Origin: Anaerolineae bacterium
GTDB lineage: Bacteria > Chloroflexota > Anaerolineae > Anaerolineales > Villigracilaceae
DNA: 64,000 nucleotides
Assembly: GCA_022013685.1 (NCBI GenBank)
Contig: JAKLPV010000070.1
Coordinates: forward strand, 1-64,000
Direction: 5' to 3'
The notes beneath the pieces are model-generated. The model searched no databases and had not been told where the DNA came from. It was given only the letters and a program-made list of their open reading frames with translations. A program made the translations under genes and the position numbers. Position 1 is the stretch's first letter. The number at the start of each line of letters is the position of its first letter. Below are positions 1-64,000 of the stretch, in pieces.

Positions 1-55
1 CCATTAACGTGTCGGTTCGTTTATAGTTGTTAAAGTTCTGGTAAACTTCAGAACG

Positions 56-102
56 GAACTGCTGCAATTGGTTGTCCACAACTCCCAATTGTCACGCAGT
101 TC
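56..102. repeat. Imperfect inverted repeat at left edge
   Basis: Three consecutive complementary blocks face each other around a short centre: GAACTGC with GCAGTTC, CAATTGG with CCAATTG, and GTTGT with ACAAC. Together they can form one long interrupted hairpin. The first 215 bases of the window contain no credible gene, so this may be the 3' structure of a transcript from outside the window or the end of a small mobile repeat. It is not followed by a clear T-run. Confidence 0.4.
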
Positions 103-170
103 TATCTTTTACGCAATCTTTGACTTTGTCAAAAGTCCAATTATTGCTTGATTGCTTTCTTGCCGGCCCG

Positions 171-207
171 CCCTTCGACTGCGGGCTGCGCCCTCCGCTC
201 AGGGCTT
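171..207. repeat. REP-like palindromic repeat (CCTTCGACT...CTCAGGG family)
   Basis: The stretch starts CCTTCGACT and ends GCTCAGGG, with complementary GC-rich blocks between. Related CCTTCGAC...CAGGG units occur at 26683, 44942 and 50350 in this window, so it belongs to a dispersed short-repeat family. It lies just downstream of the first CDS. Confidence 0.5.
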
Positions 208-215
208 GATTTTGC

Positions 216-2537
216 CTATGGCCGCTCCGACTCCAAATACCCGACCGCGCGGCCCTCGTCATCGTCCATGACCAGGTTCAGGTGGCAGCCGGCGTGGAAA
301 TCCTGGACCGCGATCAGGCGCAGGCACTTTGCCAGCAGCGCATCCGCCGCCTCGACCCAGTCCGCCAACCGGTTGGGGGTGTCGTAGAAAAACTTGCGGT
401 TGAAAACCGCATCTTTATCGTCCAGAAAAACAGCCAGCGGGAAAATGCGCGCTTCCATCAAATCCTGAAAAAAATGGGTGCCGAACGAAGGCTCAGGTGA
501 AGAACCAACCCCCTGGCCGGAGACTTCCACCAGCGCGCGCGTGTTGTAAATATCTCCGTAGGTAATGTGAACGCCCAGGTCAGGTGTGGATGTTCCCCAA
601 CGGCCCGGCCCGACACAGATAAAGGTTTCATCCTTGAGAGCTTTGTTCAGTTCACCAATGGCGCGTTCCAAGCGCACCCGCTCGGCCGGCGAAGTCAGCG
701 AGAAATAGCCTTCCGCCGGGACAAAAAGAACGTAGCGAATGCCCATCACCGCGCCGCGCGGCACCATGCGGCGGGTCGAAAAGATGATGTTTTTTTCATC
801 CAAATCTTCGGGGATGTGGGCTTCTTCTTCCTCGATGGCGCTCTGCGGGCGGCACTGCAAGAGTGTGATCACAACCTTGGGCTGGAGCGAAAGAGGTTCA
901 TTGATTTGCAGGGTGAACTCGGTATCGACCGGGCCGTGGTAGAACTCTTCGAGCAGCTTTAACGCCGTGCGCATGGTGGCGGCGAAGGGAGTGCGCCGCA
1001 ACAATTCGTCAAAGGTGATGACCACATCAGCGGGGTCGACCGCGCTGGAGCGAATCGGCGTGAGATAATCGCCCTCGTCCACCTGGCCGACATAGCGCAG
1101 AATCGGGTAGCGGCGGTCGATTAGCTCCGAGACAGGCAGGGTTTTGAAAGAGTTTTCTTCCAGGTCGACCACGTCCACAAATTGCTGCGAATAGCGCCGG
1201 ATCATCTTGGTGGCCGCTGCCGGGTGCAAGAGGGGATGGCTTAGGGCAACCAGGCGTGGATGGTCGTTGGCAACCGTATCCACCGCGCGGGTTCCCATGC
1301 CCCAGACCAGGCGCAGGAAACCATCGTCGCGTTTGATCTGGGGCGACCAGCGGTACAGATTGCGGCTGAAAGCCACCCCGGCCCCATGCGGGAAGAAATA
1401 GCGCCCGTACTGTTCCCCCTCGACAAACTGAATCAGGACGGCGATGCGCTCATCATAATCGAGCAGGCCCTTATGGTTGCGATAAAGCAGGGCATTCGGG
1501 TTGAGTCCGCTGGCGTATACGCGCGCAATGGCCGTCGTCAGTGCCTCCAGGTTTTCATCCAGCGTGCCCTGGTTGGGGCAAAAATAACTCTCGTATTTGC
1601 CGGCAAAAGAGGTGCCGAAGTTATCTTCCAACTGGCTGGATGAACGCACGATCAGCGGGCGGCCATCCGATTCTTCAACGATACGCCCCAAACGATCCAA
1701 AATATCGCGCGGGAATTTGCCCCGTAAAAATTCTTCGACCAGCAGCGGGTACTCTTCGCGGATTTGTTCCTCTGTCTTGTATTTCTGGTCAGACCAGTGG
1801 ATCAGCCCATTTTTAGAGAGAAAAGTATAAAAAACATCCGAGGCCAGGAAGTAAGAAACCGGAATGCGAAAAGCTTCGCGCACTTCAGGCGGAGCGGCCT
1901 CGTGCAGGATCCGATGCGCCAGCATCATGCCCGCCGACTTGCCGCCGATTTTTCCATAGCCGATCTTGCGGCTGCGAATATCTTTCAGGTCGGCGATGGT
2001 AAACCACTTGCGCGCAATCTTGATATAAGCCAGTTGGTCGCTGATCATGGTGCGAATCAAGACAACCTTGATCTCTTTCAGGCGCGCTTCGAGCGGCTTG
2101 CGCTTTTCAGGGGATAAGCGCTCAATGACTTCGGCCTGCTCAAAAAGCATGTCCTGCGGGGCAAGCTCGGGATTAAAGGTAATAAAGTTTGGGGTTTCCC
2201 CGCGCTCTCCGACGGTATCACGGACAAGCAGTTCAAAGTCACGGTAGGGCAAATTGTACGCAAAGTAGTAATCGGTCAGTGTTTCGCGGATGCGCTCCAT
2301 GCGCAAGTCCCAGATTTCAAAAGACTCCTCTGAATACGGGTCGTGCAGCCCTTCGCGCAGTTGCGACTTGATCGCCCGGTCGCGCACTTCAGATTCGAAG
2401 GCATCTGGCAGGATGATACCGCGCGTAAACAGCTCTGTGCGCATCTTGGCACGAATCCGCGAAGACAGGATGGGGTACTGGGTCAGCGCCAGGTAGATAT
2501 TGAGTACGCGGTCAGCGGATGGATGTGGAAGGGTCAT
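216..2537 (-). CDS. PEP/pyruvate-binding domain protein (PPDK N-terminal family)
   Basis: A 773-residue protein whose central part (about residues 200-600) resembles the ATP-binding N-terminal domain of PEP synthase and pyruvate phosphate dikinase, with a glycine-rich KIGGKSAGM segment and an IVRSSSQLED stretch typical of that fold. The family transfers phosphate between ATP, PEP and pyruvate, but I do not see the phosphohistidine swivel motif or the C-terminal PEP-binding barrel. It is therefore probably a relative with a different role, perhaps a kinase-like or regulatory enzyme. The N-terminal 200 and C-terminal 170 residues have no domain I recognise. The ATG at 2537 is the natural start; it is separated from dnaN by a terminator, so it is probably its own unit. 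Confidence 0.75.
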   Translation of the reverse strand: MTLPHPSADRVLNIYLALTQYPILSSRIRAKMRTELFTRGIILPDAFESEVRDRAIKSQLREGLHDPYSEESFEIWDLRMERIRETLTDYYFAYNLPYRDFELLVRDTVGERGETPNFITFNPELAPQDMLFEQAEVIERLSPEKRKPLEARLKEIKVVLIRTMISDQLAYIKIARKWFTIADLKDIRSRKIGYGKIGGKSAGMMLAHRILHEAAPPEVREAFRIPVSYFLASDVFYTFLSKNGLIHWSDQKYKTEEQIREEYPLLVEEFLRGKFPRDILDRLGRIVEESDGRPLIVRSSSQLEDNFGTSFAGKYESYFCPNQGTLDENLEALTTAIARVYASGLNPNALLYRNHKGLLDYDERIAVLIQFVEGEQYGRYFFPHGAGVAFSRNLYRWSPQIKRDDGFLRLVWGMGTRAVDTVANDHPRLVALSHPLLHPAAATKMIRRYSQQFVDVVDLEENSFKTLPVSELIDRRYPILRYVGQVDEGDYLTPIRSSAVDPADVVITFDELLRRTPFAATMRTALKLLEEFYHGPVDTEFTLQINEPLSLQPKVVITLLQCRPQSAIEEEEAHIPEDLDEKNIIFSTRRMVPRGAVMGIRYVLFVPAEGYFSLTSPAERVRLERAIGELNKALKDETFICVGPGRWGTSTPDLGVHITYGDIYNTRALVEVSGQGVGSSPEPSFGTHFFQDLMEARIFPLAVFLDDKDAVFNRKFFYDTPNRLADWVEAADALLAKCLRLIAVQDFHAGCHLNLVMDDDEGRAVGYLESERP

Positions 2538-2573
2538 GATGTCAGGTGTCAGGTGTCAACTAATTCTAAAACA

Positions 2574-2606
2574 AAAAGCGCCAGCGAGATAAGATCTGGC
2601 GCTTTG
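2574..2606 (-). terminator. Intrinsic terminator downstream of dnaN
   Basis: On the minus strand, AAGCGCCAG and CTGGCGCTT form a 9-bp stem with an 11-base loop, followed directly by TTTTTGTTTT. It lies 77 bases after the dnaN stop and ends that transcript. Confidence 0.85.
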
Positions 2607-2682
2607 CTTGGTTTCTGTAGGTCTTCCTTCGGCTTTGCGCTCGCTCCGCCAGGGAAAGAAAAACGGCTTGCTGAACACCTGC

Positions 2683-3813
2683 TTATCCCAGGTGCATCGG
2701 CATGATTACGTGCAAGAAATGATCGTCGCCAACCGGGCGCACGACGCCGGGCGCATTGGGAGCCGAGGTTTCAATGGCAACATTGGGTGATTTGACCACT
2801 TCCAAAACTTCACGCAAATATTTGACATTGAAAGCGATCAGGAGCGGGATGCCGTCCACAGTCGCTTCAACCAGGGTCTCATTCGAGCCGGTCTCCTCAC
2901 TGTGGGCCGAAATTTCCACTTCGCCGGGCTGCATTTCACCATTGGTCTTGATGTTCAGGCGCACGACATTCGAGCCTTCGCGGGCAAAAATTTCAGCCTG
3001 ACGGCAAGCCTTGAGCAGGGATGCGGTCGAAACCAGGGTGCGGGATTTGTGCGAGCGCGGGATAATTTGTTGATAATCGGGGAAAGTGCCGTCGATCAAC
3101 TGCGAGACCTGTTCGGCATCCTTGATGCGGAAGACAACCTGGCCGCGTCCTTTTGGAAGCACCATCTGGATCATCTGTTCGCCATCTGATGCAATGCGGG
3201 CCAGCTCGTTCAACGCCCTGGCGGGGATGATGGCGCTCACCGGCGCAGCAACCGCTGAAGACAGCGCCGCTTTGCGCACCGAGAGCCGGAAACCGTCGGC
3301 GGCGGCCATCGTCACCAGGTCCTTTTCGACCGTCACGAGCACACCCATCAGCACCGGTCGGGCCTCGTCGGTCGAGGCGGCAAAGGCCACCTGCTGGATC
3401 ATCTCTTTGAAATCGGCAACGTTGATCAGGATGGCGTCTTCAAAATCCGGCACGGGCAGGGGCGGAAATTCCTGGGCGTCGATGCCCTTAATATCGTTGG
3501 TCGAAGAACCGGAACGCACATTCAGGGTCTGGGTCTGGGTATTAAGTGTCAGGCTGACTTGAGGGTCAGGCATGGTACCAACCAGATCGGCCAGGGTGCG
3601 AGATGGAACCGTTGTCGAACCTTCCTCCTCGATTTTCGCGCCGATCCAGCAGGTAATGCCCAATTCCAGGTTGGTTGCCGAAAGGCGCAATCGGCCTTCG
3701 TCAGTAGCAATCAACACATTCGCCAGGACTGGCAGGGTGCTGCGCGGCGAAACAGCGCGGGAAACAATGCTCAATCCGCGCGCAAGGTTTTCTTGAAGGA
3801 CGGTGACTTTCAT
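2683..3813 (-). CDS. dnaN: DNA polymerase III beta sliding clamp
   Basis: A 376-residue beta clamp, the ring that tethers the replicative polymerase to DNA. The start MKVTVLQENL and the C-terminal LHVIMPMHL match the family ends, and the length is the usual ~370 residues with three clamp domains. The ORF track begins 10 codons earlier, but the ATG at 3813 has a well-spaced AGGAG upstream, so I use that start. No dnaA, recF or gyrB lies beside it, unlike the classical dnaA-dnaN-recF order. It is about 6 kb from a cluster of DnaA boxes and is transcribed away from it. Confidence 0.97.
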   Translation of the reverse strand: MKVTVLQENLARGLSIVSRAVSPRSTLPVLANVLIATDEGRLRLSATNLELGITCWIGAKIEEEGSTTVPSRTLADLVGTMPDPQVSLTLNTQTQTLNVRSGSSTNDIKGIDAQEFPPLPVPDFEDAILINVADFKEMIQQVAFAASTDEARPVLMGVLVTVEKDLVTMAAADGFRLSVRKAALSSAVAAPVSAIIPARALNELARIASDGEQMIQMVLPKGRGQVVFRIKDAEQVSQLIDGTFPDYQQIIPRSHKSRTLVSTASLLKACRQAEIFAREGSNVVRLNIKTNGEMQPGEVEISAHSEETGSNETLVEATVDGIPLLIAFNVKYLREVLEVVKSPNVAIETSAPNAPGVVRPVGDDHFLHVIMPMHLG

Positions 3814-3901
3814 CGGCGTTTCTCCTGGAGTTGATATACCCATCCCGGTTGCAAATTGCGACCACGGGCACTATATTATGAAAAAAGTATATCACGAGTT
3901 G

Positions 3902-5833
3902 CTAAAAACCGACGATCATGGAAATCCCGATACTCAGGAATACAAACAAGATCTGGAGCGCGAACAAAGCCGCAAAAACATAGGCCACCACCGTTAAAGC
4001 AGACAGTCCGGCGCTCATGCGCGGGATTTCGCCATCGGCCAGTTGGCGAATAATTTGGGCGGCCTGCTCCTGCGGGCGGGCCGATACGCCGCCAACCCAC
4101 CACCATCCGGGCGTGACAGAAGGCACGACCACCCGCTGGCCTTCGTAGGAATTAAGCCACAGTCGCAGCGCTTCGGGCGGGTTGAGCGCCAGGTCTGCGG
4201 GGATGACAACCACGCGCGCCGCTTCTGCGCCTTCCGGAATGGGCTGCTCCATCGGCTGGACCGCCACCGGCAAACCAGCCGCCTGGCGCGAAAGCGACTC
4301 CACCAGGCGGGCGCCAAAACCGTTTTCGCCATGCTCAAAGACCAGCACCGGAAAGTCGCGGTAACGGCTGGCGATGGAATCCGCCGCGCGGCCCCCGTCC
4401 CGGCGCAGGGTGGCAATGTGATAAATCAACAGGCCGATAAAAAGCAGCGAGACTTGCAAGGCATTCAATACCGAGGCCAGGAAATCGTCAGGGATATCCC
4501 CGCCCAGAACCGCATTCAACAAGAGAAATGCCAGGACAACCGCTGAAATCATGCCGCCGATCACTGCCGCAAAAATCACAAGGTAAAGGTAAACCCGGCG
4601 CACAATCGACTGGCGGGCGCGGTTGCCGGCATCACCCTCTGCCAGCGCTTCGGCCTGCATTGGCCGCCAGGCCGAGAGCCAGAGCGGCAAGCCAACCAGC
4701 AGGGTGGAAAGCGCCCCGCTCAAACGCGGACGAAGCGAATCGCCCCAGACGGCTCCCGGCAGCAACAAGGAATCGATCAGAAACGAGAGCAAAAGCGCCA
4801 GGCCAGTCACTGTCGCCGCCAGGCCGATCGGGGCAATGACATAAAAGTACAGCCGCTTGATCCCAGCCCGGCGATTTGGCTCCTCGTTCGACTCGGCTTC
4901 GCGGCTGAACCAGCCCCCATAATAGGCCCAAACCAATCCCAACGGAATGCCTATCGAAAGCGGGCCGCTGATTTGCTGCAAAAATCTGGAAAAGCTGGTT
5001 GCTTCACCCAGAACCATGCGCAGGATGACATCCATCATGATGCCGGCCGCAGAGAGCACGACAACAACCCCGGAAAGCGACAACAGGTAAAGCACCCCCA
5101 GACGCAGGTTGGAACCCTGCTCGAGGAAATCTTCGAGCGCGTCCTGACAGGTTTTCCAGGTATATAGCCAGATGGGCGCGCCTATCAGCAGCAGGCTGAT
5201 ACCGTTAATTGCCAGTTCCCGGCCTGAGTCGCCCAGAATGGTGCTGTCTGGCAGGAAGAGCAGAAAACGAAGCACCTGCTGTGCGCCAAAGATGACCATC
5301 AACAACCCATAAGTCAGCCAAATATGGCGGTATAACCTGCGTACATCGGCAAAATTTTCGCGTTCAGGCAGCGCGGGCCAAATGGCGCGCAAGCTGTTCC
5401 AGAAATAGGCCGCGGCGACGCCGTTCATCAGGATGGCAATCAGGTTGTCGGCCCAGGTCTGGCTGCCGCCAAACAGGGCGCTGGAGCGGTCCAGGCGCAC
5501 GGATTCGATAAAAGTGCGGTCCACCAAGGCCAGCAGGTTTTGCACCACCGGCACGAGGGTAAACAAGAGCGCCAGGTAGAAAAAAACGGCCCGCACGGTG
5601 GATGTCTGCTCTTCTGTGTCACTGGCGGCAGCGCGCTGCGCCCACAGCCAGTGGATCAGGAAAATCGGGACGCCCACAAGGATGAGCGCCAGGGCCTGGG
5701 CCAGGGTGGAGGCGGTTGGAAAAAGAACATCCTGCGCGAAAAGCGTGCGCAGGAGTGAGATCATGCCCCACAACACAACTTCAAGGCTGATAAGGGCAAC
5801 GGCATAAAAATAGATGCGGCGAATGGTACGCAT
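3902..5833 (-). CDS. Multi-pass membrane protein with DUF5671 repeats
   Basis: A 643-residue integral membrane protein. A module starting with a RxIYFY/RxLYFY/RxVYLY-like box followed by several hydrophobic helices recurs about four times (RRIYFYAVA at the N-terminus, RRLYRHIW, KRLYFYVIA, RRVYLYLVI), the hallmark of DUF5671. Near the C-terminus is a soluble stretch of ~130 residues before two last helices. The function of the family is unknown. Start chosen at MRTIRRIYFY because GGAG lies 7 bases upstream and the seven codons before it have no ribosome site. It stands alone between dnaN and the next small genes. Confidence 0.8.
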   Translation of the reverse strand: MRTIRRIYFYAVALISLEVVLWGMISLLRTLFAQDVLFPTASTLAQALALILVGVPIFLIHWLWAQRAAASDTEEQTSTVRAVFFYLALLFTLVPVVQNLLALVDRTFIESVRLDRSSALFGGSQTWADNLIAILMNGVAAAYFWNSLRAIWPALPERENFADVRRLYRHIWLTYGLLMVIFGAQQVLRFLLFLPDSTILGDSGRELAINGISLLLIGAPIWLYTWKTCQDALEDFLEQGSNLRLGVLYLLSLSGVVVVLSAAGIMMDVILRMVLGEATSFSRFLQQISGPLSIGIPLGLVWAYYGGWFSREAESNEEPNRRAGIKRLYFYVIAPIGLAATVTGLALLLSFLIDSLLLPGAVWGDSLRPRLSGALSTLLVGLPLWLSAWRPMQAEALAEGDAGNRARQSIVRRVYLYLVIFAAVIGGMISAVVLAFLLLNAVLGGDIPDDFLASVLNALQVSLLFIGLLIYHIATLRRDGGRAADSIASRYRDFPVLVFEHGENGFGARLVESLSRQAAGLPVAVQPMEQPIPEGAEAARVVVIPADLALNPPEALRLWLNSYEGQRVVVPSVTPGWWWVGGVSARPQEQAAQIIRQLADGEIPRMSAGLSALTVVAYVFAALFALQILFVFLSIGISMIVGF

Positions 5834-5926
5834 ATTGACTCCAGGGTTGGGCAAGGCCGGGGTGCAAAGAACAGGCCAGGGGTGGTTCGTTCCGTACAGA
5901 ATTGCTACCAGCGCAAAACAAGCTTT

Positions 5927-6403
5927 TTATGGTTGTTTGTACAATTCCTGGTACCAATCGTAATACCAAAAAGGATACGGCGCCTGGTTGATTTTCCACT
6001 GTCCGGCCTGGCGTTCCAGGGATGCTAAATCGTTGGAGCGATAACCGCCAGAGAAGGGGTCACTGGCGTTGTTTAAAACGCTGATTTGAACAGAGGCCTT
6101 ATCGCCACTGATCGTAGACTCGAGTACTTCAACCCCGGCGCTGGCCGGGTTAACATAATTTAACATAAAGGCCTGGGAAAAATCATCCTGCGTCGGCTTG
6201 TACTCGCCCTCCGCCAGGTAGGAATATGCTTTTTCGTAATCTTTGAGGTGGATGGCAACAATGTAATTGAGCACAACCCCTTCAGGGGTTGTCTCTTCAC
6301 CATATTCAAGCCCATCAGGGCGGATGAAGAATGCGACCAGGGCGATGATGACAAGTGCGGCTATCCCGACCAGGATGCCCAAGAGAAAACGGTCTTGCTT
6401 CAT
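5927..6403 (-). CDS. Single-pass membrane protein, NTF2/DUF4878-like
   Basis: A 158-residue protein with one N-terminal membrane helix (residues 7-27) and an outward-facing domain. The segment VVLNYIVAIHLKDYEKAYSY resembles the start of NTF2-like/DUF4878 lipoprotein domains, in which a helix-rich start is followed by beta strands (here VSTISGDKA-type strands and QWKIN near the end). No function can be assigned. It overlaps the preceding gene by four bases (ATGA), so the two are translated together. Confidence 0.65.
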   Translation of the reverse strand: MKQDRFLLGILVGIAALVIIALVAFFIRPDGLEYGEETTPEGVVLNYIVAIHLKDYEKAYSYLAEGEYKPTQDDFSQAFMLNYVNPASAGVEVLESTISGDKASVQISVLNNASDPFSGGYRSNDLASLERQAGQWKINQAPYPFWYYDWYQELYKQP

Positions 6404-6633
6404 GGATTTTTTCCTTCTTTTTGCGAATCGGGTTTACGGCGGCGCAGCGGACGCGGACCGGGACGGGCGCTGATCACGAAAAACGGCCCGAACACTGGCA
6501 GCATGACGGCAACCAGTCCCCAAAAAAACCACTCCCCCAGGGTCAAGCGGCGGCGCGACAGGTAAGCAAAGGCAACTACGAGCGAAATGCCCAGGTAGAC
6601 AAGCAGCAGAACACGCAAGATTTCGGGTGCCAT
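6400..6633 (-). CDS. Small two-helix membrane protein
   Basis: A 77-residue protein with two hydrophobic helices (about residues 6-24 and 34-54) and a basic C-terminal tail. The pattern, helix-RRRLTLGEW-helix-GP-FFV, is reminiscent of the short phospholipase-D-nuclease N-terminal (PLDc_N) membrane proteins, but the match is too short to be firm. It is the first gene of a two-gene unit with the 158-residue protein, whose start overlaps its stop. A GGAGG sits 13 bases upstream of the ATG, a rather long spacing. Confidence 0.6.
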   Translation of the reverse strand: MAPEILRVLLLVYLGISLVVAFAYLSRRRLTLGEWFFWGLVAVMLPVFGPFFVISARPGPRPLRRRKPDSQKEGKNP

Positions 6634-6663
6634 AGTTTGGTTTTATCCTCCGGGGAGTAATGA

Positions 6664-9201
6664 TTATTCAATCCAATATTCCTGCCCGTGCCGCTCGAAG
6701 AAGACCTTGGTAGCAGGCAGGAATCCGTCCCACAAACGGCGGGACCAGGCTTCGAGGCCGGATGGCAGGCATTCGGTCAGGAAGACAGCCGCAGGCAGGG
6801 CCGGGGATTCGCAAATGGCGGGCAGGTCTCTCTCTCCGCGAAAAATAGTTTCGGCCAGTTTATTGATTTGCGACAGGGTCGGCTCACAGCCAAAGACCCA
6901 GGTTGGGCCGCCATCGGGCAGCCGGCACCAGGTCTGATCGGGTTTGGTGGGACTGGTATAGGTGAAGGCGTCTGAAATGGAGCCATTGGTCTGGAACAGG
7001 CGCACGCTGTCTGAGCGGTTGCTGAGCAGCAGGCCGGTCTGGCTGGCGAAAAAGACCGCCCGCGCGCCCGGCGCAAGGCTGACGCCGCTAATGGTATAAG
7101 GCGAAGAATCGCCTTGCTGGTCGTCCAACCGCCAGCCCTGGAGGTCGACCGAAACATTGCCGACATTCAACAGCTCGATGAACTCATCCCCCGAATCGAC
7201 GATGCCGTCGTTGTTCCAATCTGAACGCGGGTGCACCAGAAATTCGTTGAGGATGATCTGGCTGACTTTGGCGGGCGGGATCGGTGTGGGTGTGCGGGTG
7301 CGGGTCGGGGTGCGAGTCGGCCCAACCGGAGAGGGTGTGGGGGTAACGAAGTAAGCCCAGTTAACATTACGCGGTGTGCCGCAGATGTCGTTGCCATCGG
7401 CGTCTTTTCCGTTCTTCAATGTGCCGGTGTTGGTAATCCAGGCCGTGTCGCTATCAACGATGGTCGCCCCACGACGTTCCATACTGCACTTGGTGGTCGA
7501 ATTCCCGGCCGGCCAAACGCCGCCATTCCCGTTGGCGGTATCGATCAACTGGGCCGAAGCTGTCCGTAGAGACAGAGCCATACCGGTATCAACCAGACTG
7601 CCGGTAAAAATTTGGTCAGCATCGATGTCTGAGATGGTGTCATTGTCGGTACGCTCGAGCAGGAAGTAGCCTCCGGCAGGAATCGTACCGGCCAGGGTAA
7701 TGGAAAAGGTACTACCGGCTGCCGTTATTTTCCACCCTGTGATGTTAATCGAGGCTGTGCCAGGGTTATAAAGTTCGATCCACTCATCGTTGCTGCTGGA
7801 TGTGGTCCCCATCCAGGCAACTTCGTTGATGAGGATGGAGCGCAGGCCGGATGGGGTTGAGGTCAGGGTGGGAGAGAGAGTAGCGGTCGGCGTTGCTGTC
7901 GAGGTTGGTGTGGTCGTTGGCGTGCTGGTTGCTCCGGACGACCTGGGTCTTCCGGGAGAACCGTTGATAAGATTGCCAAGCCGATCAGCAGCGTAAGGAG
8001 ACCCGAAGAAATTTAGCCAACTGGCATCATTTTCTAGTCCATAGGGCGGTCCAATTCGCTCCATGCTGGCATAAGAAAAAAAACGGTTTCCTGCCGGCCA
8101 GGATCCGCCATCGCCATTGGCCGTATCTGCCAGAGTACCTTCGCCAATAACCGCGCCTCCACAATACAATTCAAGCCTGTCCCCGCCAACATTCAAAAGG
8201 GGAAACGCAATAGTCATGCCCGGAACAGAAAAGCCTGGAATATTTGTGGGCGTTTCTGTGGGGGTTGGAAAACCGGATATAGGGTAAGTATAGGTTTCGA
8301 CGTTGGTATCAACCTGATTACGCTCGATCAGGTAATAAGAACCAGCCGGAATTGCGCCTTCTAGCTCAATATCTGCCTTGCCCGGGATTCTCAAGAAACA
8401 TTTATTAAGCTCCAGGTCAATATAATCGCCAGGATTATACAATTCGATCCATTGGGCCAGGGTATCATCGGCGCGTGTGCCGCCCCAGGCAACTTCACTG
8501 ATAAAAAGGCGTTGTTGCCATTCAGGGGTAGCAGTGGGGGCAGGGCAAGGAGTGGCCGGAAGAGATGAGTTTTGAGGCTGGCTGGGATCCGTTAGTACAA
8601 AATCTGTCAAATTATTATTATTGTCTTCACAAACATCTACTCGAGCATAGCTAGTGTCAGCATTAGCTGTCAACTCGGGTAAAGGGCTACCTTCAACAAA
8701 AGATGGGGCAGCACTCATACCTACTTGGTCAATAATATTCGTGCCAGTTCGTAATGCAAGGCCACCGTCCGTGGCTATTCCCAAACTATCAGACACATCA
8801 CCAGGAGAAACATCATCGTAAGTTGAGCCAACTATCAAATAATATTGTCCCGGGGCTAAAGTTACAGAACCAAATGTATGTAATGTTGTGTATGAGCCAC
8901 TGCTACTTGAGCGGGCAATATTCCAGCCTGTTATTTCAATAGGTCCTTGAGTTGGATTGAATAATTCAATAAATTCATCGGCAGCCCCCGCAGAACCTAC
9001 TACTCGAAACTCGCTGATGATTACGTTTGTTCCCTGTACTTGCTCGGGCCGATGTTGGGATCCGGCTTCGGCCTGCAACAACCCCGGCGCGCTCAGCAGC
9101 GAGAACGCCAGCGCGCCAAAGGCAGCCAGCGCCAGAAAGCGCCGCAGCCAGGCGAATTGGCCTGGCGAACGTGGTTTGGGGGACGTGGGGAAATTGGTCA
9201 T
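6664..9201 (-). CDS. Secreted protein with four lamin-tail domains
   Basis: An 845-residue exported protein. After a basic start and hydrophobic signal segment ending near LLQAEAG, four lamin-tail (LTD) units can be seen by their repeated cores: NVIISEFRVVG...FIELFNPT, LFISEVAWGG...WIELYNPGD, ILINEVAWMG...WIELYNPGT and IILNEFLVHP...FIELLNVG. Thr/Pro-rich linkers (TPTPTATLSPT type) separate units. LTDs are immunoglobulin-like folds in cell-surface and nuclease proteins; here a cell-surface or extracellular structural role is likely. The start was moved to MTNFPTSPK, giving a conventional signal peptide. DNA encoding the first unit (about 8560-9000) is visibly more AT-rich than the rest. Confidence 0.85.
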   Translation of the reverse strand: MTNFPTSPKPRSPGQFAWLRRFLALAAFGALAFSLLSAPGLLQAEAGSQHRPEQVQGTNVIISEFRVVGSAGAADEFIELFNPTQGPIEITGWNIARSSSSGSYTTLHTFGSVTLAPGQYYLIVGSTYDDVSPGDVSDSLGIATDGGLALRTGTNIIDQVGMSAAPSFVEGSPLPELTANADTSYARVDVCEDNNNNLTDFVLTDPSQPQNSSLPATPCPAPTATPEWQQRLFISEVAWGGTRADDTLAQWIELYNPGDYIDLELNKCFLRIPGKADIELEGAIPAGSYYLIERNQVDTNVETYTYPISGFPTPTETPTNIPGFSVPGMTIAFPLLNVGGDRLELYCGGAVIGEGTLADTANGDGGSWPAGNRFFSYASMERIGPPYGLENDASWLNFFGSPYAADRLGNLINGSPGRPRSSGATSTPTTTPTSTATPTATLSPTLTSTPSGLRSILINEVAWMGTTSSSNDEWIELYNPGTASINITGWKITAAGSTFSITLAGTIPAGGYFLLERTDNDTISDIDADQIFTGSLVDTGMALSLRTASAQLIDTANGNGGVWPAGNSTTKCSMERRGATIVDSDTAWITNTGTLKNGKDADGNDICGTPRNVNWAYFVTPTPSPVGPTRTPTRTRTPTPIPPAKVSQIILNEFLVHPRSDWNNDGIVDSGDEFIELLNVGNVSVDLQGWRLDDQQGDSSPYTISGVSLAPGARAVFFASQTGLLLSNRSDSVRLFQTNGSISDAFTYTSPTKPDQTWCRLPDGGPTWVFGCEPTLSQINKLAETIFRGERDLPAICESPALPAAVFLTECLPSGLEAWSRRLWDGFLPATKVFFERHGQEYWIE

Positions 9202-9303
9202 CAATTGGTCTCTCAGGCCAGCATCAGGCAAATTAAAGCCAAGCCCTGGCGCTCAAGCGCATCATCCCCCGATTATAACCTGCCCAAAAGCCTGCGGGCA
9301 GGG

Positions 9304-9564
9304 TTAGCGCGGTTCGATCACCATTTTTATGGCGGTGCGAACCTTGTCTTCGATTTCCACGTCCACAAACTCTGGCACACAACAAACTTCAATGCCATCT
9401 CCGCGCAGGTAGGTGGTCGCCAGCACCAGAGCTTTGACCGCCTGGTTGACGGCTCCCGCTCCAATGGCCTGCACCTCCGCGCGTTTGTGTTCACGGACGA
9501 CGCCAGCGATTGCCCCGGCGACGGCTGATGTGCGGGAGTTCGCAGAAACTTTAATCATATCCAT
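9304..9564 (-). CDS. spoVS: Stage V sporulation protein S family (SpoVS)
   Basis: An 86-residue protein, exactly the family length. It starts MDMIKVSANSRTSAVAGAIA and ends in DVEIEDKVRTAIKMVIEPR, matching SpoVS, an Alba-like small nucleic-acid-binding fold. In Bacillus it affects septation and sporulation; in non-sporulating lineages its role is unknown. The ORF track adds 27 hydrophobic residues, but the internal ATG at 9564 follows AAGGGAGAG at good spacing and gives the family length. It lies immediately left of the candidate replication origin and points away from it. Confidence 0.93.
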   Translation of the reverse strand: MDMIKVSANSRTSAVAGAIAGVVREHKRAEVQAIGAGAVNQAVKALVLATTYLRGDGIEVCCVPEFVDVEIEDKVRTAIKMVIEPR

Positions 9565-9699
9565 GGTACTCTCCCTTCCAATGATGAGAATGAGGGGCAG
9601 TAAGGTTAAAATGAGTATACAAGATTCAAACAAGCAAATCAACACCGTAATCCAGGCGAGGCTTGCTGGGCAGGCCTCACCGTTTCTGTTGTTTGTTTT

Positions 9700-10075
9700 G
9701 CGTTTTTGGTTTGCTTTAAGAATTAAACAAGGATGTATAAAGAATATACTTATTTAGTATTCGTAGTAGGCGCTGTGGATATGTGGATAAACCCGCCTGA
9801 GCCGCCATATCTGGTGGGCAAGTCTGTGCCGCGGGGCCTATCTGCGGGTTTTCTTGAGGCTGCGCATGCGCGGGGCTGTGGAGAAAAGAGATGAAACCTT
9901 TTTCTTGCGCGGGCGGGGCGTGCTTTCAGGAAACAGCGTTTCCATAAATTGGGTTATCGAAAAGACGCCCCCCATATATGGGGGGCGTCTTTTGTGCAAT
10001 CATCGAACACTTGAGCAGGTTGTCCACAGTAAAGCAATGTTATCCACAGTTTTAAGGCACTTATCCACAGGCTGG
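9700..10075. other. oriC: Candidate chromosomal replication origin (DnaA-box cluster)
   Basis: Within a 563-base gene-free stretch (9565-10127) I see perfect DnaA boxes TTATCCACA at 10040-10048 and 10061-10069 on the plus strand and at 9782-9790 on the minus strand. One-mismatch boxes are TTGTCCACA at 10020, ATATCCACA at 9774 (minus) and TTCTCCACA at 9877 (minus). The three plus boxes are spaced 20 and 21 bases apart, about two helical turns. An AT-rich tract (about 9710-9765) could be the unwinding element. All genes to the left are transcribed away from it. dnaA itself is not in the window. Confidence 0.65.
9960..9993. terminator. Perfect GC-rich palindrome, probable bidirectional terminator
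   Basis: Two 14-base arms (AAAAGACGCCCCCC and its complement) around ATATAT form a perfect palindrome that ends in T4 on either strand. On the minus strand it lies 135 bases downstream of the nucleotidyltransferase gene, so it would stop that transcript before it crosses the DnaA boxes at 9774-9885. It sits between the left and right DnaA-box groups. Confidence 0.7.
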
Positions 10076-10127
10076 ATGGATTTTTTGTGGCCTTGTTTGC
10101 AAAGGGATACCCATATGTGGGTTAAGG

Positions 10128-11123
10128 CTACACGTCATATTGGGCGGTCATGGCGTCCAGGGTCTCTTCCAGCACGTCCAGATAGTGATCCAAACCTTGC
10201 AGGCGCAGGCTTAGGCCGGATGCATCCAGCCCCAATGTTTGCAAGACAGCCAGCCAGTCGTTTTGCTGGGCTTCGTTCAGGGTGCCGGTCTCGGCGCACA
10301 GCGACCAGGTGTGCAACAGTGGCCACAGGCAGGCCGAAGGGGATTCGGTGGCGAGCAGGGCCAGCAGGGCTTGCTTGTAATACTCCAGCCGGGCGGCGTG
10401 GATACGCAGGTCGTTGGGGGGCTGCTGGGCCGCCGCCTGCAGAAAGGCTGCTTCCCAGGCCGGCAGCCAGGCACGCAGGATTTCGGGATCCAGGTCCAGG
10501 CCGCCGAGCAGGGCCAGCAGGGTATCGGTCAATTCGGGGTGGCCGGCCAATTCGGCGCGCCTGGGGAACTCCAACAGGAAGCGCCGCTCGGCCAGGGGAA
10601 ATCCACCCAGGACGGCCAGGGCGTTGGCGGCATTTTCGACCATGGTCAGGTATTCGGGCAGGGTCGGTTCACTGCCCAACTGCGTCATTGTCCAGGCTTC
10701 GCGAGCCGGGCCAGCGAAGGTGCGGGCGCGCCCCAGCAGGTTGGCCGGGTCATCAAACTGGGCGCGCAAGATCGACTGGGTGTACTCGAAAAACTTGCCT
10801 TTTTCATGCAGCAGTTGCGGGTTCCACATGGTCCATCCGCGCCAGGGATCGCTGCGCAGCTCACGTGGTTTGGCGTACAGGCTTTCGGCTTCAAAGACGA
10901 TATCGAGATGGATTTCATTGGATATTTTTACGATTTCGCGCTCGAAGGACGGCTCGTTTTTGGTGATCACCAGCAGGTCTATGTCGGTGCTGCCGCCCAG
11001 AAGCGGTTCGTCCCTGAGCACAGAACCGATCAGGAAAACGGCGACCACGCTTGGGTCCGCTTTGAAGCGTTTGTCCACCGTATCGCGCGCCAGTTTAATC
11101 AGCATCTCTCGGGTAATGCGCAT
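10128..11123 (-). CDS. Nucleotidyltransferase-domain protein
   Basis: A 331-residue protein with an N-terminal nucleotidyltransferase domain: the signature GSVLRDEPLLGGSTDIDLLV (residues ~33-52) gives the GS and DxD elements that bind NTP and metal, and HLDIVF provides the probable third acidic residue. The remaining ~200 residues are helical, like the C-terminal half of aminoglycoside-type nucleotidyltransferases, but the substrate cannot be told. Start chosen at the ATG at 11123, which has GGAG six bases upstream; the ORF-track start lies inside the upstream gene. It begins one base after the deoxynucleoside kinase stop, so the two are one unit. Confidence 0.8.
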   Translation of the reverse strand: MRITREMLIKLARDTVDKRFKADPSVVAVFLIGSVLRDEPLLGGSTDIDLLVITKNEPSFEREIVKISNEIHLDIVFEAESLYAKPRELRSDPWRGWTMWNPQLLHEKGKFFEYTQSILRAQFDDPANLLGRARTFAGPAREAWTMTQLGSEPTLPEYLTMVENAANALAVLGGFPLAERRFLLEFPRRAELAGHPELTDTLLALLGGLDLDPEILRAWLPAWEAAFLQAAAQQPPNDLRIHAARLEYYKQALLALLATESPSACLWPLLHTWSLCAETGTLNEAQQNDWLAVLQTLGLDASGLSLRLQGLDHYLDVLEETLDAMTAQYDV

Positions 11124-11124
11124 C

Positions 11125-11760
11125 TCAATCTCCATCGATCAGCGTAGGTTGGAAGGGCGAAATCCCCAGCGCCTCGCGGATTCGGTTTTCTATCAGGTTC
11201 AGGTGTTCAGGGTAGCGCACAAAGTCGATCGGGTTGCTGTCGATGACCAGCTTGGGGCTGTTGGTCTGGGCAAAAAAATCGTCATAAGCGGCGGCCAGCT
11301 CGGCGATGTAACCGCGTTCCATGGCGCGCTCATAAAAGCGGTCGCGCAAGGCGATGCGTGCCATGAGCGTATCGACGCTGGCCGAAAGGTAGACCGTCAG
11401 GTCGGGCAGCGGGATTTTTTCGGCCAGGGCCTCGTGCACGCGGTGGTACATGGTCAGTTCGTCGCCCTGCAGGTTGATGCGCGCGAAAAGCGAGTCTTTG
11501 GCGAAGGTGTAATCGGCCAGCAGGCTTTTGCCGGTGTTCAAAATGGCCGGAACCGTGCTGTTTTGCTGGCGGTAGCGGCTGAGCAGGAAGAAAATCTGGG
11601 TTTGGAAGGCATAGCGCGCCCGGTCGCCGTAAAAATCGGAAAGGAACGGGTTTTCCTCGAAAACTTCGAGCAAAATTTCGGTATTTTCGAAACGCGGCTG
11701 CAGCAGGCGCGCGAGGGTGGTCTTACCGACCCCGATCACACCTTCGATGGCGATGTACAT
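11125..11760 (-). CDS. Deoxynucleoside kinase
   Basis: A 211-residue kinase of the deoxyadenosine/deoxycytidine/deoxyguanosine kinase family, which phosphorylates salvaged deoxynucleosides. The P-loop is GVIGVGKTT (residues 7-15); EVFEENPFL is the family's substrate-side glutamate region, and the segment ALRDRFYERAME carries the lid arginines. LPDLTVYLSASVDTL is the usual strand before the lid. GGGAG lies upstream of the start. It heads a unit with the nucleotidyltransferase gene. Which base it prefers cannot be read from the sequence. Confidence 0.92.
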   Translation of the reverse strand: MYIAIEGVIGVGKTTLARLLQPRFENTEILLEVFEENPFLSDFYGDRARYAFQTQIFFLLSRYRQQNSTVPAILNTGKSLLADYTFAKDSLFARINLQGDELTMYHRVHEALAEKIPLPDLTVYLSASVDTLMARIALRDRFYERAMERGYIAELAAAYDDFFAQTNSPKLVIDSNPIDFVRYPEHLNLIENRIREALGISPFQPTLIDGD

Positions 11761-11854
11761 GCGGCGACTCCCGGAAAATGATGGTTAAGGATACCATAAA
11801 TCAAAGGCAGAAGGATGAATGATGAAGTCAGAATTCTGCGCGTATAATAGCGGC

Positions 11855-12289
11855 ATGTCGATTTATGAACGTCTCGTTTATGCGCGAAAAAGCCGATTTT
11901 TCGGAAAAATCGCCTATTTTTTGTTAAAACTGATGGGGGTGGAGATTCCCGTTTCGGTGGCGATCGGCCCCGGATTTTTGCTCCACCATGGCGGGGTGGG
12001 AGTCGTCATCCACCCGAAGGCGGTCCTCGGCGCGCGGGTCGGGGTCTACCCCGGAGTGACTCTCGGTCGCGCCGACGTTTACCGCCCGGCATCGCAATCC
12101 GCTTTCGAGGGGATTGTCATCGAAGACGATGTGATCCTCGGCGCCGGGGCCAAAATCCTGTGCGACAGCGGCATCCTGCGCCTTGGGCGTGGAACGGTGG
12201 TTGGCGCGAACGCCGTCTTGACCCAGTCGACCGGCGAAAATGAGATCTGGGCGGGCATCCCGGCCAAAAAAGTGGGGATGCGAGTTTGA
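11855..12289 (+). CDS. Serine-acetyltransferase-like hexapeptide acyltransferase
   Basis: A 144-residue left-handed beta-helix protein like the C-terminal half of serine O-acetyltransferase. GPGFLLHHGGVGVVIHPKAV matches the CysE-type start with catalytic His, and repeats such as VIEDDVILGAGAKIL and WAGIPAKKVG follow. It lacks the CysE N-terminal helical domain, so it is more likely an acetyltransferase for a sugar or polysaccharide. I chose MSIYERLVYA as start: a perfect TATAAT at 11843-11848 ends only six bases before this ATG, suggesting a leaderless message. The ORF-track start lies upstream of that promoter. Confidence 0.8.
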   Translation: MSIYERLVYARKSRFFGKIAYFLLKLMGVEIPVSVAIGPGFLLHHGGVGVVIHPKAVLGARVGVYPGVTLGRADVYRPASQSAFEGIVIEDDVILGAGAKILCDSGILRLGRGTVVGANAVLTQSTGENEIWAGIPAKKVGMRV

Positions 12290-12362
12290 AACGGACTTTA
12301 TCGCGGACTCACGGACGGAAATGGCAAACGGAATTGCGGGTAGGAATTAAGAGAGATGATAA

Positions 12363-13118
12363 ATGACAGATGTTTTGGGCAATGAGATTTTTTGGGCTGT
12401 TCATAAAGATTTGCCGCGCGAGGCCCCCGGAGATGATGCTTCGACCCTGCGGGCCTTTGCGATGCTAAAAGATTTGCCCGCTGAACCGAATATTCTTGAT
12501 ATCGGCTGCGGTCCCGGCGCACAGACGGTGGCCCTGGCGCGCGCCAGCCAGGCCAATATCGTCGCGGTTGATACCCATCAACCCTTTTTAGATGATCTTG
12601 TCCGTCGCGCGGCGCGGGCCGGAGTGGCGGAGCGCATCAAACCGGTCAATGCTTCGATGTTCGATCTGGCTTTTGACGAGCGTTTTGATCTGATCTGGTC
12701 GGAAGGTGCGATTTACATCATTGGATTTGAAGAAGGCTTGCGCAAGTGGGGTTCGTTGTTGAAGCCGGGCGGTTATATGGCGGTAACAGAGATCTCCTGG
12801 CTCAAACCGGATGTATCAAATGAATCCGCCCGCTTCTGGCTGGATGGGTATCCCGCCATGGCAACAGTTGAAGAGAACCTGGCTCGCGTGGCCCGGGCTG
12901 GTTACCAGCCTCTGGGGCATTTTACGCTGCCCGAAAGCGCCTGGTGGAATTTGTACTATCATCCGATGGCAGAACGGATCACGCAATTGCGCGAGATGTA
13001 TCGCGAAAACGCGGCCGCTCAGGAAATTCTGGATATCGAGTATGCTGAAATCGAGCTTTATCGCAAACATTCGAATGATTATGGGTATGTCTTTTATGTG
13101 ATGAAAGCGGATTGTTGA
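12363..13118 (+). CDS. Class I SAM-dependent methyltransferase
   Basis: A 251-residue methyltransferase with the SAM-binding motif ILDIGCGPGAQT (residues ~44-55), acidic motif II end AVDTH, and the later FDLIWSEGAIY and LLKPGGYMAVTE motifs of the Methyltransf_11/25 group. The C-terminal third, rich in aromatic residues, probably forms the substrate pocket; the substrate is unknown. It lies four bases before the glycosyltransferase gene, so the pair may modify a sugar or lipid together. Confidence 0.88.
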   Translation: MTDVLGNEIFWAVHKDLPREAPGDDASTLRAFAMLKDLPAEPNILDIGCGPGAQTVALARASQANIVAVDTHQPFLDDLVRRAARAGVAERIKPVNASMFDLAFDERFDLIWSEGAIYIIGFEEGLRKWGSLLKPGGYMAVTEISWLKPDVSNESARFWLDGYPAMATVEENLARVARAGYQPLGHFTLPESAWWNLYYHPMAERITQLREMYRENAAAQEILDIEYAEIELYRKHSNDYGYVFYVMKADC

Positions 13119-13122
13119 ACAG

Positions 13123-14127
13123 ATGACTGAGCGGATTTGTATTGTCCCTAAAGTGCATGGCGTCGGCGGCATGGTCTCCTTTCTCCACAAGTTTTCCTCG
13201 GCTGTGGAGAAACGCGGCGTCGCGGTCACTTACGATTTAACGGACGAACCTTACAGCGCGATCCTGGTGATCGGTGGGTCGAGACAACTTCTCTCACTTT
13301 TCAGGGCAAGACAAAGGGTTGTCCAGCGCCTTGACGGGATCAACTGGATCCACCGCAAAAAGCCGATTTCGTTGAAGCATTCCCTGCGTTCGGAATACGG
13401 CAACTTTGTCCTGAGTTTGATCCGGCGCTTTGTGGCGGACCGGATCGTTTACCAGAGTGAATTTTCGCGCGTCTGGTGGAATGGTTGGTTTGGAACGCTC
13501 AAAACCCCGTTTTCGGTGGTGCATAATGCGGTCGATTTGGATGTTTACCGTCCCGTAACGCGAATTGCCAATTCGCGCAACCGTTTGTTGGTTGTGGAAG
13601 GTTCGATGGGCGGCGGTTACGAGGGCGGGCTGGCAAACGCCGTCCAGCTGGCAGAGGCGACCTGCGGCCTGGTTTCGAAACCGCTGGAGTTGATGGTGGT
13701 TGGGGAAGTGGATGAGGCGCTCAAGGCGGAGTGGAATGCCAAAAGCGCTGTGCCGATCGTCTGGGCGGGCAAGGTTTCGAGGGAGAGCATCCCACAGCTG
13801 ATGAACGAGGCCCAGGCCCTGTTTTCTGCGGATGTTCACCCGGCCTGCCCAAACTCGGTCATCGAAGCGCTGGCCTGCGGCCTGCCGGTCGTGGCCTACG
13901 ATACCGGCTCGCTTTCCGAGCTGGTCCCGGCTTCGGCGGGGGTGGTGGTTCCCTATGGCGCGAACCCCTGGAATTTGGAAACGCCCATTGTCGGGCCGCT
14001 GGCGCAGGGGCTGGCGGAGGTGCTGGACAGGCAACAAAAATTCCGCGAGGGCGCCAGGGCGCACGCGGAATCTTCTTTTGGGTTGGAGGCAATGACAGAG
14101 AAATATCTGGATGCGTTGTTGGGGTAG
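13123..14127 (+). CDS. Glycosyltransferase family 4 protein
   Basis: A 334-residue GT-B glycosyltransferase. The N-terminal glycine-rich VHGVGGMVSF and the C-terminal donor-binding segment PACPNSVIEALACGLPVVAYD (an EX7E-like region) are typical of GT4 retaining enzymes that build surface polysaccharides or glycolipids. FSVVHNAVDLDVYRP is the usual hinge motif. Donor and acceptor are not predictable. It follows the methyltransferase by four bases and converges on the nucleotidyltransferase pair with only four bases between stops. Confidence 0.88.
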   Translation: MTERICIVPKVHGVGGMVSFLHKFSSAVEKRGVAVTYDLTDEPYSAILVIGGSRQLLSLFRARQRVVQRLDGINWIHRKKPISLKHSLRSEYGNFVLSLIRRFVADRIVYQSEFSRVWWNGWFGTLKTPFSVVHNAVDLDVYRPVTRIANSRNRLLVVEGSMGGGYEGGLANAVQLAEATCGLVSKPLELMVVGEVDEALKAEWNAKSAVPIVWAGKVSRESIPQLMNEAQALFSADVHPACPNSVIEALACGLPVVAYDTGSLSELVPASAGVVVPYGANPWNLETPIVGPLAQGLAEVLDRQQKFREGARAHAESSFGLEAMTEKYLDALLG

Positions 14128-14131
14128 TTTT

Positions 14132-14578
14132 TTAGGAATTTTCCAGTAAATCGGCATCTATTAAATCTTGGGGTCGTCCCGATGCCCGTTTTGCGGTCAC
14201 CAAATCTTGTTTGGAAATAAAATTAACTTTGAGCCCATCAAAATCTACAATTTGGCGGCGGGGCCAGCATTTTTCAAAAGTTGCGCCGGGAATTCCCATC
14301 AGGACATCAACACGGACAGGGGGAACACCCATTTGATAAAAATAGCCTTCTTCAGAAAAATCATCAACGCTCATCTCTGTTAATGGCGCACCAAATTCTT
14401 TTAGAGATTTATAAACCGCTTCGGCATTGGCAGTATCTGTACTAATCCAAAGATCAAGATCTTTGGTAAAACGAGGCTCACCGTATTGGATGACGGCGTA
14501 GCCACCAATTACCAAATATTTAACGCGGTTGTCGTTGAAAATTTGTAACAGATCGCTGAAGTCTGAGTTGACGAACAT
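14132..14578 (-). CDS. DUF6036/AbiEii-like nucleotidyltransferase
   Basis: A 148-residue minimal nucleotidyltransferase. YLVIGGYAVIQYGEPRFTKD carries the GG/GS-type nucleotide motif and FTKDLDLWIS the DxD metal site; VRVDVLMGI supplies the third acidic strand. Such proteins are often grouped with AbiEii/MNT toxins or DUF6036. Its start overlaps the 3' end of the upstream 68-residue gene by 59 bases in another frame, so translation is probably coupled. Toxin-antitoxin function is an inference from layout and family. Confidence 0.78.
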   Translation of the reverse strand: MFVNSDFSDLLQIFNDNRVKYLVIGGYAVIQYGEPRFTKDLDLWISTDTANAEAVYKSLKEFGAPLTEMSVDDFSEEGYFYQMGVPPVRVDVLMGIPGATFEKCWPRRQIVDFDGLKVNFISKQDLVTAKRASGRPQDLIDADLLENS

Positions 14579-14726
14579 CGAGTCCCTTGACTTTCATATA
14601 ATGGACGATTATTTCCCATGTGGCATCAAAACGGGCCTTGGCCGGCTGGGATTGCCAGAATTGCAGGTCAAAAGACCTGTCCAAATCTTTTAATTTGCCT
14701 TTTCGTTCGGTGAATTCAGTTCTCAT
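14520..14726 (-). CDS. Small partner protein of nucleotidyltransferase
   Basis: A 68-residue basic protein. The pattern FDLQFWQSQ, ARFDATWEII and RLQRSV is one I associate with short proteins encoded just before such nucleotidyltransferases in many bacteria, though I cannot run a search. It overlaps the following gene by 59 bases. A TATAAC preceded by TG (extended -10) lies six bases before the ATG, with no ribosome site, suggesting leaderless expression. If the pair is a toxin-antitoxin module this would be the regulator or antitoxin, but it shows no DNA-binding motif I can name. Confidence 0.65.
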   Translation of the reverse strand: MRTEFTERKGKLKDLDRSFDLQFWQSQPAKARFDATWEIIVHYMKVKGLDVRQLRLQRSVTNFQRQPR

Positions 14727-14746
14727 ACTTTCGTTATATCACAAAA

Positions 14747-15835
14747 TTAACCTCTTATATTGACTCCAAATCCCGGCTCAGCCAGGATTTTTCCATCTTT
14801 ATAGGCTTCCTGTCCGCGCAGGACAACGCGCGTGACGCGGCCTTTGACCTGCCAGCCCTCGAAGGGGGTCCAGCCGCAGCGCGAGTGCATTTCTGCGGCG
14901 CGGATCTCGTAGCGAGCATTCTCATCCACTTCGACCCAGGTTTCGGGCTGTTCGGGCAGTTTGAAGATGCGGCGCGGGTTGGTGACCGATTTTTCGATGA
15001 TCTGATCGATCGTCAGGCGTCCCTCGCTGACGGCAGTCAGCAGCAGCGGCAGGAGCGTTTCCAGACCGGGAAAACCGGGCGGGGGATTTTCGCCGTCTTT
15101 TTCGGCGAGGGTGTGCGGGGCGTGGTCGGTGGCGAAGCAGTCGATCACATCCAGGTTGGCCCAGAGCGCATCCACATCGGCTTTCGTGGCCAGGCGCGGG
15201 CGGACTTCGGCCCGCCCGCCGGAAAGGCCGCCGGAGCAGCAATCACAGCCAGCCGGGGCAAGCGGGATTCCGCCATCGGCCAGGAACAGGTGATGCGGGC
15301 AAACCTCGCAGGTGACTTTGATTCCGCGCGCTTTGGCTTCCTTGATCAGCAGGACTTCTTCTCGCAGCGAGATGTGCGCAATATGGATCGGTTTGTCGAA
15401 CAGTTGCGCCATCCAGATCGCGGCGGCCATGCTGCGGCTTTCGGAGTGGGTCACGATCGGCGTCGCATCCGGCCACAGACGGAAGTGCTCCATCCACAGG
15501 GTCATATCGTCGAGGCGCAGTTGGCCGAAGGTTGAGTCCAGGTACATTTTCAGGGCGGCGGCCTGTGAGGCTAGGCGGGCGACTTCGGCGGCATTCTCCG
15601 GACCGGCGCCGATGTATTGGGCGTAATCGCAACGGGCTTTGGTTTTTGCGGTCGCCAGCACAGCGCTGAGGGTGGCCTGGTCGAAAATGGGCGGTTTGGT
15701 GTTGGGCATGGCCAGCACCATCGTCACGCCGCCAGCCAGGGCCGAGGCCGTGCCGGTGTCGTAGTCTTCTTTGTGGGTTGCGCCGGGTTCGCGCAGGTGA
15801 ACGTGGGGGTCGATTAAGCCGGGGAGTTTGATCAT
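14747..15835 (-). CDS. pyrC: Dihydroorotase, CAD-like type
   Basis: A 362-residue dihydroorotase, which closes carbamoyl-aspartate to dihydroorotate in pyrimidine synthesis. PGLIDPHVHLREPG gives metal ligands His11 and His13; Lys96 (LKMYLD) is the likely carboxylated lysine, with His130, His154 and Asp237 (FATDHAPH) completing the site. Sequence and ligand spacing follow the dihydroorotase domain of animal CAD unusually closely (GFPGLETLLPLLLTAVSEGR), apart from an insert of about 11 residues containing CDCC near residue 197. The N-terminal strand region of longer bacterial enzymes is absent, as in CAD. It has its own transcript, because a terminator separates it from the permease gene upstream. 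Confidence 0.93.
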   Translation of the reverse strand: MIKLPGLIDPHVHLREPGATHKEDYDTGTASALAGGVTMVLAMPNTKPPIFDQATLSAVLATAKTKARCDYAQYIGAGPENAAEVARLASQAAALKMYLDSTFGQLRLDDMTLWMEHFRLWPDATPIVTHSESRSMAAAIWMAQLFDKPIHIAHISLREEVLLIKEAKARGIKVTCEVCPHHLFLADGGIPLAPAGCDCCSGGLSGGRAEVRPRLATKADVDALWANLDVIDCFATDHAPHTLAEKDGENPPPGFPGLETLLPLLLTAVSEGRLTIDQIIEKSVTNPRRIFKLPEQPETWVEVDENARYEIRAAEMHSRCGWTPFEGWQVKGRVTRVVLRGQEAYKDGKILAEPGFGVNIRG

Positions 15836-15950
15836 GGTCGGAGGTTGAAAGGTGAATCTTGAAGGTTAGGAATTTCGATTGAGCGGAATCAGGCATCGGG
15901 TGGGGTGCCGCGCGGAGGAAAAATTTTGCAGGGGTGAAAGCTTATCGAAA

Positions 15951-15987
15951 CAAAAAGGGATTGGGAACGAATCCGCTCCCAATCCCC
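15951..15987 (-). terminator. Terminator downstream of the uracil/xanthine permease
   Basis: GGGATTGGGA and TCCCAATCCC form a 10-bp stem, followed on the minus strand by TTTTTGTTTC. It lies 25 bases beyond the permease stop and separates it from pyrC. Confidence 0.88.
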
Positions 15988-16011
15988 AGTATAGCATTTT
16001 GTGGCTTTGTT

Positions 16012-17373
16012 TTATTCTGCCGGTTTGAAGATTGCGAAAACCAGGCTGACCAGGATGCCCAGGATTGCGGCAAAAACGATGGCCGGGATGCCCGCCGGGA
16101 AGAGCACGGGGACGATGAAGGGGAACAAACCGGAGGGCAGGGCCAGGTTGCCGCCGATGCCGGTAACGAGGATGATCGCGCCAATGGCCAGGTTCTTCGG
16201 GTCGAACAGGTTGACTTTCTCAGACTGGATCAGGGCGACACCTTGCATGCCGATCACACCGAACAGATAGATGGCCAGGCCGCCGGTCACTGCGACCGGG
16301 ATACTGTTGACGAGGCCGGCCAGTTTGCCAACGAAACCGAGCAGGATGGCGATTACGCCAGCAGTCATCAGGACGGGAACGGAGTAGTTGCGCGTAATGG
16401 CCATCAGCGAGTTGTTTTCACCATAATTGGTGCCCGCTGCGCCGCCCAGGAAACCGACGATCATGTCGTCGGTGCCATCCGCGACCAGGTTCAGGCCGAT
16501 CATTTCTTTGATATTGAGCGGTTTCTTACCGAGTTCGTGGGCCAGTTCATCAATGTACAGGCTCATCTGGTACAGGTGGGCTGTGCTTTCGGGGATGGTG
16601 GCGATGGCGATCAGGGCGATGCTGACAACCAGACCCCAGGCGTTGGGATCGGTGAAGGCCGGGAAGGTGATGGCGGGCATGCGGATCCATTCGGCGTTGG
16701 TGATGGCGCTGTAATCGATAATACCGAGCGCAGCGGAAACGGCATAGCCGAACAACGCGCCAAACAAAATTGGCAGCATCCCGAGCAAGCCTTTGCCGCG
16801 CAGGTAGACCGAGAACAGGATGGTGGCGATCAGGGTAACGAAGGCAACCAGCCAGTTGGCTCCGGCCATGCCGAGAGCTGCACCGGAGAGGGCCACCCCG
16901 ATCACGACAGCCATTGAACCGGTCACGATGGGAGGCAGGACGCGGTCAAGCGCGGCTTTGCCGAGGCGCATGATCAGCAGACCGACCAGGATATTGACGA
17001 TACCCGTGCCGATGATGCCGACCTGTACCAGGCGCACGCCTTCAGGGCAATAAACGGTGGTTGGGTCGCTAAAGCAGTCGCCCGCGTACAGGCTCATTGC
17101 GGTCACAACGACAGCGATATATGAAAACGATGAGCCGTAGTACATCGGGATTTTGCGCTGGGAAACCAGCAGGGCGATGATCGTGCCGATGCCGCTGGCC
17201 AGCAAGGTGACGCCGACATCGAACTTGGTCAGGATGGCGACCAGCACGGTGGCGGGGAACATCGTCAGCACCTGTTGGAAGCCGAGCGAAATCATGGCGC
17301 CCCAGGGCGGGGTGTCAGCGGGCAGGAAGCCCATGACGGTGGATTTGGTTATGGGTTTTGATTTTGCAGACAT
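16012..17373 (-). CDS. uraA: NCS2-family uracil/xanthine permease
   Basis: A 453-residue transporter of the nucleobase-cation symporter-2 family with about 12-14 membrane helices. AGTNYGENNSLMAITR matches the NCS2 signature around helix 10 (usually NxGxxxxTxxxxR; here the T position is Leu), and IATIPESTAHLY supplies the helix 8 acidic substrate residue. These proteins import uracil, xanthine or uric acid with protons. Proximity to a dihydroorotase gene favours uracil but does not prove it. The gene has a strong promoter and a terminator-bearing leader, so expression is probably controlled by attenuation. Confidence 0.92.
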   Translation of the reverse strand: MSAKSKPITKSTVMGFLPADTPPWGAMISLGFQQVLTMFPATVLVAILTKFDVGVTLLASGIGTIIALLVSQRKIPMYYGSSFSYIAVVVTAMSLYAGDCFSDPTTVYCPEGVRLVQVGIIGTGIVNILVGLLIMRLGKAALDRVLPPIVTGSMAVVIGVALSGAALGMAGANWLVAFVTLIATILFSVYLRGKGLLGMLPILFGALFGYAVSAALGIIDYSAITNAEWIRMPAITFPAFTDPNAWGLVVSIALIAIATIPESTAHLYQMSLYIDELAHELGKKPLNIKEMIGLNLVADGTDDMIVGFLGGAAGTNYGENNSLMAITRNYSVPVLMTAGVIAILLGFVGKLAGLVNSIPVAVTGGLAIYLFGVIGMQGVALIQSEKVNLFDPKNLAIGAIILVTGIGGNLALPSGLFPFIVPVLFPAGIPAIVFAAILGILVSLVFAIFKPAE

Positions 17374-17519
17374 TGCATTCTCCTCTTGATCTGATATGAT
17401 GGCAAAAAAAGAGAGCCGCTAAAAGCGACTCTCTGACTCTCGAAAAACAGAAACACCTGTTCCACCAATAAGTTTATGACAAATTCTTTCCCTGGTACGA
17501 TGGTGTTGTGTAGACATTG
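17374..17519 (-). promoter_or_regulatory. Attenuator leader of uraA
   Basis: The ~145-base 5' leader, read on the minus strand, contains a complete intrinsic terminator before the gene: AGAGAGTCGC pairs with GCGGCTCTCT around TTTTA, followed by seven T (17404-17434). Upstream, AACACC and GGTGTT, and an inner ACCA/TGGT pair, could form a competing structure. I do not recognise a purine, preQ1, PRPP or TPP riboswitch core, and the PyrR consensus is not clearly present. The sensor is unknown. Confidence 0.7.
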
Positions 17520-17525
17520 CGCCCA

Positions 17526-17553
17526 ATTCTATGCCGATTGAAAATTTTGTCAA
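17526..17553 (-). promoter_or_regulatory. Sigma-70-type promoter of uraA
   Basis: On the minus strand TTGACA (17548-17553) and TAGAAT (17526-17531) are separated by 16 bases. Transcription should start near 17519, leaving a leader of about 145 bases. Confidence 0.85.
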
Positions 17554-17595
17554 GAGGCAACTTCATTATGTGCATGGCTTTCTCAAAGAAGGGAA

Positions 17596-17640
17596 TGTCA
17601 TTGCGAGCCGCAGCTTTTTTGCGGCGCGGCAATCTCCACA
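17596..17640. repeat. Short dispersed palindrome (TCATTGCGAG...GGCAATCT type)
   Basis: TGTCATTGCGAG at the left and GCGGCAATCTCCACA at the right flank complementary GCCGC/GCGGC blocks around a T6. This outline is a short dispersed repeat I know from many bacterial genomes. Only one copy is visible here, in the gene-free stretch between the uraA promoter and the uspA promoter (17554-17833), which otherwise seems empty. Confidence 0.6.
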
Positions 17641-17833
17641 TGATAAGTAAATGCTTCATCCGGCAGAAGAGCGCCGGGTTCGCAATAGCTGCTGTTTATA
17701 CCTGCCCCGGTTACAATGCGCAGCACGGTGTTGCGCTTTTTATAAGAGCATGAGCACGCAATATCATGCTCCGCATTTGTGACCACGGGCATTATGTTAA
17801 CCTGCTTGGGCCTGACAGGGTGGGATTTTGAGT

Positions 17834-17862
17834 TTGAATCAAGCCGCCAAATTCTGTATACT
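17834..17862 (+). promoter_or_regulatory. Promoter of uspA
   Basis: TTGAAT (17834-17839) and TATACT (17857-17862) are separated by 17 bases, about 34 bases before the uspA start. AAAGGAGG precedes the ATG. Confidence 0.8.
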
Positions 17863-17896
17863 GGAGTTGTAGCAAGCACATGCGAAAGGAGGCATC

Positions 17897-18316
17897 ATGT
17901 TTACAAACATCTTGCTTGCCGTAGATGGCTCAGAACATGCCATTCGCGCCGCCCACATCGCCGCCGAATTGGCGCGCTGCCACAAAGCCTCGCTCAGGCT
18001 GGTAGCTGCTTATGACCCTGTCCCGCCCTACCTGGGCGAGCCGAATTTCCAAATCATCCTGGACGCGCAGTTGAAGGAAGCCGATAAGTACCTGGCAAGA
18101 ACGCTGGAAATTTTGGGGGAAATACCAGGAGAAGTGAACAGTGAAGTCTTGCAAGGTCCGCCCGCCGAAGCTATTCTGGATGTTGCCAAAACCCGCGCAT
18201 GCGACCTGATCGTAATGGGGTCGCGCGGGCTGGGACAGTTTACCGGCCTGCTGCTCGGAAGCCAGAGCCAGAAAGTAGTGCAGCACGCCGATTGCCCGGT
18301 CCTGATCGTCAAATAG
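17897..18316 (+). CDS. uspA: Universal stress protein UspA family
   Basis: A 139-residue single-domain universal stress protein. It begins FTNILLAVDGSEHA, the usual first strand, and the ATP-binding signature GSRGLGQFTGLLLGSQS (G-2x-G-9x-G-S) is complete, so it is of the nucleotide-binding type. Such proteins are induced by starvation, oxygen or other stress. AAAGGAGG lies upstream and a good promoter precedes it. Its 3' end overlaps mobA on the opposite strand by eight bases. Confidence 0.92.
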   Translation: MFTNILLAVDGSEHAIRAAHIAAELARCHKASLRLVAAYDPVPPYLGEPNFQIILDAQLKEADKYLARTLEILGEIPGEVNSEVLQGPPAEAILDVAKTRACDLIVMGSRGLGQFTGLLLGSQSQKVVQHADCPVLIVK

Positions 18317-18923
18317 GCCGTGAGTCATTGAACTGGCGCGCCAGGTTCTCAGCCTGGGAAAATTCCTCGGGTGTATTGACGTTGACAAAGGCCAGGCCGC
18401 GCGGATCGTGCTGCGCCAGTTCATCTGCGCTCAACGGGCGCACCCTGACGCTCGGGAACCACGAAATAACCTTCCACTGTTTGGCCTGGAGGGCTTGCTC
18501 GATGGCAGGCAGGCAGGCTGCGCGGCGATAAACGGCGTGGAGCGGTTCATAGCCCGCCTCCCTTCGCGGAATAACCACGTCTACGGATTCGGCCTCGAAC
18601 AGCCTGCTCTGGAATTGGAGCAGGGCTGGGCTGGCGAAGGGCATGTCGCAGGCCACGACCGCCACCCGTGGCTGGCTGGCTGCTTCGATAGCGGTGTACA
18701 ACCCGCCCAACGCGCCCCGGTCTGTGATTTTGTCGGTAAAAAGTGGCAGACCCAGAAAGGCGTAGTCAGCGGGGCGGTTGGTGGTGATGAGAATTTCAGC
18801 GGCGATCGGCGTCAGGCGCGCGACAAGGCGCGTGATGAGCGGTTGGCCGAGAAACGGGAGCAGGGCTTTGTCGCGCCCCATGCGCGAAGATTGTCCGCCT
18901 GCTTGAATGACAACGGTAAGCAT
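18309..18923 (-). CDS. mobA: Molybdenum cofactor guanylyltransferase
   Basis: A 204-residue MobA-type nucleotidyltransferase, which attaches GMP to molybdopterin. The signature IQAGGQSSRMGRDKAL (residues 6-21) binds GTP, TDKITDRGALGGLYTAIE is the family's second motif, and VVACDMPF carries the metal-binding aspartate. No other molybdenum-cofactor gene is in the window. A TATAAT (18930-18935, minus) ends six bases before the ATG and there is no ribosome site, indicating a leaderless transcript. Confidence 0.93.
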   Translation of the reverse strand: MLTVVIQAGGQSSRMGRDKALLPFLGQPLITRLVARLTPIAAEILITTNRPADYAFLGLPLFTDKITDRGALGGLYTAIEAASQPRVAVVACDMPFASPALLQFQSRLFEAESVDVVIPRREAGYEPLHAVYRRAACLPAIEQALQAKQWKVISWFPSVRVRPLSADELAQHDPRGLAFVNVNTPEEFSQAENLARQFNDSRPI

Positions 18924-18970
18924 GGCGCGATTATACCCATTCTGGGCGCACGCCGCGCCAAAGGAAAATT

Positions 18971-20080
18971 ATGAAAAATGTTGCTGCGTTTCTCGATTCG
19001 ATGACCCGCCCGGCCCAACTGGTTGAGCGTTTGGGGAATAACGCAGTACGCTGCCTGGCCTGCGGGCATCGCTGCATCATCAAGCCTGGCAAACGCGGAG
19101 TTTGCCAGGTGCGCTTCAACGATGGTGATTCGCTGCGCGTACCCTGGGGTTATGTGGCCGCCCTGCAAGCCGATCCAATTGAGAAGAAACCCTTTTCGCA
19201 CGTTTTACCCGGCGCAATTGCACTGACCTTTGGCATGCTCGGTTGTGACTTCAAGTGCGGTTATTGTCAGAACTGGCTGACCTCGCAGGCTTTACGCAAT
19301 CCGGCTTCAGACGCGGCAGCCAACCTCGTCCGCCAGGTAACGCCCGAAGAAATTGTAGAAACAGCGCGGCGTATCGGGGCGGACGCATTGGTCTCGTCTT
19401 ACAACGAGCCGCTGATCACATCCGAGTGGGCGGTGGATGTTTTCCAGAAGGCCAGGGAATCCGGATTGAAATGTGCCTTTGTCTCGAACGGCAACGCCAC
19501 ACCTGAAGCGCTGGCTTACCTGCTGCCTTATCTCGATGCCTACAAGGTGGATTTGAAGTCCATGCGCCAGGAGACCTATCGCCAGTTGGGCGGCGCGCTC
19601 AAGCATGTGCTGGCAACCATCGAACAGGCCCACGCTCTCGGCCTGTGGGTGGAGGTGGTGACTCTGGTTGTGCCGGGACTGAACGACAGCAACGAAGAAT
19701 TTTGGGACACGGCTCGCTTCCTGGCCGGGGTCTCGCCTGATATTCCCTGGCATGTCAGCGCTTTTCACCCCGATTACCAGATGACCGCTCGCGATTTCAC
19801 TCCGCCCGAAAGCCTGGTGCGTGCTGCTGATATTGGGCGCGAGGCTGGGCTTCGTTACATCTATGCGGGCAACCTGCCGGGACGGGTGGGGGAATACGAA
19901 GATACCTTTTGCGCGGGCTGTGGGCGGGCGCTAATTCGACGCAGGCATTATGAAGTGCGCGAGTATCACCTGGATGGCTCAGGACGGTGCATGACTTGCG
20001 GCCTGCGCCTGCCCGGAATCTGGCCGAGTGACCCGCGCCAGGTACGGCTTAAGCAATCCTGGATTTCGAAATCAGACTGA
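18971..20080 (+). CDS. amrS: AmmeMemoRadiSam-system radical SAM enzyme
   Basis: A 369-residue radical SAM protein. An N-terminal Cys-rich segment (CLACGHRCIIKPGKRGVC) precedes the cluster motif MLGCDFKCGYCQNW, a CX3CX2C arrangement characteristic of AmrS and the pyruvate-formate-lyase-activating group. The C-terminus has two CxxCG pairs (CAGCGR and CMTCGL) that probably bind zinc. AmrS works with AmmeMemo proteins (AmrA/AmrB) on an unknown reaction; neither is nearby. AAAGGA lies eight bases before the start. It is divergent from mobA, 47 bases apart. Confidence 0.92.
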   Translation: MKNVAAFLDSMTRPAQLVERLGNNAVRCLACGHRCIIKPGKRGVCQVRFNDGDSLRVPWGYVAALQADPIEKKPFSHVLPGAIALTFGMLGCDFKCGYCQNWLTSQALRNPASDAAANLVRQVTPEEIVETARRIGADALVSSYNEPLITSEWAVDVFQKARESGLKCAFVSNGNATPEALAYLLPYLDAYKVDLKSMRQETYRQLGGALKHVLATIEQAHALGLWVEVVTLVVPGLNDSNEEFWDTARFLAGVSPDIPWHVSAFHPDYQMTARDFTPPESLVRAADIGREAGLRYIYAGNLPGRVGEYEDTFCAGCGRALIRRRHYEVREYHLDGSGRCMTCGLRLPGIWPSDPRQVRLKQSWISKSD

Positions 20081-20087
20081 TTTGCTG

Positions 20088-20197
20088 TATAATTTGTATG
20101 CGCGCTTTTCGCCCAACCGGATGAACCTGAGAAAGCGCGCAAATGTTTGACATTTCAGGTTCATCCAAACCATCACCACTCTCTAAGGAGGAGAAAC
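20088..20197 (+). promoter_or_regulatory. Promoter and interlocked-hairpin leader of the ABC import operon
   Basis: A TATAAT at 20088-20093 (preceded by TG) should start transcription near 20100. The leader then holds two perfect inverted repeats that interlock: TGCGCGCTTT (20099-20108) pairs with 20132-20141, and GGATGAACCTGA (20119-20130) pairs with 20155-20166. The order left1-left2-right1-right2 is that of an H-type pseudoknot, with connecting loops of 10, 1 and 13 bases. AAGGAGG follows, then the GTG start. It may control or stabilise the message. Confidence 0.65.
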
Positions 20198-21883
20198 GTG
20201 AAAAGTAAAATTCTTGTTTTGTTGTCCCTGCTTATGGTAGCCAGTATGTTGCTGGCTGCCTGCGGCGCTGCCGATCCTGGCGCTGGCCCTGAAGAAGAAG
20301 TAGCGGCCGGGCCTTTTGAGCCCAAGTCACTTGCGGCGGCTGATTGCGAATCGACCGGCATTATCAAGTCGGTTGTCGCCACTGACGAGCACACCGTGAC
20401 CTTCACGCTGTGCCAGTCTGACCCGGCTTTCCTTTCCAAAATCGCTTTCAGCCCCTTCGCCATCTATCCTGAAGAATGGATTGAGCGCACCCTGGGTGAG
20501 GAAACCCGCACCAGCGAAGGCCTCGAAAAGCCCGTTGGCACTGGCCCCTACATGGTTTCCGAATGGAAACGCGGTGATAGCGTCAACTTCACAGCCTTCC
20601 CTGATTACTGGGGCGAACAGCCTATCGCCAAGACTCTGGTCCTGCGCTGGCAGTCTGAAGCCGCAGCCCGCTTGCTCGAACTGCAATCCGGTACAGTGGA
20701 TGGTATCGACAATCTCGGCCCGTCCGACTTCGATGTTGTGCGCGCCGATTCGAACCTGACCCTGGTCGAACGCGAAGCTCTCAACATTTTCTACATTGGC
20801 ATGACCAACACCTTTGCCCCATGGGACAATGTCAAAGTTCGCCAGGCGATTGCCTATGGCATTGACCGCCAGCGTATCGTGGATAATTTCTACCCGGCTG
20901 GTTCAGAAACCGCTTCCCACTTCACACCCTGCGCCATCCCGAACGGCTGTGTGGGTGATGCCTGGTATGAGTTTGACGCCGCCAAGGGCCGTGAACTGCT
21001 GGCTGAAGCCGGCTTCCCGGATGGCTTTGCGACCAAGATTTACTATCGCGATGTTGTGCGCGGTTACCTGCCCCAGGTTCCCAATGTAGCCCAGGATGTC
21101 CAGGCCCAGTTGAAGGAAAACCTGAACATCGATGCTGAAATCGTTGTGATGGAGTCTGGTGCATTCATCGAAGCCTCGAACACCGGCCAGTTGGACGGCC
21201 TGTACTTCCTTGGTTGGGGCGCGGATTATCCGCATATCACCAACTTCCTCGATTTCCACTTTGGCGCAACCAACCCGCAATTTGGCGACGCCTTACCTGA
21301 GATTTACGAGAAGCTGGAAGAGGCTTCCAAGATCGCTGATCCCAAGGTGGCTGAACCTCTGTATGTTGAAGCCAACAACGCCATTCGTGAACTGGTTCCG
21401 ATGGTGGCTGTTGCCCATGGTGGTTCCGGCACGGCTTATCGCAATGATGTGACCGTCCCGCAGGCCAGCCCGCTGACCAATGAGCAGTTCGCTGTCTCTG
21501 ACCCCGGTGGCCGTGATGTGTTTGTCTTCATGCAGAACGCCGAACCCATCAGCCTGTTCTGCGCTGATGAAACCGATGGCGAATCGCTGCGCGCTTGTGA
21601 CCAGGTCATGGAAGCTCTCTATGGCTACGAAGTCAACGGCACCGCTGTTGTGCCGATGCTGGCTGAAGTCTGCGCCCCGAACGAAGACCTGTCTGTCTGG
21701 ACCTGCACCCTGCGTCAGGGTGTCAAATTCCACGATGGAACGACCTTTGATGCCAACGATGTGGTCACGACCTTCACCATGGGTCTGGATGTCACCTCGC
21801 CCCTGCACAAGGGCAACACCAACGTTTGGGATTACTATGGCTACTTGTGGGGCCTGATGAACGAGCCCCCTGCCGCCGAGTAG
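20198..21883 (+). CDS. Circularly permuted family-5 ABC substrate-binding lipoprotein
   Basis: A 561-residue lipoprotein with signal peptide and lipobox LLAAC (Cys22). It belongs to the oligopeptide/nickel-binding SBP family 5, but its segments are in the wrong order. After the lipobox it begins with the part normally found mid-protein (SVVATDEHTVTFTL, then the hinge region and FAPWDNVKVRQAIAYGIDR). The usual N-terminal lobe, GRDVFVFMQNAEPISLF through LRQGVKFHDGTTFDANDVV, comes last as residues ~437-561. The GTG start is chosen because AGGAGG lies just upstream and the signal peptide begins there; the ORF-track ATG is inside the leader hairpin. It is followed by two permease genes but no ATPase genes. 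Confidence 0.9.
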   Translation: MKSKILVLLSLLMVASMLLAACGAADPGAGPEEEVAAGPFEPKSLAAADCESTGIIKSVVATDEHTVTFTLCQSDPAFLSKIAFSPFAIYPEEWIERTLGEETRTSEGLEKPVGTGPYMVSEWKRGDSVNFTAFPDYWGEQPIAKTLVLRWQSEAAARLLELQSGTVDGIDNLGPSDFDVVRADSNLTLVEREALNIFYIGMTNTFAPWDNVKVRQAIAYGIDRQRIVDNFYPAGSETASHFTPCAIPNGCVGDAWYEFDAAKGRELLAEAGFPDGFATKIYYRDVVRGYLPQVPNVAQDVQAQLKENLNIDAEIVVMESGAFIEASNTGQLDGLYFLGWGADYPHITNFLDFHFGATNPQFGDALPEIYEKLEEASKIADPKVAEPLYVEANNAIRELVPMVAVAHGGSGTAYRNDVTVPQASPLTNEQFAVSDPGGRDVFVFMQNAEPISLFCADETDGESLRACDQVMEALYGYEVNGTAVVPMLAEVCAPNEDLSVWTCTLRQGVKFHDGTTFDANDVVTTFTMGLDVTSPLHKGNTNVWDYYGYLWGLMNEPPAAE

Positions 21884-21913
21884 TTTGGTAAGATTTACTC
21901 GCTCTGTGGTTCA

Positions 21914-21948
21914 AACACGGGATGGCGGAATGCCCGCCATCCCGTGTT
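21914..21948 (+). other. Intercistronic hairpin between binding protein and permeases
   Basis: AACACGGGATGGCGG-type arms face CCGCCATCCCGTGTT around a short AATG loop, a stem of about 14 perfect pairs with no T-run after it. It probably protects the 3' end of the abundant binding-protein message while allowing some read-through to the permeases, as in other importer operons. Confidence 0.7.
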
Positions 21949-21971
21949 CACAAAAAAGGAGTCGCCCGCTC

Positions 21972-23054
21972 ATGATGCTGCAATATATCCTGCGCCGCTT
22001 ATTGTCTTCCATTCCTGTTCTGCTTGGCATTTTGTTGGTTACCTTTGCGCTGGCTCGCATGATCCCCGGCGACCCTTGTCGCGCCATGCTTGGCGAAAAA
22101 GCTACCGCGACCACATGTGAACGTTTCATGCGCGAGAAGGGACTTGACAAGCCCATCCACGAACAATTCTTTATTTACATGAAAGATGTTGCCAGGGGCG
22201 ACTTCGGCAATTCCATACGTTTCAGCCAACCCGTTACGCGTATCCTTGGCGAGCGCCTGCCCACCACGGTTGAATTAAGTTTTTCAGCTTTGTTTCTTAG
22301 TATGTTGGTGGGGATTCCGCTGGGAATCATTTCTGCCATACGTCATAATTCATGGGTCGACGTTGTAACCATGGTATGGGCCAATATCGGCGTTTCCATG
22401 CCGGTTTTCTGGCTGGGGCTGATGCTGGCCTTTGTTTTTTCCCTTCTATTTAAAGACACGTTTTTGTGGCTGCCTCCCTCTGGCCGGGTCAGCGCGGGGA
22501 TGGATACCACAGCATTTTACATTGCCTGGAAGTTAACCCTGCCCGAATCTGGAATTCTACGCAGCCTGGCTGAATTTATTGGCAGATTGAACATTCTCAA
22601 CTCGCTCCTGACCGGTAACTGGGAACTCCTGCGCGACTCCGTTCGCCACCTGATCCTCCCCTCGGTTGCCCTTGGAACCATTCCGATGGCCTTGATTGCC
22701 CGTATGACACGTTCCGCGATGCTCGAAGTGCTCGGTCAGGATTACGTCCGCACGGCGCGCGCCAAAGGTGTTCGATATAACAAGGTTATTATGAAGCACG
22801 CTTTTCGGAACGCGCTTTTGCCGATTACAACGGTTCTTGGCCTTTCGCTTGGCACTTTGCTCGGCGGCGCGGTCTTGACCGAAACCATTTTTGGGCTTTC
22901 AGGGGTTGGACGCATCCTGTACGAAGGCATTACGGCGCGTGATTATGCCATCATACAAGGCTTCACGATTGTCATTGCTGTCTTTTTTGTGGTGCTCAAC
23001 CTGCTTGTAGATATTTCCTACGCTTATATTGACCCGCGCATTCGCCTGAATTAA
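21972..23054 (+). CDS. ABC transporter permease, DppB/OppB type
   Basis: A 360-residue inner-membrane permease. It begins MMLQYILRRLLSSIPVLLGI, the family's first helix, followed by ARMIPGDPC; the cytoplasmic EAA loop DYVRTARAKGV couples to the ATPase, and the C-terminus ends YAYIDPRIRLN as usual. The ORF track adds 29 residues read through the intercistronic hairpin; AAAGGAG before 21972 supports the chosen start. Forms the channel with the DppC-type protein encoded two bases later. Confidence 0.95.
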   Translation: MMLQYILRRLLSSIPVLLGILLVTFALARMIPGDPCRAMLGEKATATTCERFMREKGLDKPIHEQFFIYMKDVARGDFGNSIRFSQPVTRILGERLPTTVELSFSALFLSMLVGIPLGIISAIRHNSWVDVVTMVWANIGVSMPVFWLGLMLAFVFSLLFKDTFLWLPPSGRVSAGMDTTAFYIAWKLTLPESGILRSLAEFIGRLNILNSLLTGNWELLRDSVRHLILPSVALGTIPMALIARMTRSAMLEVLGQDYVRTARAKGVRYNKVIMKHAFRNALLPITTVLGLSLGTLLGGAVLTETIFGLSGVGRILYEGITARDYAIIQGFTIVIAVFFVVLNLLVDISYAYIDPRIRLN

Positions 23055-23056
23055 CC

Positions 23057-23998
23057 ATGACAAACCAAATAACCCCAACTGTAGCAAAACTGGATGCCGA
23101 AGCGATTTCGCTCGAATCTGTCAGCTTGTGGAGCATCACCTGGAAGCGGCTTTTTAAACGCAAATCATCCCTGGTAGGAATTGGCATCATCCTGGCTTTG
23201 ATTGTGATTGCCCTGACCGCCCAGTGGATTGCGCCTTATGACCCCTTGCAGGTTTTGATCGGTATTGAAGATGTCAAAATGCGTGAAGCGCCGTGTATTC
23301 ACCTGTTTGGCTGTCCGCAAGAACAGCCCCAGCACATTATGGGCATCGACGGCAACGTCCGCGATCAGTTCAGCCGCCTGCTCTTTGGAACGCGCCTGAG
23401 CCTGATCGTTGGTTTCTCAACCGTTACCTTCGCGATCATCATCGGCACCGTTCTGGGCGCATTGGGCGGCTATTTTGGCGGCTGGATCGACAACACGATC
23501 ATGCGCGTCATGGATGTTCTGCTGGCCTTCCCCTCGCTTTTGCTTGCCATCGCTATCGTGACGGTGCTTGGCCCCGGGCTGATCAACGCTCTGCTGGCGA
23601 TCGGTATTGTCTCTATCCCGGCCTATGCCCGCGTAGTGCGCGCCAGCGTACTCTCCGTGCGCGAGATGGACTATGTTTCTGTCACCCGTGCTCTGGGCGG
23701 CGGAACCTTCCAGATCCTGTTTATCCGCATCATGCCCAATGCCCTGACCCCGCTCATCGTCCAGGGGACGCTCGGCATTGCGACCGCCATTCTCGACGCG
23801 GCAGCTTTGTCGTTCCTCGGCCTGGGCGCGCAACCGCCAACCCCCGAATGGGGCGCGATGCTTGGTTCGGAGCGTAACCAGGTTTTCACCGCTCCACACC
23901 TGGTTTTCTTCCCCGGTTTTGCGATCATGCTAACGGTGCTGGCCTTCAATCTGCTCGGCGACGGCCTGCGCGATGCGCTCGACCCGCGCCTGAGATAA
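23057..23998 (+). CDS. ABC transporter permease, DppC/OppC type
   Basis: A 313-residue permease, partner of the DppB-type protein. After a cytoplasmic N-terminus it has the first helix SLVGIGIILALIVIALTAQWI, a periplasmic loop with HIMGIDGNVRDQFSRLLFGTR, and five more helices; DYVSVTRALGGG is the EAA loop, and it ends LLGDGLRDALDPRLR as the family does. Its gene starts two bases after the dppB-type stop. The operon then ends in a terminator, so the ATPases must be encoded elsewhere. Confidence 0.95.
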   Translation: MTNQITPTVAKLDAEAISLESVSLWSITWKRLFKRKSSLVGIGIILALIVIALTAQWIAPYDPLQVLIGIEDVKMREAPCIHLFGCPQEQPQHIMGIDGNVRDQFSRLLFGTRLSLIVGFSTVTFAIIIGTVLGALGGYFGGWIDNTIMRVMDVLLAFPSLLLAIAIVTVLGPGLINALLAIGIVSIPAYARVVRASVLSVREMDYVSVTRALGGGTFQILFIRIMPNALTPLIVQGTLGIATAILDAAALSFLGLGAQPPTPEWGAMLGSERNQVFTAPHLVFFPGFAIMLTVLAFNLLGDGLRDALDPRLR

Positions 23999-24017
23999 AC
24001 CTGGCAATAGCGACAAC

Positions 24018-24049
24018 AAAAAACGCCGGAAGATTTTTCTGGCGTTTTT
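24018..24049. terminator. Bidirectional terminator between permease and hydrolase genes
   Basis: AAACGCCGGA and TCTGGCGTTT form a 10-pair stem flanked by A-runs and T-runs, so it works on both strands. It lies between two convergent genes. Confidence 0.85.
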
Positions 24050-24073
24050 GATTTAATCGGTTGTTGGCTTTTT

Positions 24074-24913
24074 TCAGGCGACGAGGTGTTTTTCCAGCCA
24101 GGTCTGGATATCGGTCAGTACCTGGGCGCGGCCGGGTTCGTTCATCACCTCATGATAAAACCCTTCGTAGACTTTGTGGGTTTTATCGGGCGAAGCCGAT
24201 TGTTCGTACAGCATCTTTGCCCCGCTCGGGTCCACCAGGCGGTCGGCAGTGCCCTGCACGATCAAGAGCGGCAGGTGAATGGTGCCCACCTCGCTCGTTA
24301 CGTGCTGCATCGCGCCCAGCATTTCTGCTGCCAGGCGGGCGGTCACTTTGCCGTTGTAAACCAGCGGATCGTCGATATAAGCCTTGACCACTGCCGGGTC
24401 ACTCGAAACCGCAGTTGCATCCAGCGCTAGGATGCCCAACTTGGGCGCAATCACCGAGAAAGCCTTGCCGGCTGTCATGGTCAGCGGCGAAATATCGTCA
24501 GAGATTTTGATGGCCGGGGCCGAGATGACCGCTCCCGCCAGTTCATCCTGATGGTCGAGCAGGTAAGAGCAACCGATCAGGCCGCCCATACTGTGCGCCA
24601 CCATGAAAACCTGCTTGCCGGGTTGCCAGGCGCGAACCTGGTCAAAATAGATCTTCAGTGTATCGGTGAAATCGGCAAAGCGCTCGACAAAGACCCGCGT
24701 TCCCTCTGAATTTCCATGCCCGAAATGGTCAAGCGCATAAACCGCATAGCCCAACGGCACAAAATGGTTGACCAGGTTCATGTAACGCCCGCTATGTTCG
24801 CCCAGCCCATGCACCACCAGGAGAACCGCTTTCACTTCCCCGTCTGGCAGCCAGCTTTGCTGGAAAATCTCTGCATTGCGCGCGCCGCGAAATTTGGCCT
24901 GTTCATGTTTCAT
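24074..24913 (-). CDS. Alpha/beta hydrolase, monoacylglycerol-lipase-like
   Basis: A 279-residue serine hydrolase of the Hydrolase_4 (monoglyceride lipase/lysophospholipase) group. The oxyanion-hole segment VVHGLGEHSGRY, nucleophile elbow VAHSMGG, acid in GTADRLVDP and late histidine in FYHEVMNE form a complete triad. LDHFGHGNSEG is the family's conserved stretch. Probably cleaves small acylglycerols or esters. Start set at MKHEQAKFRG because AAGGAGG lies directly upstream. It follows pxpA by 46 bases. Confidence 0.92.
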   Translation of the reverse strand: MKHEQAKFRGARNAEIFQQSWLPDGEVKAVLLVVHGLGEHSGRYMNLVNHFVPLGYAVYALDHFGHGNSEGTRVFVERFADFTDTLKIYFDQVRAWQPGKQVFMVAHSMGGLIGCSYLLDHQDELAGAVISAPAIKISDDISPLTMTAGKAFSVIAPKLGILALDATAVSSDPAVVKAYIDDPLVYNGKVTARLAAEMLGAMQHVTSEVGTIHLPLLIVQGTADRLVDPSGAKMLYEQSASPDKTHKVYEGFYHEVMNEPGRAQVLTDIQTWLEKHLVA

Positions 24914-24959
24914 GCTCGCCTCCTTGGTGAATTCTGTTGATACCGATATTATACAACTT

Positions 24960-25679
24960 TCACGAAAATAAAGCCCGGTGTACCAGGCGCGCATTCTCAA
25001 CCGAATCCGGATGGTCGCCGTGCAGGCAAAGTGTGTCCGGGAGAATCACCCGCTCGCCAAAGCGGATTCCCTCGTGCGCCAGGCGCAGGGCATTGGCAGC
25101 CACTGCCTGTGGATCGGTCAGCAGCGCGCCGGGCAATTTGCGGGACATTAAAGTGCCGTCGGGATTGTACCCCCGGTCGGGGAAGGCTTCGCCGGCCACC
25201 GTCAGGCCGATTGCCCGCCCTGCATCGAGCAACCCGCAGCCTGCCAGCCCGACCAGGACCAGCTCCACGCTGAAGCGTTTGACCGCCCTGGCAACTGCTT
25301 CCGCCAAAGCGGCATCGGTTGCGGCCTGATTGTAGAGCGCTCCGTGGGGTTTGACATGCCGCAGTTCAACACCATCGGCTTTTGCAAAAGCCGCCAGAGC
25401 TCCGATTTGATACAACAGCAGCGCCTCAGCCTCCGCCGGGCTGACGTTCATCTCGCGCCGCCCAAAACCTTGCAGGTCGGGCCAGCCGGGGTGTGCGCCG
25501 ATCGCCACCCCGTGCTGCTTTGCCAGCCGGAGGGTGGCTTGCATCACGAGCGGGTCGCCGGCGTGAAACCCGCAGGCGATATTGGCGGAGGTGATAAAGG
25601 GCATGATGCCGGCGTCATTGCCGAGGCTGTAATTGCCAAACGATTCGCCAAGGTCGCAGTTCAGGTCAATGTTTGTCAT
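24960..25679 (-). CDS. pxpA: 5-oxoprolinase subunit A (LamB/YcsF family)
   Basis: A 239-residue protein beginning IDLNCDLGESFGNYSLG and containing SANIACGFHAGDP and HVKPHGALYN, all signatures of PxpA. With PxpB and PxpC it hydrolyses 5-oxoproline (pyroglutamate) to glutamate using ATP. Start at the internal ATG 25679, which gives the family N-terminus; the 16 codons before it overlap the spacer to pxpC. The ribosome site is weak. Third in the order pxpB-pxpC-pxpA. Confidence 0.95.
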   Translation of the reverse strand: MTNIDLNCDLGESFGNYSLGNDAGIMPFITSANIACGFHAGDPLVMQATLRLAKQHGVAIGAHPGWPDLQGFGRREMNVSPAEAEALLLYQIGALAAFAKADGVELRHVKPHGALYNQAATDAALAEAVARAVKRFSVELVLVGLAGCGLLDAGRAIGLTVAGEAFPDRGYNPDGTLMSRKLPGALLTDPQAVAANALRLAHEGIRFGERVILPDTLCLHGDHPDSVENARLVHRALFS

Positions 25680-25701
25680 GTTTTTTTTAGGTTTGAGAAA
25701 G

Positions 25702-26676
25702 TTAGAATCCTGCCCAGAGATAATCATCCTGAGTCTGGGTTTGTCGGATTTGGGTTTCCAGTTCGTGGATCAACTGCCGGTAGCTGGCCTGGGCTTCTTC
25801 GACGCTGGTTTCGACGAAGCGGACCTGTCCGCTTCCGAGCGGGGTTTGAGCAAGCAGCGGCTGGTCGGCGGCAATCACAGAAGCGATCTTGGGGTAGCCG
25901 CCCGTTGTGGGGCAATCGGCCTGCATGACGATCGGTTGCCCATCGGCCGGGACCTGGATGCAGCCGCGCGCCATGCCTTCCGAGATCAGCTCCCCTTTTC
26001 TGGCCCGTTGCAGTAGCGGCCCGTTTAAGCGAAAACCCGCCCGGTCTGACGTAGACGAAATGCGATAGGTTGATCTGAAAAAAGTAGTGATCGACTCGGC
26101 TGCGAACCAATCCCACTGCGGGCCGGGAATAACACGGATGATGGGATTAAGGCTGTAGCCAATCGGCGCTGAAGCCAGCTTGCGTGCCGCCAGGCCGGGC
26201 AGGAAGGCCCTGCCTGACCCAATTGGCAATATATCGTCCGCCTGGAGCGGGCGGGCAGGTTGCCCTGTCAGCGTGGCGCGCAGGGTCGTGGCGCGGGAGC
26301 CAAGCGCAGGCGGAGTCTGTATCCCGCCGTGAACGGCGAGCGTGAGCCAGTTGCCCTCCCCCGCTTTTTCGAGCGAGATCGTGCTCCCGGCGCGGACATA
26401 AACCGAAGTCCACAGCGGCAACTGCCATTTGCCCACCCACAGCCTGAAACCTGCCCCGCAGGCGGCAACCAGGCAGTCGTTGTGGGCGTAAAAAGCAGCC
26501 GAAGTCATGCCGATCTCGACTGCGGCCGCCTCGGGCGGGTTGTTGACGAGCAGGTTGGCCGCGCGATGGGCCAGGGCGTCCATTGGCCCGCTGAGCGGGA
26601 CGCCAAAAGCCTGCCAGCCGCGGCGGCCGGCATCTTGAACGGTGGTCAGCAGGGCGGGTTCGATGACTTCGAGCAT
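25702..26676 (-). CDS. pxpC: 5-oxoprolinase subunit C (biotin-dependent carboxyltransferase family)
   Basis: A 324-residue PxpC, related to the AHS2 domain of urea amidolyase. It begins LEVIEPALLTTVQDAGRRG and contains FGVPLSGPMDALAHRAAN and AGFRLNGP, as the family does; the C-terminal DCPTTGGYPKIA is also diagnostic. Start at the ATG 26676, where similarity begins. The 39 codons before it in the ORF track read through a dispersed palindromic repeat and the end of pxpB. Confidence 0.94.
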   Translation of the reverse strand: MLEVIEPALLTTVQDAGRRGWQAFGVPLSGPMDALAHRAANLLVNNPPEAAAVEIGMTSAAFYAHNDCLVAACGAGFRLWVGKWQLPLWTSVYVRAGSTISLEKAGEGNWLTLAVHGGIQTPPALGSRATTLRATLTGQPARPLQADDILPIGSGRAFLPGLAARKLASAPIGYSLNPIIRVIPGPQWDWFAAESITTFFRSTYRISSTSDRAGFRLNGPLLQRARKGELISEGMARGCIQVPADGQPIVMQADCPTTGGYPKIASVIAADQPLLAQTPLGSGQVRFVETSVEEAQASYRQLIHELETQIRQTQTQDDYLWAGF

Positions 26677-26682
26677 ATATCG

Positions 26683-26711
26683 CCTTCGACTACGCTCCGC
26701 TCTGCTCAGGG
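26683..26711. repeat. REP-like palindromic repeat at the pxpB/pxpC junction
   Basis: CCTTCGACTACGCTCCGC followed by TCTGCTCAGGGA spans the stop codon of pxpB and the few bases before pxpC. Its translation, ending EQSGA, forms the last residues of PxpB, so the repeat seems to have replaced the original end. Confidence 0.6.
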
Positions 26712-27328
26712 ATAAAGCGCACCGTGTCTCCCGGGGCAAGCAGGAAGGGTGGCTCGCGGCGCGCGTCATAAAGCGCCAGGGATGTCTGCCCAATCAACTG
26801 CCAGCCGCCCGGCGAATCGACCGGGTAAATGCCGGTTTGCCCGCCCGCAATCGCCACCGAACCCGCCGGGACGTGACTACGCGGTGTTGCCAGGCGCGGC
26901 GCGACCAGCGATTCTGGAAGTTTCCCCAGGTAGGGGAAGCCCGGCATGAATCCCATCATATAAACCGTATATTCTGTCCCGCTGTGGATGCGGATCACAT
27001 CTGCCACTTTCAAATGGCAGTGTTCGGCCACGAAAGCCAGGTCCGGGCCACTGTAAATAACGGGGATTTCAATCCGTCGCGGCGGGCGCAGGGCGGACTC
27101 GGCGTTTGAGTCGAGTTGGGCCGAGAGCCAGTCCGTTATTTCGGCCTGGCTGCGCACGAGCGGGTCGTAGTGGATCACGAGCGAGGCGTAGCCAGGGACA
27201 GTTTCGCTGACGCCCTCGAGCGGATTCAGGTTCAACTGGGCTGCCAGCGCATGCACCCGCTGGTTAATGAACGGGTCGATGGCATCGCCAAGTTTGATCA
27301 GGATGGACGAGTCGGAAAGCGGGAACAT
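26690..27328 (-). CDS. pxpB: 5-oxoprolinase subunit B (KipI family)
   Basis: A 212-residue PxpB/KipI protein, the partner of PxpC. YMMGFMPGFPYLG, ATPRSHVPAGSVAIAGGQTG and YPVDSPGGWQLIG are the diagnostic motifs and all are present. Its ATG overlaps the stop of the RNA methyltransferase gene (TAATG), so the two are translationally coupled. The last residues (PEQSGA) come from a dispersed repeat, and the protein is somewhat short compared with the ~220-240 residues I expect. Confidence 0.94.
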   Translation of the reverse strand: MFPLSDSSILIKLGDAIDPFINQRVHALAAQLNLNPLEGVSETVPGYASLVIHYDPLVRSQAEITDWLSAQLDSNAESALRPPRRIEIPVIYSGPDLAFVAEHCHLKVADVIRIHSGTEYTVYMMGFMPGFPYLGKLPESLVAPRLATPRSHVPAGSVAIAGGQTGIYPVDSPGGWQLIGQTSLALYDARREPPFLLAPGDTVRFIPEQSGA

Positions 27329-28572
27329 TAACTTTCGAAGATGCTGATACTTTCGATGTGATAGGTTTGCGGGAACAAGTCGAAGGGTGTGACCTGTTTC
27401 AGCCGGTAGCCGCCAGCGATCAGGCGGGCCGCATCCCGCGCCAGGGTGGCCGGGTCGCAGGAGACGTAGGCAATGGTTTCAGGGCGGATTTGGATCAGGG
27501 CATCGATGACAGCCCTGTCCAGCCCGGCGCGCGGCGGGTCGAGGATGACGATGTCGGCGTACTCTTTGAGTTCAGGTAATACTTCTTCAGCGAAGGCTTC
27601 ATACAGCTCGACGTTCTCGAATTCATCGAGATTAACACCGAAATCCTCGCAGGAGGAGGTCGCAAGTTCGATGCCGATCACTTTTTTGACCCTGGGCGCG
27701 AAGAAGGCACTGAACAGGCCGACTCCGCAGTAGACATCGAGCAGGGTTGTTTTTTGCGAAACGGGCAAGACCGCCAGCAGGTGTTCGACCATTTTGGCGG
27801 CCATGACCGTATTGACCTGGAAAAACGAGGCCGCCGAGACTTTGAAGGGTTTGCCAAGCACTTCGATGATGATGTAATCGTCCCCGGCCATGATGATCGT
27901 GTCATCTTCCAGCAGATGAACAACCGAGATATCGCTCTCGAGTTCCATTTCGGGCGTTTCGACCTGGTCAGACTCGAGGATCAGCATTAACTCATCCCCG
28001 GCGCGCAGCGAGACACGCTCGATGGGCGCACCCGGCTCAAACTCGAGAGTCGGCCACAGTTCGTTGAGCGCGGCTTCGGGCAGGTGGCATTCGCTGATCG
28101 GCAGCACGCTCAAGGTGGAGTCGGGCTGCGCGGGGTCGGCCACCGCTGAGATAAATCCCAGTTTCGCATTCTCGTCCAGGTGAAATTGGATGTTGTTGCG
28201 ATAATTCCACTCGAGGGGCGAGGCGACGATCTGTTTGACCGGCGGGTTGGCGATTTTGCCGATCCGGCTCAGTTGGTCGCGCAGGATTTCGGTTTTGGCG
28301 GTGAGTTGGTCGGCGTAGGCCAGGTGCTGATAGTGGCATCCGCCGCAGCGCGTGTAATGAGGGCATTTGGGTGCGATGCGTTCCGGCGAGGCTTTGACAA
28401 CTTCAAGCAGTTCGGCGCGCGAAAAGTTTTTGCGTTCTTCGACGATGCGGGCGCGCACGATTTCACCGGGCAGGGCAAAAGGCACAAAGACAGCCTTGCC
28501 GTTGTAGCGCCCAATGGCTTCGCCGCCATAGGTCTGGGCAGTAAGGGTCAGTTGGATCGGTTTTTCAGTCAT
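27328..28572 (-). CDS. RNA uracil-C5 methyltransferase, RlmD/TrmA family
   Basis: A 414-residue class I methyltransferase that makes 5-methyluridine in rRNA or tRNA. An N-terminal TRAM domain (AQTYGGEAIGRYNGKAVFV) is followed by the iron-sulphur motif CPHYTRCGGCHYQH, the SAM site LLDVYCGVGLFSAFF, DPPRAG, and the catalytic cysteine in IAYVSCDPATLARD. The exact RNA target (U747, U1939 or tRNA U54) cannot be decided. It begins the unit rlmD-like-pxpB-pxpC-pxpA, coupled by TAATG to pxpB, an odd functional pairing. Confidence 0.93.
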   Translation of the reverse strand: MTEKPIQLTLTAQTYGGEAIGRYNGKAVFVPFALPGEIVRARIVEERKNFSRAELLEVVKASPERIAPKCPHYTRCGGCHYQHLAYADQLTAKTEILRDQLSRIGKIANPPVKQIVASPLEWNYRNNIQFHLDENAKLGFISAVADPAQPDSTLSVLPISECHLPEAALNELWPTLEFEPGAPIERVSLRAGDELMLILESDQVETPEMELESDISVVHLLEDDTIIMAGDDYIIIEVLGKPFKVSAASFFQVNTVMAAKMVEHLLAVLPVSQKTTLLDVYCGVGLFSAFFAPRVKKVIGIELATSSCEDFGVNLDEFENVELYEAFAEEVLPELKEYADIVILDPPRAGLDRAVIDALIQIRPETIAYVSCDPATLARDAARLIAGGYRLKQVTPFDLFPQTYHIESISIFES

Positions 28573-28586
28573 TTTAGGGTCTTTTT

Positions 28587-28666
28587 AACGTCAAGTCGCC
28601 AAGCTTACCGGGTGCGCCAGGGTTTTGTTTTTTGGCGTCCACGATACTACTTGGCGACTTGACGTT
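28587..28666. repeat. Inverted repeat with 17-bp perfect arms
   Basis: AACGTCAAGTCGCCAAG at 28587-28603 has its exact complement at 28650-28666. Between them a second, shorter pair (GCGCCA and TGGCGT) flanks a T-rich centre. It lies just upstream of the RNA methyltransferase start and 14 bases from the small-protein stop, without a T-run on the minus strand. It could be a small non-autonomous repeat or a processing hairpin. Confidence 0.7.
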
Positions 28667-28680
28667 TTGCAGTGACGCTT

Positions 28681-28827
28681 TTAGCGCAGGAAGAACGAAA
28701 GCGTAACCAGGATGACGAAAAACGTGCCAGCCAGGATACCGATGCGCTTAAGGTCTTTGCGGACCGGGCCGTAGTCGGGGTTGAATTCTGCGGCGGTGGT
28801 GCTTTTGAAGGTGGTTTTCTTTGCCAT
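28681..28827 (-). CDS. 48-residue membrane protein beside the sortase
   Basis: A short gene not in the ORF track. It encodes MAKKTTFKSTT, then AAEFNPDYGPVRKDLKRIG and one C-terminal hydrophobic helix (ILAGTFFVILVTLSFFLR), i.e. a tail-anchored single-pass protein. AGGAG lies seven bases before the ATG, and the stop precedes the inverted repeat at 28666. It starts nine bases after the sortase stop, so it is in the same transcript. Function unknown. Confidence 0.8.
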   Translation of the reverse strand: MAKKTTFKSTTAAEFNPDYGPVRKDLKRIGILAGTFFVILVTLSFFLR

Positions 28828-28836
28828 TTCTTGCTC

Positions 28837-29748
28837 CTAAGGGTTTTGTAACGCGGCGGAAACGACGATCCGCTGGTTATCGATGAGATAAGGATAACAC
28901 GAGATGAGTGTTACCGTTGGGTTGGGGGTCGGCGCCATGACCTCGACACGGGTCGGCTCGACAACCTGAGTGCCGGTGACAATGTAAGTGTACTGGCGCT
29001 GGTTGGTGTAGACGATGACGACATCGCCGGGCTGGAGCTTATCCAGTTCGCGGAAGATTTCACCGAAAATATCGTTATGCGCCGAAAGGACAACATTGCC
29101 GTTCTCTCCCGGGTTCGGGCTGCCGATAAACTGGCCGACTCCCTTTTTGAGTTGTTCAAAACCGTCACCCTGAACGATGGGCGCATCCACGCCGATGGCG
29201 GGAATCTGGATGCGGATGGCCTGGGCCGGGCCGGGTGTTGGAATGGGGATATTGGCGATGGCTTGAACAAGCGGGCGCAAGTGCTCAGGGATTTCAGCTT
29301 CGTTGGGCTGTGCGCCGCCTTCCGCATTTGGCGGGGTGTGGCCGGAGGGCAGCACGACGGCGGTGATCAGCGCGGTGGCCTGGGCAGTAGGTTGCTGGAT
29401 GGAGGCAACTACTTCCTGATTCAGTGTGCGCATCATGCCAAAAAAAGCCAGACCAATACCGATGAAACCGATCACGGCCAGAATTTCGATGCCCAACAGG
29501 AGCCGATCCAGGAAAACCCGGCGCGGACTGCGCAAGGCAGGCTGAGATTCGCCTTCCGGAGTCTCAACGACGCGTCCCGGATCGAGTTCGTCTGTCACCG
29601 GATTTTCAGGGGTTTCAATTGCCAGTGAAATTACCCGCCCTGTGCTGCGGAATCGCTCCAAGCGGTCGTGACGTGTGACACGGCGTTTATCGAGCAACAA
29701 GCGGCGAAGTTCTTCTACGGATAAATCTTCAGGCCGTTTCTCAGTCAT
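28837..29748 (-). CDS. Sortase, class D/E-like
   Basis: A 303-residue membrane-anchored transpeptidase. A basic cytoplasmic N-terminus of ~85 residues precedes one helix (LLLGIEILAVIGFIGIGLAF), a Pro-rich spacer, then the sortase barrel: catalytic His in VLSAHNDIF, Cys in TLISCYPY and Arg in NQRIVV. Sortases join surface proteins with LPxTG-like signals to the envelope. A candidate substrate with LSNTG is encoded at 36707. Start at MTEKRPEDLS: a TATAAT (29758-29763, minus) lies nine bases before this ATG and the ORF-track start is inside it, so a nearly leaderless message is likely. Confidence 0.92.
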   Translation of the reverse strand: MTEKRPEDLSVEELRRLLLDKRRVTRHDRLERFRSTGRVISLAIETPENPVTDELDPGRVVETPEGESQPALRSPRRVFLDRLLLGIEILAVIGFIGIGLAFFGMMRTLNQEVVASIQQPTAQATALITAVVLPSGHTPPNAEGGAQPNEAEIPEHLRPLVQAIANIPIPTPGPAQAIRIQIPAIGVDAPIVQGDGFEQLKKGVGQFIGSPNPGENGNVVLSAHNDIFGEIFRELDKLQPGDVVIVYTNQRQYTYIVTGTQVVEPTRVEVMAPTPNPTVTLISCYPYLIDNQRIVVSAALQNP

Positions 29749-29868
29749 AGCACCGAGATTATACCGCAAGGGTTTTGTTTTTTAGGCCAAGAGGGTTATA
29801 ATTACATCCTGTGTTCCGCATAGTTGTATCTCAAAATTTGCGGAGTTTAATTTCCTAAGGAGGAAACC

Positions 29869-30063
29869 ATGGCTTTTAGTTTCAAAAATTCCCGCGGTGT
29901 GACTTATTTCTTACACTCCAAGGCCACGCTTTTGAAGAGTGGCAAAACCCAAACTCTGTACTTCTTCTCGAAAGAGCAGAAAGCAGGCGTTTTGGATGCC
30001 GTCCCGGCCGGCTACCAGGTTGCAGAAACGGCCAACGGCTTACCGGTTTTGAAGAAGGCCTAG
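29869..30063 (+). CDS. Conserved 64-residue small protein
   Basis: A short protein beginning MAFSFKNSRGVTYFLHS, with TLYFFSKEQKAGVLDAVPAG in the middle and GLPVLKKA at the end. It looks like a compact beta-rich fold. I think similar proteins occur in other Chloroflexi and cyanobacteria, but I recall no function. Expression looks strong: TATAAT at 29797, a ~60-base leader with a TTCCGCA/TGCGGAG pairing, and AAGGAGG before the ATG. Divergent from the sortase gene. Confidence 0.8.
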   Translation: MAFSFKNSRGVTYFLHSKATLLKSGKTQTLYFFSKEQKAGVLDAVPAGYQVAETANGLPVLKKA

Positions 30064-30073
30064 GCAGTAGTGA

Positions 30074-30101
30074 GGGCCGGTTTTGAAAAAGACCGGCTCT
30101 C
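30074..30101 (+). terminator. Probable terminator of the small-protein gene
   Basis: GGCCGGT and ACCGGCTC pair around TTTGAAAAAG, eleven bases after the stop codon. The trailing sequence is CTCTCCTTG, so the T-run is poor. Confidence 0.5.
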
Positions 30102-30104
30102 TCC

Positions 30105-30133
30105 TTGTAATTTCAAGTTACCCTTGTTATAAT
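30105..30133 (+). promoter_or_regulatory. Promoter of tRNA-Val
   Basis: TTGTAA (30105-30110) and TATAAT (30128-30133) are 17 bases apart, with TG one base before the -10 box. The tRNA begins 14 bases after the -10 box. Confidence 0.85.
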
Positions 30134-30147
30134 ATCGCTCTGCTTTC

Positions 30148-30221
30148 GGGCGGGTAGCTCAGTTGGTTAGAGCATTGCGTTGACATCGCAAAGGTCGTAG
30201 GTTCGAGTCCTATTCCGCCCA
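30148..30221 (+). tRNA. tRNA-Val (GAC)
   Basis: A 74-base cloverleaf: acceptor GGGCGGG with TCCGCCC (one G-U), D arm GCTC...GAGC, anticodon stem TTGCG/CGCAA with loop TTGACAT giving anticodon GAC, and a T arm with GTTCGAGTC. Discriminator A. CCA is not encoded. It is followed directly by the T-box leader of thrS, so some thrS message may come from this promoter. Confidence 0.95.
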
Positions 30222-30235
30222 CAAAATAATATCTA

Positions 30236-30526
30236 AACACGAAGACCGGGACGAGTAAACGGGAAATTGCTGACAGGGAGAGCAAGGCCATAGATTGAGA
30301 GCCTGCTCCGGCCAAAACCGTTGAAAACCACCCGTGAGTGTTGAACAGAACAGTTTTCGTAATTTCGTGAAAACCAAGTAAGGAAGACGGCTGGCTCCGT
30401 TATTGGCCTAAGAGATATTCTGAGCGCAGGGTTGGGCTTGTTGAAACCCTCAGTCGAAGAATAAATCGGGTGGAATCGCGTGAAGTGTAATTACCTCTCG
30501 CCCCGAATGGGTGCGGGAGTTTTTGT
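30236..30526 (+). promoter_or_regulatory. T-box riboswitch of thrS
   Basis: The conserved T-box GGGTGGAATCGCG is at 30468-30480, upstream of a terminator stem (CTCTCGC with GCGGGAG, then TTTTTGTTTT, 30494-30526). The long stem I region begins near 30240; AACGG/CCGTT and CGGG/CCCG pairings place GAAAACCA in the specifier loop, and ACC there is a threonine codon. Uncharged tRNA-Thr binding would favour the antiterminator and allow thrS expression. No separate promoter is obvious between the tRNA and the leader. Confidence 0.92.
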
Positions 30527-30546
30527 TTTCTATGAAGGAGGTACGA

Positions 30547-32346
30547 ATGTCTGACCGATATGAAGATTCACAACTCTATAAGATTCGCCATTCTGCTGCG
30601 CATGTCATGGCGCAGGCGGTGCTGGAGTTTTACCCGGAGACCAAGTACACCATTGGCCCGCCGGTTGAGAATGGTTTTTATTACGATTTTGAACTGCCCG
30701 CGCCGATCACTGCTGAAGACCTGGAAAAAATCGAAAAGCGCATGCGCCAGATTATCTCGGGCGGACATGTCTTTGAGAAAAAAGTATTGTCCGCAGATGA
30801 GGCCCGTCAGGTTTTTAAAGACCAGCCCTACAAGTTGGAATTGATTGACGGGCTTGAAAAAGGCGGCCTGGACGAGTATGGCAATCCGTTGGACGATAAG
30901 CCAGACATCTCCATCTACCAGCACGACACCTTTACGGATTTGTGCCGTGGGCCGCACGTGGAGAACACGCGCCAGATCAACCCGAGCGCCATCAAGCTGA
31001 TGTCGATCGCCGGGGCCTACTGGCGCGGCGATGAGAATAACAAGATGTTGACACGCATCTATGGCACGGCCTGGCAAAAACCGGATGAACTCAAGCAATA
31101 TCTGCTCATGCTGGAAGAAGCCAAGAAGCGCGACCACCGCAAGCTGGGCAAGGAACTGGAAATCTTCTTCTTCGACGATGAGGTGGGCCCCGGTCTGCCG
31201 CTCTGGATGCCAAACGGGACGATCATTGCCGACGAACTCGAAAACCTGGCCAAGGAAATGGAATCCAATGCCGGTTATCAGCGCGTCCGCACGCCCAACC
31301 TGACCAAGGAAGATCTGTTTATCCGCTCCGGTCACCTGCCGTACTACGCCGAGAGCATGTACCCGCCCATGGAATTGGAAGGCGTGAAATACTACGTCAA
31401 GCCGATGAACTGTCCGATGCACCACAAAATCTTCGGCGCCCGCCCGCGCTCGTACCGCGAGCTGCCCATCCGGCTGGCCGAGTATGGGACGTGTTACCGC
31501 TACGAGAAATCGGGTGAACTGTTCGGGTTGATGCGCGTGCGCTCGATGCAGATGAACGATGCCCACATCTACTGTTCCGAAGAACAGTTCGAGAGCGAGT
31601 TCATGGGTGTGATCGACCTGTACAAAAAATATTTTGAACTCTTCAACATTGGCAAATACGTCATGCGTCTCTCCCTGCATGGCAAGGCCGGTTTGGGGAA
31701 GAAATTTGTCGATAACGAACGGCTGTGGCTGAAGACCGAAGATATGGTTCGCCGCGCGATGCAGAATGGCGGCGTGCCGTTTGTCGAAGTGCAGAACGAA
31801 GCCGCTTTCTACGGGCCGAAGATCGATGTCCAGATCTGGAGCGCGATCGGCCGCGAGTTCACGCTGGCTACGAACCAGGTCGATTTTGCCGTGCCGGAGC
31901 GCTTTGACCTGAAATTCGTCAATCGTGAAGGCCAGGACGAAATTCCGCTTTGCATCCACCGCGCGCCGCTCAGCACGCACGAACGCATGATCGGCTTCCT
32001 GATCGAGCATTACGCCGGGGCCTTCCCGGTCTGGCTTGCGCCTGAACAGGTGCGTGTCATCCCGATCACGGACGGGCAGAACGAGTATGCATCCCAGATT
32101 GCGGTCCAACTCAAGGCGCAGGGGGTGCGGGCCAGTGCTGACCTGGGTACAGACCGCATGAATGGCAAAATCCGCCAGGCGCAGTTGATGAAGGTGCCGT
32201 ATATGGTTGTTATTGGTGCAAATGAAGCCGAAGCCGGCGTGGTGTCCCTGCGTATGCGCGACGGCGCCCAGTTGAATAACATTCCGATGGCTGAGTTTAT
32301 GGCGCGGGTCAAAGACCGTATCAGCCGCCGTGCAAGCGAACTGTAA
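30547..32346 (+). CDS. thrS: Threonyl-tRNA synthetase lacking the TGS domain
   Basis: A 599-residue ThrRS. It starts directly at the N2 editing domain (IRHSAAHVMAQAV, and the later HDTFTDLCRGPH zinc-like pocket), so the ~60-residue TGS domain of the E. coli enzyme is absent. The class II core is complete: motif 2 CYRYEKSGELFGLMRVR, zinc ligands in PMNCPMHH and motif 3 near HRAPLSTHERMIGFL, then the anticodon-binding domain. Start at the ATG after GAAGGAGG; the ORF-track start is within the terminator of the T-box. Confidence 0.96.
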   Translation: MSDRYEDSQLYKIRHSAAHVMAQAVLEFYPETKYTIGPPVENGFYYDFELPAPITAEDLEKIEKRMRQIISGGHVFEKKVLSADEARQVFKDQPYKLELIDGLEKGGLDEYGNPLDDKPDISIYQHDTFTDLCRGPHVENTRQINPSAIKLMSIAGAYWRGDENNKMLTRIYGTAWQKPDELKQYLLMLEEAKKRDHRKLGKELEIFFFDDEVGPGLPLWMPNGTIIADELENLAKEMESNAGYQRVRTPNLTKEDLFIRSGHLPYYAESMYPPMELEGVKYYVKPMNCPMHHKIFGARPRSYRELPIRLAEYGTCYRYEKSGELFGLMRVRSMQMNDAHIYCSEEQFESEFMGVIDLYKKYFELFNIGKYVMRLSLHGKAGLGKKFVDNERLWLKTEDMVRRAMQNGGVPFVEVQNEAAFYGPKIDVQIWSAIGREFTLATNQVDFAVPERFDLKFVNREGQDEIPLCIHRAPLSTHERMIGFLIEHYAGAFPVWLAPEQVRVIPITDGQNEYASQIAVQLKAQGVRASADLGTDRMNGKIRQAQLMKVPYMVVIGANEAEAGVVSLRMRDGAQLNNIPMAEFMARVKDRISRRASEL

Positions 32347-32350
32347 AAGA

Positions 32351-32398
32351 ACAACGATACAGCGAAACCGCTCTGCAATGGTTTCGCTGTATCGTTGT
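32351..32398. terminator. Long perfect hairpin between thrS and lexA
   Basis: ACAACGATACAGCGAAACC (32351-32369) has its exact complement at 32380-32398, a 19-bp stem with a 10-base loop, five bases after the thrS stop. It is followed by CTTGC rather than a T-run, so it may act as a transcript-protecting hairpin as well as a terminator. Confidence 0.7.
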
Positions 32399-32403
32399 CT
32401 TGC

Positions 32404-32432
32404 ACAACTCCCGGCTTAAGGCCGGGAGTTGT
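32404..32432. terminator. Second hairpin between thrS and lexA
   Basis: ACAACTCCCGGC and GCCGGGAGTTGT form a 12-bp stem around TTAAG, only five bases from the first hairpin. It is the one nearer the lexA stop and probably ends that transcript. Confidence 0.7.
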
Positions 32433-32447
32433 ATAACAAGGAGCAAC

Positions 32448-33191
32448 CTACATGGCAGTGGTTGCGACTTTTCGAATGACCATCACAACCTTGCCCCTGA
32501 TCTCCAATTTTTCACGTTTGTCAACGTAAATTGGAGACATGGTGGGGTTGGCCGGTTGCAGGCGATAGCGGTTGGTTTCTTTATAGAAGTATTTGAGCGT
32601 GGTTTCATCTCGTTCAGGAAGCCATACCGCAACCATCTCGCCATTTTTAGCCTCAGCATTACTGCCAATACGGCGCATGATGACGATATCTCCATCATTG
32701 ACCATTGCATCGATCATTGAGTCGCCTTCAACTTCAAGAGCAAACAACTCGTCTGTTTTTGTCTTGACCGGTAAAAGTGAGCGCGCAATTTCCACACTGG
32801 CCTCCTGGTCATAATAACCAAAGTCGGACGCTGGCACAGGGGCAGGGGCGCTGGCGACAATCCTACCGGCAAGAGGAATTTTGAGCAGATCTGCGGCTAT
32901 ATTAACCGCTTGTACAACGGATGCCCGCGCGGTATTACCCAAACGATGGGCAACCTCACTAAGACGCTCCGGCACAACCCTTACGCCGCGCGAAATCCGT
33001 CGATCTCGCTCAATATAACCCCATTTTTCGAGTTGTTCAAGATAATAATTAACCACTGAAGTGGACGAAATACCCGTCTCTTCGCCAATTTCGCGAATGG
33101 AGGGTGGATAGCCCTTATCTTGATGTTCGCCCAAAAAATTCAAGATTTTTATGTGGCGGTCACTCAAACCTTTGCTTTTTCTTACCATCAT
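32448..33191 (-). CDS. lexA: LexA repressor
   Basis: A 247-residue SOS repressor. The N-terminal winged helix-turn-helix has PSIREIGEETGISSTSVVNY; the self-cleavage bond is the Ala-Gly of PLAGRI (about residues 108-109), and the serine-lysine dyad is Ser158 (GDSMIDAMV) and Lys200 (TTLKYF). A ~30-residue insertion between the two domains makes it longer than the usual 200. AAGGAG lies seven bases upstream. Its own promoter carries a Gram-positive-type SOS box, so it is autoregulated. Confidence 0.95.
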   Translation of the reverse strand: MMVRKSKGLSDRHIKILNFLGEHQDKGYPPSIREIGEETGISSTSVVNYYLEQLEKWGYIERDRRISRGVRVVPERLSEVAHRLGNTARASVVQAVNIAADLLKIPLAGRIVASAPAPVPASDFGYYDQEASVEIARSLLPVKTKTDELFALEVEGDSMIDAMVNDGDIVIMRRIGSNAEAKNGEMVAVWLPERDETTLKYFYKETNRYRLQPANPTMSPIYVDKREKLEIRGKVVMVIRKVATTAM

Positions 33192-33233
33192 GGTTTCTCC
33201 TTAAGCGCATAAACCGCTCAAACGTTCTATAAA

Positions 33234-33262
33234 ATCATACACGAACATTCGTTCCATGTCAA
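33234..33262 (-). promoter_or_regulatory. lexA promoter with SOS box in the spacer
   Basis: On the minus strand TTGACA (33257-33262) and TATGAT (33234-33239) are 17 bases apart. The spacer contains GAACGAATGTTC (GAAC-N4-GTTC, 33243-33254), the LexA-binding motif of Bacillus-type SOS systems. A bound LexA would block RNA polymerase. The divergent HAD gene promoter lies ~30 bases away and may also respond. Confidence 0.9.
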
Positions 33263-33296
33263 GACCCAATTCAAAATCCCCTGTTATAATTGGGGC

Positions 33297-33767
33297 ATGA
33301 TAGAATTAATCATTCCAGGGCGAGGTACTCTCACATTGCAGTACCTGGTTATGGATGTTAACGGAACACTGGCCCTGGATGGTATTTTGATAGACGGCGT
33401 AGCACGTCGAATTGCAACTTTGCGTGACCGGATTGAAATCCACTTGTTAACAGCAGACACGCACGGCAGACAAGCGGACATTGACCAGCGACTTAATTTG
33501 CAGGCTGTCCGCATCCAGCCAGGCAATGAAGCTGCCCAAAAAGCGGATTATGTTTGCAGCCTGGGGAGCGAAAACGTTGTGGCAATTGGGCAAGGCGCAA
33601 ACGATAGCCTGATGCTCAAGGAAGCAGCGCTTAGTATTTGTGTTATCTCAGCCGAGGGATTAAGCACCGAAGCCTTGCTCGCAGCAGACTTGGTTATGCC
33701 TGATATCAACACAGCCCTCGAATTGTTCGAAAAACCCCTGCGCCTGATTGCGAGCTTGAGAAAATGA
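33297..33767 (+). CDS. HAD-family hydrolase, P-type-ATPase P-domain-like
   Basis: A 156-residue compact HAD phosphatase without a cap domain. Motif I is VMDVNGTLA (nucleophile Asp, but Asn where most HAD phosphatases have the acid/base Asp), motif II LLTADTHG, and motif III/IV AIGQGANDSLMLKEA. This pattern resembles soluble relatives of the P-type ATPase P domain; substrate unknown. TGTTATAAT, an extended -10, ends six bases before the ATG with no ribosome site, suggesting a leaderless message. Overlaps the next gene by four bases. Confidence 0.85.
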   Translation: MIELIIPGRGTLTLQYLVMDVNGTLALDGILIDGVARRIATLRDRIEIHLLTADTHGRQADIDQRLNLQAVRIQPGNEAAQKADYVCSLGSENVVAIGQGANDSLMLKEAALSICVISAEGLSTEALLAADLVMPDINTALELFEKPLRLIASLRK

Positions 33768-35182
33768 ATCTTCCAGTTGAAGACCCCAACCTGCCTAAAA
33801 AAGACCAAGAAGAGCCTAACCTGTCAGAAGATTTCGGCGCGGATTCTTCTCCCAATCAAGATGAAAGCGACCAGCGGGAGGCCATCGAATCCGCGTTGCC
33901 GGATGACCCAGGCACATCTCTGGGTGATCTGATCGAAAAAAGCACCGACGAAGAAGAGTCTCCCGAATTTGATTTTTCAGCACTCGAAGCCAGCGCCCGC
34001 GCCAACATCGAAGAACTGGGCTTTGCCCCGCTTCCAGAATTTGAAAGAACTACGACACGCAGGCGGCGTTCGCGGCAGCCGCTTCTCTCACGGCTCAGCG
34101 ATGAAGAAGTATCCGATCGCCTAGAAAATATGGCCCAACGCGCTGTGCCGACCTTTGACTTCTTCGTTTTTGCCATTGTCGCCGGGTCGTTAATGGGCAT
34201 TGGCTATTTGCTCAACGCCCCCGCCATCCTTTTATTGGCTGTTGTGCTGGCTCCCTTTCCCGCCCCCTGGCTGGGTATTTCGCTGGCGGCAGCAACCGGT
34301 GAATCTCGTTTTTTGGGTCAAACCCTGGGTGGCTTTTTCACTGCAATCCTGATTGTATTTTTCACCGGCTTGCTGGCCGGACTGACCTCGCGCATCTTCA
34401 TGCCAATTCTGCTCGACCAGGCCTATTTGCACGCTCGTCTATGGTGGCCCGACTTATTACTGGCTGCGATTGGTGCCATAACCCTTGTTCTTCTCTTCAG
34501 CCAAAAAGATGACAAACCCGTTTTGCCTGGCCTGATTCTAAGCTATGTACTGTTGCTGCCAATCAGCGCGGCAGGGTTTGGCCTGGGCAACGGCACACCC
34601 GGTCTTTGGCCACAGGCTCTGGCCGTCTTCCTGGTGCATCTTGCGCTGTCCATTGTGCTGGGATTGGCAATTTTCTATTACATGGGCTTTCGTCCCATTG
34701 AATCGATTGGCTACGCCTGGGGCGCGGGGGTTATCCTGGTCAGCCTGATGATTGTGGTGGGATTTGCCGGACTGGGAACGCTGGTGCCTGTTCCCCAGCC
34801 CCAGATTCAACCAGAGCTTACGGCAACCCCCACCGCGCCTATAGCGGCAACTCCCAGTCTGGCTCCCGCTACCGAAACGCCGTCGCCAGAACCAGCAACC
34901 ATCACCCCACAGCCGAGCGCTACATCCCGGCCGAGTGCAACACTGGTGGTTATCCCCACCACAGCGTATGGGCGCATCCAATTTGGAGCAACCATTCGAA
35001 ATACACCAGCAGGTACTGGCATCACGACCATCATGGACGGCTATGTGGTCGAAATCCTGCCAGATGAACCGGTAACAATAGATGGCAATATCTGGATTCG
35101 GGTCAAAGTCACCACTGCAATACGGGTTATCGAAGGGTGGGTATTACAAAACCTGGTGGTTACACCTACTCCGCAACCCTAA
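33764..35182 (+). CDS. Membrane protein with DUF389-like core and SH3-like tail
   Basis: A 472-residue protein. Residues 1-125 are acidic and probably cytoplasmic; about eight helices follow (VFAIVAGSLMGIGYLLNAPAI, then VVLAPFPAPWLGISLAAATGES), whose GxLLNxPxxLLxxxxxxPxxxP layout recalls DUF389 transporters. A Thr/Pro-rich linker leads to an outside domain, QFGATIRNTPAGTGIT...GWVLQNLV, resembling a bacterial SH3 domain. No function can be assigned. Its start overlaps the HAD stop (ATGA). Confidence 0.65.
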   Translation: MNLPVEDPNLPKKDQEEPNLSEDFGADSSPNQDESDQREAIESALPDDPGTSLGDLIEKSTDEEESPEFDFSALEASARANIEELGFAPLPEFERTTTRRRRSRQPLLSRLSDEEVSDRLENMAQRAVPTFDFFVFAIVAGSLMGIGYLLNAPAILLLAVVLAPFPAPWLGISLAAATGESRFLGQTLGGFFTAILIVFFTGLLAGLTSRIFMPILLDQAYLHARLWWPDLLLAAIGAITLVLLFSQKDDKPVLPGLILSYVLLLPISAAGFGLGNGTPGLWPQALAVFLVHLALSIVLGLAIFYYMGFRPIESIGYAWGAGVILVSLMIVVGFAGLGTLVPVPQPQIQPELTATPTAPIAATPSLAPATETPSPEPATITPQPSATSRPSATLVVIPTTAYGRIQFGATIRNTPAGTGITTIMDGYVVEILPDEPVTIDGNIWIRVKVTTAIRVIEGWVLQNLVVTPTPQP

Positions 35183-35205
35183 AACTATAAAATCGGAGAA
35201 ATAGA

Positions 35206-36654
35206 ATGCCAATTCACTTTGGAACTGACGGCTGGAGAGCCGTTATTTCTGACACGTTCACGTTTGCCAATCTACGCATGGTTGCTCAAGCTATTGCTGA
35301 CGCGGCCACATCAGAGCACTGGCAAAAGGAGGCTGGCGTAGCAGAAAAAAAATTTGTGGTCGGTTTCGATACCCGCTTCCTTTCAGATCGTTATGCGGCA
35401 GACGTGGCGCGCGTATTGGCCGCCAATGGGTTTACCGTCCACCTGGCGCAAGCCGATTCACCCACACCAGCCATCTCGTATGCCATTAAACATTTGCATG
35501 CTGCCGGGGGGGTGATGATCACGGCCTCGCACAATGCTCCCCGTTACAATGGAGTAAAACTCAAGGCTGCCTATGGCGGATCAGCCCTACCGGAACAATG
35601 CCGCCGGGTGGAAGTTTATATCAACGACAACGAGGAACGCGCACGTGGCCCCAACTTGATGGATTTTGACAAGGCGCGTGAACTTGGACTGATTCAAAAG
35701 TTCAATCCTTTACCGATTTACTTCGACCATTTGCGCACACTTATTAATACCGATGTCATCGCAGAAAACCCGCAAAACTTTGTTGTCGACTCTATGTTTG
35801 GTTCAGGACGAGGCACGATAAAATCCTTCTTGCACGGTAGCGGTTGCGAAATTACCGAGATACGTGGAGAAATGAACCCCGGCTTTGGCGGAGTTCACCC
35901 GGAGCCAATTGATCGCTATCTGGGCGCCCTGAAAGGTGCAATAGGCGCAGGGTTAGGTAATTTTGGCATTGCCACCGATGGTGACGCCGACCGCGTCGGC
36001 GCAATGGATGAGCGCGGAAATTTTGTCGATCCGCATAAAATCATGGCGCTGGCCTTGCGATACCTGGTCGAAAAACGAGGTTTGGGCGGCGCTGTTGTGC
36101 GCACCGTTTCGACCACGCGCATGATCGATCGCTTGGCCAAACGTTATGGATTGACCGTCTATGAAACACCCGTTGGCTTTAACCACATCTCTGACTATAT
36201 GATGAGCGAGGATATTCTGCTGGGGGGTGAAGAATCTGGCGGCATGTCTTTCAAGGGACACATTCCTGAGGGCGACGGCCCCATCATGGGCTTGCTGTTG
36301 GTTGAGCTGATCGCCGAATCGCGCAAAACTTTGCACGAACTGGTACAAGAACTGCTGGATGATGTTGGCCCGGCCTACTATGAACGCGCCGATCTTCGTT
36401 TAAGCCGACCGGTTGCCAAAGCGGAGATGACTGAGCTATTGGTCAGCCAGGCCCCGGCAGCCATTGGCGAACAGGCAGTGGCTGAGGTTTCTAAAAAGGA
36501 TGGCGTCAAATACATCATGGCGGACGATTCTTGGCTTCTCATCCGCCCGTCTGGAACAGAACCGGTCTTGAGGGTCTATGCTGAAGGCCGGACACCACAA
36601 ATGGTCAAAGATTTGCTGGCCTACGGGCAACAGATAGCAGCCAGTGTGGTTTAA
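35206..36654 (+). CDS. Phosphoglucomutase/phosphomannomutase family protein
   Basis: A 482-residue alpha-D-phosphohexomutase that moves phosphate between C1 and C6 of a hexose. All four signature loops are visible: substrate start FGTDGWRAVI, catalytic phosphoserine in ITASHNAPRYNGVK, metal loop DGDADRVGAMD, sugar-specificity loop GGEESGGMSF and phosphate loop RPSGTEPVLRVY. Whether it acts on glucose, mannose or glucosamine phosphate is not certain. GGAG precedes the start. Ends in a strong terminator. Confidence 0.94.
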   Translation: MPIHFGTDGWRAVISDTFTFANLRMVAQAIADAATSEHWQKEAGVAEKKFVVGFDTRFLSDRYAADVARVLAANGFTVHLAQADSPTPAISYAIKHLHAAGGVMITASHNAPRYNGVKLKAAYGGSALPEQCRRVEVYINDNEERARGPNLMDFDKARELGLIQKFNPLPIYFDHLRTLINTDVIAENPQNFVVDSMFGSGRGTIKSFLHGSGCEITEIRGEMNPGFGGVHPEPIDRYLGALKGAIGAGLGNFGIATDGDADRVGAMDERGNFVDPHKIMALALRYLVEKRGLGGAVVRTVSTTRMIDRLAKRYGLTVYETPVGFNHISDYMMSEDILLGGEESGGMSFKGHIPEGDGPIMGLLLVELIAESRKTLHELVQELLDDVGPAYYERADLRLSRPVAKAEMTELLVSQAPAAIGEQAVAEVSKKDGVKYIMADDSWLLIRPSGTEPVLRVYAEGRTPQMVKDLLAYGQQIAASVV

Positions 36655-36655
36655 T

Positions 36656-36690
36656 AAAAAAACTCCCCGATTTTTTCGGGGAGTTTTTTT
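36656..36690. terminator. Strong bidirectional terminator
   Basis: AAACTCCCCGA and TCGGGGAGTTT pair around a short T-rich loop with A7 and T7 flanks, between convergent genes. Confidence 0.93.
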
Positions 36691-36706
36691 AGGCAAGAAT
36701 TTGTGC

Positions 36707-37333
36707 TTATCGTTTTGCGGGCGATTCGCGCAGTCGACGCACTAACAGAATCACCGCAACCAGCACGATTGCGCCAACAAACAGCCCCGGCAAGCCAACA
36801 TCATCTGCAAAACCGGTGTTTGAAAGCGCCGTAACGGTGGGCATCAGTGTGACCGTTAATTGGGCGTTGGCAAGCTCGGTATTAAGTGCCACGACAGTGG
36901 CAGTAGCATCAGCGTTCGCATCACGAGGCGCAAGGCCTGCCCCTGGCGTTTCAGTGGCGGGGTCAACCAGCACCGGGGTAAAGGTTGGCACCGGAGTCGG
37001 CGTTTCGGTTGGCGGAAGAGTGGGGGTATAGTTCATCACTTCCTGGGTCAGGGCTACCACAATTGCTGCTTCGGTATTGACCGCTACCAGGGTGTTCTGG
37101 GCATCCAGACGAGCGGCCTGCTGTCCGGGTAAAACCCAGAGCGCATAGGCGGCGCCACCGATCAGCGTGCATAAAAAGAGCACCCCAAGCACAATCCCCA
37201 CAATATAAAACGCGCGATTTCCTGATTCACCCTCTTCCCCAGGTTCATCATCCTGCATTTCTGTTTCGGTTGACTGATCGTCAAATGGAGGGGTCTCTTC
37301 TTCATCGTCATCAAAGCTGAAGGCATTGGACAT
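36707..37333 (-). CDS. Membrane protein with LSNTG sorting-like signal
   Basis: A 208-residue protein with an acidic cytoplasmic N-terminus, one helix (residues 41-66), a Thr/Pro-rich extracellular stretch (LPPTETPTPVPTFTP), then at the C-terminus LSNTG (residues 170-174), a second helix (181-198) and RRLR. The final three parts are the tripartite sorting signal of sortase substrates with Ser for Pro, making it a probable substrate of the sortase at 28837, yet the N-terminal anchor is unusual for such a protein. Last gene of the 45.6-36.7 kb operon. AGGAG upstream. Confidence 0.7.
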   Translation of the reverse strand: MSNAFSFDDDEEETPPFDDQSTETEMQDDEPGEEGESGNRAFYIVGIVLGVLFLCTLIGGAAYALWVLPGQQAARLDAQNTLVAVNTEAAIVVALTQEVMNYTPTLPPTETPTPVPTFTPVLVDPATETPGAGLAPRDANADATATVVALNTELANAQLTVTLMPTVTALSNTGFADDVGLPGLFVGAIVLVAVILLVRRLRESPAKR

Positions 37334-37363
37334 GGTTCTTCTCCTCGTATTAGTAACCTTATT

Positions 37364-38422
37364 TTACCCCAGTACTTCAAGATTGGAGAGCGGAACGAGA
37401 ATTTCTTCGCCCGATTCCAGGCGCACACGGGACGATTTCGCCCTGACGCCACTGGGAAGTATCGTTAATTCTTCCGGCAAGTGTACCAATGTTCCAATTC
37501 GACCCGGGTGGAGCATGGAAATGATACGCACTGTCTGGCCTTGAGCAAAGGTTTCGAATGCGGGCGCTTCCGGGGGCTCCTGGTTAAACGGCAGGGCCAA
37601 GAACAGTTCAGGCAGGGTTCCTTGCGTTCTATTGGCCGCTTCGGCATTTAATATAACATCCCTTTTCAAGTTGGTGGTGAGCAACTTGAACGCGGCAGCA
37701 TTCATCGGGCGGCGGCCAAAACCATCCAAAAGTAAAATTGGATAGGGCGCTTGCCTTGCCAACGGAATCAGAGCAGGAGACATGCTGGAAAGCACCAACC
37801 CGCGCACAGGCAGTTCTGCCGCATTCTTCAAGGCGGCAGCCTCAGCAACGTGACCGGCCAAAATGACAGAACCTCGCAAACTGACATCCAGGCGCGAAGG
37901 TTCGAGAAGATCATCCGGCTTCTCGATCAGGCTGAATAAAACGCCTGCGTCCATTTTCCCGTTCCCCCAAAGACCCTGCACAACGGCCCCTGAAGCGCGG
38001 ATAACAACCCCGAAATCTTCGATGATTTCTGTAACCGTACCCGCCAGGCCGGCATGTATTTCGATAGTGGCCCGTCCGATTTCGAGTACCAGTTTGCCGC
38101 CTCCCTGGGCTGTTACACGCCCATCGACGGGAGAAAGCACTTCGCGGCCAAAAATTCCTTTTGATTCTGCCAGCAAATCACCCTTGGCAACCTTTTGGCC
38201 CCGCTTCACGCGCACGAATGATTCCAGTTTTTCATTTGGCAATTGCAGCTTCTCAGCCAAATCAACAATAACGTGCTTACGGCTTACGGAGGCTTCAGCA
38301 ACAACTTCAGAAGGCGAGACCTTCTGGCCGACACGTACCACAACCCGCCCGGGATAAGGCAAAAGCCGGGTACGGTTGATCGTGGCCAGAGGCAGAATAT
38401 AAAATGTCGATGCGCGCGTCAT
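37364..38422 (-). CDS. Lipoyl/KOW-like domain protein
   Basis: A 352-residue soluble protein without signal peptide. Two segments (GRVVVRVGQKVSPSEVVAEA and VKRGQKVAKGDLLAES, then SPVDGRVTAQGGGKLVLEIG) look like biotinyl/lipoyl-type hammerheads, and the C-terminus (VRIISMLHPGRIGTLVHLPE) resembles a KOW motif. A central part (ILLLDGFGRRPMN) is unassigned. Start at MTRASTFYIL, two bases after the MutL-type gene's stop and preceded by AGGAGG. It is always likely to be co-expressed with the MutL-type ATPase; function unknown. Confidence 0.65.
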   Translation of the reverse strand: MTRASTFYILPLATINRTRLLPYPGRVVVRVGQKVSPSEVVAEASVSRKHVIVDLAEKLQLPNEKLESFVRVKRGQKVAKGDLLAESKGIFGREVLSPVDGRVTAQGGGKLVLEIGRATIEIHAGLAGTVTEIIEDFGVVIRASGAVVQGLWGNGKMDAGVLFSLIEKPDDLLEPSRLDVSLRGSVILAGHVAEAAALKNAAELPVRGLVLSSMSPALIPLARQAPYPILLLDGFGRRPMNAAAFKLLTTNLKRDVILNAEAANRTQGTLPELFLALPFNQEPPEAPAFETFAQGQTVRIISMLHPGRIGTLVHLPEELTILPSGVRAKSSRVRLESGEEILVPLSNLEVLG

Positions 38423-38424
38423 GG

Positions 38425-40179
38425 CTAGCCTCCTACCCTGTTTTGCCACAAATTGAGCAGTTCCCGGCGGCGCTCAGGCTCGGCAGGCAAGCGAATAGGG
38501 CGACCGCGGGCGTCAATCACAATACCCAGTGAACTACCGATTACATCCACCTCGCCCGCGCGGCCCGGGCCAAGCCCGACATCGGCGCGCAATAAAGGAC
38601 GAAGCTGTAAACGAGCGGTTTGTCCGCTATCGAGGGGCAAAATCTGGAGTGCGCCCATCTTGACCTCGGTTTCGCTCTCACTGCCATCGTTGCGGATTAA
38701 TTTTGCGCGCACAATCGGGGTGCCATAATTAACATTACTAACGACCGGCGCTATCACAGTGGCAAGGTAAACCAATGCGCCAGAATTGATGACCTGCACC
38801 GGCAACAAACTATTTTGCTCGGCAATTGCGCCAAGCATTGCCAGCAGGTTATTCTGGTCCATCGCAAGGGTGGTAATCCCAGCGGGTTGTAAACCATCTA
38901 GAAGCATCAATAATTTTTGTCCGAGTGTCGCTGCCTCCGTCAGGGATGCGCCCGAAGCCAGGATTGGCTGCGTGGCAGGCAGTAAACCAGTCCGGGGGCG
39001 ATACTTGGCCGGGAGCGTTGCAACCGCATCTCGCGAAGCAAGCTGAAGCAGGTGCCGCACGATGGTTTGTTCAACAGCCAATTCTTCAGTTGTTGCCGGG
39101 ATAAAAGCCGGGTAAAGCGCCTTTTGATGAATATAATCCCGCAACCATTCGACCGGCAGATTTAACGGGAACCAGCGTGCCAGTTCATCAAGGCTGGTGT
39201 GTGTTAGTAACCGGGCAAGAGGTTCTCCCACCCCATAATGGTTAAAAACATTCAGGTAAAGATCATCGCCGAACGCCATCGCCAATGAAAGAGATGCGGC
39301 GCCAACATCGACCGACAACACCCCTCGGCCGGTATCGAAATAACGTGAAAGGAAACGCACCATGCGTCCCTGGTTGTAGGCCGCCGGTAAAATGGGGCTG
39401 GCACAAAGCGTGCGCAAATCTTCCAACTCGGGCATTTGGCGCTGGCGCAATTTGATCATCTGCTCGGCAAGTTTGCGCTGCGCCGGGCCTAAATCCTCCA
39501 CATCGGCGACCGGGCGCACATTAGGGGCAATCGCCACACTCGAGGCCAGGTTTTTCATCGAAGTAAGCACTTGCTTTTGCATATTCTTATTGCCGGCAAA
39601 CAACAAGGCCGGACGCCGGGTTTCGGGCAAAAGATAGCTTGCCAGCCCGACCAATTCTAAAAATTTTTGTATGGACTGGGTAGCCCCGCCGTCAGTTCCC
39701 CCGGCTATCAAAACCAGGTCAGGGCTGCTCTTGAAAATGGCATCCAACTGTTCGTTGATATCGCGAACATCGTTGGTATTGAAAGAGTCGACAACCTGAA
39801 TATCTGCGCCCAGAGCCAATTTCTCGATACTCTTCAACGAGACATCGGGCAGCAGCCCAACCAGCACCGTTCTCAATACGTCCCCGGTGGAGATGGTCGC
39901 ACAAAGGCTATCGACCCCCACACCATCAGGCTGGGATGGCATTGTCAGGTGGTTGTTCTCATCCACCAGGGTTTTGCCGATCACGAACTGGAGCGATTCG
40001 ATGGCTGATTGCACACCAAAGGCGATATTGCTGGCCGGCGCAATCAGGGTGGTGGGAGATTGGCCCATACCAATAAAACGGTACTGGCCCTCCACCACAT
40101 CAAAATATGCGGCGCGAGTAGTTATCGAGCCGATATCAACTGCTAACAGGGAATTTCCTTCGACAAGAGAAACAGGCAT
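38425..40179 (-). CDS. MutL-family ASKHA ATPase (glutamate mutase L-like)
   Basis: A 584-residue protein of the glutamate-mutase-MutL family, an actin/Hsp70-fold ATPase. LLAVDIGSITTRAAYFDVV is the first phosphate loop, VLIAGGTDGGATQSIQK the family's Gly-rich stretch, and GVLSVDVGAASLSLAMAF the second phosphate loop. In clostridia MutL lies with B12-dependent glutamate mutase and is thought to reactivate it. No mutase or B12 gene is present here; its neighbours are membrane proteins, so its client is probably different. Confidence 0.88.
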   Translation of the reverse strand: MPVSLVEGNSLLAVDIGSITTRAAYFDVVEGQYRFIGMGQSPTTLIAPASNIAFGVQSAIESLQFVIGKTLVDENNHLTMPSQPDGVGVDSLCATISTGDVLRTVLVGLLPDVSLKSIEKLALGADIQVVDSFNTNDVRDINEQLDAIFKSSPDLVLIAGGTDGGATQSIQKFLELVGLASYLLPETRRPALLFAGNKNMQKQVLTSMKNLASSVAIAPNVRPVADVEDLGPAQRKLAEQMIKLRQRQMPELEDLRTLCASPILPAAYNQGRMVRFLSRYFDTGRGVLSVDVGAASLSLAMAFGDDLYLNVFNHYGVGEPLARLLTHTSLDELARWFPLNLPVEWLRDYIHQKALYPAFIPATTEELAVEQTIVRHLLQLASRDAVATLPAKYRPRTGLLPATQPILASGASLTEAATLGQKLLMLLDGLQPAGITTLAMDQNNLLAMLGAIAEQNSLLPVQVINSGALVYLATVIAPVVSNVNYGTPIVRAKLIRNDGSESETEVKMGALQILPLDSGQTARLQLRPLLRADVGLGPGRAGEVDVIGSSLGIVIDARGRPIRLPAEPERRRELLNLWQNRVGG

Positions 40180-40185
40180 AAGGTT

Positions 40186-40872
40186 CTAGAAAAATAATGA
40201 TGCAAAAAAATCAACGATGGATTGTATCCGGTTTACCATCGCTGCCAGGGCAGAAGAAAGCACGCCCGCAAATAAAGCGCCAAACGTAATGGCAAGGAAA
40301 GCTTCGCCCGCATAAGACAAAATCCGCATAAACAGGCCGCGCTGACCCGTTTTTGCAGCGCTTTGGCGAATGCTGAATTGGAAATAAGTCAGGGTGGTCA
40401 CAGTTCCTAATAGTATAGAGACGCCTTCAGCAATCTTCTCCACAGTTGTGCCTGGCTGAAACGCGCTTATATCGAACAAATTGATCGAAGCCCAAGCCTG
40501 GGGCAAAAGGGTGCCGGTCAAAGCGCCCGCAATCGCCGCGGCTGCCCCAACCCCAACCAAAAAGGCTACCACCCAACGGCCCAGCGACTGGTATTTGGGA
40601 GAAATCTTTGTCAGCAAGAAAAGCCCCATTACCAGCGGGAAAATAAGCACAATGGCTTGAGGCCAATTTCCGGTCAGCATTGGCGCAATCAACTTATTGA
40701 TAACCACATGCTGCCAGACGACCAACGTGACATAACCGGCTGTTACGCCAACAAAAATATGAATCGCAAGCCGAAAAAGTGGATTATCACCCACTATGTA
40801 ACTTAAAATCATCAGGGTGAGCAAAAAGCTCAATAATCCTATAAGGAAGTCGGCTATCGCAAAAGGCAACAT
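40186..40872 (-). CDS. Integral membrane protein of the MutL-type operon
   Basis: A 228-residue protein with about seven hydrophobic helices: PFAIADFLIGLLSFLLTLMI, LAIHIFVGVTAGYVTLVVW, AIVLIFPLVMGLFLLT and others to a C-terminal FFASLFF. No known family. Start at MLPFAIADFL, two bases after the upstream gene's stop; the ORF-track start lies within that gene. Its place between the PDWL-repeat protein and the MutL-type ATPase suggests a shared complex. Confidence 0.7.
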   Translation of the reverse strand: MLPFAIADFLIGLLSFLLTLMILSYIVGDNPLFRLAIHIFVGVTAGYVTLVVWQHVVINKLIAPMLTGNWPQAIVLIFPLVMGLFLLTKISPKYQSLGRWVVAFLVGVGAAAAIAGALTGTLLPQAWASINLFDISAFQPGTTVEKIAEGVSILLGTVTTLTYFQFSIRQSAAKTGQRGLFMRILSYAGEAFLAITFGALFAGVLSSALAAMVNRIQSIVDFFASLFF

Positions 40873-40874
40873 TC

Positions 40875-43800
40875 CTAAACCTCTTCCTGTTCTTTGCGCC
40901 GGGAGATGATCCCCACCACCAGGCTCCACGCGCCGCCGGCTAAAATCAATAACTGCATCGCTATCAAACCGAACCCATACGAATCCCAGTATAAATGCGC
41001 GTTGCCTGGCTGCTGGCGAATCGACTCGTATACAGCGCCGCCGCTCAAGCCGGTCAACAAGCCGCGCACCTGGCCAGAATCATAATAAGGGATAAGCATC
41101 GGTTCAGCCTGGGCGCTGATCACCATCAGCATTGGCTGGCCTTGTAAAACTGGCCCGGCCTGTTCAACCCAGATACGACCGGTGTCAGGGTTATCCGTGA
41201 CAACGATAACTGCCGAGAAATCGTTCAATAGCTGCACACCAGACAGCACCGGTGTATCCCAGGCATTGACGCCAAAACCGCTCGTACCTACCGTTTCGCG
41301 AGGATAATTTGCAAAAGTCCTGATACCGGCTGCGTCGCCCGGCAAGAAACCCAAATCAACAAACTGTTCACCATCACGATAAGTATGTCGAAACGGCTCA
41401 GCTTGCATGCGATCCATCATTCGGGAAACCATCAATGGCCCGGTTGGCAGCGTACTGACAAAAGAAATCGGCTTGCCAAAAATCATCAAATCGTTCAAAA
41501 CAGGCGAGAGCGCTGTTTCCATTTCGCCGGCCAGGGCTGGTTGATAATCCATCACAATCAAAACCGGAGAACTGTTGTCCAGGCTGTAAATTGTATCGAT
41601 AAAATCTCCCAGATCACTGGTCGCCTGGGTCGGAATTGGTATTATCTGGGTACCCAAAAGAGAAGGCACAAAAACCGATACTAACAAAACCGCCGCAACC
41701 ACCCAGCGCAATAAACGATCAGAAACAGCCTTGTGACGCTTTGGCAATGAGCGAGGTGTACCTTCAGCTTTTATCAAGGCATCCAACAAAATCGCCTGTG
41801 TCTGCTGGAATTGGTCTGTTTGTAACTTAATGGAATGGGCAACAGGTTTACGACCGATCAATAAGCCCAGTTGGGATGGTAATATTGCGCGAAAACCAGC
41901 CAGCGGACCATCCTGTTCTACAGTCTGGTCATCTTCGCCAAGCTCATCTTGCGAAACAACTGATTCCATCGGGCGTAAAGCCTGCACCCAAGATGGCAAA
42001 CTGGCCGGGGCAAGGTCTTCTTCGTCCCCTGACGATTCAGATTGAGCTTGTTCGCGCCTGGCCGCAGGCTCAAGTTCTCCTGGAGTAAATCCGGCCAGCC
42101 AATCGGGCACATCCATGGAAAGGATGGCATCAAAGTTTTCTTCGCCTTCTGACATTTGAAACGGTTGCCCGCCTGTAAATTCAAGCGCTTCCGAATCTGC
42201 TGTTTGCGCCTCGGGGCTTTCCAGCGCGGATTCGCTCCCCGCTTCAGCCTGGCCTGCCATTTCGAAGCTGGTTCCAGGCCCGGAGGGGGCTACACTTGCC
42301 AGCCAACCAGGAGTCTCTTCGACATGAATTTCATCCAGAGAACCGGTTTGGAAAGCTTTTGATTTTTTAGCATCAACAGGCTGCTCTTGTCCCGTACCGC
42401 CCGCCGTTTGTGAAAGCCAATCCGGCATATCAGCATCAGGCAGGGCTTCTTCGGTGGCGGGAGTCTCGGCAGACATTGAAGCCAGCCAGTCGGGAGTATC
42501 ATCCGCTTCGGCGGCCGGAGGCGTTTCAAGCACAGGAGCGTTGCCAGCAGATAGCGAAGCCATCCAATCGAGGGTGTCGCCTTCTTCTGCGGCAGGGGGC
42601 GTTGCTGTGGCTGGAACATCGGCTGAGAGTGAAGCCAGCCAGTCTGGGTCATCGTCTGTCTCAGATGCAGGAGTTGTCACTGGCGCGGGGGTATCGGTTG
42701 AAAGCGAAGCCAGCCAATCGGGAGCGTCATCGGCTTCTGTGGCGGGGGCGGGCGTATCAGCCGAGAGCGAAGCCAACCAGTCTGGAGTATCGTCTGTCCC
42801 AGGCGCGGGAGTTGTGGCCGGGGTAGTAGTATCGGCTGAGAGCGAAGCCAGCCAGTCTGGAGCGTCGTCTGCTTCAGATGCGGGAGTTGTGGCCGGGGCA
42901 GCAGTATCGGCTGAGAGCGAAGCCAGCCAATCGGGAGCGTCATCGGCTTTGGTGGCAGGGGCGGGAGTATCAGCCGAGAGCGAAGCCAGCCAGTCTGGAG
43001 CGTCGTCCGCCTCAGATGCGGGAGTTGTGGCCGGGGCAGCAGAATCGTACGAGAGTGAAGCCAGCCAATCGGGAGCGTCATCGGCTTCGGTGGCAGGGGC
43101 GGGAGTATCAGCCGAGAGCGAGGCAAGCCAGTCTGGAGTATCGTCTGCCGAAAGCGTGGATTCTACCTGGTTTATCGGCGAGGCAGGCTTGGGGGAGGCT
43201 GTTCGGGCAGAATCACTTCCGGCCAGATCATTCAACCAGGCGGGTAGATCCCCTTCGATGCCTGGCGGCGATTCGGCATTTCCAATTGAGTCGACAGGCT
43301 GGGTTGGGGCACCCTCCTGTTGGTTTTTGAGCGCGGAAAGCCAGTCGGGCGATTCTATCTCGCCAAAAGAAAAGGCCGAATCATCTTGAGAGTCATCACT
43401 AAAATCAAATTTTTGTTCACCAAAGCCTAACGCATCAGAAACGGGCTGTTCCTGTTGCGGTTGGCTGCGCGGATCAATGGCAGACATCAGGTCCTGCAGG
43501 CTGCTATCAGTCGTCGCAGGAGCTGCGGGCAGGTTTTCATCCTGGTCAGCGCGCAGGTTTTTGAGCCAATCGGGAGCTTCTTCGTCTTCATCTGCACTGG
43601 CAGCCAGCCCTGCCAGGAAATCCAGAGGCGCTTCAGGCTTGAGTGCAGCGACCGGTTCTGGTTCAGATTCAAGAAAGCCCGGAATATCCATGTCAAAGGC
43701 TTCCTGATCTTCGGCGTCCTGCTCTGAATCGGCAGACGAAGCATCTTGTTCCTGCGATGCTTTACGTACATCGCGCAGCCAACCCGGCAGGGTTCGTTCA

Positions 43801-43952
43801 AGATCAGATGTATTTTTAAGGGTGGGGGTTTCGCCCGGCTTGATGGCGTCCAACGGGGCAGTAACCGGTGTAATCCGCGCGCCGCAAAATTCACAGACTT
43901 CGGCTGTCGGTTGGTTGGGCTTGGAACACATTGGACACTTGACTTCGGCCAT
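40875..43952 (-). CDS. Zinc-ribbon, PDWL-repeat membrane protein
   Basis: A 1025-residue protein. It starts with a zinc ribbon (VKCPMCSKPNQPTAEVCEFC). A long acidic region follows with about 18 copies of a PDWLxxL/PxWLxxL motif; ten of these form near-perfect units of about 21-25 residues (DDAPDWLASLSADTPAPAT). After a helix near residue 750 (LLRWVVAAVLLVSVFVPSLL) comes an extracytoplasmic domain (LIVMDYQPALAGEMETAL...) and a last helix before RRKEQEEV. No function is known. Its start overlaps the stop of the preceding membrane-protein gene. Confidence 0.75.
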   Translation of the reverse strand: MAEVKCPMCSKPNQPTAEVCEFCGARITPVTAPLDAIKPGETPTLKNTSDLERTLPGWLRDVRKASQEQDASSADSEQDAEDQEAFDMDIPGFLESEPEPVAALKPEAPLDFLAGLAASADEDEEAPDWLKNLRADQDENLPAAPATTDSSLQDLMSAIDPRSQPQQEQPVSDALGFGEQKFDFSDDSQDDSAFSFGEIESPDWLSALKNQQEGAPTQPVDSIGNAESPPGIEGDLPAWLNDLAGSDSARTASPKPASPINQVESTLSADDTPDWLASLSADTPAPATEADDAPDWLASLSYDSAAPATTPASEADDAPDWLASLSADTPAPATKADDAPDWLASLSADTAAPATTPASEADDAPDWLASLSADTTTPATTPAPGTDDTPDWLASLSADTPAPATEADDAPDWLASLSTDTPAPVTTPASETDDDPDWLASLSADVPATATPPAAEEGDTLDWMASLSAGNAPVLETPPAAEADDTPDWLASMSAETPATEEALPDADMPDWLSQTAGGTGQEQPVDAKKSKAFQTGSLDEIHVEETPGWLASVAPSGPGTSFEMAGQAEAGSESALESPEAQTADSEALEFTGGQPFQMSEGEENFDAILSMDVPDWLAGFTPGELEPAARREQAQSESSGDEEDLAPASLPSWVQALRPMESVVSQDELGEDDQTVEQDGPLAGFRAILPSQLGLLIGRKPVAHSIKLQTDQFQQTQAILLDALIKAEGTPRSLPKRHKAVSDRLLRWVVAAVLLVSVFVPSLLGTQIIPIPTQATSDLGDFIDTIYSLDNSSPVLIVMDYQPALAGEMETALSPVLNDLMIFGKPISFVSTLPTGPLMVSRMMDRMQAEPFRHTYRDGEQFVDLGFLPGDAAGIRTFANYPRETVGTSGFGVNAWDTPVLSGVQLLNDFSAVIVVTDNPDTGRIWVEQAGPVLQGQPMLMVISAQAEPMLIPYYDSGQVRGLLTGLSGGAVYESIRQQPGNAHLYWDSYGFGLIAMQLLILAGGAWSLVVGIISRRKEQEEV
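42450..43145. repeat. Tandem coding repeats of the PDWL protein
   Basis: About ten DNA units of roughly 63-75 bases, encoding DDAPDWLASLSADTPAPAT-like stretches in the minus-strand gene, lie head to tail. Adjacent units are often nearly identical at DNA level, which implies recent expansion and probable length variation between strains. Confidence 0.85.
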
Positions 43953-44584
43953 TATTTGCCTCCGTATGGCCGGTCAGCGCCGAACAAAATGCGAAGCCCG
44001 GTAGTCAGTGTGCCCAGGGCAATGCCAATCAGCAGGCCGCGCGCGCCGCCCACGGCAAGTACCTGTGAAATGATCTGCGAAACCATCGGCAGGATTTCAT
44101 CCCCAATACTTGGAATGCCCAATAGTAAAGGTAGAGAAATCGTACCAGAGAGGACAAATAGGGCTGTCAGGATAAAGATTATCGACTTGAAATCCGTACG
44201 TTCGCGCAGCAGGCGGATACTGGCATAGACAAGGGTAATGGCAAGCAGGGCCATCAGGCTAACTTCCACCGGTATCATAATGGCATTCATGGCAAACGCA
44301 GTAGCGTTATCAAACCCTAAAACGCCGAGAATCAAGATGCTCAACAATGAAACAAGCGTCACCAGACTGTAAATATAGCCCTTGCTACGCGCGCGCACAC
44401 GAACAAAATGGACGCTAAACAGGTTGCCCATGCCAATCAGTAAGGCTATCCCGGCCAGGATAATGGCCCATTCCATCAATAATCTTTGGAAAGGCGCAAC
44501 CTGCGGCACAAAATAACCAAGCAGGACGAGCGCCCCAACGCTGATGGCGATAATAGCATAGAAAGCGGATGAAATTCGTTTCAC
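43952..44584 (-). CDS. Six-helix membrane protein
   Basis: A 210-residue hydrophobic protein with six probable helices (AFYAIIAISVGALVLLGYFV, LLMEWAIILAGIALLIGMG, YIYSLVTLVSLLSILILGVL and three more), ending in GADRPYGGK. No recognised family. It overlaps the upstream DUF6754 gene by four bases (ATGA), and its stop shares one base with the next start (TAATG), so translation through this part of the operon is tightly coupled. Confidence 0.72.
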   Translation of the reverse strand: MKRISSAFYAIIAISVGALVLLGYFVPQVAPFQRLLMEWAIILAGIALLIGMGNLFSVHFVRVRARSKGYIYSLVTLVSLLSILILGVLGFDNATAFAMNAIMIPVEVSLMALLAITLVYASIRLLRERTDFKSIIFILTALFVLSGTISLPLLLGIPSIGDEILPMVSQIISQVLAVGGARGLLIGIALGTLTTGLRILFGADRPYGGK

Positions 44585-45327
44585 AGCGCTCCAAGCAATT
44601 TCAGGATAATGCCAGCAAAAATAACGATGATAATGATCCAGCGCAAAATATCCTGGATAACCAGGCTGGCGGTATGAAAATTGCTTCCCTGGTTATATGC
44701 ACCTGCGGCGAATAACTCTTCTCCGATCAACGAGCCGGGAGTGGCCGCATAAAGGGCAGCTTGGGCAGGAAGATTATCGCTGGCTGCAATGACCGCCGCC
44801 CCCTCGCGCTCAGAGGCCTCTGTAAGCAAGGCAATTTCGACGCCGTAGTTGCCAATCAAAACATTGGTGGACACATCGTCGTCATGGATGTAAGGCATGG
44901 CCCCGGCAGCGTAGGAGAAAGGGGTCATACCGGTCATTCGTCCCTGGGTAAAGTCAAAGGGTTTTTCGCGTTGAATACTTTCTTGGGCGGTGCGCAGTGT
45001 CTCTTGGGCGAGCAAATTAATCACAGCGTCGCCAGATGTGGCAAACGGTGGCCGGTCGCTGGTGGAAGTGATTTCAGCCAAGCGTCGCAACATTGCCAAC
45101 CCGGCCAATGCGGCTGCGCCAAAAGGGGTTAATAAACTGCCGCGTCCGAGCGAAACATGCAGGCGTGAACCGTCTTCCACAACCATACTGACGGAGCGGC
45201 GGATAAACTTGAAAGCATTAATTTCTCGAAAAACAAAATTGGAACGACGCGCAAGAAAAGCAAAAACAACCATCATCAATGCGGAAATTATGACTATCAG
45301 CAGGGCGATCACGTTGGTCGGGTTCAC
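44581..45327 (-). CDS. DUF6754-like membrane protein
   Basis: A 248-residue protein with helices at both ends (VIALLIVIISALMMVVFAFLA and ILRWIIIIVIFAGIILKLLG) and a soluble middle: VVEDGSRLHVSLGRGSLLTP, then GNYGVEIALLTEASEREGAA. This layout fits DUF6754, of unknown function. Residues PFDFTQGR near the middle are encoded by a dispersed palindromic repeat (44942-44961) inserted in frame. Overlaps both neighbours by four bases (ATGA). Confidence 0.7.
   Translation of the reverse strand: MNPTNVIALLIVIISALMMVVFAFLARRSNFVFREINAFKFIRRSVSMVVEDGSRLHVSLGRGSLLTPFGAAALAGLAMLRRLAEITSTSDRPPFATSGDAVINLLAQETLRTAQESIQREKPFDFTQGRMTGMTPFSYAAGAMPYIHDDDVSTNVLIGNYGVEIALLTEASEREGAAVIAASDNLPAQAALYAATPGSLIGEELFAAGAYNQGSNFHTASLVIQDILRWIIIIVIFAGIILKLLGAL
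44942..44961. repeat. REP-like repeat inside the DUF6754-like gene
   Basis: CCCTGGGTAAAGTCAAAGGG reads as PFDFTQG in the gene. It is a diverged copy of the CCCTTCGAC...CAGGG family, kept in frame. Confidence 0.5.
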
Positions 45328-45563
45328 GATTGTTCTCTCAAGAAGGTTATGAATGCGCGGGTCTCAGTGTCATCTTCAAGGATATGGGCCAGGGCGTTGG
45401 CCTGGTCTGAGTCGCCAAATAGCGGAGAAGCTAGATGCACGAACTGGGCGCCGAGCAAATTTAGCGGGCCAGCCACATCAAGTGTCCAGGCAACCCAGAG
45501 ACTCAGGTTCTTTTGCTGTAGAGAATCGAGCCAAGCGGGCCAGAAAGAACGGGGTAAATCCAT
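45324..45563 (-). CDS. Small protein at head of the operon
   Basis: A 79-residue protein, MDLPRSFWPAWLDSLQQKNL onward, with a mixed hydrophobic middle (LWVAWTLDVAGPLNLLGAQF) and acidic end. Unknown family. Start at the internal ATG 45563: TATACT with TG one base before it (extended -10, 45571-45576 minus) ends seven bases upstream, so the operon's message seems to begin at or near this codon. The ORF-track start would lie in front of the promoter. It overlaps the next gene by ATGA. Confidence 0.65.
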   Translation of the reverse strand: MDLPRSFWPAWLDSLQQKNLSLWVAWTLDVAGPLNLLGAQFVHLASPLFGDSDQANALAHILEDDTETRAFITFLREQS

Positions 45564-45604
45564 GATAAAAAGTATAGCATAAAACATAGAACAAGCGTTA
45601 GATT

Positions 45605-46744
45605 TTATTGTGTCGCAAGTTCCAAATTCAATTGTTTACCAATAATTCGAGCAATTTCATTCGAAGCCTCGGGCCGGGCGGCGCGAGCACAGGCCTCGAC
45701 CACTTTCTGGCGCTCTTCGGGATATTCGTACCAGCGACGCAAGGTAGCCACAACCCGTTGCGGGGTTGGCGCCCAGACACCCGTGTTGGTCTGGCGGACG
45801 AAAGTGACGTTGCCGTCTTCCTGGCCGGGCAGGCGGGCGTACAAGATGAGCGGCAGATGGGCAGCCAGCGACTCAGCAATCGTACCCGGCCCAGCTTTGG
45901 TAACAAGCACATCGGCGGCGCGCATGAAATCGGGCAGGTTGCGGGTAAATCCATGGATAAAGGCCGGGATGGACCAATTGATCTGCTGAAGACTGTTCTT
46001 CAAACGTTCATTGCGCCCGGCAACGACCACAAGGTTGAGGTCTAGGCCAGATTCGCCGATGGCGCGGGCGGTCTGGGCCAATGGCCCCATACCATCGCCG
46101 CCGCCAACGGCGACAACCGTGAATTTATCTTCAGGCCAGCCAAGCGCCTTACGCAAAGCTACCTTGTCTCCAACCGGGGCGCAATATTTGGCTGCGATGG
46201 GCTGGCCGACCACAACCACTTTTTCAGGCGGCATCGAATATTCAATGGCTCGACTGCGTGCAATTTCGGTAGGCACACAAATCACATCGGCGCGCTGGTC
46301 GAACCACAAGGCATGGGTTGTGACCATATCCGTGACAACCGTAATAAACGGAGGTCGATTAATATTGCCCAGGGCTTTCAAGATGAAGGAATTGCCGAAA
46401 GGGTGAACCGTGACCACCAGGTTGCAGGGGTGCTGGTTGATAATCTGGCGCGCATAACGTGCGGCCACAGGCCAGAAGGTGGCGGTAATGGCGCGAGCGC
46501 GGGCGCGGCCATCGGTAATGCGGAAACTGGCTCCCCACAAATCCGGTGCCTTGACCATATACGGATACCAGTCCGGCATGCGGTTGAGCGGGCGCGGCGC
46601 ATAATCTTTGAAAATATCCACCATCTCCGTGGTGACCGAATCGCCATATTGCAAATGAACAGCCTCGATTATTGCCTCAGCGGCCGAGCGGTGGCCCCCG
46701 CCAGTGTCTGAAAACAGGAAAAGTATATGGGGCTTTTTATCCAT
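45605..46744 (-). CDS. MGDG-synthase-like glycosyltransferase
   Basis: A 379-residue GT-B glycosyltransferase of the GT28/MurG group. The N-terminal LFLFSDTGGGHRSAAEAI is the acceptor-side motif of diacylglycerol glycosyltransferases, VTVHPFGNSF and VTDMVTTHALWF fit the MGDG_synth domain, and TKAGPGTIAESLAAHLPLIL is the UDP-sugar binding site. It probably makes membrane glycolipids. Start at MDKKPHILFL; the 64 codons before it in the track overlap the DUF951 gene, which ends seven bases upstream. Confidence 0.9.
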   Translation of the reverse strand: MDKKPHILFLFSDTGGGHRSAAEAIIEAVHLQYGDSVTTEMVDIFKDYAPRPLNRMPDWYPYMVKAPDLWGASFRITDGRARARAITATFWPVAARYARQIINQHPCNLVVTVHPFGNSFILKALGNINRPPFITVVTDMVTTHALWFDQRADVICVPTEIARSRAIEYSMPPEKVVVVGQPIAAKYCAPVGDKVALRKALGWPEDKFTVVAVGGGDGMGPLAQTARAIGESGLDLNLVVVAGRNERLKNSLQQINWSIPAFIHGFTRNLPDFMRAADVLVTKAGPGTIAESLAAHLPLILYARLPGQEDGNVTFVRQTNTGVWAPTPQRVVATLRRWYEYPEERQKVVEACARAARPEASNEIARIIGKQLNLELATQ

Positions 46745-46751
46745 TGGGGTC

Positions 46752-46964
46752 TCAAATCTCAGGGCTATCAGAAGGTGAAGGAGCAAAAATGACGGTCTTG
46801 ATCCGCCGGGCAAGTTCGCGCCGGGTGAGCAAAACTCGATGATGACAGGTGTTGCACTCCAGGCCGATATCTGCGCCCAGGCGGGTAACTGTCCACTCGT
46901 AGCCGCCACAGGGATGCGGTTTTCGTAATTTGACAACTGTATTGAGTTGCAAATCGGTTAACAT
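46752..46964 (-). CDS. DUF951 protein
   Basis: A 70-residue small protein: VVKLRKPHPCGGYEWTVTRL, then GADIGLECNTCHHRVLLTRREL. The Cys at CGG and the CNTC pair probably form a small metal or OB-like fold, as in DUF951, usually a helper of unknown role encoded beside parB or ychF in Firmicutes. Here it precedes a glycosyltransferase gene. A TATAAT on the minus strand lies ~22 bases before the start. Confidence 0.88.
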   Translation of the reverse strand: MLTDLQLNTVVKLRKPHPCGGYEWTVTRLGADIGLECNTCHHRVLLTRRELARRIKTVIFAPSPSDSPEI

Positions 46965-47055
46965 TTTATATTTCTCTCTGGCAAGGATTATACCGTAACG
47001 AGTGGATATGATAAACTATGCCGTTGTTTGAACATTTTCCGCGGAGGCAGATCTT

Positions 47056-47607
47056 ATGACCCAACAAGAGTTTTATAGCGTCGAAATTGCCGGCCTGAAG
47101 CGCAACTTGCGCCTGTTTGAGGTTGCGCCCGGCCTGCGCATCGCCATCCTGAATATATTGGGCGATACCGAACTTACCCAGGCGGCGGCAAAAGCTTTGG
47201 CCGAGAAATTGGAAATGGTCGATTATGATGTATTGGTAACCGCCGAAGCAAAATCGATCCCGTTGGCTTACGCACTCTCTGTCGAAACCGGCAAGCCTTA
47301 TGTTGTCTTGCGCAAAGCCTATAAATCTTATATGGGTGAAGCCCTGCAAGCCGAAACGCTTTCGATTACCACCGGCAAGCCACAAACCTTGATCTTGGAT
47401 GAAAAAGACAGCAGCCTCATCCATGAGAAACGAGTCGTGGTTGTGGATGATGTCATCAGCACTGGCTCGACCTTGCAAGGCATCCGCATGATCATCGAAA
47501 AAGCCGGAGGGAATGTGGCTGCTGAGACGGCGATCATGACTGAGGGCGAGAAATCAAAGTGGATGGAGATTATTGCGCTAGGGCACCTGCCAATGTTTAC
47601 CAAGTGA
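47056..47607 (+). CDS. Purine-type phosphoribosyltransferase
   Basis: A 183-residue type I phosphoribosyltransferase. The PRPP-binding motif is VVVVDDVISTGSTL (about residues 128-141), and VTAEAKSIPLAYALS with KPYVVLRKAYK matches the adenine/xanthine phosphoribosyltransferase group. It salvages a purine base with PRPP. The exact base is not certain. Divergent from DUF951; the ~190 bases after it up to tRNA-Arg look empty. Confidence 0.88.
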   Translation: MTQQEFYSVEIAGLKRNLRLFEVAPGLRIAILNILGDTELTQAAAKALAEKLEMVDYDVLVTAEAKSIPLAYALSVETGKPYVVLRKAYKSYMGEALQAETLSITTGKPQTLILDEKDSSLIHEKRVVVVDDVISTGSTLQGIRMIIEKAGGNVAAETAIMTEGEKSKWMEIIALGHLPMFTK

Positions 47608-47756
47608 TCAATCGATCGGTGCTTTGCCTGGCAATACGGGCCAAAAATCTGAAGGTGTTTGTTGAGCATAAAAACGATACCGTTTTTGAACAGCAGGAGA
47701 TACCTGCAAGAATGATTTAGTTGCCCGCAAAGTTTTCTAACACTAAAAATCCCACC

Positions 47757-47785
47757 TTGACCGGGAAGCCTCTTTGATGTAAAAT
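47757..47785 (+). promoter_or_regulatory. Promoter of tRNA-Arg
   Basis: TTGACC (47757-47762) and TAAAAT (47780-47785) with 17 bases between; the tRNA begins 15 bases downstream. Confidence 0.85.
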
Positions 47786-47799
47786 CTCACCTCGCAAAT

Positions 47800-47873
47800 G
47801 CCCTTGTAGCTCAGTGGATTAGAGCGCTTGCTTGCGGAGCAATAGGTCGCGTGTTCGAGTCGCGCCAAGGGCA
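47800..47873 (+). tRNA. tRNA-Arg (GCG)
   Basis: A 74-base cloverleaf: acceptor GCCCTTG/CAAGGGC, D arm GCTC/GAGC, anticodon arm CTTGC-TTGCGGA-GCAAT giving anticodon GCG (reads CGC), T arm GCGTG/CGCGC with TTCGAGT. The top pair of the anticodon stem (C27-U43) is mismatched. A GCG rather than ACG arginine anticodon means no inosine is needed for CGC. Confidence 0.93.
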
Positions 47874-47878
47874 CTCAC

Positions 47879-47912
47879 AGTGGTAACGGTACAACACCGT
47901 TATCACTTTTTG
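47879..47912 (+). terminator. Terminator of tRNA-Arg
   Basis: AGTGGTAACGGT pairs with ACCGTTATCACT (one G-U), followed by TTTTTG. Confidence 0.92.
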
Positions 47913-47952
47913 TTTTCCTGCTTTAGGCGGTAAAATGTCTCCCGGAGGTACC

Positions 47953-48753
47953 ATGCAAAAACGACAGATTCTTCTCACCAACGACGACGGAATCCGCTCA
48001 CCCGGCCTGTGGGCCGCCGCCGAAGCGCTTTCGGCCCTAGGCTATGTTACTGTGGCTGCGCCGCGCGAACAATCTTCGGGCACGGGGCGCTCCCTGCCGA
48101 TCTCATCTGACGGCATCATCGAAAAAGAGATCCTGACCATCAATGGTCAGGAATGGCCCGTCTATGCGGTCGGCGGCACACCTGCCCAGGCCGTTTTACA
48201 CGGTATTCTTGAGATCATGCCGGCCAAACCCGACCTGGTTGTTTCGGGCATCAACTACGGCGAAAATGTCGCCACCGGCATTACGGTCTCTGGTACGGTT
48301 GGCGCGGCGATGGAGGCGGCTTCACACTTTATCCCGGCCCTGGCTGTTTCACTCGAAACTGGAAAAGAAAACCACCTGTCCTATTCACAGGACGTGGATT
48401 TTTCTGCCGCCGCGCATTTTACCGCGCAGGTGGCTGCCCGCTTGCTGGAACACGGTCTGCCGCCCGGCGCGGACCTGCTCAAGCTGGATGTGCCCTCCGA
48501 CGCAACGACCGCCACGCCCCTGGTCTGGACGCGCCTTTCACGCCAGCGTTACTTTCATCCCACCAAGCCCGAACGCAGCGACTGGAGCCAGCGCGGATAC
48601 GTTGGCTACGAAGTGCGCTTTGACATCTCCGGGGAACCGCATGACACTGACGCCTATATCATGCTTGGCAAGCGCCAAGTCTCGCTGACCCCGCTCAGCC
48701 TCGATTTCACTGCCCGCGTCCCGCCGGAAGCACTCGCAAAATTCCTGTCTTGA
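47953..48753 (+). CDS. surE: 5'/3'-nucleotidase SurE
   Basis: A 266-residue SurE phosphatase, acting on nucleoside monophosphates and perhaps polyphosphate. ILLTNDDGIRSPG carries the two metal-binding aspartates, APREQSSGTGRS the phosphate loop, and VSGINYGENVATGITVSGTVG the remaining metal ligand region. Start at ATG 47953 after GGAGG; the six earlier codons include the ribosome site. Single gene between tRNA-Arg and a terminator. Confidence 0.95.
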   Translation: MQKRQILLTNDDGIRSPGLWAAAEALSALGYVTVAAPREQSSGTGRSLPISSDGIIEKEILTINGQEWPVYAVGGTPAQAVLHGILEIMPAKPDLVVSGINYGENVATGITVSGTVGAAMEAASHFIPALAVSLETGKENHLSYSQDVDFSAAAHFTAQVAARLLEHGLPPGADLLKLDVPSDATTATPLVWTRLSRQRYFHPTKPERSDWSQRGYVGYEVRFDISGEPHDTDAYIMLGKRQVSLTPLSLDFTARVPPEALAKFLS

Positions 48754-48764
48754 AAAATAAAAAA

Positions 48765-48790
48765 TCCGCAGATTTTTCAAAATCTGTGGA
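48765..48790. terminator. Bidirectional terminator between surE and mutS2
   Basis: TCCGCAGATTTT and AAAATCTGTGGA are complementary (one G-U) with T-rich flanks on both strands, between convergent genes. A lone DnaA-box-like TGTGGATAA at its right edge is probably coincidental. Confidence 0.8.
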
Positions 48791-48797
48791 TAAAGTT

Positions 48798-51287
48798 TTA
48801 ATCCTTGACCATCTTCGCCACCGTCACCCCGTCGCCGCCTTCGGTTTCGAGACCGATCTCGAAGGTTGCCACCTGGGGATGATTTTTGAGCGCGGCGCGC
48901 ACTTCCTGGCGTAGTTTGCCCGTCCCCTTGCCGTGGATGATGCGCACAAACGGCATTCCCGCCAGGTAGGCCTTGTCGAGATAATCCTCCAGCCGCGAGA
49001 CGGCATCTTCGACCATCATCCCGCGCAGGTCGAGCTCCATGCCGGGGCTGGGAGCGACCGAGGACGAAGAACGGTTGACCGAAGCGCCTGTTTCGACACT
49101 TTTTCGACGTTTATCGGTCTTTGGTCCTTGGTCTATGGTCTCGGACAAATCATCATCTGTTTTGCGTTGGATGTCACCCAGCTTCGCCCTGATCCGTAAA
49201 CTGCCGATCTGGACCTCGGCCTCGTTCTCGCTGAGGGTGGTGATGATGCCCTGCGAGCCGAGTGTGCGTAAAGTCACTTTTTCTCCCAATTTGAGCGGGT
49301 AAAAGACATCTGGCGTTTTTTTCTTTTCCTTTGTTTTTCTCTCAACCGGGGCGCTTATCTTTTCTTCGGCAACTTCCAATTTTTCTTCGAGTATTGCCAG
49401 CGCTTCGACGGGTTGCTTAACCTTATTCATCTGCCGTTTAAGTGATTCGAGATTGCGCTTCAAGATCTCCACTTCCAGTTCGCCTTCGGCGCGCGCGCGC
49501 GCCAGTACCTCGCGGCGCTCATCTTCGATCTTTTCCAGTCTTTCGTCCAACTCGCGGCGCAATTTATGGGCCTCGGCCCGCGCTTTTTCGGCTTTCTGGC
49601 GTTCCTTGTGTGACAAGTTGCGCTGGCGTTTGATGTCGTCGAGCATGTTGTCGGCGCGCAGCGCTTCGGGGTTGACCTCGCTCCTCGCAACAGCCAGAAT
49701 GGATTCGGGTAGCCCGAGTCGCTGGGCAATCGCTATCGCGTTCGAGCGCCCCGGTATCCCGATCGTCAGTTGGTAGGTCGGGCGCAGCGTCCGCAGGTCA
49801 AATTCTACGCTGGCGTTGACGATGCCCGGTGCGCTGTGGGCGTAGGCTTTCAGTTCAGGGTGATGGGTGGTGACCAGGGTGGTGATGCCGCGCTCCATCA
49901 GGTGGGCCAGGATGGCCCGCGCCAGGGCCGCGCCCTCTTGCGGGTCGGTGCCTGCGCCGAGTTCATCCAGGATGACCAGCGAGTCTTCGTCGGCGGCCTC
50001 CAGAATACGGATGATGTTGGTGACATGACCGGAAAAAGTGCTCAACGACTGCTCGATGGATTGCTCGTCGCCAATATCAGCCAGCACGGCCTTGAACATA
50101 CTCAGCGACGATCCGCTCTGAGCCGGGATGTGCAGCCCGCTTTGGGCCATCAGAATCAGCAAACCGACCGTTTTGAGCGCAACCGTCTTGCCGCCGGTGT
50201 TCGGCCCGGTGATGATCACGGCGCGTGTTTGATGCGGCATGGTGAAATCGGTCGCCACCACCGTTTTGGGATCCAGCAAGGGGTGACGGGCGTGGACCAG
50301 GTTGATGGTCGGGTAATACTCGTTGTCAGGTTGCGATGTGTCAGGCTTGCCCTGAGTAGTATCGAAGGGTGCCGGGTTTTTCGTTGAGCGTTTAATGTTT
50401 AACTTTTCAACGAATATTGGTTCAGCGGCGTGAATCTCGTCGGCGTATTTGGCGCGGGCGAAGGAAAAATCAAGCAGGGCCAGCGCTTCGACTCCCCAGA
50501 TGAGCGACTCGGCATGTTCGGCAATTTGCAGGCACAATGCCGCCAGCACACGCCGGATTTCATCACGCTCGGCCAGTTGCAGCTCGCGCCATTTGTTATT
50601 GAGTTCCACCACGGCCAGCGGTTCGACAAAAATCGTCGCGCCCGAGGATGATTGGTCATGAACGATCGATTTGATGCGTCCTTTGAATTCGGAGCGCAGC
50701 GGGATGACATAGCGCCCGTCGCGCTGGGTGATGAGCGCGTCTTGCAGCATTGAAACAGTAGACGGGTCGCTGATATATTTTTGCAGGCGGCTCATCAGCC
50801 GGTCGTGCGCCACACGGATCTCGCCGCGCAGCGAGGCCAGCTTGGGTGATGCCCCGTCGAGCACATCTCCCCGGTCTGAGACGGTGCGCGAAATTGCATC
50901 CACCAGCCCGGAGGGCGTTGGCAGGGCCGTCGAAATATCTGCCAAACGCGGAAAGTCGGCGGCGCGTTTTTCGAGTTGTTTCTTGAGTTCACGCGCAGAA
51001 ATCAGGGTTGTTTTGATGTCGAGAATGTCGATCGGTTCCAGGACCCCGCCGCGCAGGGCCAGTTGCACCTTGGGACGGATGTCGTGCGCCCCGCCGATGG
51101 TAGCGTCGCTGGTAACGAGCAGGGTGCGCGCTTCACTCACCTCCTGCTGCCGCTGGCGGATTTCGAGCAGACTGGTGGATGGTTGCAGGCCGAGGGCCAG
51201 TTCTTTCGAGGCCGAAAAGCCGCATTGCGCGGCCAGACGTTCGAGGACTTTCGGATATTCAAGGACGTGCAGGGTTTTTGGATCCAT
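48798..51287 (-). CDS. mutS2: Endonuclease/ATPase MutS2
   Basis: An 829-residue MutS2, which suppresses recombination and rescues ribosomes in other bacteria. It starts MDPKTLHVLEYPKVLERLA, has the ATPase P-loop TGPNTGGKTVALKTVGLL, the signature DELGAGTDPQEGAALA, a long coiled coil (ERQKAEKARAEAHKLRREL), a KOW-like stretch (KLGEKVTLRTLGSQGII) and a C-terminal Smr nuclease domain with LDLRGMMVEDA and VRIIHGKGTGKLR. A stretch PFDTTQGK before the ATPase domain comes from a dispersed repeat inserted in frame. Start at 51287 matches the family; the ORF track adds 75 spurious residues. Confidence 0.95.
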   Translation of the reverse strand: MDPKTLHVLEYPKVLERLAAQCGFSASKELALGLQPSTSLLEIRQRQQEVSEARTLLVTSDATIGGAHDIRPKVQLALRGGVLEPIDILDIKTTLISARELKKQLEKRAADFPRLADISTALPTPSGLVDAISRTVSDRGDVLDGASPKLASLRGEIRVAHDRLMSRLQKYISDPSTVSMLQDALITQRDGRYVIPLRSEFKGRIKSIVHDQSSSGATIFVEPLAVVELNNKWRELQLAERDEIRRVLAALCLQIAEHAESLIWGVEALALLDFSFARAKYADEIHAAEPIFVEKLNIKRSTKNPAPFDTTQGKPDTSQPDNEYYPTINLVHARHPLLDPKTVVATDFTMPHQTRAVIITGPNTGGKTVALKTVGLLILMAQSGLHIPAQSGSSLSMFKAVLADIGDEQSIEQSLSTFSGHVTNIIRILEAADEDSLVILDELGAGTDPQEGAALARAILAHLMERGITTLVTTHHPELKAYAHSAPGIVNASVEFDLRTLRPTYQLTIGIPGRSNAIAIAQRLGLPESILAVARSEVNPEALRADNMLDDIKRQRNLSHKERQKAEKARAEAHKLRRELDERLEKIEDERREVLARARAEGELEVEILKRNLESLKRQMNKVKQPVEALAILEEKLEVAEEKISAPVERKTKEKKKTPDVFYPLKLGEKVTLRTLGSQGIITTLSENEAEVQIGSLRIRAKLGDIQRKTDDDLSETIDQGPKTDKRRKSVETGASVNRSSSSVAPSPGMELDLRGMMVEDAVSRLEDYLDKAYLAGMPFVRIIHGKGTGKLRQEVRAALKNHPQVATFEIGLETEGGDGVTVAKMVKD
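50350..50369. repeat. REP-like repeat inserted in mutS2
   Basis: CCCTGAGTAGTATCGAAGGG is a copy of the dispersed CCTTCGAC...CAGGG family. It reads PFDTTQG in frame, in a linker between the core and ATPase domains where an insert is tolerated. Confidence 0.65.
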
Positions 51288-51403
51288 CTTAATCGCTTGG
51301 TTGAAGAAAAAGAATACGGAGGCCTCTATTTTACCCTTTGGCGAGCCAATCAGACAGTATAATAAGAAACTATAAAAACAGCGCGGAAGGTACAGAAAAC
51401 AAA

Positions 51404-52435
51404 ATGAATAAAATATTTTACATTGGCACAGACGGCGGCGCGACCACATCCAAGGTGGGTGGCGTATGGAGCGATGGCTCGGCCATCTCAACCAAGTTAT
51501 TACAATCCCCAACCAATTCGGCGCATGGCCCTGAAGCTGTTGTAAGCGGTTGGGTCGAGGCGATTAATACCTACTTGGCGCAAAATGAACTTGCCTGGGA
51601 ACAGGTTGGCGGGGTGGGGCTGGCAATTCCCGGCCCGTTCCAGCGCTACGGAGTCTTTGATCGTTCACCCAACCTGCCCGCCGAATTTGCCGGGTTCGAT
51701 GTCCATACGGCTTATAGCAACGCCTTGACCGAACGCGCCGGGCGGGCTGTCCCGCTGATCGTTGGCAATGATGGCAACATGGGCGGCGTGGCCGAAGCCC
51801 AGCACGCGCGTGGGAACAGCCAGGGAACGGTGGTACTGCTCGCGCCTGGTTCAGGCCTGGGCTGCGCCTTTGTTGACCAGAGCGGCCTGGCCCTTGACGG
51901 CGATACGCTGGCCGGCATGGAGGCCAGCCACATGCCTGCGCCCTTGCACCTGATGGATGCGAAACCCTATCCCTGCGGATGTGGCCGCACCTGGGGCTGT
52001 GTCGAAGTCTATACCAGCCTGTCTGGCCTGCCTTACCTGCTCGAAGAACGCCTGCAGAAACACGCCGACCACGACCTGGCAAAATCGACGCTGAGCGCCA
52101 AAGAAAAAGCTTTCAGCCTGCGCGGATTGGCCCAAAAAGGCGACCTGTTGGCCCTGGAACTGTTTGATTTTCAGGCTAAAGCCCTGGGTTTGCACGTTGC
52201 CATGCTGGCGATGGTGCTCGATCCCAAATTTGTGGTCATTGGCGGCGGGTTGATGGACCCCGAAGCGACCACCACTAGCTTCCGCGAACGCTACCTGGGA
52301 ATTTTGAGCGACACTGCCCGCGCCTACCTGTGGCCGGCCCAGCGTGATAGCATCAGCATCGTCCCGGCGGCTCTGGGTGACCTTTCACAGGCGATCGGCG
52401 CGGCCCTGGCGGCCCTGTATCAGAATCGGTCATGA
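51404..52435 (+). CDS. ROK-family sugar kinase
   Basis: A 343-residue ROK protein, probably a glucokinase or N-acetylhexosamine kinase. It begins FYIGTDGGATTSKVGGVWSD (phosphate 1 loop), has GVGLAIPGPFQ, NDGNMGGVAEAQHARG, LLAPGSGLGCAFV and the ROK zinc motif CGCGRTWGCVE. Start at MNKIFYIGTD; TATAAT at 51358 gives a ~40-base leader and GGAAGG lies 12 bases upstream. Divergent from mutS2. Its stop overlaps clpS (ATGA). Confidence 0.92.
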   Translation: MNKIFYIGTDGGATTSKVGGVWSDGSAISTKLLQSPTNSAHGPEAVVSGWVEAINTYLAQNELAWEQVGGVGLAIPGPFQRYGVFDRSPNLPAEFAGFDVHTAYSNALTERAGRAVPLIVGNDGNMGGVAEAQHARGNSQGTVVLLAPGSGLGCAFVDQSGLALDGDTLAGMEASHMPAPLHLMDAKPYPCGCGRTWGCVEVYTSLSGLPYLLEERLQKHADHDLAKSTLSAKEKAFSLRGLAQKGDLLALELFDFQAKALGLHVAMLAMVLDPKFVVIGGGLMDPEATTTSFRERYLGILSDTARAYLWPAQRDSISIVPAALGDLSQAIGAALAALYQNRS

Positions 52436-52734
52436 CCCAACGCCAGGTTACCCCCGAAATCATCCCGGTTTCGGAGCCAGACCTGGAGCCGCTTTACCGG
52501 GTCATCATCCACAATGACAACGTGACCCCGATGGATTTTGTCGTGCATGTGCTCCAGAGTATTTTTATGGTCAGCCCACCGGATGCGGTTAACATCATGT
52601 TTGAAGCCCACTACCGCGGCTCGGCCTACGTCCAGACTCTGCCCAGGGCCGAAGCCCAAGCGCGGATTGGCAAAGCCCACTTCGCTGCCGGATTGGAAGG
52701 CTATCCCTTGCATTTTTCGATGGAACCGGAATAA
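52432..52734 (+). CDS. clpS: ATP-dependent Clp protease adaptor ClpS
   Basis: A 100-residue ClpS, which hands N-degron proteins to ClpAP/ClpCP. YRVIIHNDNVTPMDFVVHVL is the family's N-degron binding region, and the rest (EAHYRGSAYVQTLPRAEAQ) matches. It overlaps the ROK kinase gene by four bases. No clpA or clpC is in the window. Confidence 0.95.
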   Translation: MTQRQVTPEIIPVSEPDLEPLYRVIIHNDNVTPMDFVVHVLQSIFMVSPPDAVNIMFEAHYRGSAYVQTLPRAEAQARIGKAHFAAGLEGYPLHFSMEPE

Positions 52735-52749
52735 GATTGATTCTTTGCA

Positions 52750-52784
52750 AAGAACCCCGCGCCATTTCCGGCGCGGGGTTCTTT
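52750..52784. terminator. Strong bidirectional terminator
   Basis: AAGAACCCCGCGCC and its exact complement flank ATTTCC, a 14-bp stem, between the convergent clpS and STAND genes. Confidence 0.93.
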
Positions 52785-52800
52785 CTTGTTATTCCTGTAT

Positions 52801-55800
52801 TTATTTTCCGGCAGGCCAGGTTGGGCAAGTGATGCGATACTCTTCTCCTGAAAAAAACTGCTGCCATTCGCCCTGGGTAAAATTGCGGCCAGCGATAGCA
52901 CAGGTTTTCTTAAGCCATGATTCGGATGATAAATCCCATAAAACGATTTCATTACCCGCCGATGCAAGCAGATTTCCATCGCTGCTAAAAGCCAGGCTGT
53001 GGACACCCTCGGTATGCCTTAAGTACGGGCGAATGAGCGGTTGGCGACTGGCTACGTCCCACAGGGTCAGGTAGAAATTATCGTGTCCGGCGGCCAGGGT
53101 TTTGCCATCCGGGCTGAAAGCCAGCGCCAAAACCCGTCCCTGGCGGTCATACATCTGGGCTGTGATCTTGTTTTCTTCCACATCCCAGAGCAGGATGAGT
53201 CCTTCACTGCTGCCCAGGGCAAGCTGTTTCCCGGTTGGGCTGTAGGCCAGGCTGATAATTGCCCTCGTCTTGGATGGGATTTGCACAGCCTTGCTCTCGA
53301 GCTGATCCATGTCGATCAAGGTCAGGGCGTTGTCATAACCGCCGACGATGGCCAGTGTCTTGCCATCCGGGCTGAAGGCGAGCTGCGCCACGCCATTAAT
53401 AGCATCAAAACGAGCTTTTTCAGTATAGGTTTGGGTCTCGAGAAACAGAACGCTGTTGTCGTTAATTGCGACAGCCAGGGTTTTGCCATCCGGGCTATAG
53501 GCCAGCAAAACATTGCGGCTGTTGTAAGAATTCGTGGCGATTGAGATTTCATCGCCGACACGTGTGTATGTTTCCACATCCCAGAAAAGGATACTTTCTT
53601 TTTCGCAGCGCACGATGTTGTTGAAAACAACGGTGCAGTAAGCAGCCACGATCAGTTTGTCGTCCGGGCTGAGAGTGATGGCATCCAACATTTTATTTGG
53701 CAAGCTGAAGGTTTCAGACTGGGTAATTTCGAGCAGATCAAGGCCGCTGCTTGTCAGAATGTTTTTGAGTTGCCAGGCCTTGAAGACTCCCTGCCTGCAC
53801 AGGTAATATTTGCTTCCCGGCTCGCAGTTATCAAAATTGCTGGAAACAAGCGCCAGATTTTCCCTGGCGAAGGAAAGATGAGGGGATATCCCGGCTTCGC
53901 TGGAGACCGTCAGGAATACCCTGCCTCGTGCGTTTAGCAGGCTTAACAATTGGATGCGGGTCTGCGATGTGTCTACGACCTGAAAGGCTTCCGCGGCCAG
54001 CAAGCTTGCAATGCTATTTTGACCATTGTTCTGAGCCAGGATGGATTGGGCAGCCAGTTCATTGGCGCGGGCCAGCTTCTTTTGTTCCAGAGCAAGCTTC
54101 TCTTGATCGTTTGCCTTCGCCTTTTCTATCTCCGCATTTGCCTGGGCTGTTGCAGCGGCATTGGCATTTGCGAGCGCCTGGGCGCTGGCAGCCTCTGCGG
54201 TGGCCTGCTGGGCAACCGCAGAGGTGCTGGCCGCCTGCGCAGTGGACTGTTGCGAAATCGCTTGGGTGCTGGCCGCCTGTGCGATGGATTGTTGGGCAAC
54301 TGCCTGGGTACTGGCTTCGTTTGCCTTGATGGCCTCAAGCTCGTAACTACGGTTTGCGGCAGTGGCGCTGATGCTGAAAAACATGGCCACAAAGAAAAGC
54401 AGCAATGATATAACCAGCCCGGCAACGATCATGCGGCGCTGATTTTTGTCACGTATCTCACGCTGGCGTAAAGACCGGCATGCCCCCAAAAAAGCAGATT
54501 CTTCAGGGGTCAGGATGATACTTTTCGCTTCCTGTTCAGCAATTTCCAGTTCGCGGCCGCGTAAAAGCAAGCCTTCGCCCCGGCCCTGCTCGATCCACAA
54601 CTTGGACTGGCGTTGAAATAAATTCAAATTTGCTTCGAACCATCTTTTATTATCCGAGCGCACCGGTTCAATCAAGCGGTCGTGCGCCAATTCATACCAG
54701 ATCTGGCCGGCCCGTTTTTCTGGCCGGATAAGGTGTGTGGTTTCAATGTTGCGAATAACCTCGTTTGGCAGCCCTTCGCTGAGATCGATGCCAATTCTGA
54801 CCAGTGAACGTGTGCCTTCAGGGGTAATCAGCTTTTGGTCAAACCACTCGCGGATGCTGCGCTCAGGGATTTGGATCGCTTCTGCCGCCCTGGAAACGCT
54901 CATGGCGTAGTACCCGGCCAGGGATTGGTTGACATCGCCAACGCTGGCCAGATCCTGCTCGTCGATCGTCATTTTGTCCGCGTCTTTGTTTTCCCACAGG
55001 CGGTAACAAACCACTTGCAGTTGGACCGGCTCAATATAAAGCCCCAGTTGACTTTGGACAGAACCATCCATTGCCTGGACTTGAACCCGGCGCAAGTCAT
55101 CGACCAGCTTTTGGGCTGCCTCGTCGGTAAAATTGACCCCGGCTTTTTTCGCGGGCTGTTGAATGGCCTGCTGGGCCGCCTTTGCGCCGAGCAACTCCAG
55201 ATGAAAAGTGTTTGCAAAATAGGTCGGGATGTTTCGCGCGTACGGTTCCAACGCGCCAACGTAATCGGTTCGCATCACAAACAATGCCCAACGGTTGCGG
55301 TTCCTGAGAATCGTTCTTAGCTGGGTAAAAAAAGAATTCTTGGAAACACGGTCATTGGGGTCGAGAGAAAGGATTTCCTCGAACTGGTCAAAGATCAGGA
55401 ATTCAGGTCCATCTCGCTGGTCTTCAATCGAACGCAGAGCAAGATAATCTGCCAAAGAAAGGCGCGCCAAGCGGTTGAGCTTGGTTCTTTGTTCAGGGGG
55501 GTATTTTTCTTCCAGGGAAAGCAGCGTACTGAAGGTGAACCGATTAAACCGTCTGGCGTCACTGAGGGTGTCTGACGTTTTTACCAGATCGGCAGGGTAT
55601 TCTGCGTTGACGCGAATCGTAGGATGGACAAAGAACCCTTCGAGGGCCAACTCAGGGATCAGCCCCGCCTGCACCAGCGAAGTTTTGCCTGCTCCTGAAG
55701 GGGCATGCAGGAGAACAATCCGTTCGGCGATCAGGCGATCGGTCAGAATGCGCAATTCGCGGTCGCGGCCATAAAGCGTCTCGGCCTTCGAGAAAGAACG

Positions 55801-55830
55801 TGGACCAACATAAGGGTTATTCGCGCTCAT
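52801..55830 (-). CDS. Membrane-anchored STAND NTPase with WD40 repeats
   Basis: A 1009-residue protein. It begins NPYVGPRSFSKAETLYGRDR, the start typical of nSTAND1 NTPases; the P-loop is APSGAGKTS (residues 44-52) and Walker B FLIFDQFEEIL. A winged-helix-like region follows, then one helix (MIVAGLVISLLLFFVAMFF, about residue 480), a long alanine/glutamine-rich coiled coil (TQAVAQQSIAQAAST), and about seven WD40 blades (AFSPDGKTLA repeated). Such proteins sense a ligand through the repeats and signal by NTP-dependent assembly. It starts 12 bases after the CHAT-SIR2 gene and is surely co-expressed with it. Confidence 0.88.
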   Translation of the reverse strand: MSANNPYVGPRSFSKAETLYGRDRELRILTDRLIAERIVLLHAPSGAGKTSLVQAGLIPELALEGFFVHPTIRVNAEYPADLVKTSDTLSDARRFNRFTFSTLLSLEEKYPPEQRTKLNRLARLSLADYLALRSIEDQRDGPEFLIFDQFEEILSLDPNDRVSKNSFFTQLRTILRNRNRWALFVMRTDYVGALEPYARNIPTYFANTFHLELLGAKAAQQAIQQPAKKAGVNFTDEAAQKLVDDLRRVQVQAMDGSVQSQLGLYIEPVQLQVVCYRLWENKDADKMTIDEQDLASVGDVNQSLAGYYAMSVSRAAEAIQIPERSIREWFDQKLITPEGTRSLVRIGIDLSEGLPNEVIRNIETTHLIRPEKRAGQIWYELAHDRLIEPVRSDNKRWFEANLNLFQRQSKLWIEQGRGEGLLLRGRELEIAEQEAKSIILTPEESAFLGACRSLRQREIRDKNQRRMIVAGLVISLLLFFVAMFFSISATAANRSYELEAIKANEASTQAVAQQSIAQAASTQAISQQSTAQAASTSAVAQQATAEAASAQALANANAAATAQANAEIEKAKANDQEKLALEQKKLARANELAAQSILAQNNGQNSIASLLAAEAFQVVDTSQTRIQLLSLLNARGRVFLTVSSEAGISPHLSFARENLALVSSNFDNCEPGSKYYLCRQGVFKAWQLKNILTSSGLDLLEITQSETFSLPNKMLDAITLSPDDKLIVAAYCTVVFNNIVRCEKESILFWDVETYTRVGDEISIATNSYNSRNVLLAYSPDGKTLAVAINDNSVLFLETQTYTEKARFDAINGVAQLAFSPDGKTLAIVGGYDNALTLIDMDQLESKAVQIPSKTRAIISLAYSPTGKQLALGSSEGLILLWDVEENKITAQMYDRQGRVLALAFSPDGKTLAAGHDNFYLTLWDVASRQPLIRPYLRHTEGVHSLAFSSDGNLLASAGNEIVLWDLSSESWLKKTCAIAGRNFTQGEWQQFFSGEEYRITCPTWPAGK

Positions 55831-55842
55831 TTTCCTGCCCTG

Positions 55843-57903
55843 TCATTTTAGCGGGGAAAGGCGCGCGGCGAGCTCTTTCATAAACTCTCGCGCGGTTCCC
55901 CAGAAAATGCTGATCTCGATATCTGAACTGTGCCCAAAATAGGTTTCCAAATAGCGGCGGGCGCGTCCGGGGTCGATCAGGCGCGCTTCGTCTGGTTCGA
56001 TCTGGGCCGCAATGTGGGCATGACGCCGCAACAGGTTATTGCCCTCTTTGGCCAAAAGCGACTGCATGACCACCCTGAAATCCCAATCTTCTGCCTGAAA
56101 TCCCAAAAAGAGAAGCGCAGAATCTGCCAGGGCGCGCCCAACCTGGCTGGGAATATTCTTCATATGACGGGTGATTCCAATCAGAAAACCGAATGTGTCG
56201 TCTTCTGTCAGCACCAGCGACTCTGGCTGGCTCAACAATCCGAACAGGTGATAAACAAGGGGGCGTTCGGCGGCTGGCTCGAAATCGTCATCCTGGCTAT
56301 ACATCGACGGGTCGGTTTTTTCGCTGAACTCATGCCAGGGGCAGACCATGGTGGTCGGCTCTTTGCCGGCTTCCCGCAAAGCTACTTCGAGCAATTCATC
56401 GGTGTTGGCGGTAATGAAAACCTTTGCGGGAATCTGCGCCAAAATTTTATAGGTTTCGAATTCATCTTTTACGAGAATCTGTTGGCGCGCGGCTTCAAGC
56501 AGTGTTCCCAGCGGAATATTGGGGCCGTTCAATTCGTCTGGCAAGCTGGCACGTTTCTGGATCGCTGCGCGCAGGTGGGCCAGCCATTCGTCTTCTGCCG
56601 TAAAGCGTGACTGGTCGACAGCGCGAAATTGCGCGACCTGTGGCAGTGATTCGCGTTCATGGGCTGCAAGCGGATATTCCAGTTCGTCAGCCCAGCGCTG
56701 GGCTAGGTCGCGCATCGAACCGATCAGGGGGTCGTTCAGCCCAGGGCCCAGGATGGGTGTGCAGCGGCCAGATTGGATTCCGCGCAAAAGCGATGGCCAT
56801 TTCTCGAATTCACCGCGCGGCCCGCCAAAACCGGGTGTGTACCACAAGCGTCCACTTTTTAGGCGCATGAACAAGGCCGGAACCCACCAATCGGGCCGCT
56901 CACGCACTTGTCCACGGGCCACCGAAAGAGCGCGGTCGATTTGCCCATCTTTTTGCAGTTCGGAGAAGAAAATCGGCATCAGTTTTGCGTTGGTTTCCAT
57001 CGACAGGTTGTCTTGCATCGCCAGCACCGCCGGGATGCCTGCTGCCGCCAGCCTGGGGCCAAGCGCGGTCAGCACATCGCCTTTGCCACGCCCGGCGCTC
57101 TGGCAGGAAGCCAGCACAGCCAATCGCGGGCGATGCTCCACCTCGCGCAGGCGCATCACCAATTCATTGCCCGCTACACGCGCCACACTGCCATCCTCGC
57201 TCTCAAGCCACAAGAACGATTCGCCATTGACAAAGGTACCATGCGCAACGATATGCAGGATATCGAACTCGTCTGTTTGCAGGGCGGAAATTAGATTATT
57301 CAGGGTTGCTTGCTCAAGAGTTTCGAAGGGGATCTGCCCCAGCCCGGTTGCTATTGATGTAATTTCGGACGTTTTATCGACGCTGGCAAGTTTATACGCT
57401 TCCAAACCACCTGGAGCGGCCACCATTACCAGGGCCTTTAACTCCCCTTTGGCGCGCAGACGCACCGGACGCCAATCCATGCTGGCCAGGTAGCGTGAGA
57501 AGTGGATGTTCTGGTCTGTGGAGAAACAAATCTCGCTTTGTGGGTCAAGGAGTGTTTCCCAGCGCAAAACGTTAAGTTCACCCGCGCCTGAGTGGATATT
57601 TAGCCGTAAACGCAGGCTGCCCTGCATTTGCTCCACGGCTGCCCGAGCCTGGGCCATTGCCGTTCGCAGGGCTTCGCTTTCAAAAAGGCCCCTGGTCAAC
57701 GATTGACCGTAGGCTTTTAGATCCCCAGACTCAAGCAACTCATCCAGCGCCGAAAAATCGAAGACTGCACTGGCCGCTTGTCCGGCCCCAAGCCGCACTT
57801 CAGATTGGCTTTGCGGATCGCTGTCCGAATAACGAAAATCCACCGCGTAGCCTTGCAGGTCATGGCGATGGATGGTTAGTTCAATATCGGCGGTTGTGCC
57901 CAT
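55843..57903 (-). CDS. CHAT protease-SIR2 fusion protein
   Basis: A 686-residue two-domain effector-like protein. The CHAT caspase-like domain (about residues 110-355) has catalytic His221 in HIVAHGTF and Cys267 in LAVLASCQSA. The SIR2-like domain (about 375-686) has Gly-rich TPILGPGL, ITANTDELLE with Asn500 and Asp502, and YHLFGLL with His552, so both the protease and the NAD-binding/NADase sites appear intact. Such domains kill or arrest infected cells in known defence systems. Transcribed from a good promoter with a ~48-base leader, ahead of the STAND-WD40 gene. Confidence 0.85.
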   Translation of the reverse strand: MGTTADIELTIHRHDLQGYAVDFRYSDSDPQSQSEVRLGAGQAASAVFDFSALDELLESGDLKAYGQSLTRGLFESEALRTAMAQARAAVEQMQGSLRLRLNIHSGAGELNVLRWETLLDPQSEICFSTDQNIHFSRYLASMDWRPVRLRAKGELKALVMVAAPGGLEAYKLASVDKTSEITSIATGLGQIPFETLEQATLNNLISALQTDEFDILHIVAHGTFVNGESFLWLESEDGSVARVAGNELVMRLREVEHRPRLAVLASCQSAGRGKGDVLTALGPRLAAAGIPAVLAMQDNLSMETNAKLMPIFFSELQKDGQIDRALSVARGQVRERPDWWVPALFMRLKSGRLWYTPGFGGPRGEFEKWPSLLRGIQSGRCTPILGPGLNDPLIGSMRDLAQRWADELEYPLAAHERESLPQVAQFRAVDQSRFTAEDEWLAHLRAAIQKRASLPDELNGPNIPLGTLLEAARQQILVKDEFETYKILAQIPAKVFITANTDELLEVALREAGKEPTTMVCPWHEFSEKTDPSMYSQDDDFEPAAERPLVYHLFGLLSQPESLVLTEDDTFGFLIGITRHMKNIPSQVGRALADSALLFLGFQAEDWDFRVVMQSLLAKEGNNLLRRHAHIAAQIEPDEARLIDPGRARRYLETYFGHSSDIEISIFWGTAREFMKELAARLSPLK

Positions 57904-57958
57904 ATTTCTTTATCCCATCTTGCAAAATTCGGATAGATGTCACCCGATTGGTAAAATA

Positions 57959-57987
57959 ATTATACGAAAATGCGATGGTATTTGCAA
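57959..57987 (-). promoter_or_regulatory. Promoter of the CHAT-SIR2/STAND module
   Basis: On the minus strand TTGCAA (57982-57987) and TATAAT (57959-57964) are 17 bases apart, ~55 bases before the start codon. No operator repeat is obvious around it. Confidence 0.8.
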
Positions 57988-58044
57988 TCCTTCTTTATCG
58001 TTGCTTGTGTATGGTCCCGCTCAGCGTTTGAAATCTTTATCGCA

Positions 58045-59136
58045 TTATTCAACATACTCAATTTCAGCGGGCAAAGCTCGCAAGGCTTCCTGAAGCGAGG
58101 CAAGCATAATTAATGTAATCAGGATGGCCGAGGTAACACACCAGATGCAGACCGCCATGATCACAAATGGTTCAAGATAGGTCAGGTAAGCAGAGAAGAT
58201 GGTGCCAAAGAAGGCCATGCCAAACAGGGCCAATGGGGCATAGGATGAGAGAATTCCCCATTTCTGGCGGTTTGCCCACCAGGCAAGCAGGATGGCGAGA
58301 TAGCCAAGCCCACCTAAAACGCCCACCGGCAGGATTCCGAACAGGCGCGCATAGGAGCTTGATTGCACGGCGTTGCAATCCCCGACCGGGCCGCAAAAGG
58401 CCTGTATCAGGGTTACTTCGATATAGGAGAGATAAGCAGCCACCAGTAAACCAGCCACAGACAGCACTGGGATCGCCCAGTTTGTCATCCAGGCCGGGGC
58501 TGGTCTGAGATGAACATTGCTAAACATGAACAGTAACAGGCGCGCAATGGCATACAGCAGGGCCAGTAACATGCCGACCAGAACAATGATCGCGAGTACA
58601 AATCCATTGTCGCGCATCCCTGAAGGAGCGGGTTGGAAATCCATCGGGGCAGGAACAGGCTCTTCGCGCAGCGCGGCAGGCGTCGGGGAGTCCGAATCCG
58701 GGGCAGCGGCCAGCAGTGGTTGGAGTTCGAGCCGGTCGGGCAAATCCACGCCGCCAGCGGCCAGATGAGTCTCGATTAACTCATCGAATTCAAGCCGTAC
58801 CTGATCGTAGCCGACCAGGGGCTGGTCGCCAATCACCAAAAATGGGACGCCGATCATGCGCTTTTCGATGCCGTAACTGGCGCCGAGGGCATAGAGCGCA
58901 TCGATATGTTCAAGGCTGTAGATTTGGATCAATTGCAGATCGAGCTGCGTGCCATATTTCTCGCGGATGGGTGGCAGGGTCATACTGATGGTTTGCTGGC
59001 AGTGCTTGCAGCCAGACATCCAGAACATGACTGCGTGAACAACGGGGGGCTCAGCAGTTTGGGCGCGGGCCGGCCAGGTCAGGTTCAGCGCCAACAGGCA
59101 AAAAACAGGCAGGAGGATGATCAGTTTTTTTAGCAT
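58045..59136 (-). CDS. Thioredoxin-like/VKOR fusion protein
   Basis: A 363-residue disulphide-forming protein. A signal peptide is followed by a thioredoxin-like domain with active site SGCKHC (about residues 42-45), then a linker and a vitamin-K-epoxide-reductase-like membrane domain of five helices. The VKOR loop cysteines are in FCGPVGDCNAV, and the membrane active site is CIWC. In most bacterial fusions thioredoxin follows VKOR; here it precedes it. It probably oxidises exported cysteines using quinone. Confidence 0.9.
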   Translation of the reverse strand: MLKKLIILLPVFCLLALNLTWPARAQTAEPPVVHAVMFWMSGCKHCQQTISMTLPPIREKYGTQLDLQLIQIYSLEHIDALYALGASYGIEKRMIGVPFLVIGDQPLVGYDQVRLEFDELIETHLAAGGVDLPDRLELQPLLAAAPDSDSPTPAALREEPVPAPMDFQPAPSGMRDNGFVLAIIVLVGMLLALLYAIARLLLFMFSNVHLRPAPAWMTNWAIPVLSVAGLLVAAYLSYIEVTLIQAFCGPVGDCNAVQSSSYARLFGILPVGVLGGLGYLAILLAWWANRQKWGILSSYAPLALFGMAFFGTIFSAYLTYLEPFVIMAVCIWCVTSAILITLIMLASLQEALRALPAEIEYVE

Positions 59137-59171
59137 GGTTGTTCCCTGGTTAAAAGTGTACCAGAAAATAA

Positions 59172-59208
59172 AAATCCTGTTTATGGTTTCAAACCATAAA
59201 CAGGATTT
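59172..59208 (-). terminator. Terminator of metK
   Basis: Near-perfect palindrome with 18-base arms (AAATCCTGTTTATGGTTT and its complement) around a single C, followed on the minus strand by TTTATTTTC. Confidence 0.9.
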
Positions 59209-59226
59209 AAATCTCGCTTTGCAGGA

Positions 59227-60438
59227 TTAAAGACCCGCGGCTTTGCGCATGGCTTCAGTCTTGTTGGTCTCTTCCCAGGGCAGTTGGATATCGTCGCGTC
59301 CAAAGTGGCCGTAAGCGGCGGTCTGGCGGTAGATCGGGCGGCGTAGGTTCAAGTCGCGGATGATGGCGCCGGGGCGCAAATCAAAGACCTCGGTGATGAT
59401 CGCGGATATTTTCTCGTCTGAGATTTTGCCGGTGCCAAAGGTTTCGACATTGACCGAAAGCGGGTGGGCAACGCCAATGGCATAGGCCACCTGGATTTCA
59501 CAACGGTCAGCGATTCCCGCGGCGACCACGTTTTTGGCAGCCCAGCGCGCGGCGTAAGCGGCAGAACGATCGACCTTTGTGGGGTCTTTACCCGAGAAAG
59601 CGCCGCCGCCATGACGGCCCATGCCGCCGTAAGTGTCGACGATGATCTTGCGCCCGGTCAGGCCGGCATCGCCCATTGGTCCGCCAATCACAAAGCGGCC
59701 GGTGGGGTTGACATAGATCTTGATCTCGCCGTCACGCAATTCGGCAGGAATGATCGGATCGATGACGTGTTCGATAATGCCGGCGCGAATTTCTTCTTGC
59801 GAAACTTCAGCCGCGTGCTGGGTCGAGATCAGCACCGTATCGACGCGCTTGGGTTTGCCGAAAGCATATTCAATTGTGACCTGGCTTTTGCCATCGGGGC
59901 GCAGCCAGGGCAGGGTTCCGTTTTTGCGCACTTCACTCAGGCGGCGGGTCAGTTTGTGGGCCAGGTAGATCGGCATCGGCATCAGGGTGGCGGTTTCGTT
60001 GCAGGCAAAGCCAAACATCATACCCTGGTCGCCCGCGCCGACGTGTTCGATCTTGGCGTCGGTCATTTCACCGGCTTTGTCTTCCATGGCGTGATCAACA
60101 CCGAGAGCAATATCGGGGCTTTGGCTGGCAATGGCTGCCAGGACGGCGCAAGTACTGCCATCGAAGCCTTTCTCGCTGCTGTCATAACCAATTTCGTTGA
60201 CAACCTTGCGTACCAAATCATCAAAATTGACGAAAGCAGTGGTGGTAATCTCGCCTAGCACGGCGATAAACCCGGTCTTTGCTGCGGTTTCGCAGGCCAC
60301 GCGCGAAAAGGGATCCTGCTCAAGGCAGGCATCGAGAACTGCATCTGAAATTTGGTCACACATTTTATCGGGGTGACCTTCTGTCACGCTTTCAGATGTG
60401 AAGAGTAACTTGGGGGAATTCATAAAAGTGTTGCTCAT
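59227..60438 (-). CDS. metK: S-adenosylmethionine synthetase
   Basis: A 403-residue MetK, which joins ATP and methionine. [32 protein letters not shown] and [19 protein letters not shown] are the three diagnostic motifs, all present, and the C-terminus matches the family. AAGGAG lies 11 bases before the ATG. It is controlled by a SAM-I riboswitch in its leader, so the enzyme's product represses its own synthesis. Confidence 0.97.
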
Positions 60439-60460
60439 TGCGTTTTTGTCTCCTTGTTAA

Positions 60461-60499
60461 AGAAAATTGCCCTTTTCGGTCAAACTGAAAGGGCAATTG
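60461..60499 (-). terminator. Riboswitch-controlled terminator of metK
   Basis: AATTGCCCTTTCAG and TTTTCGG...GGGCAATT-type arms form the stem, then TTTTCTTT, between the SAM-I aptamer and the start codon. It is the expression platform of the riboswitch. Confidence 0.88.
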
Positions 60500-60513
60500 C
60501 GAAAACGCGGACG

Positions 60514-60623
60514 CCCTCTCATCTCCCAGATGTTCTCTGCCGGAATTGGCACCGTGTCTGGCTTTCGCCAGCCGGTTGTCGAGGCTTCGTCGGGCCGGTC
60601 CCTCCGCCTCTCTGGATAAGAGT
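60514..60623 (-). promoter_or_regulatory. SAM-I riboswitch (S-box)
   Basis: On the minus strand: CTCTTATCCAGAGAGG, CGGAGGGACCGGCCCGACGA, GCCTCGACAACCGG, CACGGTGCCAATTCC and the closing GAGATGAGAG are the S-box landmarks in order. P1 is CTCTTAT/GATGAGAG. SAM binding would allow the downstream terminator to form and stop metK transcription. Confidence 0.97.
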
Positions 60624-60654
60624 GCCGTATTAGGGGCTATTGAATTGTGCCGCG

Positions 60655-60683
60655 ATATTACCACAGGACGCGAAGCGAGTCAA
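60655..60683 (-). promoter_or_regulatory. Promoter of metK
   Basis: TTGACT (60678-60683) and TAATAT (60655-60660) with 17 bases between on the minus strand, ~25 bases before the riboswitch. Confidence 0.85.
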
Positions 60684-60735
60684 AGGGTTGAATGGTGAAA
60701 AACAAATAGCCTGTGCAGCCTGTTTGAAAAATAAA

Positions 60736-60772
60736 ACAACCTCCCGGCAGTAAAATGCTGCTGGGAGGTTGT
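60736..60772 (-). terminator. Terminator of the SUMF1-domain gene
   Basis: ACAACCTCCCAGCAG and CTGCCGGGAGGTTGT (one G-U) pair around a 7-base loop, then TTTTATTTTTC on the minus strand. Confidence 0.9.
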
Positions 60773-60786
60773 GATTATTATTTAAT

Positions 60787-61746
60787 TTACTGACCCTGCG
60801 CGCAGCGGAAACCAACAAACTCGGTGGCTTCACCCTTGTAGCGCTCAGATGTTTTATCGAGAGTCCGGTCAGGCGAAAGCAGGAACCCGCGATTCGAGAC
60901 GCGTAGCTCTTTGAAACCGTCAGCCCAGGAGCCGCCACGAATAACCACACGCTTGCCATTTGCGCCGAAAGTCTCCGGACCCATCGGGTTAAGCTCGGGC
61001 GATTCGGCATAGTAATTTTCTTTGTAGTAGTCTGAAGTCCATTCCCAGACGTTGCCGGCCATGTCGAGAATACCAAAGGGGCTGGCGCCGTTGGGGTACG
61101 ATCCTACGCGCTGGGTATCACGCAGTTTGTAATCAAAGTTTGCCAGGGCTTCGCTGGGAAGATCATCGCCCCAGGGGAAAGTGCGGAAATCGACACCGCC
61201 ACCGCGGGCCGCATATTCCCACTCTGCTTCGGTAGGTAAGCGGCGTCCGGCCCAGGTGCAGTAATTCACAGCTTCTTCATGGGTCACATAGATTACAGGA
61301 AATTCATTGAACTCTTCACTGCCAAAATACTTGGGGCGTGAGGCCGATTTGACTTCACGAGGAAAGTCACAAGCGCCGGCATTCACACAAAGAATGTACA
61401 TGGCATTGGTGACTTCAACCTTGTCCATCCAAAACCCTGAAAGCTCAACAGTGTGGCCGGGTTTCTCATCGTCGATGGCATTCTCATCAAGACCACCCAT
61501 ACGGAATTTCCCGGATGGAATGAAAACTTGAATCATGCCATCGGTCGATGCTGTTCTCTCGTCTCCGAGCTCGGCGCTATCTTCACCAGGAGCGGCAACG
61601 GCTTCAGTGGATTCCGCGGCCACCACTTCTTCAGTTGGTGCGGCTGTTGGCAAACTAATGGCTGTAGGCTCAGCTTGAGAACCTGGCAGGTCACATGCGC
61701 TCAACAAAAAAACTAAAATCAGTAGAATCGGGAATGCTTTTTTCAT
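60787..61746 (-). CDS. SUMF1/FGE-domain lipoprotein
   Basis: A 319-residue lipoprotein (signal peptide with lipobox LLSAC). An Ala/Glu/Thr-rich spacer leads to a formylglycine-generating-enzyme-type fold: FIPSGKFRMGG, MDKVEVTNAMY, GRRLPTEAEWEYAARGG, DMAGNVWEWTSD, VIRGGSWADG and the terminal EFVGFRCA. In exported bacterial proteins this domain often binds ligands rather than making formylglycine, and I see no clear active-site cysteine pair. GGAGG upstream. Divergent from the 566-residue gene. Confidence 0.9.
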   Translation of the reverse strand: MKKAFPILLILVFLLSACDLPGSQAEPTAISLPTAAPTEEVVAAESTEAVAAPGEDSAELGDERTASTDGMIQVFIPSGKFRMGGLDENAIDDEKPGHTVELSGFWMDKVEVTNAMYILCVNAGACDFPREVKSASRPKYFGSEEFNEFPVIYVTHEEAVNYCTWAGRRLPTEAEWEYAARGGGVDFRTFPWGDDLPSEALANFDYKLRDTQRVGSYPNGASPFGILDMAGNVWEWTSDYYKENYYAESPELNPMGPETFGANGKRVVIRGGSWADGFKELRVSNRGFLLSPDRTLDKTSERYKGEATEFVGFRCAQGQ

Positions 61747-61784
61747 AGGTGCCTCCTTAAAGAATGATTTTCAATATAACCCGA

Positions 61785-61870
61785 CAAGTTTGCACGGTCA
61801 CTCCCCCATTTGTAGGATTGCGCAAACTTTAAAATATTTCCCTTATTTTAGCACGAAGGTGCAAGTTTGC
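61785..61870. promoter_or_regulatory. Three copies of a CAAGTTTGC motif
   Basis: CAAGTTTGCAC (61785), GCGCAAACTT (61820, inverted) and GCAAGTTTGC (61861) lie in the divergent promoter region of the lipoprotein and the following gene. They look like operator sites for one regulator, spaced 35-40 bases apart. Confidence 0.4.
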
Positions 61871-61942
61871 TAAAAAATAACGATAACACCGGGAGCAATT
61901 TTAAGACCTGCACAAGTCCTTGAGTTACGTTAGAATAGCCCC

Positions 61943-63643
61943 ATGCCAGCCTTGGAGAAAACCCTGCCCACCGACGATCTTGGCTACCTGCAGATAGTCG
62001 CATCTCTGTGGGGCGCTGAACTTGCCTCGTCAGATCCGGCCATAGCCGCCGATGAACTCACTACCGCTCTGTGTGACGCCGAACTGCTCGAAGAAATTGT
62101 CAGCACCCTGCCTGAAGAGGCCCAAACGGCTCTGGGCGCACTGGCTGATTCTGCGGGTCGCCTGCCCTGGGAAACTTTTACACGTCGCTTTGGTGACTTG
62201 CGCGAAATGGGCCCCGGCAAACGTGACCGTGAAAAACCGCACCTGCGCCCAGCCTCCGCTACCGAAACCTTATGGTATCGCGCGCTGTTGGCGCGGGCCT
62301 TCTTTGAAACCGAGCGCGGCCCGCAAGAATTTGCCTTCATTCCCGATGATCTGCTTGAAGCGCTGGGCTTTATCGGCTTCAAGAGCGAAGGCGAACCGAA
62401 AAAAACACACGATGCCGCCGAAAAAACCATCGCCAAGCCAGCCGCCGCTTTGCCCCTGCAAGACAAACCCCTCGGTCGCGCGGCCACCCCGGCTGAAAAA
62501 TCCGTCCCCGAGAGCGCTTCAGATGGAATATTGGAAGAGATTACCACGCTATTGGCTGCCATTCGTACCGGCAGGCCGATCCCGGCCCTGGCTTTGCACC
62601 GTCCGTTCTTGCTGGACCTGTTAACTGTTTCCCGTTTCATCAGCCCCTCCAACGTTGAAAACGAACCCGCGGCTGCCGGCTGGACTTTGAACCCCGAAGC
62701 GGTCAAACGCTTTTTTGAATCGTCCCGCGCCGAGGCTTTGTCCTTGCTTGCGGATGCCTGGCGCGCCAGCCCCGATTTGAACGAACTGCGTCAGGTCCCC
62801 GGCCTGGTTTGCGAAGGCGGCTGGCGCAACGACCCGCTTGCCACGCGCACCTTCTTGCTCGACCTGCTGACGCTCATTCCTAAAAATCAGTGGTGGAGTC
62901 TGGCTGCCTTGATCCGTGACTTGAAAGCCGCCAGCCCTGATTTTCAGCGCCAGGGCGGCGAGTACGACACCTGGTTTGTCAAACGCCAATCTGACGGGTT
63001 ATATCTGCGCGGATTCGCCCACTGGGAGGATGTCGAAGGCGAATTGGTGCGTTACCTTGTCAGTATTTTGCACTGGCTGGGGCTGGCCGATATCGCTTCA
63101 GCGCAGGATGGCGGCCCAATCAGCGCGTTTCGGATGCTTGATAAAGCCGAACTTCGTGATGAAAACGGAAAAATCAGCGTCAATTCCAATGGACGTATCA
63201 GCGCGCCGCGGCTGACTCCGCGCAGTGTGCGCTACCAGGTGTCACGCTTCTGCGAGTGGGAAGAATCCAAAAGCAATGGCGATTATCGCTACCGTGTCAC
63301 GCCTGCTTCGCTAAAGACGGCCCACGGACAAGGTTTGAAGGCCGGTCAATTACTTAGTCTTTTGGCAAAAAACGCATCCGGGCCAATTCCGCCCGCATTT
63401 GTAAAAGCCTTGCAGCGCTGGGAGATTAACGGAACAGAAGCGCGGGTGGAACATCTGGTCGTCTTAAGGGTATCCAGGCCGGAGGTGATGAGCGAACTGA
63501 AAAATTCGAAGGCGGGGCGATTCCTGTCAGAGCCGCTTGGGCCCACTGCGGCGGTTGTCAAGCCGGGAGCTGAATCTAAAATCCTGGAAGCCCTGGCAGA
63601 GATGGGCTTGCTGGCTGAAGTGAGCGGAATAAAGGATGAATAA
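61943..63643 (+). CDS. Hypothetical 566-residue protein
   Basis: A large soluble protein I do not recognise with certainty. Residues 45-120 (LPEEAQTALGALADSAGRLP) form helical pairs resembling helicase-associated or winged-helix regions; a low-complexity linker (AEKTIAKPAAALPLQDKP) follows, and the C-terminal half has winged-helix-like stretches (RFCEWEESKSNGDYRYRVTP). It may belong to the helicase-associated-domain proteins found in Chloroflexi and actinobacteria. TAGAAT ends six bases before the ATG with no ribosome site, so a leaderless message is likely. Confidence 0.7.
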   Translation: MPALEKTLPTDDLGYLQIVASLWGAELASSDPAIAADELTTALCDAELLEEIVSTLPEEAQTALGALADSAGRLPWETFTRRFGDLREMGPGKRDREKPHLRPASATETLWYRALLARAFFETERGPQEFAFIPDDLLEALGFIGFKSEGEPKKTHDAAEKTIAKPAAALPLQDKPLGRAATPAEKSVPESASDGILEEITTLLAAIRTGRPIPALALHRPFLLDLLTVSRFISPSNVENEPAAAGWTLNPEAVKRFFESSRAEALSLLADAWRASPDLNELRQVPGLVCEGGWRNDPLATRTFLLDLLTLIPKNQWWSLAALIRDLKAASPDFQRQGGEYDTWFVKRQSDGLYLRGFAHWEDVEGELVRYLVSILHWLGLADIASAQDGGPISAFRMLDKAELRDENGKISVNSNGRISAPRLTPRSVRYQVSRFCEWEESKSNGDYRYRVTPASLKTAHGQGLKAGQLLSLLAKNASGPIPPAFVKALQRWEINGTEARVEHLVVLRVSRPEVMSELKNSKAGRFLSEPLGPTAAVVKPGAESKILEALAEMGLLAEVSGIKDE

Positions 63644-63669
63644 AAAACTCGCCTGATGGCGAGTTTTTT
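63642..63669. terminator. Bidirectional terminator
   Basis: AAAAAACTCGCC and GGCGAGTTTTTT around TGAT; it starts at the stop codon of the 566-residue gene and lies six bases from the end of mnhG. Confidence 0.93.
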
Positions 63670-63674
63670 ATTGG

Positions 63675-63998
63675 TCAAACATTTTTCCCCGAACCACGCG
63701 GCAAAACCTCGGCCAGGTCGTCGCGGGTGGCCTGGGCCATGGGCAGACCGCTTTTGTAAGCGGCAGATGCAATCGTGTGTGCAACCACTGGCGAGGCCAG
63801 CAAAAGGAAGACAATCAGAATAAGGCTTTTGAAGATCGTCAAGTCGCGCCAGAGAACAATTGTTGCTGCGCCCAAGAGAAACACGGCGCCAAACGCGCTG
63901 ACTTTGCCGGTGGCATGTAAACGGGTATAAACATCGGGCAGGCGGGTAACTCCCAACATGCCGATAGATGAAAAAATGCTGCCAACAACGATGAAGAC
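63675..63998 (-). CDS. mnhG: Na+/H+ antiporter subunit G, partial at window edge
   Basis: The C-terminal ~108 residues of an MnhG/MrpG-type subunit of the multisubunit cation/proton antiporter. VTRLPDVYTRLHATGK is the family signature, followed by two helices (FGAVFLLGAATIVLW and SLILIVFLLLASPVVAHTI). The ORF track begins at MLGVTRL, but the same frame stays open to the window end with VFIVVGSIFSSIG, the first helix, so the real start lies to the right of the window. Other mnh genes should be next to it. Confidence 0.88.
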   Translation of the reverse strand, partial: VFIVVGSIFSSIGMLGVTRLPDVYTRLHATGKVSAFGAVFLLGAATIVLWRDLTIFKSLILIVFLLLASPVVAHTIASAAYKSGLPMAQATRDDLAEVLPRGSGKNV

Positions 63999-64000
63999 AA

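Follow-up and report, generated by a model that had tools for sequence, protein, structure and literature searches.

Comparative sequence analysis indicates that positions 9720-10070 of the window (the whole 64-kb stretch of DNA that was analysed) are almost certainly the replication origin, oriC, of this Anaerolineales (Chloroflexota) genome. Taken as a whole, the observations are probably best explained by an oriC with NrdR-type box pairs, at which dATP-loaded NrdR would restrain initiation. Comparison of the related loci supports the origin identity, the basal unwinding system (BUS), the box pairs, their conservation, their phasing, and their sharing with the upstream regions of nrdR and dnaA; from these features we infer NrdR as the likely binding protein. 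In an order that is large and for the most part uncultured, the locus would define oriC, knowledge of which is required when growth rates are to be estimated from metagenomes. It also appears to be a clear case of an origin that lost its dnaA neighbour. The features are listed in Table 1.

Table 1. Features of the origin region and of neighbouring genes, in window coordinates.
Feature	Position	Strand	Remarks
dnaN, sliding clamp	2683..3843	-	Pfam DNA_pol3_beta; ~6 kb from origin
spoVS	9304..9564	-	Pfam SpoVS; adjoins origin in most relatives
Putative spoVS promoter, TTGATT-17-TATACT	9614..9642	-	49/70 relatives and 0/200 shuffles show a promoter-like pattern
AT-rich tract, putative unwinding element	9700..9752		sequence reading
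DnaA-trios, minus strand TACTACGAATACTAAA	9753..9768	-	GAT-GAT-GCT-TAT-GAT 3'->5' from 9769, opposite strand
BUS GC-rich spacer, GCGCC	9769..9773	-	sequence reading
BUS DnaA box 2, ATATCCACA	9774..9782	-	one mismatch
BUS DnaA box 1, TTATCCACA	9782..9790	-	perfect
NrdR-type box B1, CCGCCATATCTGGTGG	9802..9817		~26 bp before BUS boxes; second-best site of window
NrdR-type box B2, weak, CCCGCAGATAGGCCCC on minus strand	9833..9848		31 bp from B1
Middle DnaA box, TTCTCCACA	9877..9885	-	one mismatch; TCCACA conserved at that place
NrdR-type box A2, ACCCAATTTATGGAAA on minus strand	9939..9954		30 bp from A1; A pair is top pair of window
Perfect palindrome, 34 bp	9960..9993		A1 plus 9 further pairs per side, ending in AAAA/TTTT; resembles a bidirectional intrinsic terminator
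NrdR-type box A1, CCCCCATATATGGGGG	9969..9984		palindrome core; best-scoring NrdR-type site in 64-kb window
Array DnaA box 3, TTGTCCACA	10020..10028	+	one mismatch
Array DnaA box 2, TTATCCACA	10040..10048	+	perfect
Array DnaA box 1, TTATCCACA	10061..10069	+	perfect; conserved three-box array
Nucleotidyltransferase-domain gene	10128..11135	-	conserved neighbour of origin
Deoxynucleoside kinase gene	11125..11760	-	Pfam dNK; conserved neighbour of origin

Identification of the replication origin

A preliminary description of this DNA had proposed a candidate oriC beside spoVS, in a gene-free stretch of about 560 bases. The gap is real and measures 563 bp, from the spoVS start codon (9564) to the end of the next gene (10128). 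A motif scan recovered the three perfect (TTATCCACA) and three one-mismatch DnaA boxes, all six at the positions claimed. Nowhere else in the window do boxes lie so densely: of the 22 found in 64 kb (at most one mismatch), 6 fall inside 296 bp. Far fewer than one would be expected there from the remaining boxes of the window (Poisson P ~2e-10). All genes to the left of the gap are on the minus strand and point away from it, as described, and dnaN was correctly placed about 6 kb off. A large gene for a lamin-tail-domain (LTD) protein, at 6664-9231, adjoins spoVS in most relatives.

The locus has the features by which an oriC is recognised: an intergenic box cluster beyond chance, a skew change-point (in relatives), and a conserved sequence in single copy. 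The GC skew of the window itself is uninformative. Its own genome consists of 239 contigs, and skew was sampled in two relatives. The genome of the relative G012 is complete, a single contig of 4.40 Mb, and was sampled in 40 stretches, each 20 kb long; its TA skew changes sign at 440-495 kb, and oriC/spoVS is located at 505 kb. A two-arc fit placed the TA change-point at 560 kb, with a bootstrap interval of -265 to +55 kb around spoVS/oriC; none of 200 permutations fitted equally well. The GC skew of G012 is weaker (fit at 680 kb, wide interval). In G057, which belongs to another family, both cumulative skews are lowest in the sample at 1280 kb and have reversed before 1360 kb; the BUS is at 1325 kb.

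The absence of dnaA from the window, which had suggested an origin separated from dnaA, was confirmed: the gene is on another contig (C233). The separation itself is upheld by the skew in G012 and G057. In G012, dnaA is at 3068 kb, in the wrong skew phase and 1.8 Mb from the origin. The dnaA locus was considered as an alternative origin and was ruled out, because a similar box cluster beside dnaA, which the preliminary description had named as contrary evidence, was found in none of 30 genomes. In the family of the window, dnaA lies elsewhere. The same origin adjoins dnaA in families f2, f4, f11, and one f10 member of the same order, as well as, outside this order, at no fewer than eight loci of the class. 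Given that dnaA has stayed next to this origin in other lineages, the separation is a derived state.

Comparison of the spoVS-adjacent region in relatives, which had been suggested as a check, revealed the same layout at 70 distinct loci. The adjacency to spoVS, as part of the original proposal, stands only in a weaker form: it is common, yet inessential, as the origin lies elsewhere in several relatives. Such detached origins keep the nucleotidyltransferase neighbour, and usually the deoxynucleoside kinase as well.

The cluster might instead be a DnaA-titrating or DnaA-reactivating locus (datA/DARS-like), with the true origin elsewhere. Such loci do combine DnaA boxes with an IHF site (PMC8488378), but the complete single-copy BUS, the skew change-point in two families, and the homologous origins beside dnaA elsewhere make this reading extremely improbable.

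The two DnaA modules

The oriC contains two DnaA modules. The three plus-strand boxes of the array start at 10020, 10040, and 10061, which gives steps of 20 and 21 bp, or two helical turns, as had been noted. In 70 distinct relatives, this array with its 21/20-bp spacing is kept in the region upstream of spoVS. Many origins also have a conserved TTGTTCGA motif (CGAACA in the window) immediately inside the array, here at 10005-10014.

In the same 70 relatives, a tandem box pair, 8-9 bp apart, is found about 230-300 bp from the array on the spoVS side. In the window, these are the minus-strand boxes at 9774 and 9782, and the preliminary description had missed that they are part of a BUS with DnaA-trios. 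The strand of the tandem pair reads TTATCCACATATCCACAG-CGCC-TACTACGAATACTAA, which corresponds to boxes, GC spacer, and DnaA-trios. Trios 1 and 2 are exact GAT, trio 3 is degenerate (GCT), and trios 4 and 5 fit NAN. The element therefore comprises the DnaA boxes, the short spacer, and the run of at least three DnaA-trios (NAN) that define a BUS. Such a layout of tandem boxes, GC spacer, and DnaA-trios is known from Bacillus subtilis (PMC8287927). The CTACTA sequence is nearly invariant across the 70 loci.

A BUS model (R1) has its sole match in the own genome at window positions 9721-9791, and it matches in 54 of the 61 relatives, nearly always once per genome. As these loci were the source of the model, matches beside spoVS are expected; the informative ones are those away from spoVS, and those beside dnaA in outgroups.

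The palindrome and its conserved core

The perfect palindrome reported between the modules is real (9960-9993, 17-bp arms, no loop). Its conservation, however, is confined to a 16-bp core, CCCCCATATATGGGGG. The preliminary description had overlooked the conservation of these 16 bp, their partner motif, and a second motif pair at 9802-9848. The distance from the core to the array is 74-77, 85-86, or 95-97 bp, which are steps of a helical turn. Over the distinct distances, the phasing at 10.5 bp has R 0.85, with p ~0.0015, an optimistic value as the loci are related. The phasing of the core to the BUS is weaker.

The palindrome could be merely a terminator or a cruciform that insulates a real origin, with the likeness of its core to an NrdR box being incidental. 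An extension of the core by at least 6 pairs occurs in 9 of 68 origins (this one and 8 others), against 0.25 expected, and several of the extended hairpins have A-run/T-run ends; there are also similar hairpins near recombinase genes. However, the extension is absent in 59 of the 68 origins. The partner box at an offset of +30, the further pair next to the BUS, and the helical phasing are not properties of a terminator, and neither are the conserved central ATATAT and the exact copies upstream of nrdR and dnaA. Termination as the only function is thus improbable, and it was rejected as the main function on account of the 59 origins without the extended hairpin; it may be a second role. In this genus, the extended palindrome is likely an extra insulating terminator.

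Hairpins of the form CCCCC-ATAT-GGGGG with GAGAAC/GTTCTC arms were observed beside tyrosine-recombinase genes elsewhere in the genomes, at G000:C132:5486-5531 (L359) and G004:C116:48065-48104 (L327); they may be attachment sites or terminators.

NrdR-type boxes in the origin

In the whole 64-kb window, the top two NrdR-type sites and the top two pairs are all located in the origin. A weaker site, TACCCATATGTGGGTT, is found at 10108-10123, in the interval from the array to the nucleotidyltransferase gene. With a matrix of nrdR boxes (PWM), the best site falls on the palindrome in 67 of 70 origins. A partner offset of +30 stands out in the 70 origins (mean -1.0 versus -20.7), and the place of B1 has a positive score in 71% of origins. 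NrdR requires paired boxes with a spacer of 15-16 bp and a working range of 14-17 bp (PMC12051234); the spacer criterion applied here was 14-17 bp (or 24-27 bp). The oriC pair has a spacer of 14 bp in 51 origins and of 15 bp in 12. The A pair (14 bp) and the B pair (15 bp) of the window are both inside the NrdR range of 14-17 bp.

Across 800 kb of G012, the score is 28.9 for the oriC pair, against 13.1 for the runner-up. A model built from nrdR boxes only had just two hits with E<=1 in the whole 4.4 Mb of G012, at nrdR (5e-9) and at oriC (0.011). In the own draft genome it gave nrdR at 1e-7, with oriC (0.07) and the dnaA upstream region (0.10) ranking behind a recombinase-side match. The model has three further matches in this genome, on C132, C95, and C107, of which the strongest, on C132, is the one beside a recombinase gene.

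It might be argued that the boxes regulate spoVS, whose putative promoter adjoins the origin, and that their place in the origin is a side effect. The loci where the two are detached decide between these possibilities. The boxes score at least 14 in 9 of 9 detached origins and in 0 of 20 detached spoVS loci (background 0.7%), some of these loci being one genome present in two collections. The boxes therefore belong with oriC and not with spoVS, and a role as spoVS operator was ruled out. They also lie about 160-350 bp upstream of the putative promoter. Altogether, regulation of spoVS as the reason for these boxes is very improbable.

In the origins of other orders the boxes are weaker: 4 of 25 score at least 14 and 15 of 25 at least 10, with backgrounds of 1.3% and 7.6%. 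Strong NrdR-type boxes are absent from the origins of families f2 and f9 of the same order. Compared with the classical NrdR-box consensus acaCwAtATaTwGtg (PMC4009431), the ATA/TAT centre, C4, and G13 are kept, and the outer bases differ. The oriC boxes are probably NrdR sites, as predicted from their form and pairing. Within the literature covered on NrdR with oriC, dnaA, or replication initiation, which was mostly that available without subscription, NrdR boxes were not found to have been described for any replication origin or for the region upstream of dnaA; an earlier in-silico prediction for dnaA is possible.

The same motif at nrdR and dnaA

The exact 14-mer CCCCATATATGGGG occurs in 23 of 61 genomes, and the reversed control gave 0 matches. 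Most of its copies are found in origins, in front of dnaA, or a short way upstream of nrdR. Outside the origins, many copies either immediately precede nrdR or lie some 640-700 bp ahead of the DnaA ATPase domain, which is about 330-380 bp upstream of the dnaA start codon. Among the upstream regions of nrdR, 25 of 30 contain a pair of 16-bp boxes with an offset of 29-31 bp, usually near -85 and -54. Since a matrix derived from the oriC palindromes had initially served to find the nrdR boxes, the motif sets from the two places are partly dependent on each other; exact matches to the 14-mer and the constant place of the nrdR pairs may be taken as the more independent evidence. Box pairs of this kind are the known arrangement of NrdR sites (PMC12051234, PMC4009431). 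A scan directly upstream of the RNR genes gave almost nothing, because nrdR precedes RNR and sits between the promoter and RNR.

The upstream regions of dnaA score at least 14 in 21 of 30 cases, versus a background of 0.9%, and the box there is mostly single. Within the family, the dnaA leader (L306:3150-3620, G000:C233) shows strong conservation. In addition to the NrdR-type box, it contains a repeated TTTAAGGT and its counterpart CTTAAA, a LexA-like element (GAAACnnnnGTTCT), and the -10 sequence TAGAAT. These motifs suggest further regulators of dnaA.

The nrdR gene was found in the own genome (G000:C211) and in 58 of 61 relatives. The protein has a Zn ribbon and an ATP-cone, and matches solved NrdR structures. 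At L307:2190-4001 (G000:C211), the RNR frame of the own genome, which is unusually long (1310 aa), has an internal stretch from CFIGSTRIATDQGMLKIEDL that is intein-like. In the NrdR of this group, D15 and the RRRR motif are kept, and residue 17, one of the two specificity residues in Streptomyces, is not Arg. This changed residue could accompany the changed outer bases of the box.

The shared boxes might also belong to some cell-cycle regulator other than NrdR, which would control nrdR, dnaA, and oriC together. The box does deviate from the classical consensus, specificity residue 17 is changed, and the oriC-derived matrix was used to locate the nrdR boxes. However, a 16-bp palindrome with an ATA/TAT centre and C4/G13, paired three turns apart before nrdR-RNR, is the very definition of an NrdR site. 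The changed residue 17 also fits the changed outer box, and D15 and the RRRR motif are retained. Another regulator is therefore rather improbable.

Proposed mechanism

An action of NrdR at oriC is as likely as not, or slightly more likely. In the mechanism proposed here, DnaA would load on the three-box array (10020-10069) and the BUS pair (9774-9790), spread onto the DnaA-trios (9753-9768), and melt the AT-rich tract towards spoVS. The two NrdR-type pairs (9939-9984 and 9802-9848) lie between these modules, in helical phase with the DnaA boxes. When dATP accumulates, a dATP/ATP-bound NrdR tetramer would bind the pairs and kink the DNA sharply. The kinked DNA would keep the array away from the BUS, and initiation would be restrained together with the expression of dnaA and RNR. 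When dATP falls, NrdR would leave and DnaA could open the origin.

Box pairs that sit between the DnaA modules and keep to one helical face may be placed either to separate the modules or to join them. NrdR might thus be a positive, IHF-like architect of a real origin: dATP-loaded NrdR would bend the DNA so that the array meets the BUS, and initiation would occur only with sufficient dNTPs. NrdR is known to kink DNA strongly (PMC9110341), IHF bending promotes orisome assembly in E. coli (PMC8488378), and the boxes are located between the two DnaA modules in helical phase. In Pseudomonas, topA is activated from a single NrdR box (PMC4409342), which makes the sign of the NrdR effect uncertain. 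On the other hand, NrdR is mainly a repressor, and the boxes common to oriC, the nrdR-RNR promoter, and the dnaA upstream region fit joint repression. In Caulobacter, excess dNTP delays initiation rather than advancing it, by an undefined mechanism (PMC12186491). For these three reasons separation of the modules is favoured, and the IHF-like role is unlikely, though less so than the other alternatives. The deletion of nrdR in Caulobacter acts in the same direction as excess dNTP (PMC12186491), so that Caulobacter provides no evidence for NrdR at the origin.

If NrdR acts at oriC, we infer a negative effect, by a slight preference. There may be an even chance that a single repressor, NrdR, acts directly on the origin, dnaA, and RNR in Anaerolineales, as a switch from dATP to initiation. 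The coupling of replication start to dNTP supply is an unsettled question; NrdR sites inside an origin, if real, would be a concrete link from a nucleotide sensor to the initiation machinery.

Comparison with known systems

Origins in intergenic regions away from dnaA are found in E. coli, Caulobacter, and some cyanobacteria, and the present origin resembles them in this respect. Unlike those origins, it has spoVS, a nucleotidyltransferase gene, and a deoxynucleoside kinase gene as neighbours, and other orders of its class retain dnaA beside the origin.

The BUS is similar to that of the B. subtilis oriC (DnaA-boxes 6/7), with tandem boxes, a short GC-rich spacer, trios on the same strand, and then an AT-rich tract. 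It differs in its location away from dnaA, in the separate three-box array about 230-300 bp off, and in the NrdR-type boxes between both DnaA modules.

The box pairs resemble the NrdR-box pairs of RNR promoters (Streptomyces nrdRJ, Listeria, and E. coli), which are also 16-bp palindromes with an ATA/TAT centre, paired three turns apart; here too, a box pair precedes nrdR. However, the outer arms are G/C-rich, and pairs are located inside a replication origin, with a further box upstream of dnaA. As sites for a DNA-bending regulator between DnaA modules, they would be comparable to the IHF and Fis sites in the oriC of E. coli. Unlike IHF and Fis, NrdR senses dATP/ATP, and such an origin would respond directly to the dNTP pools.
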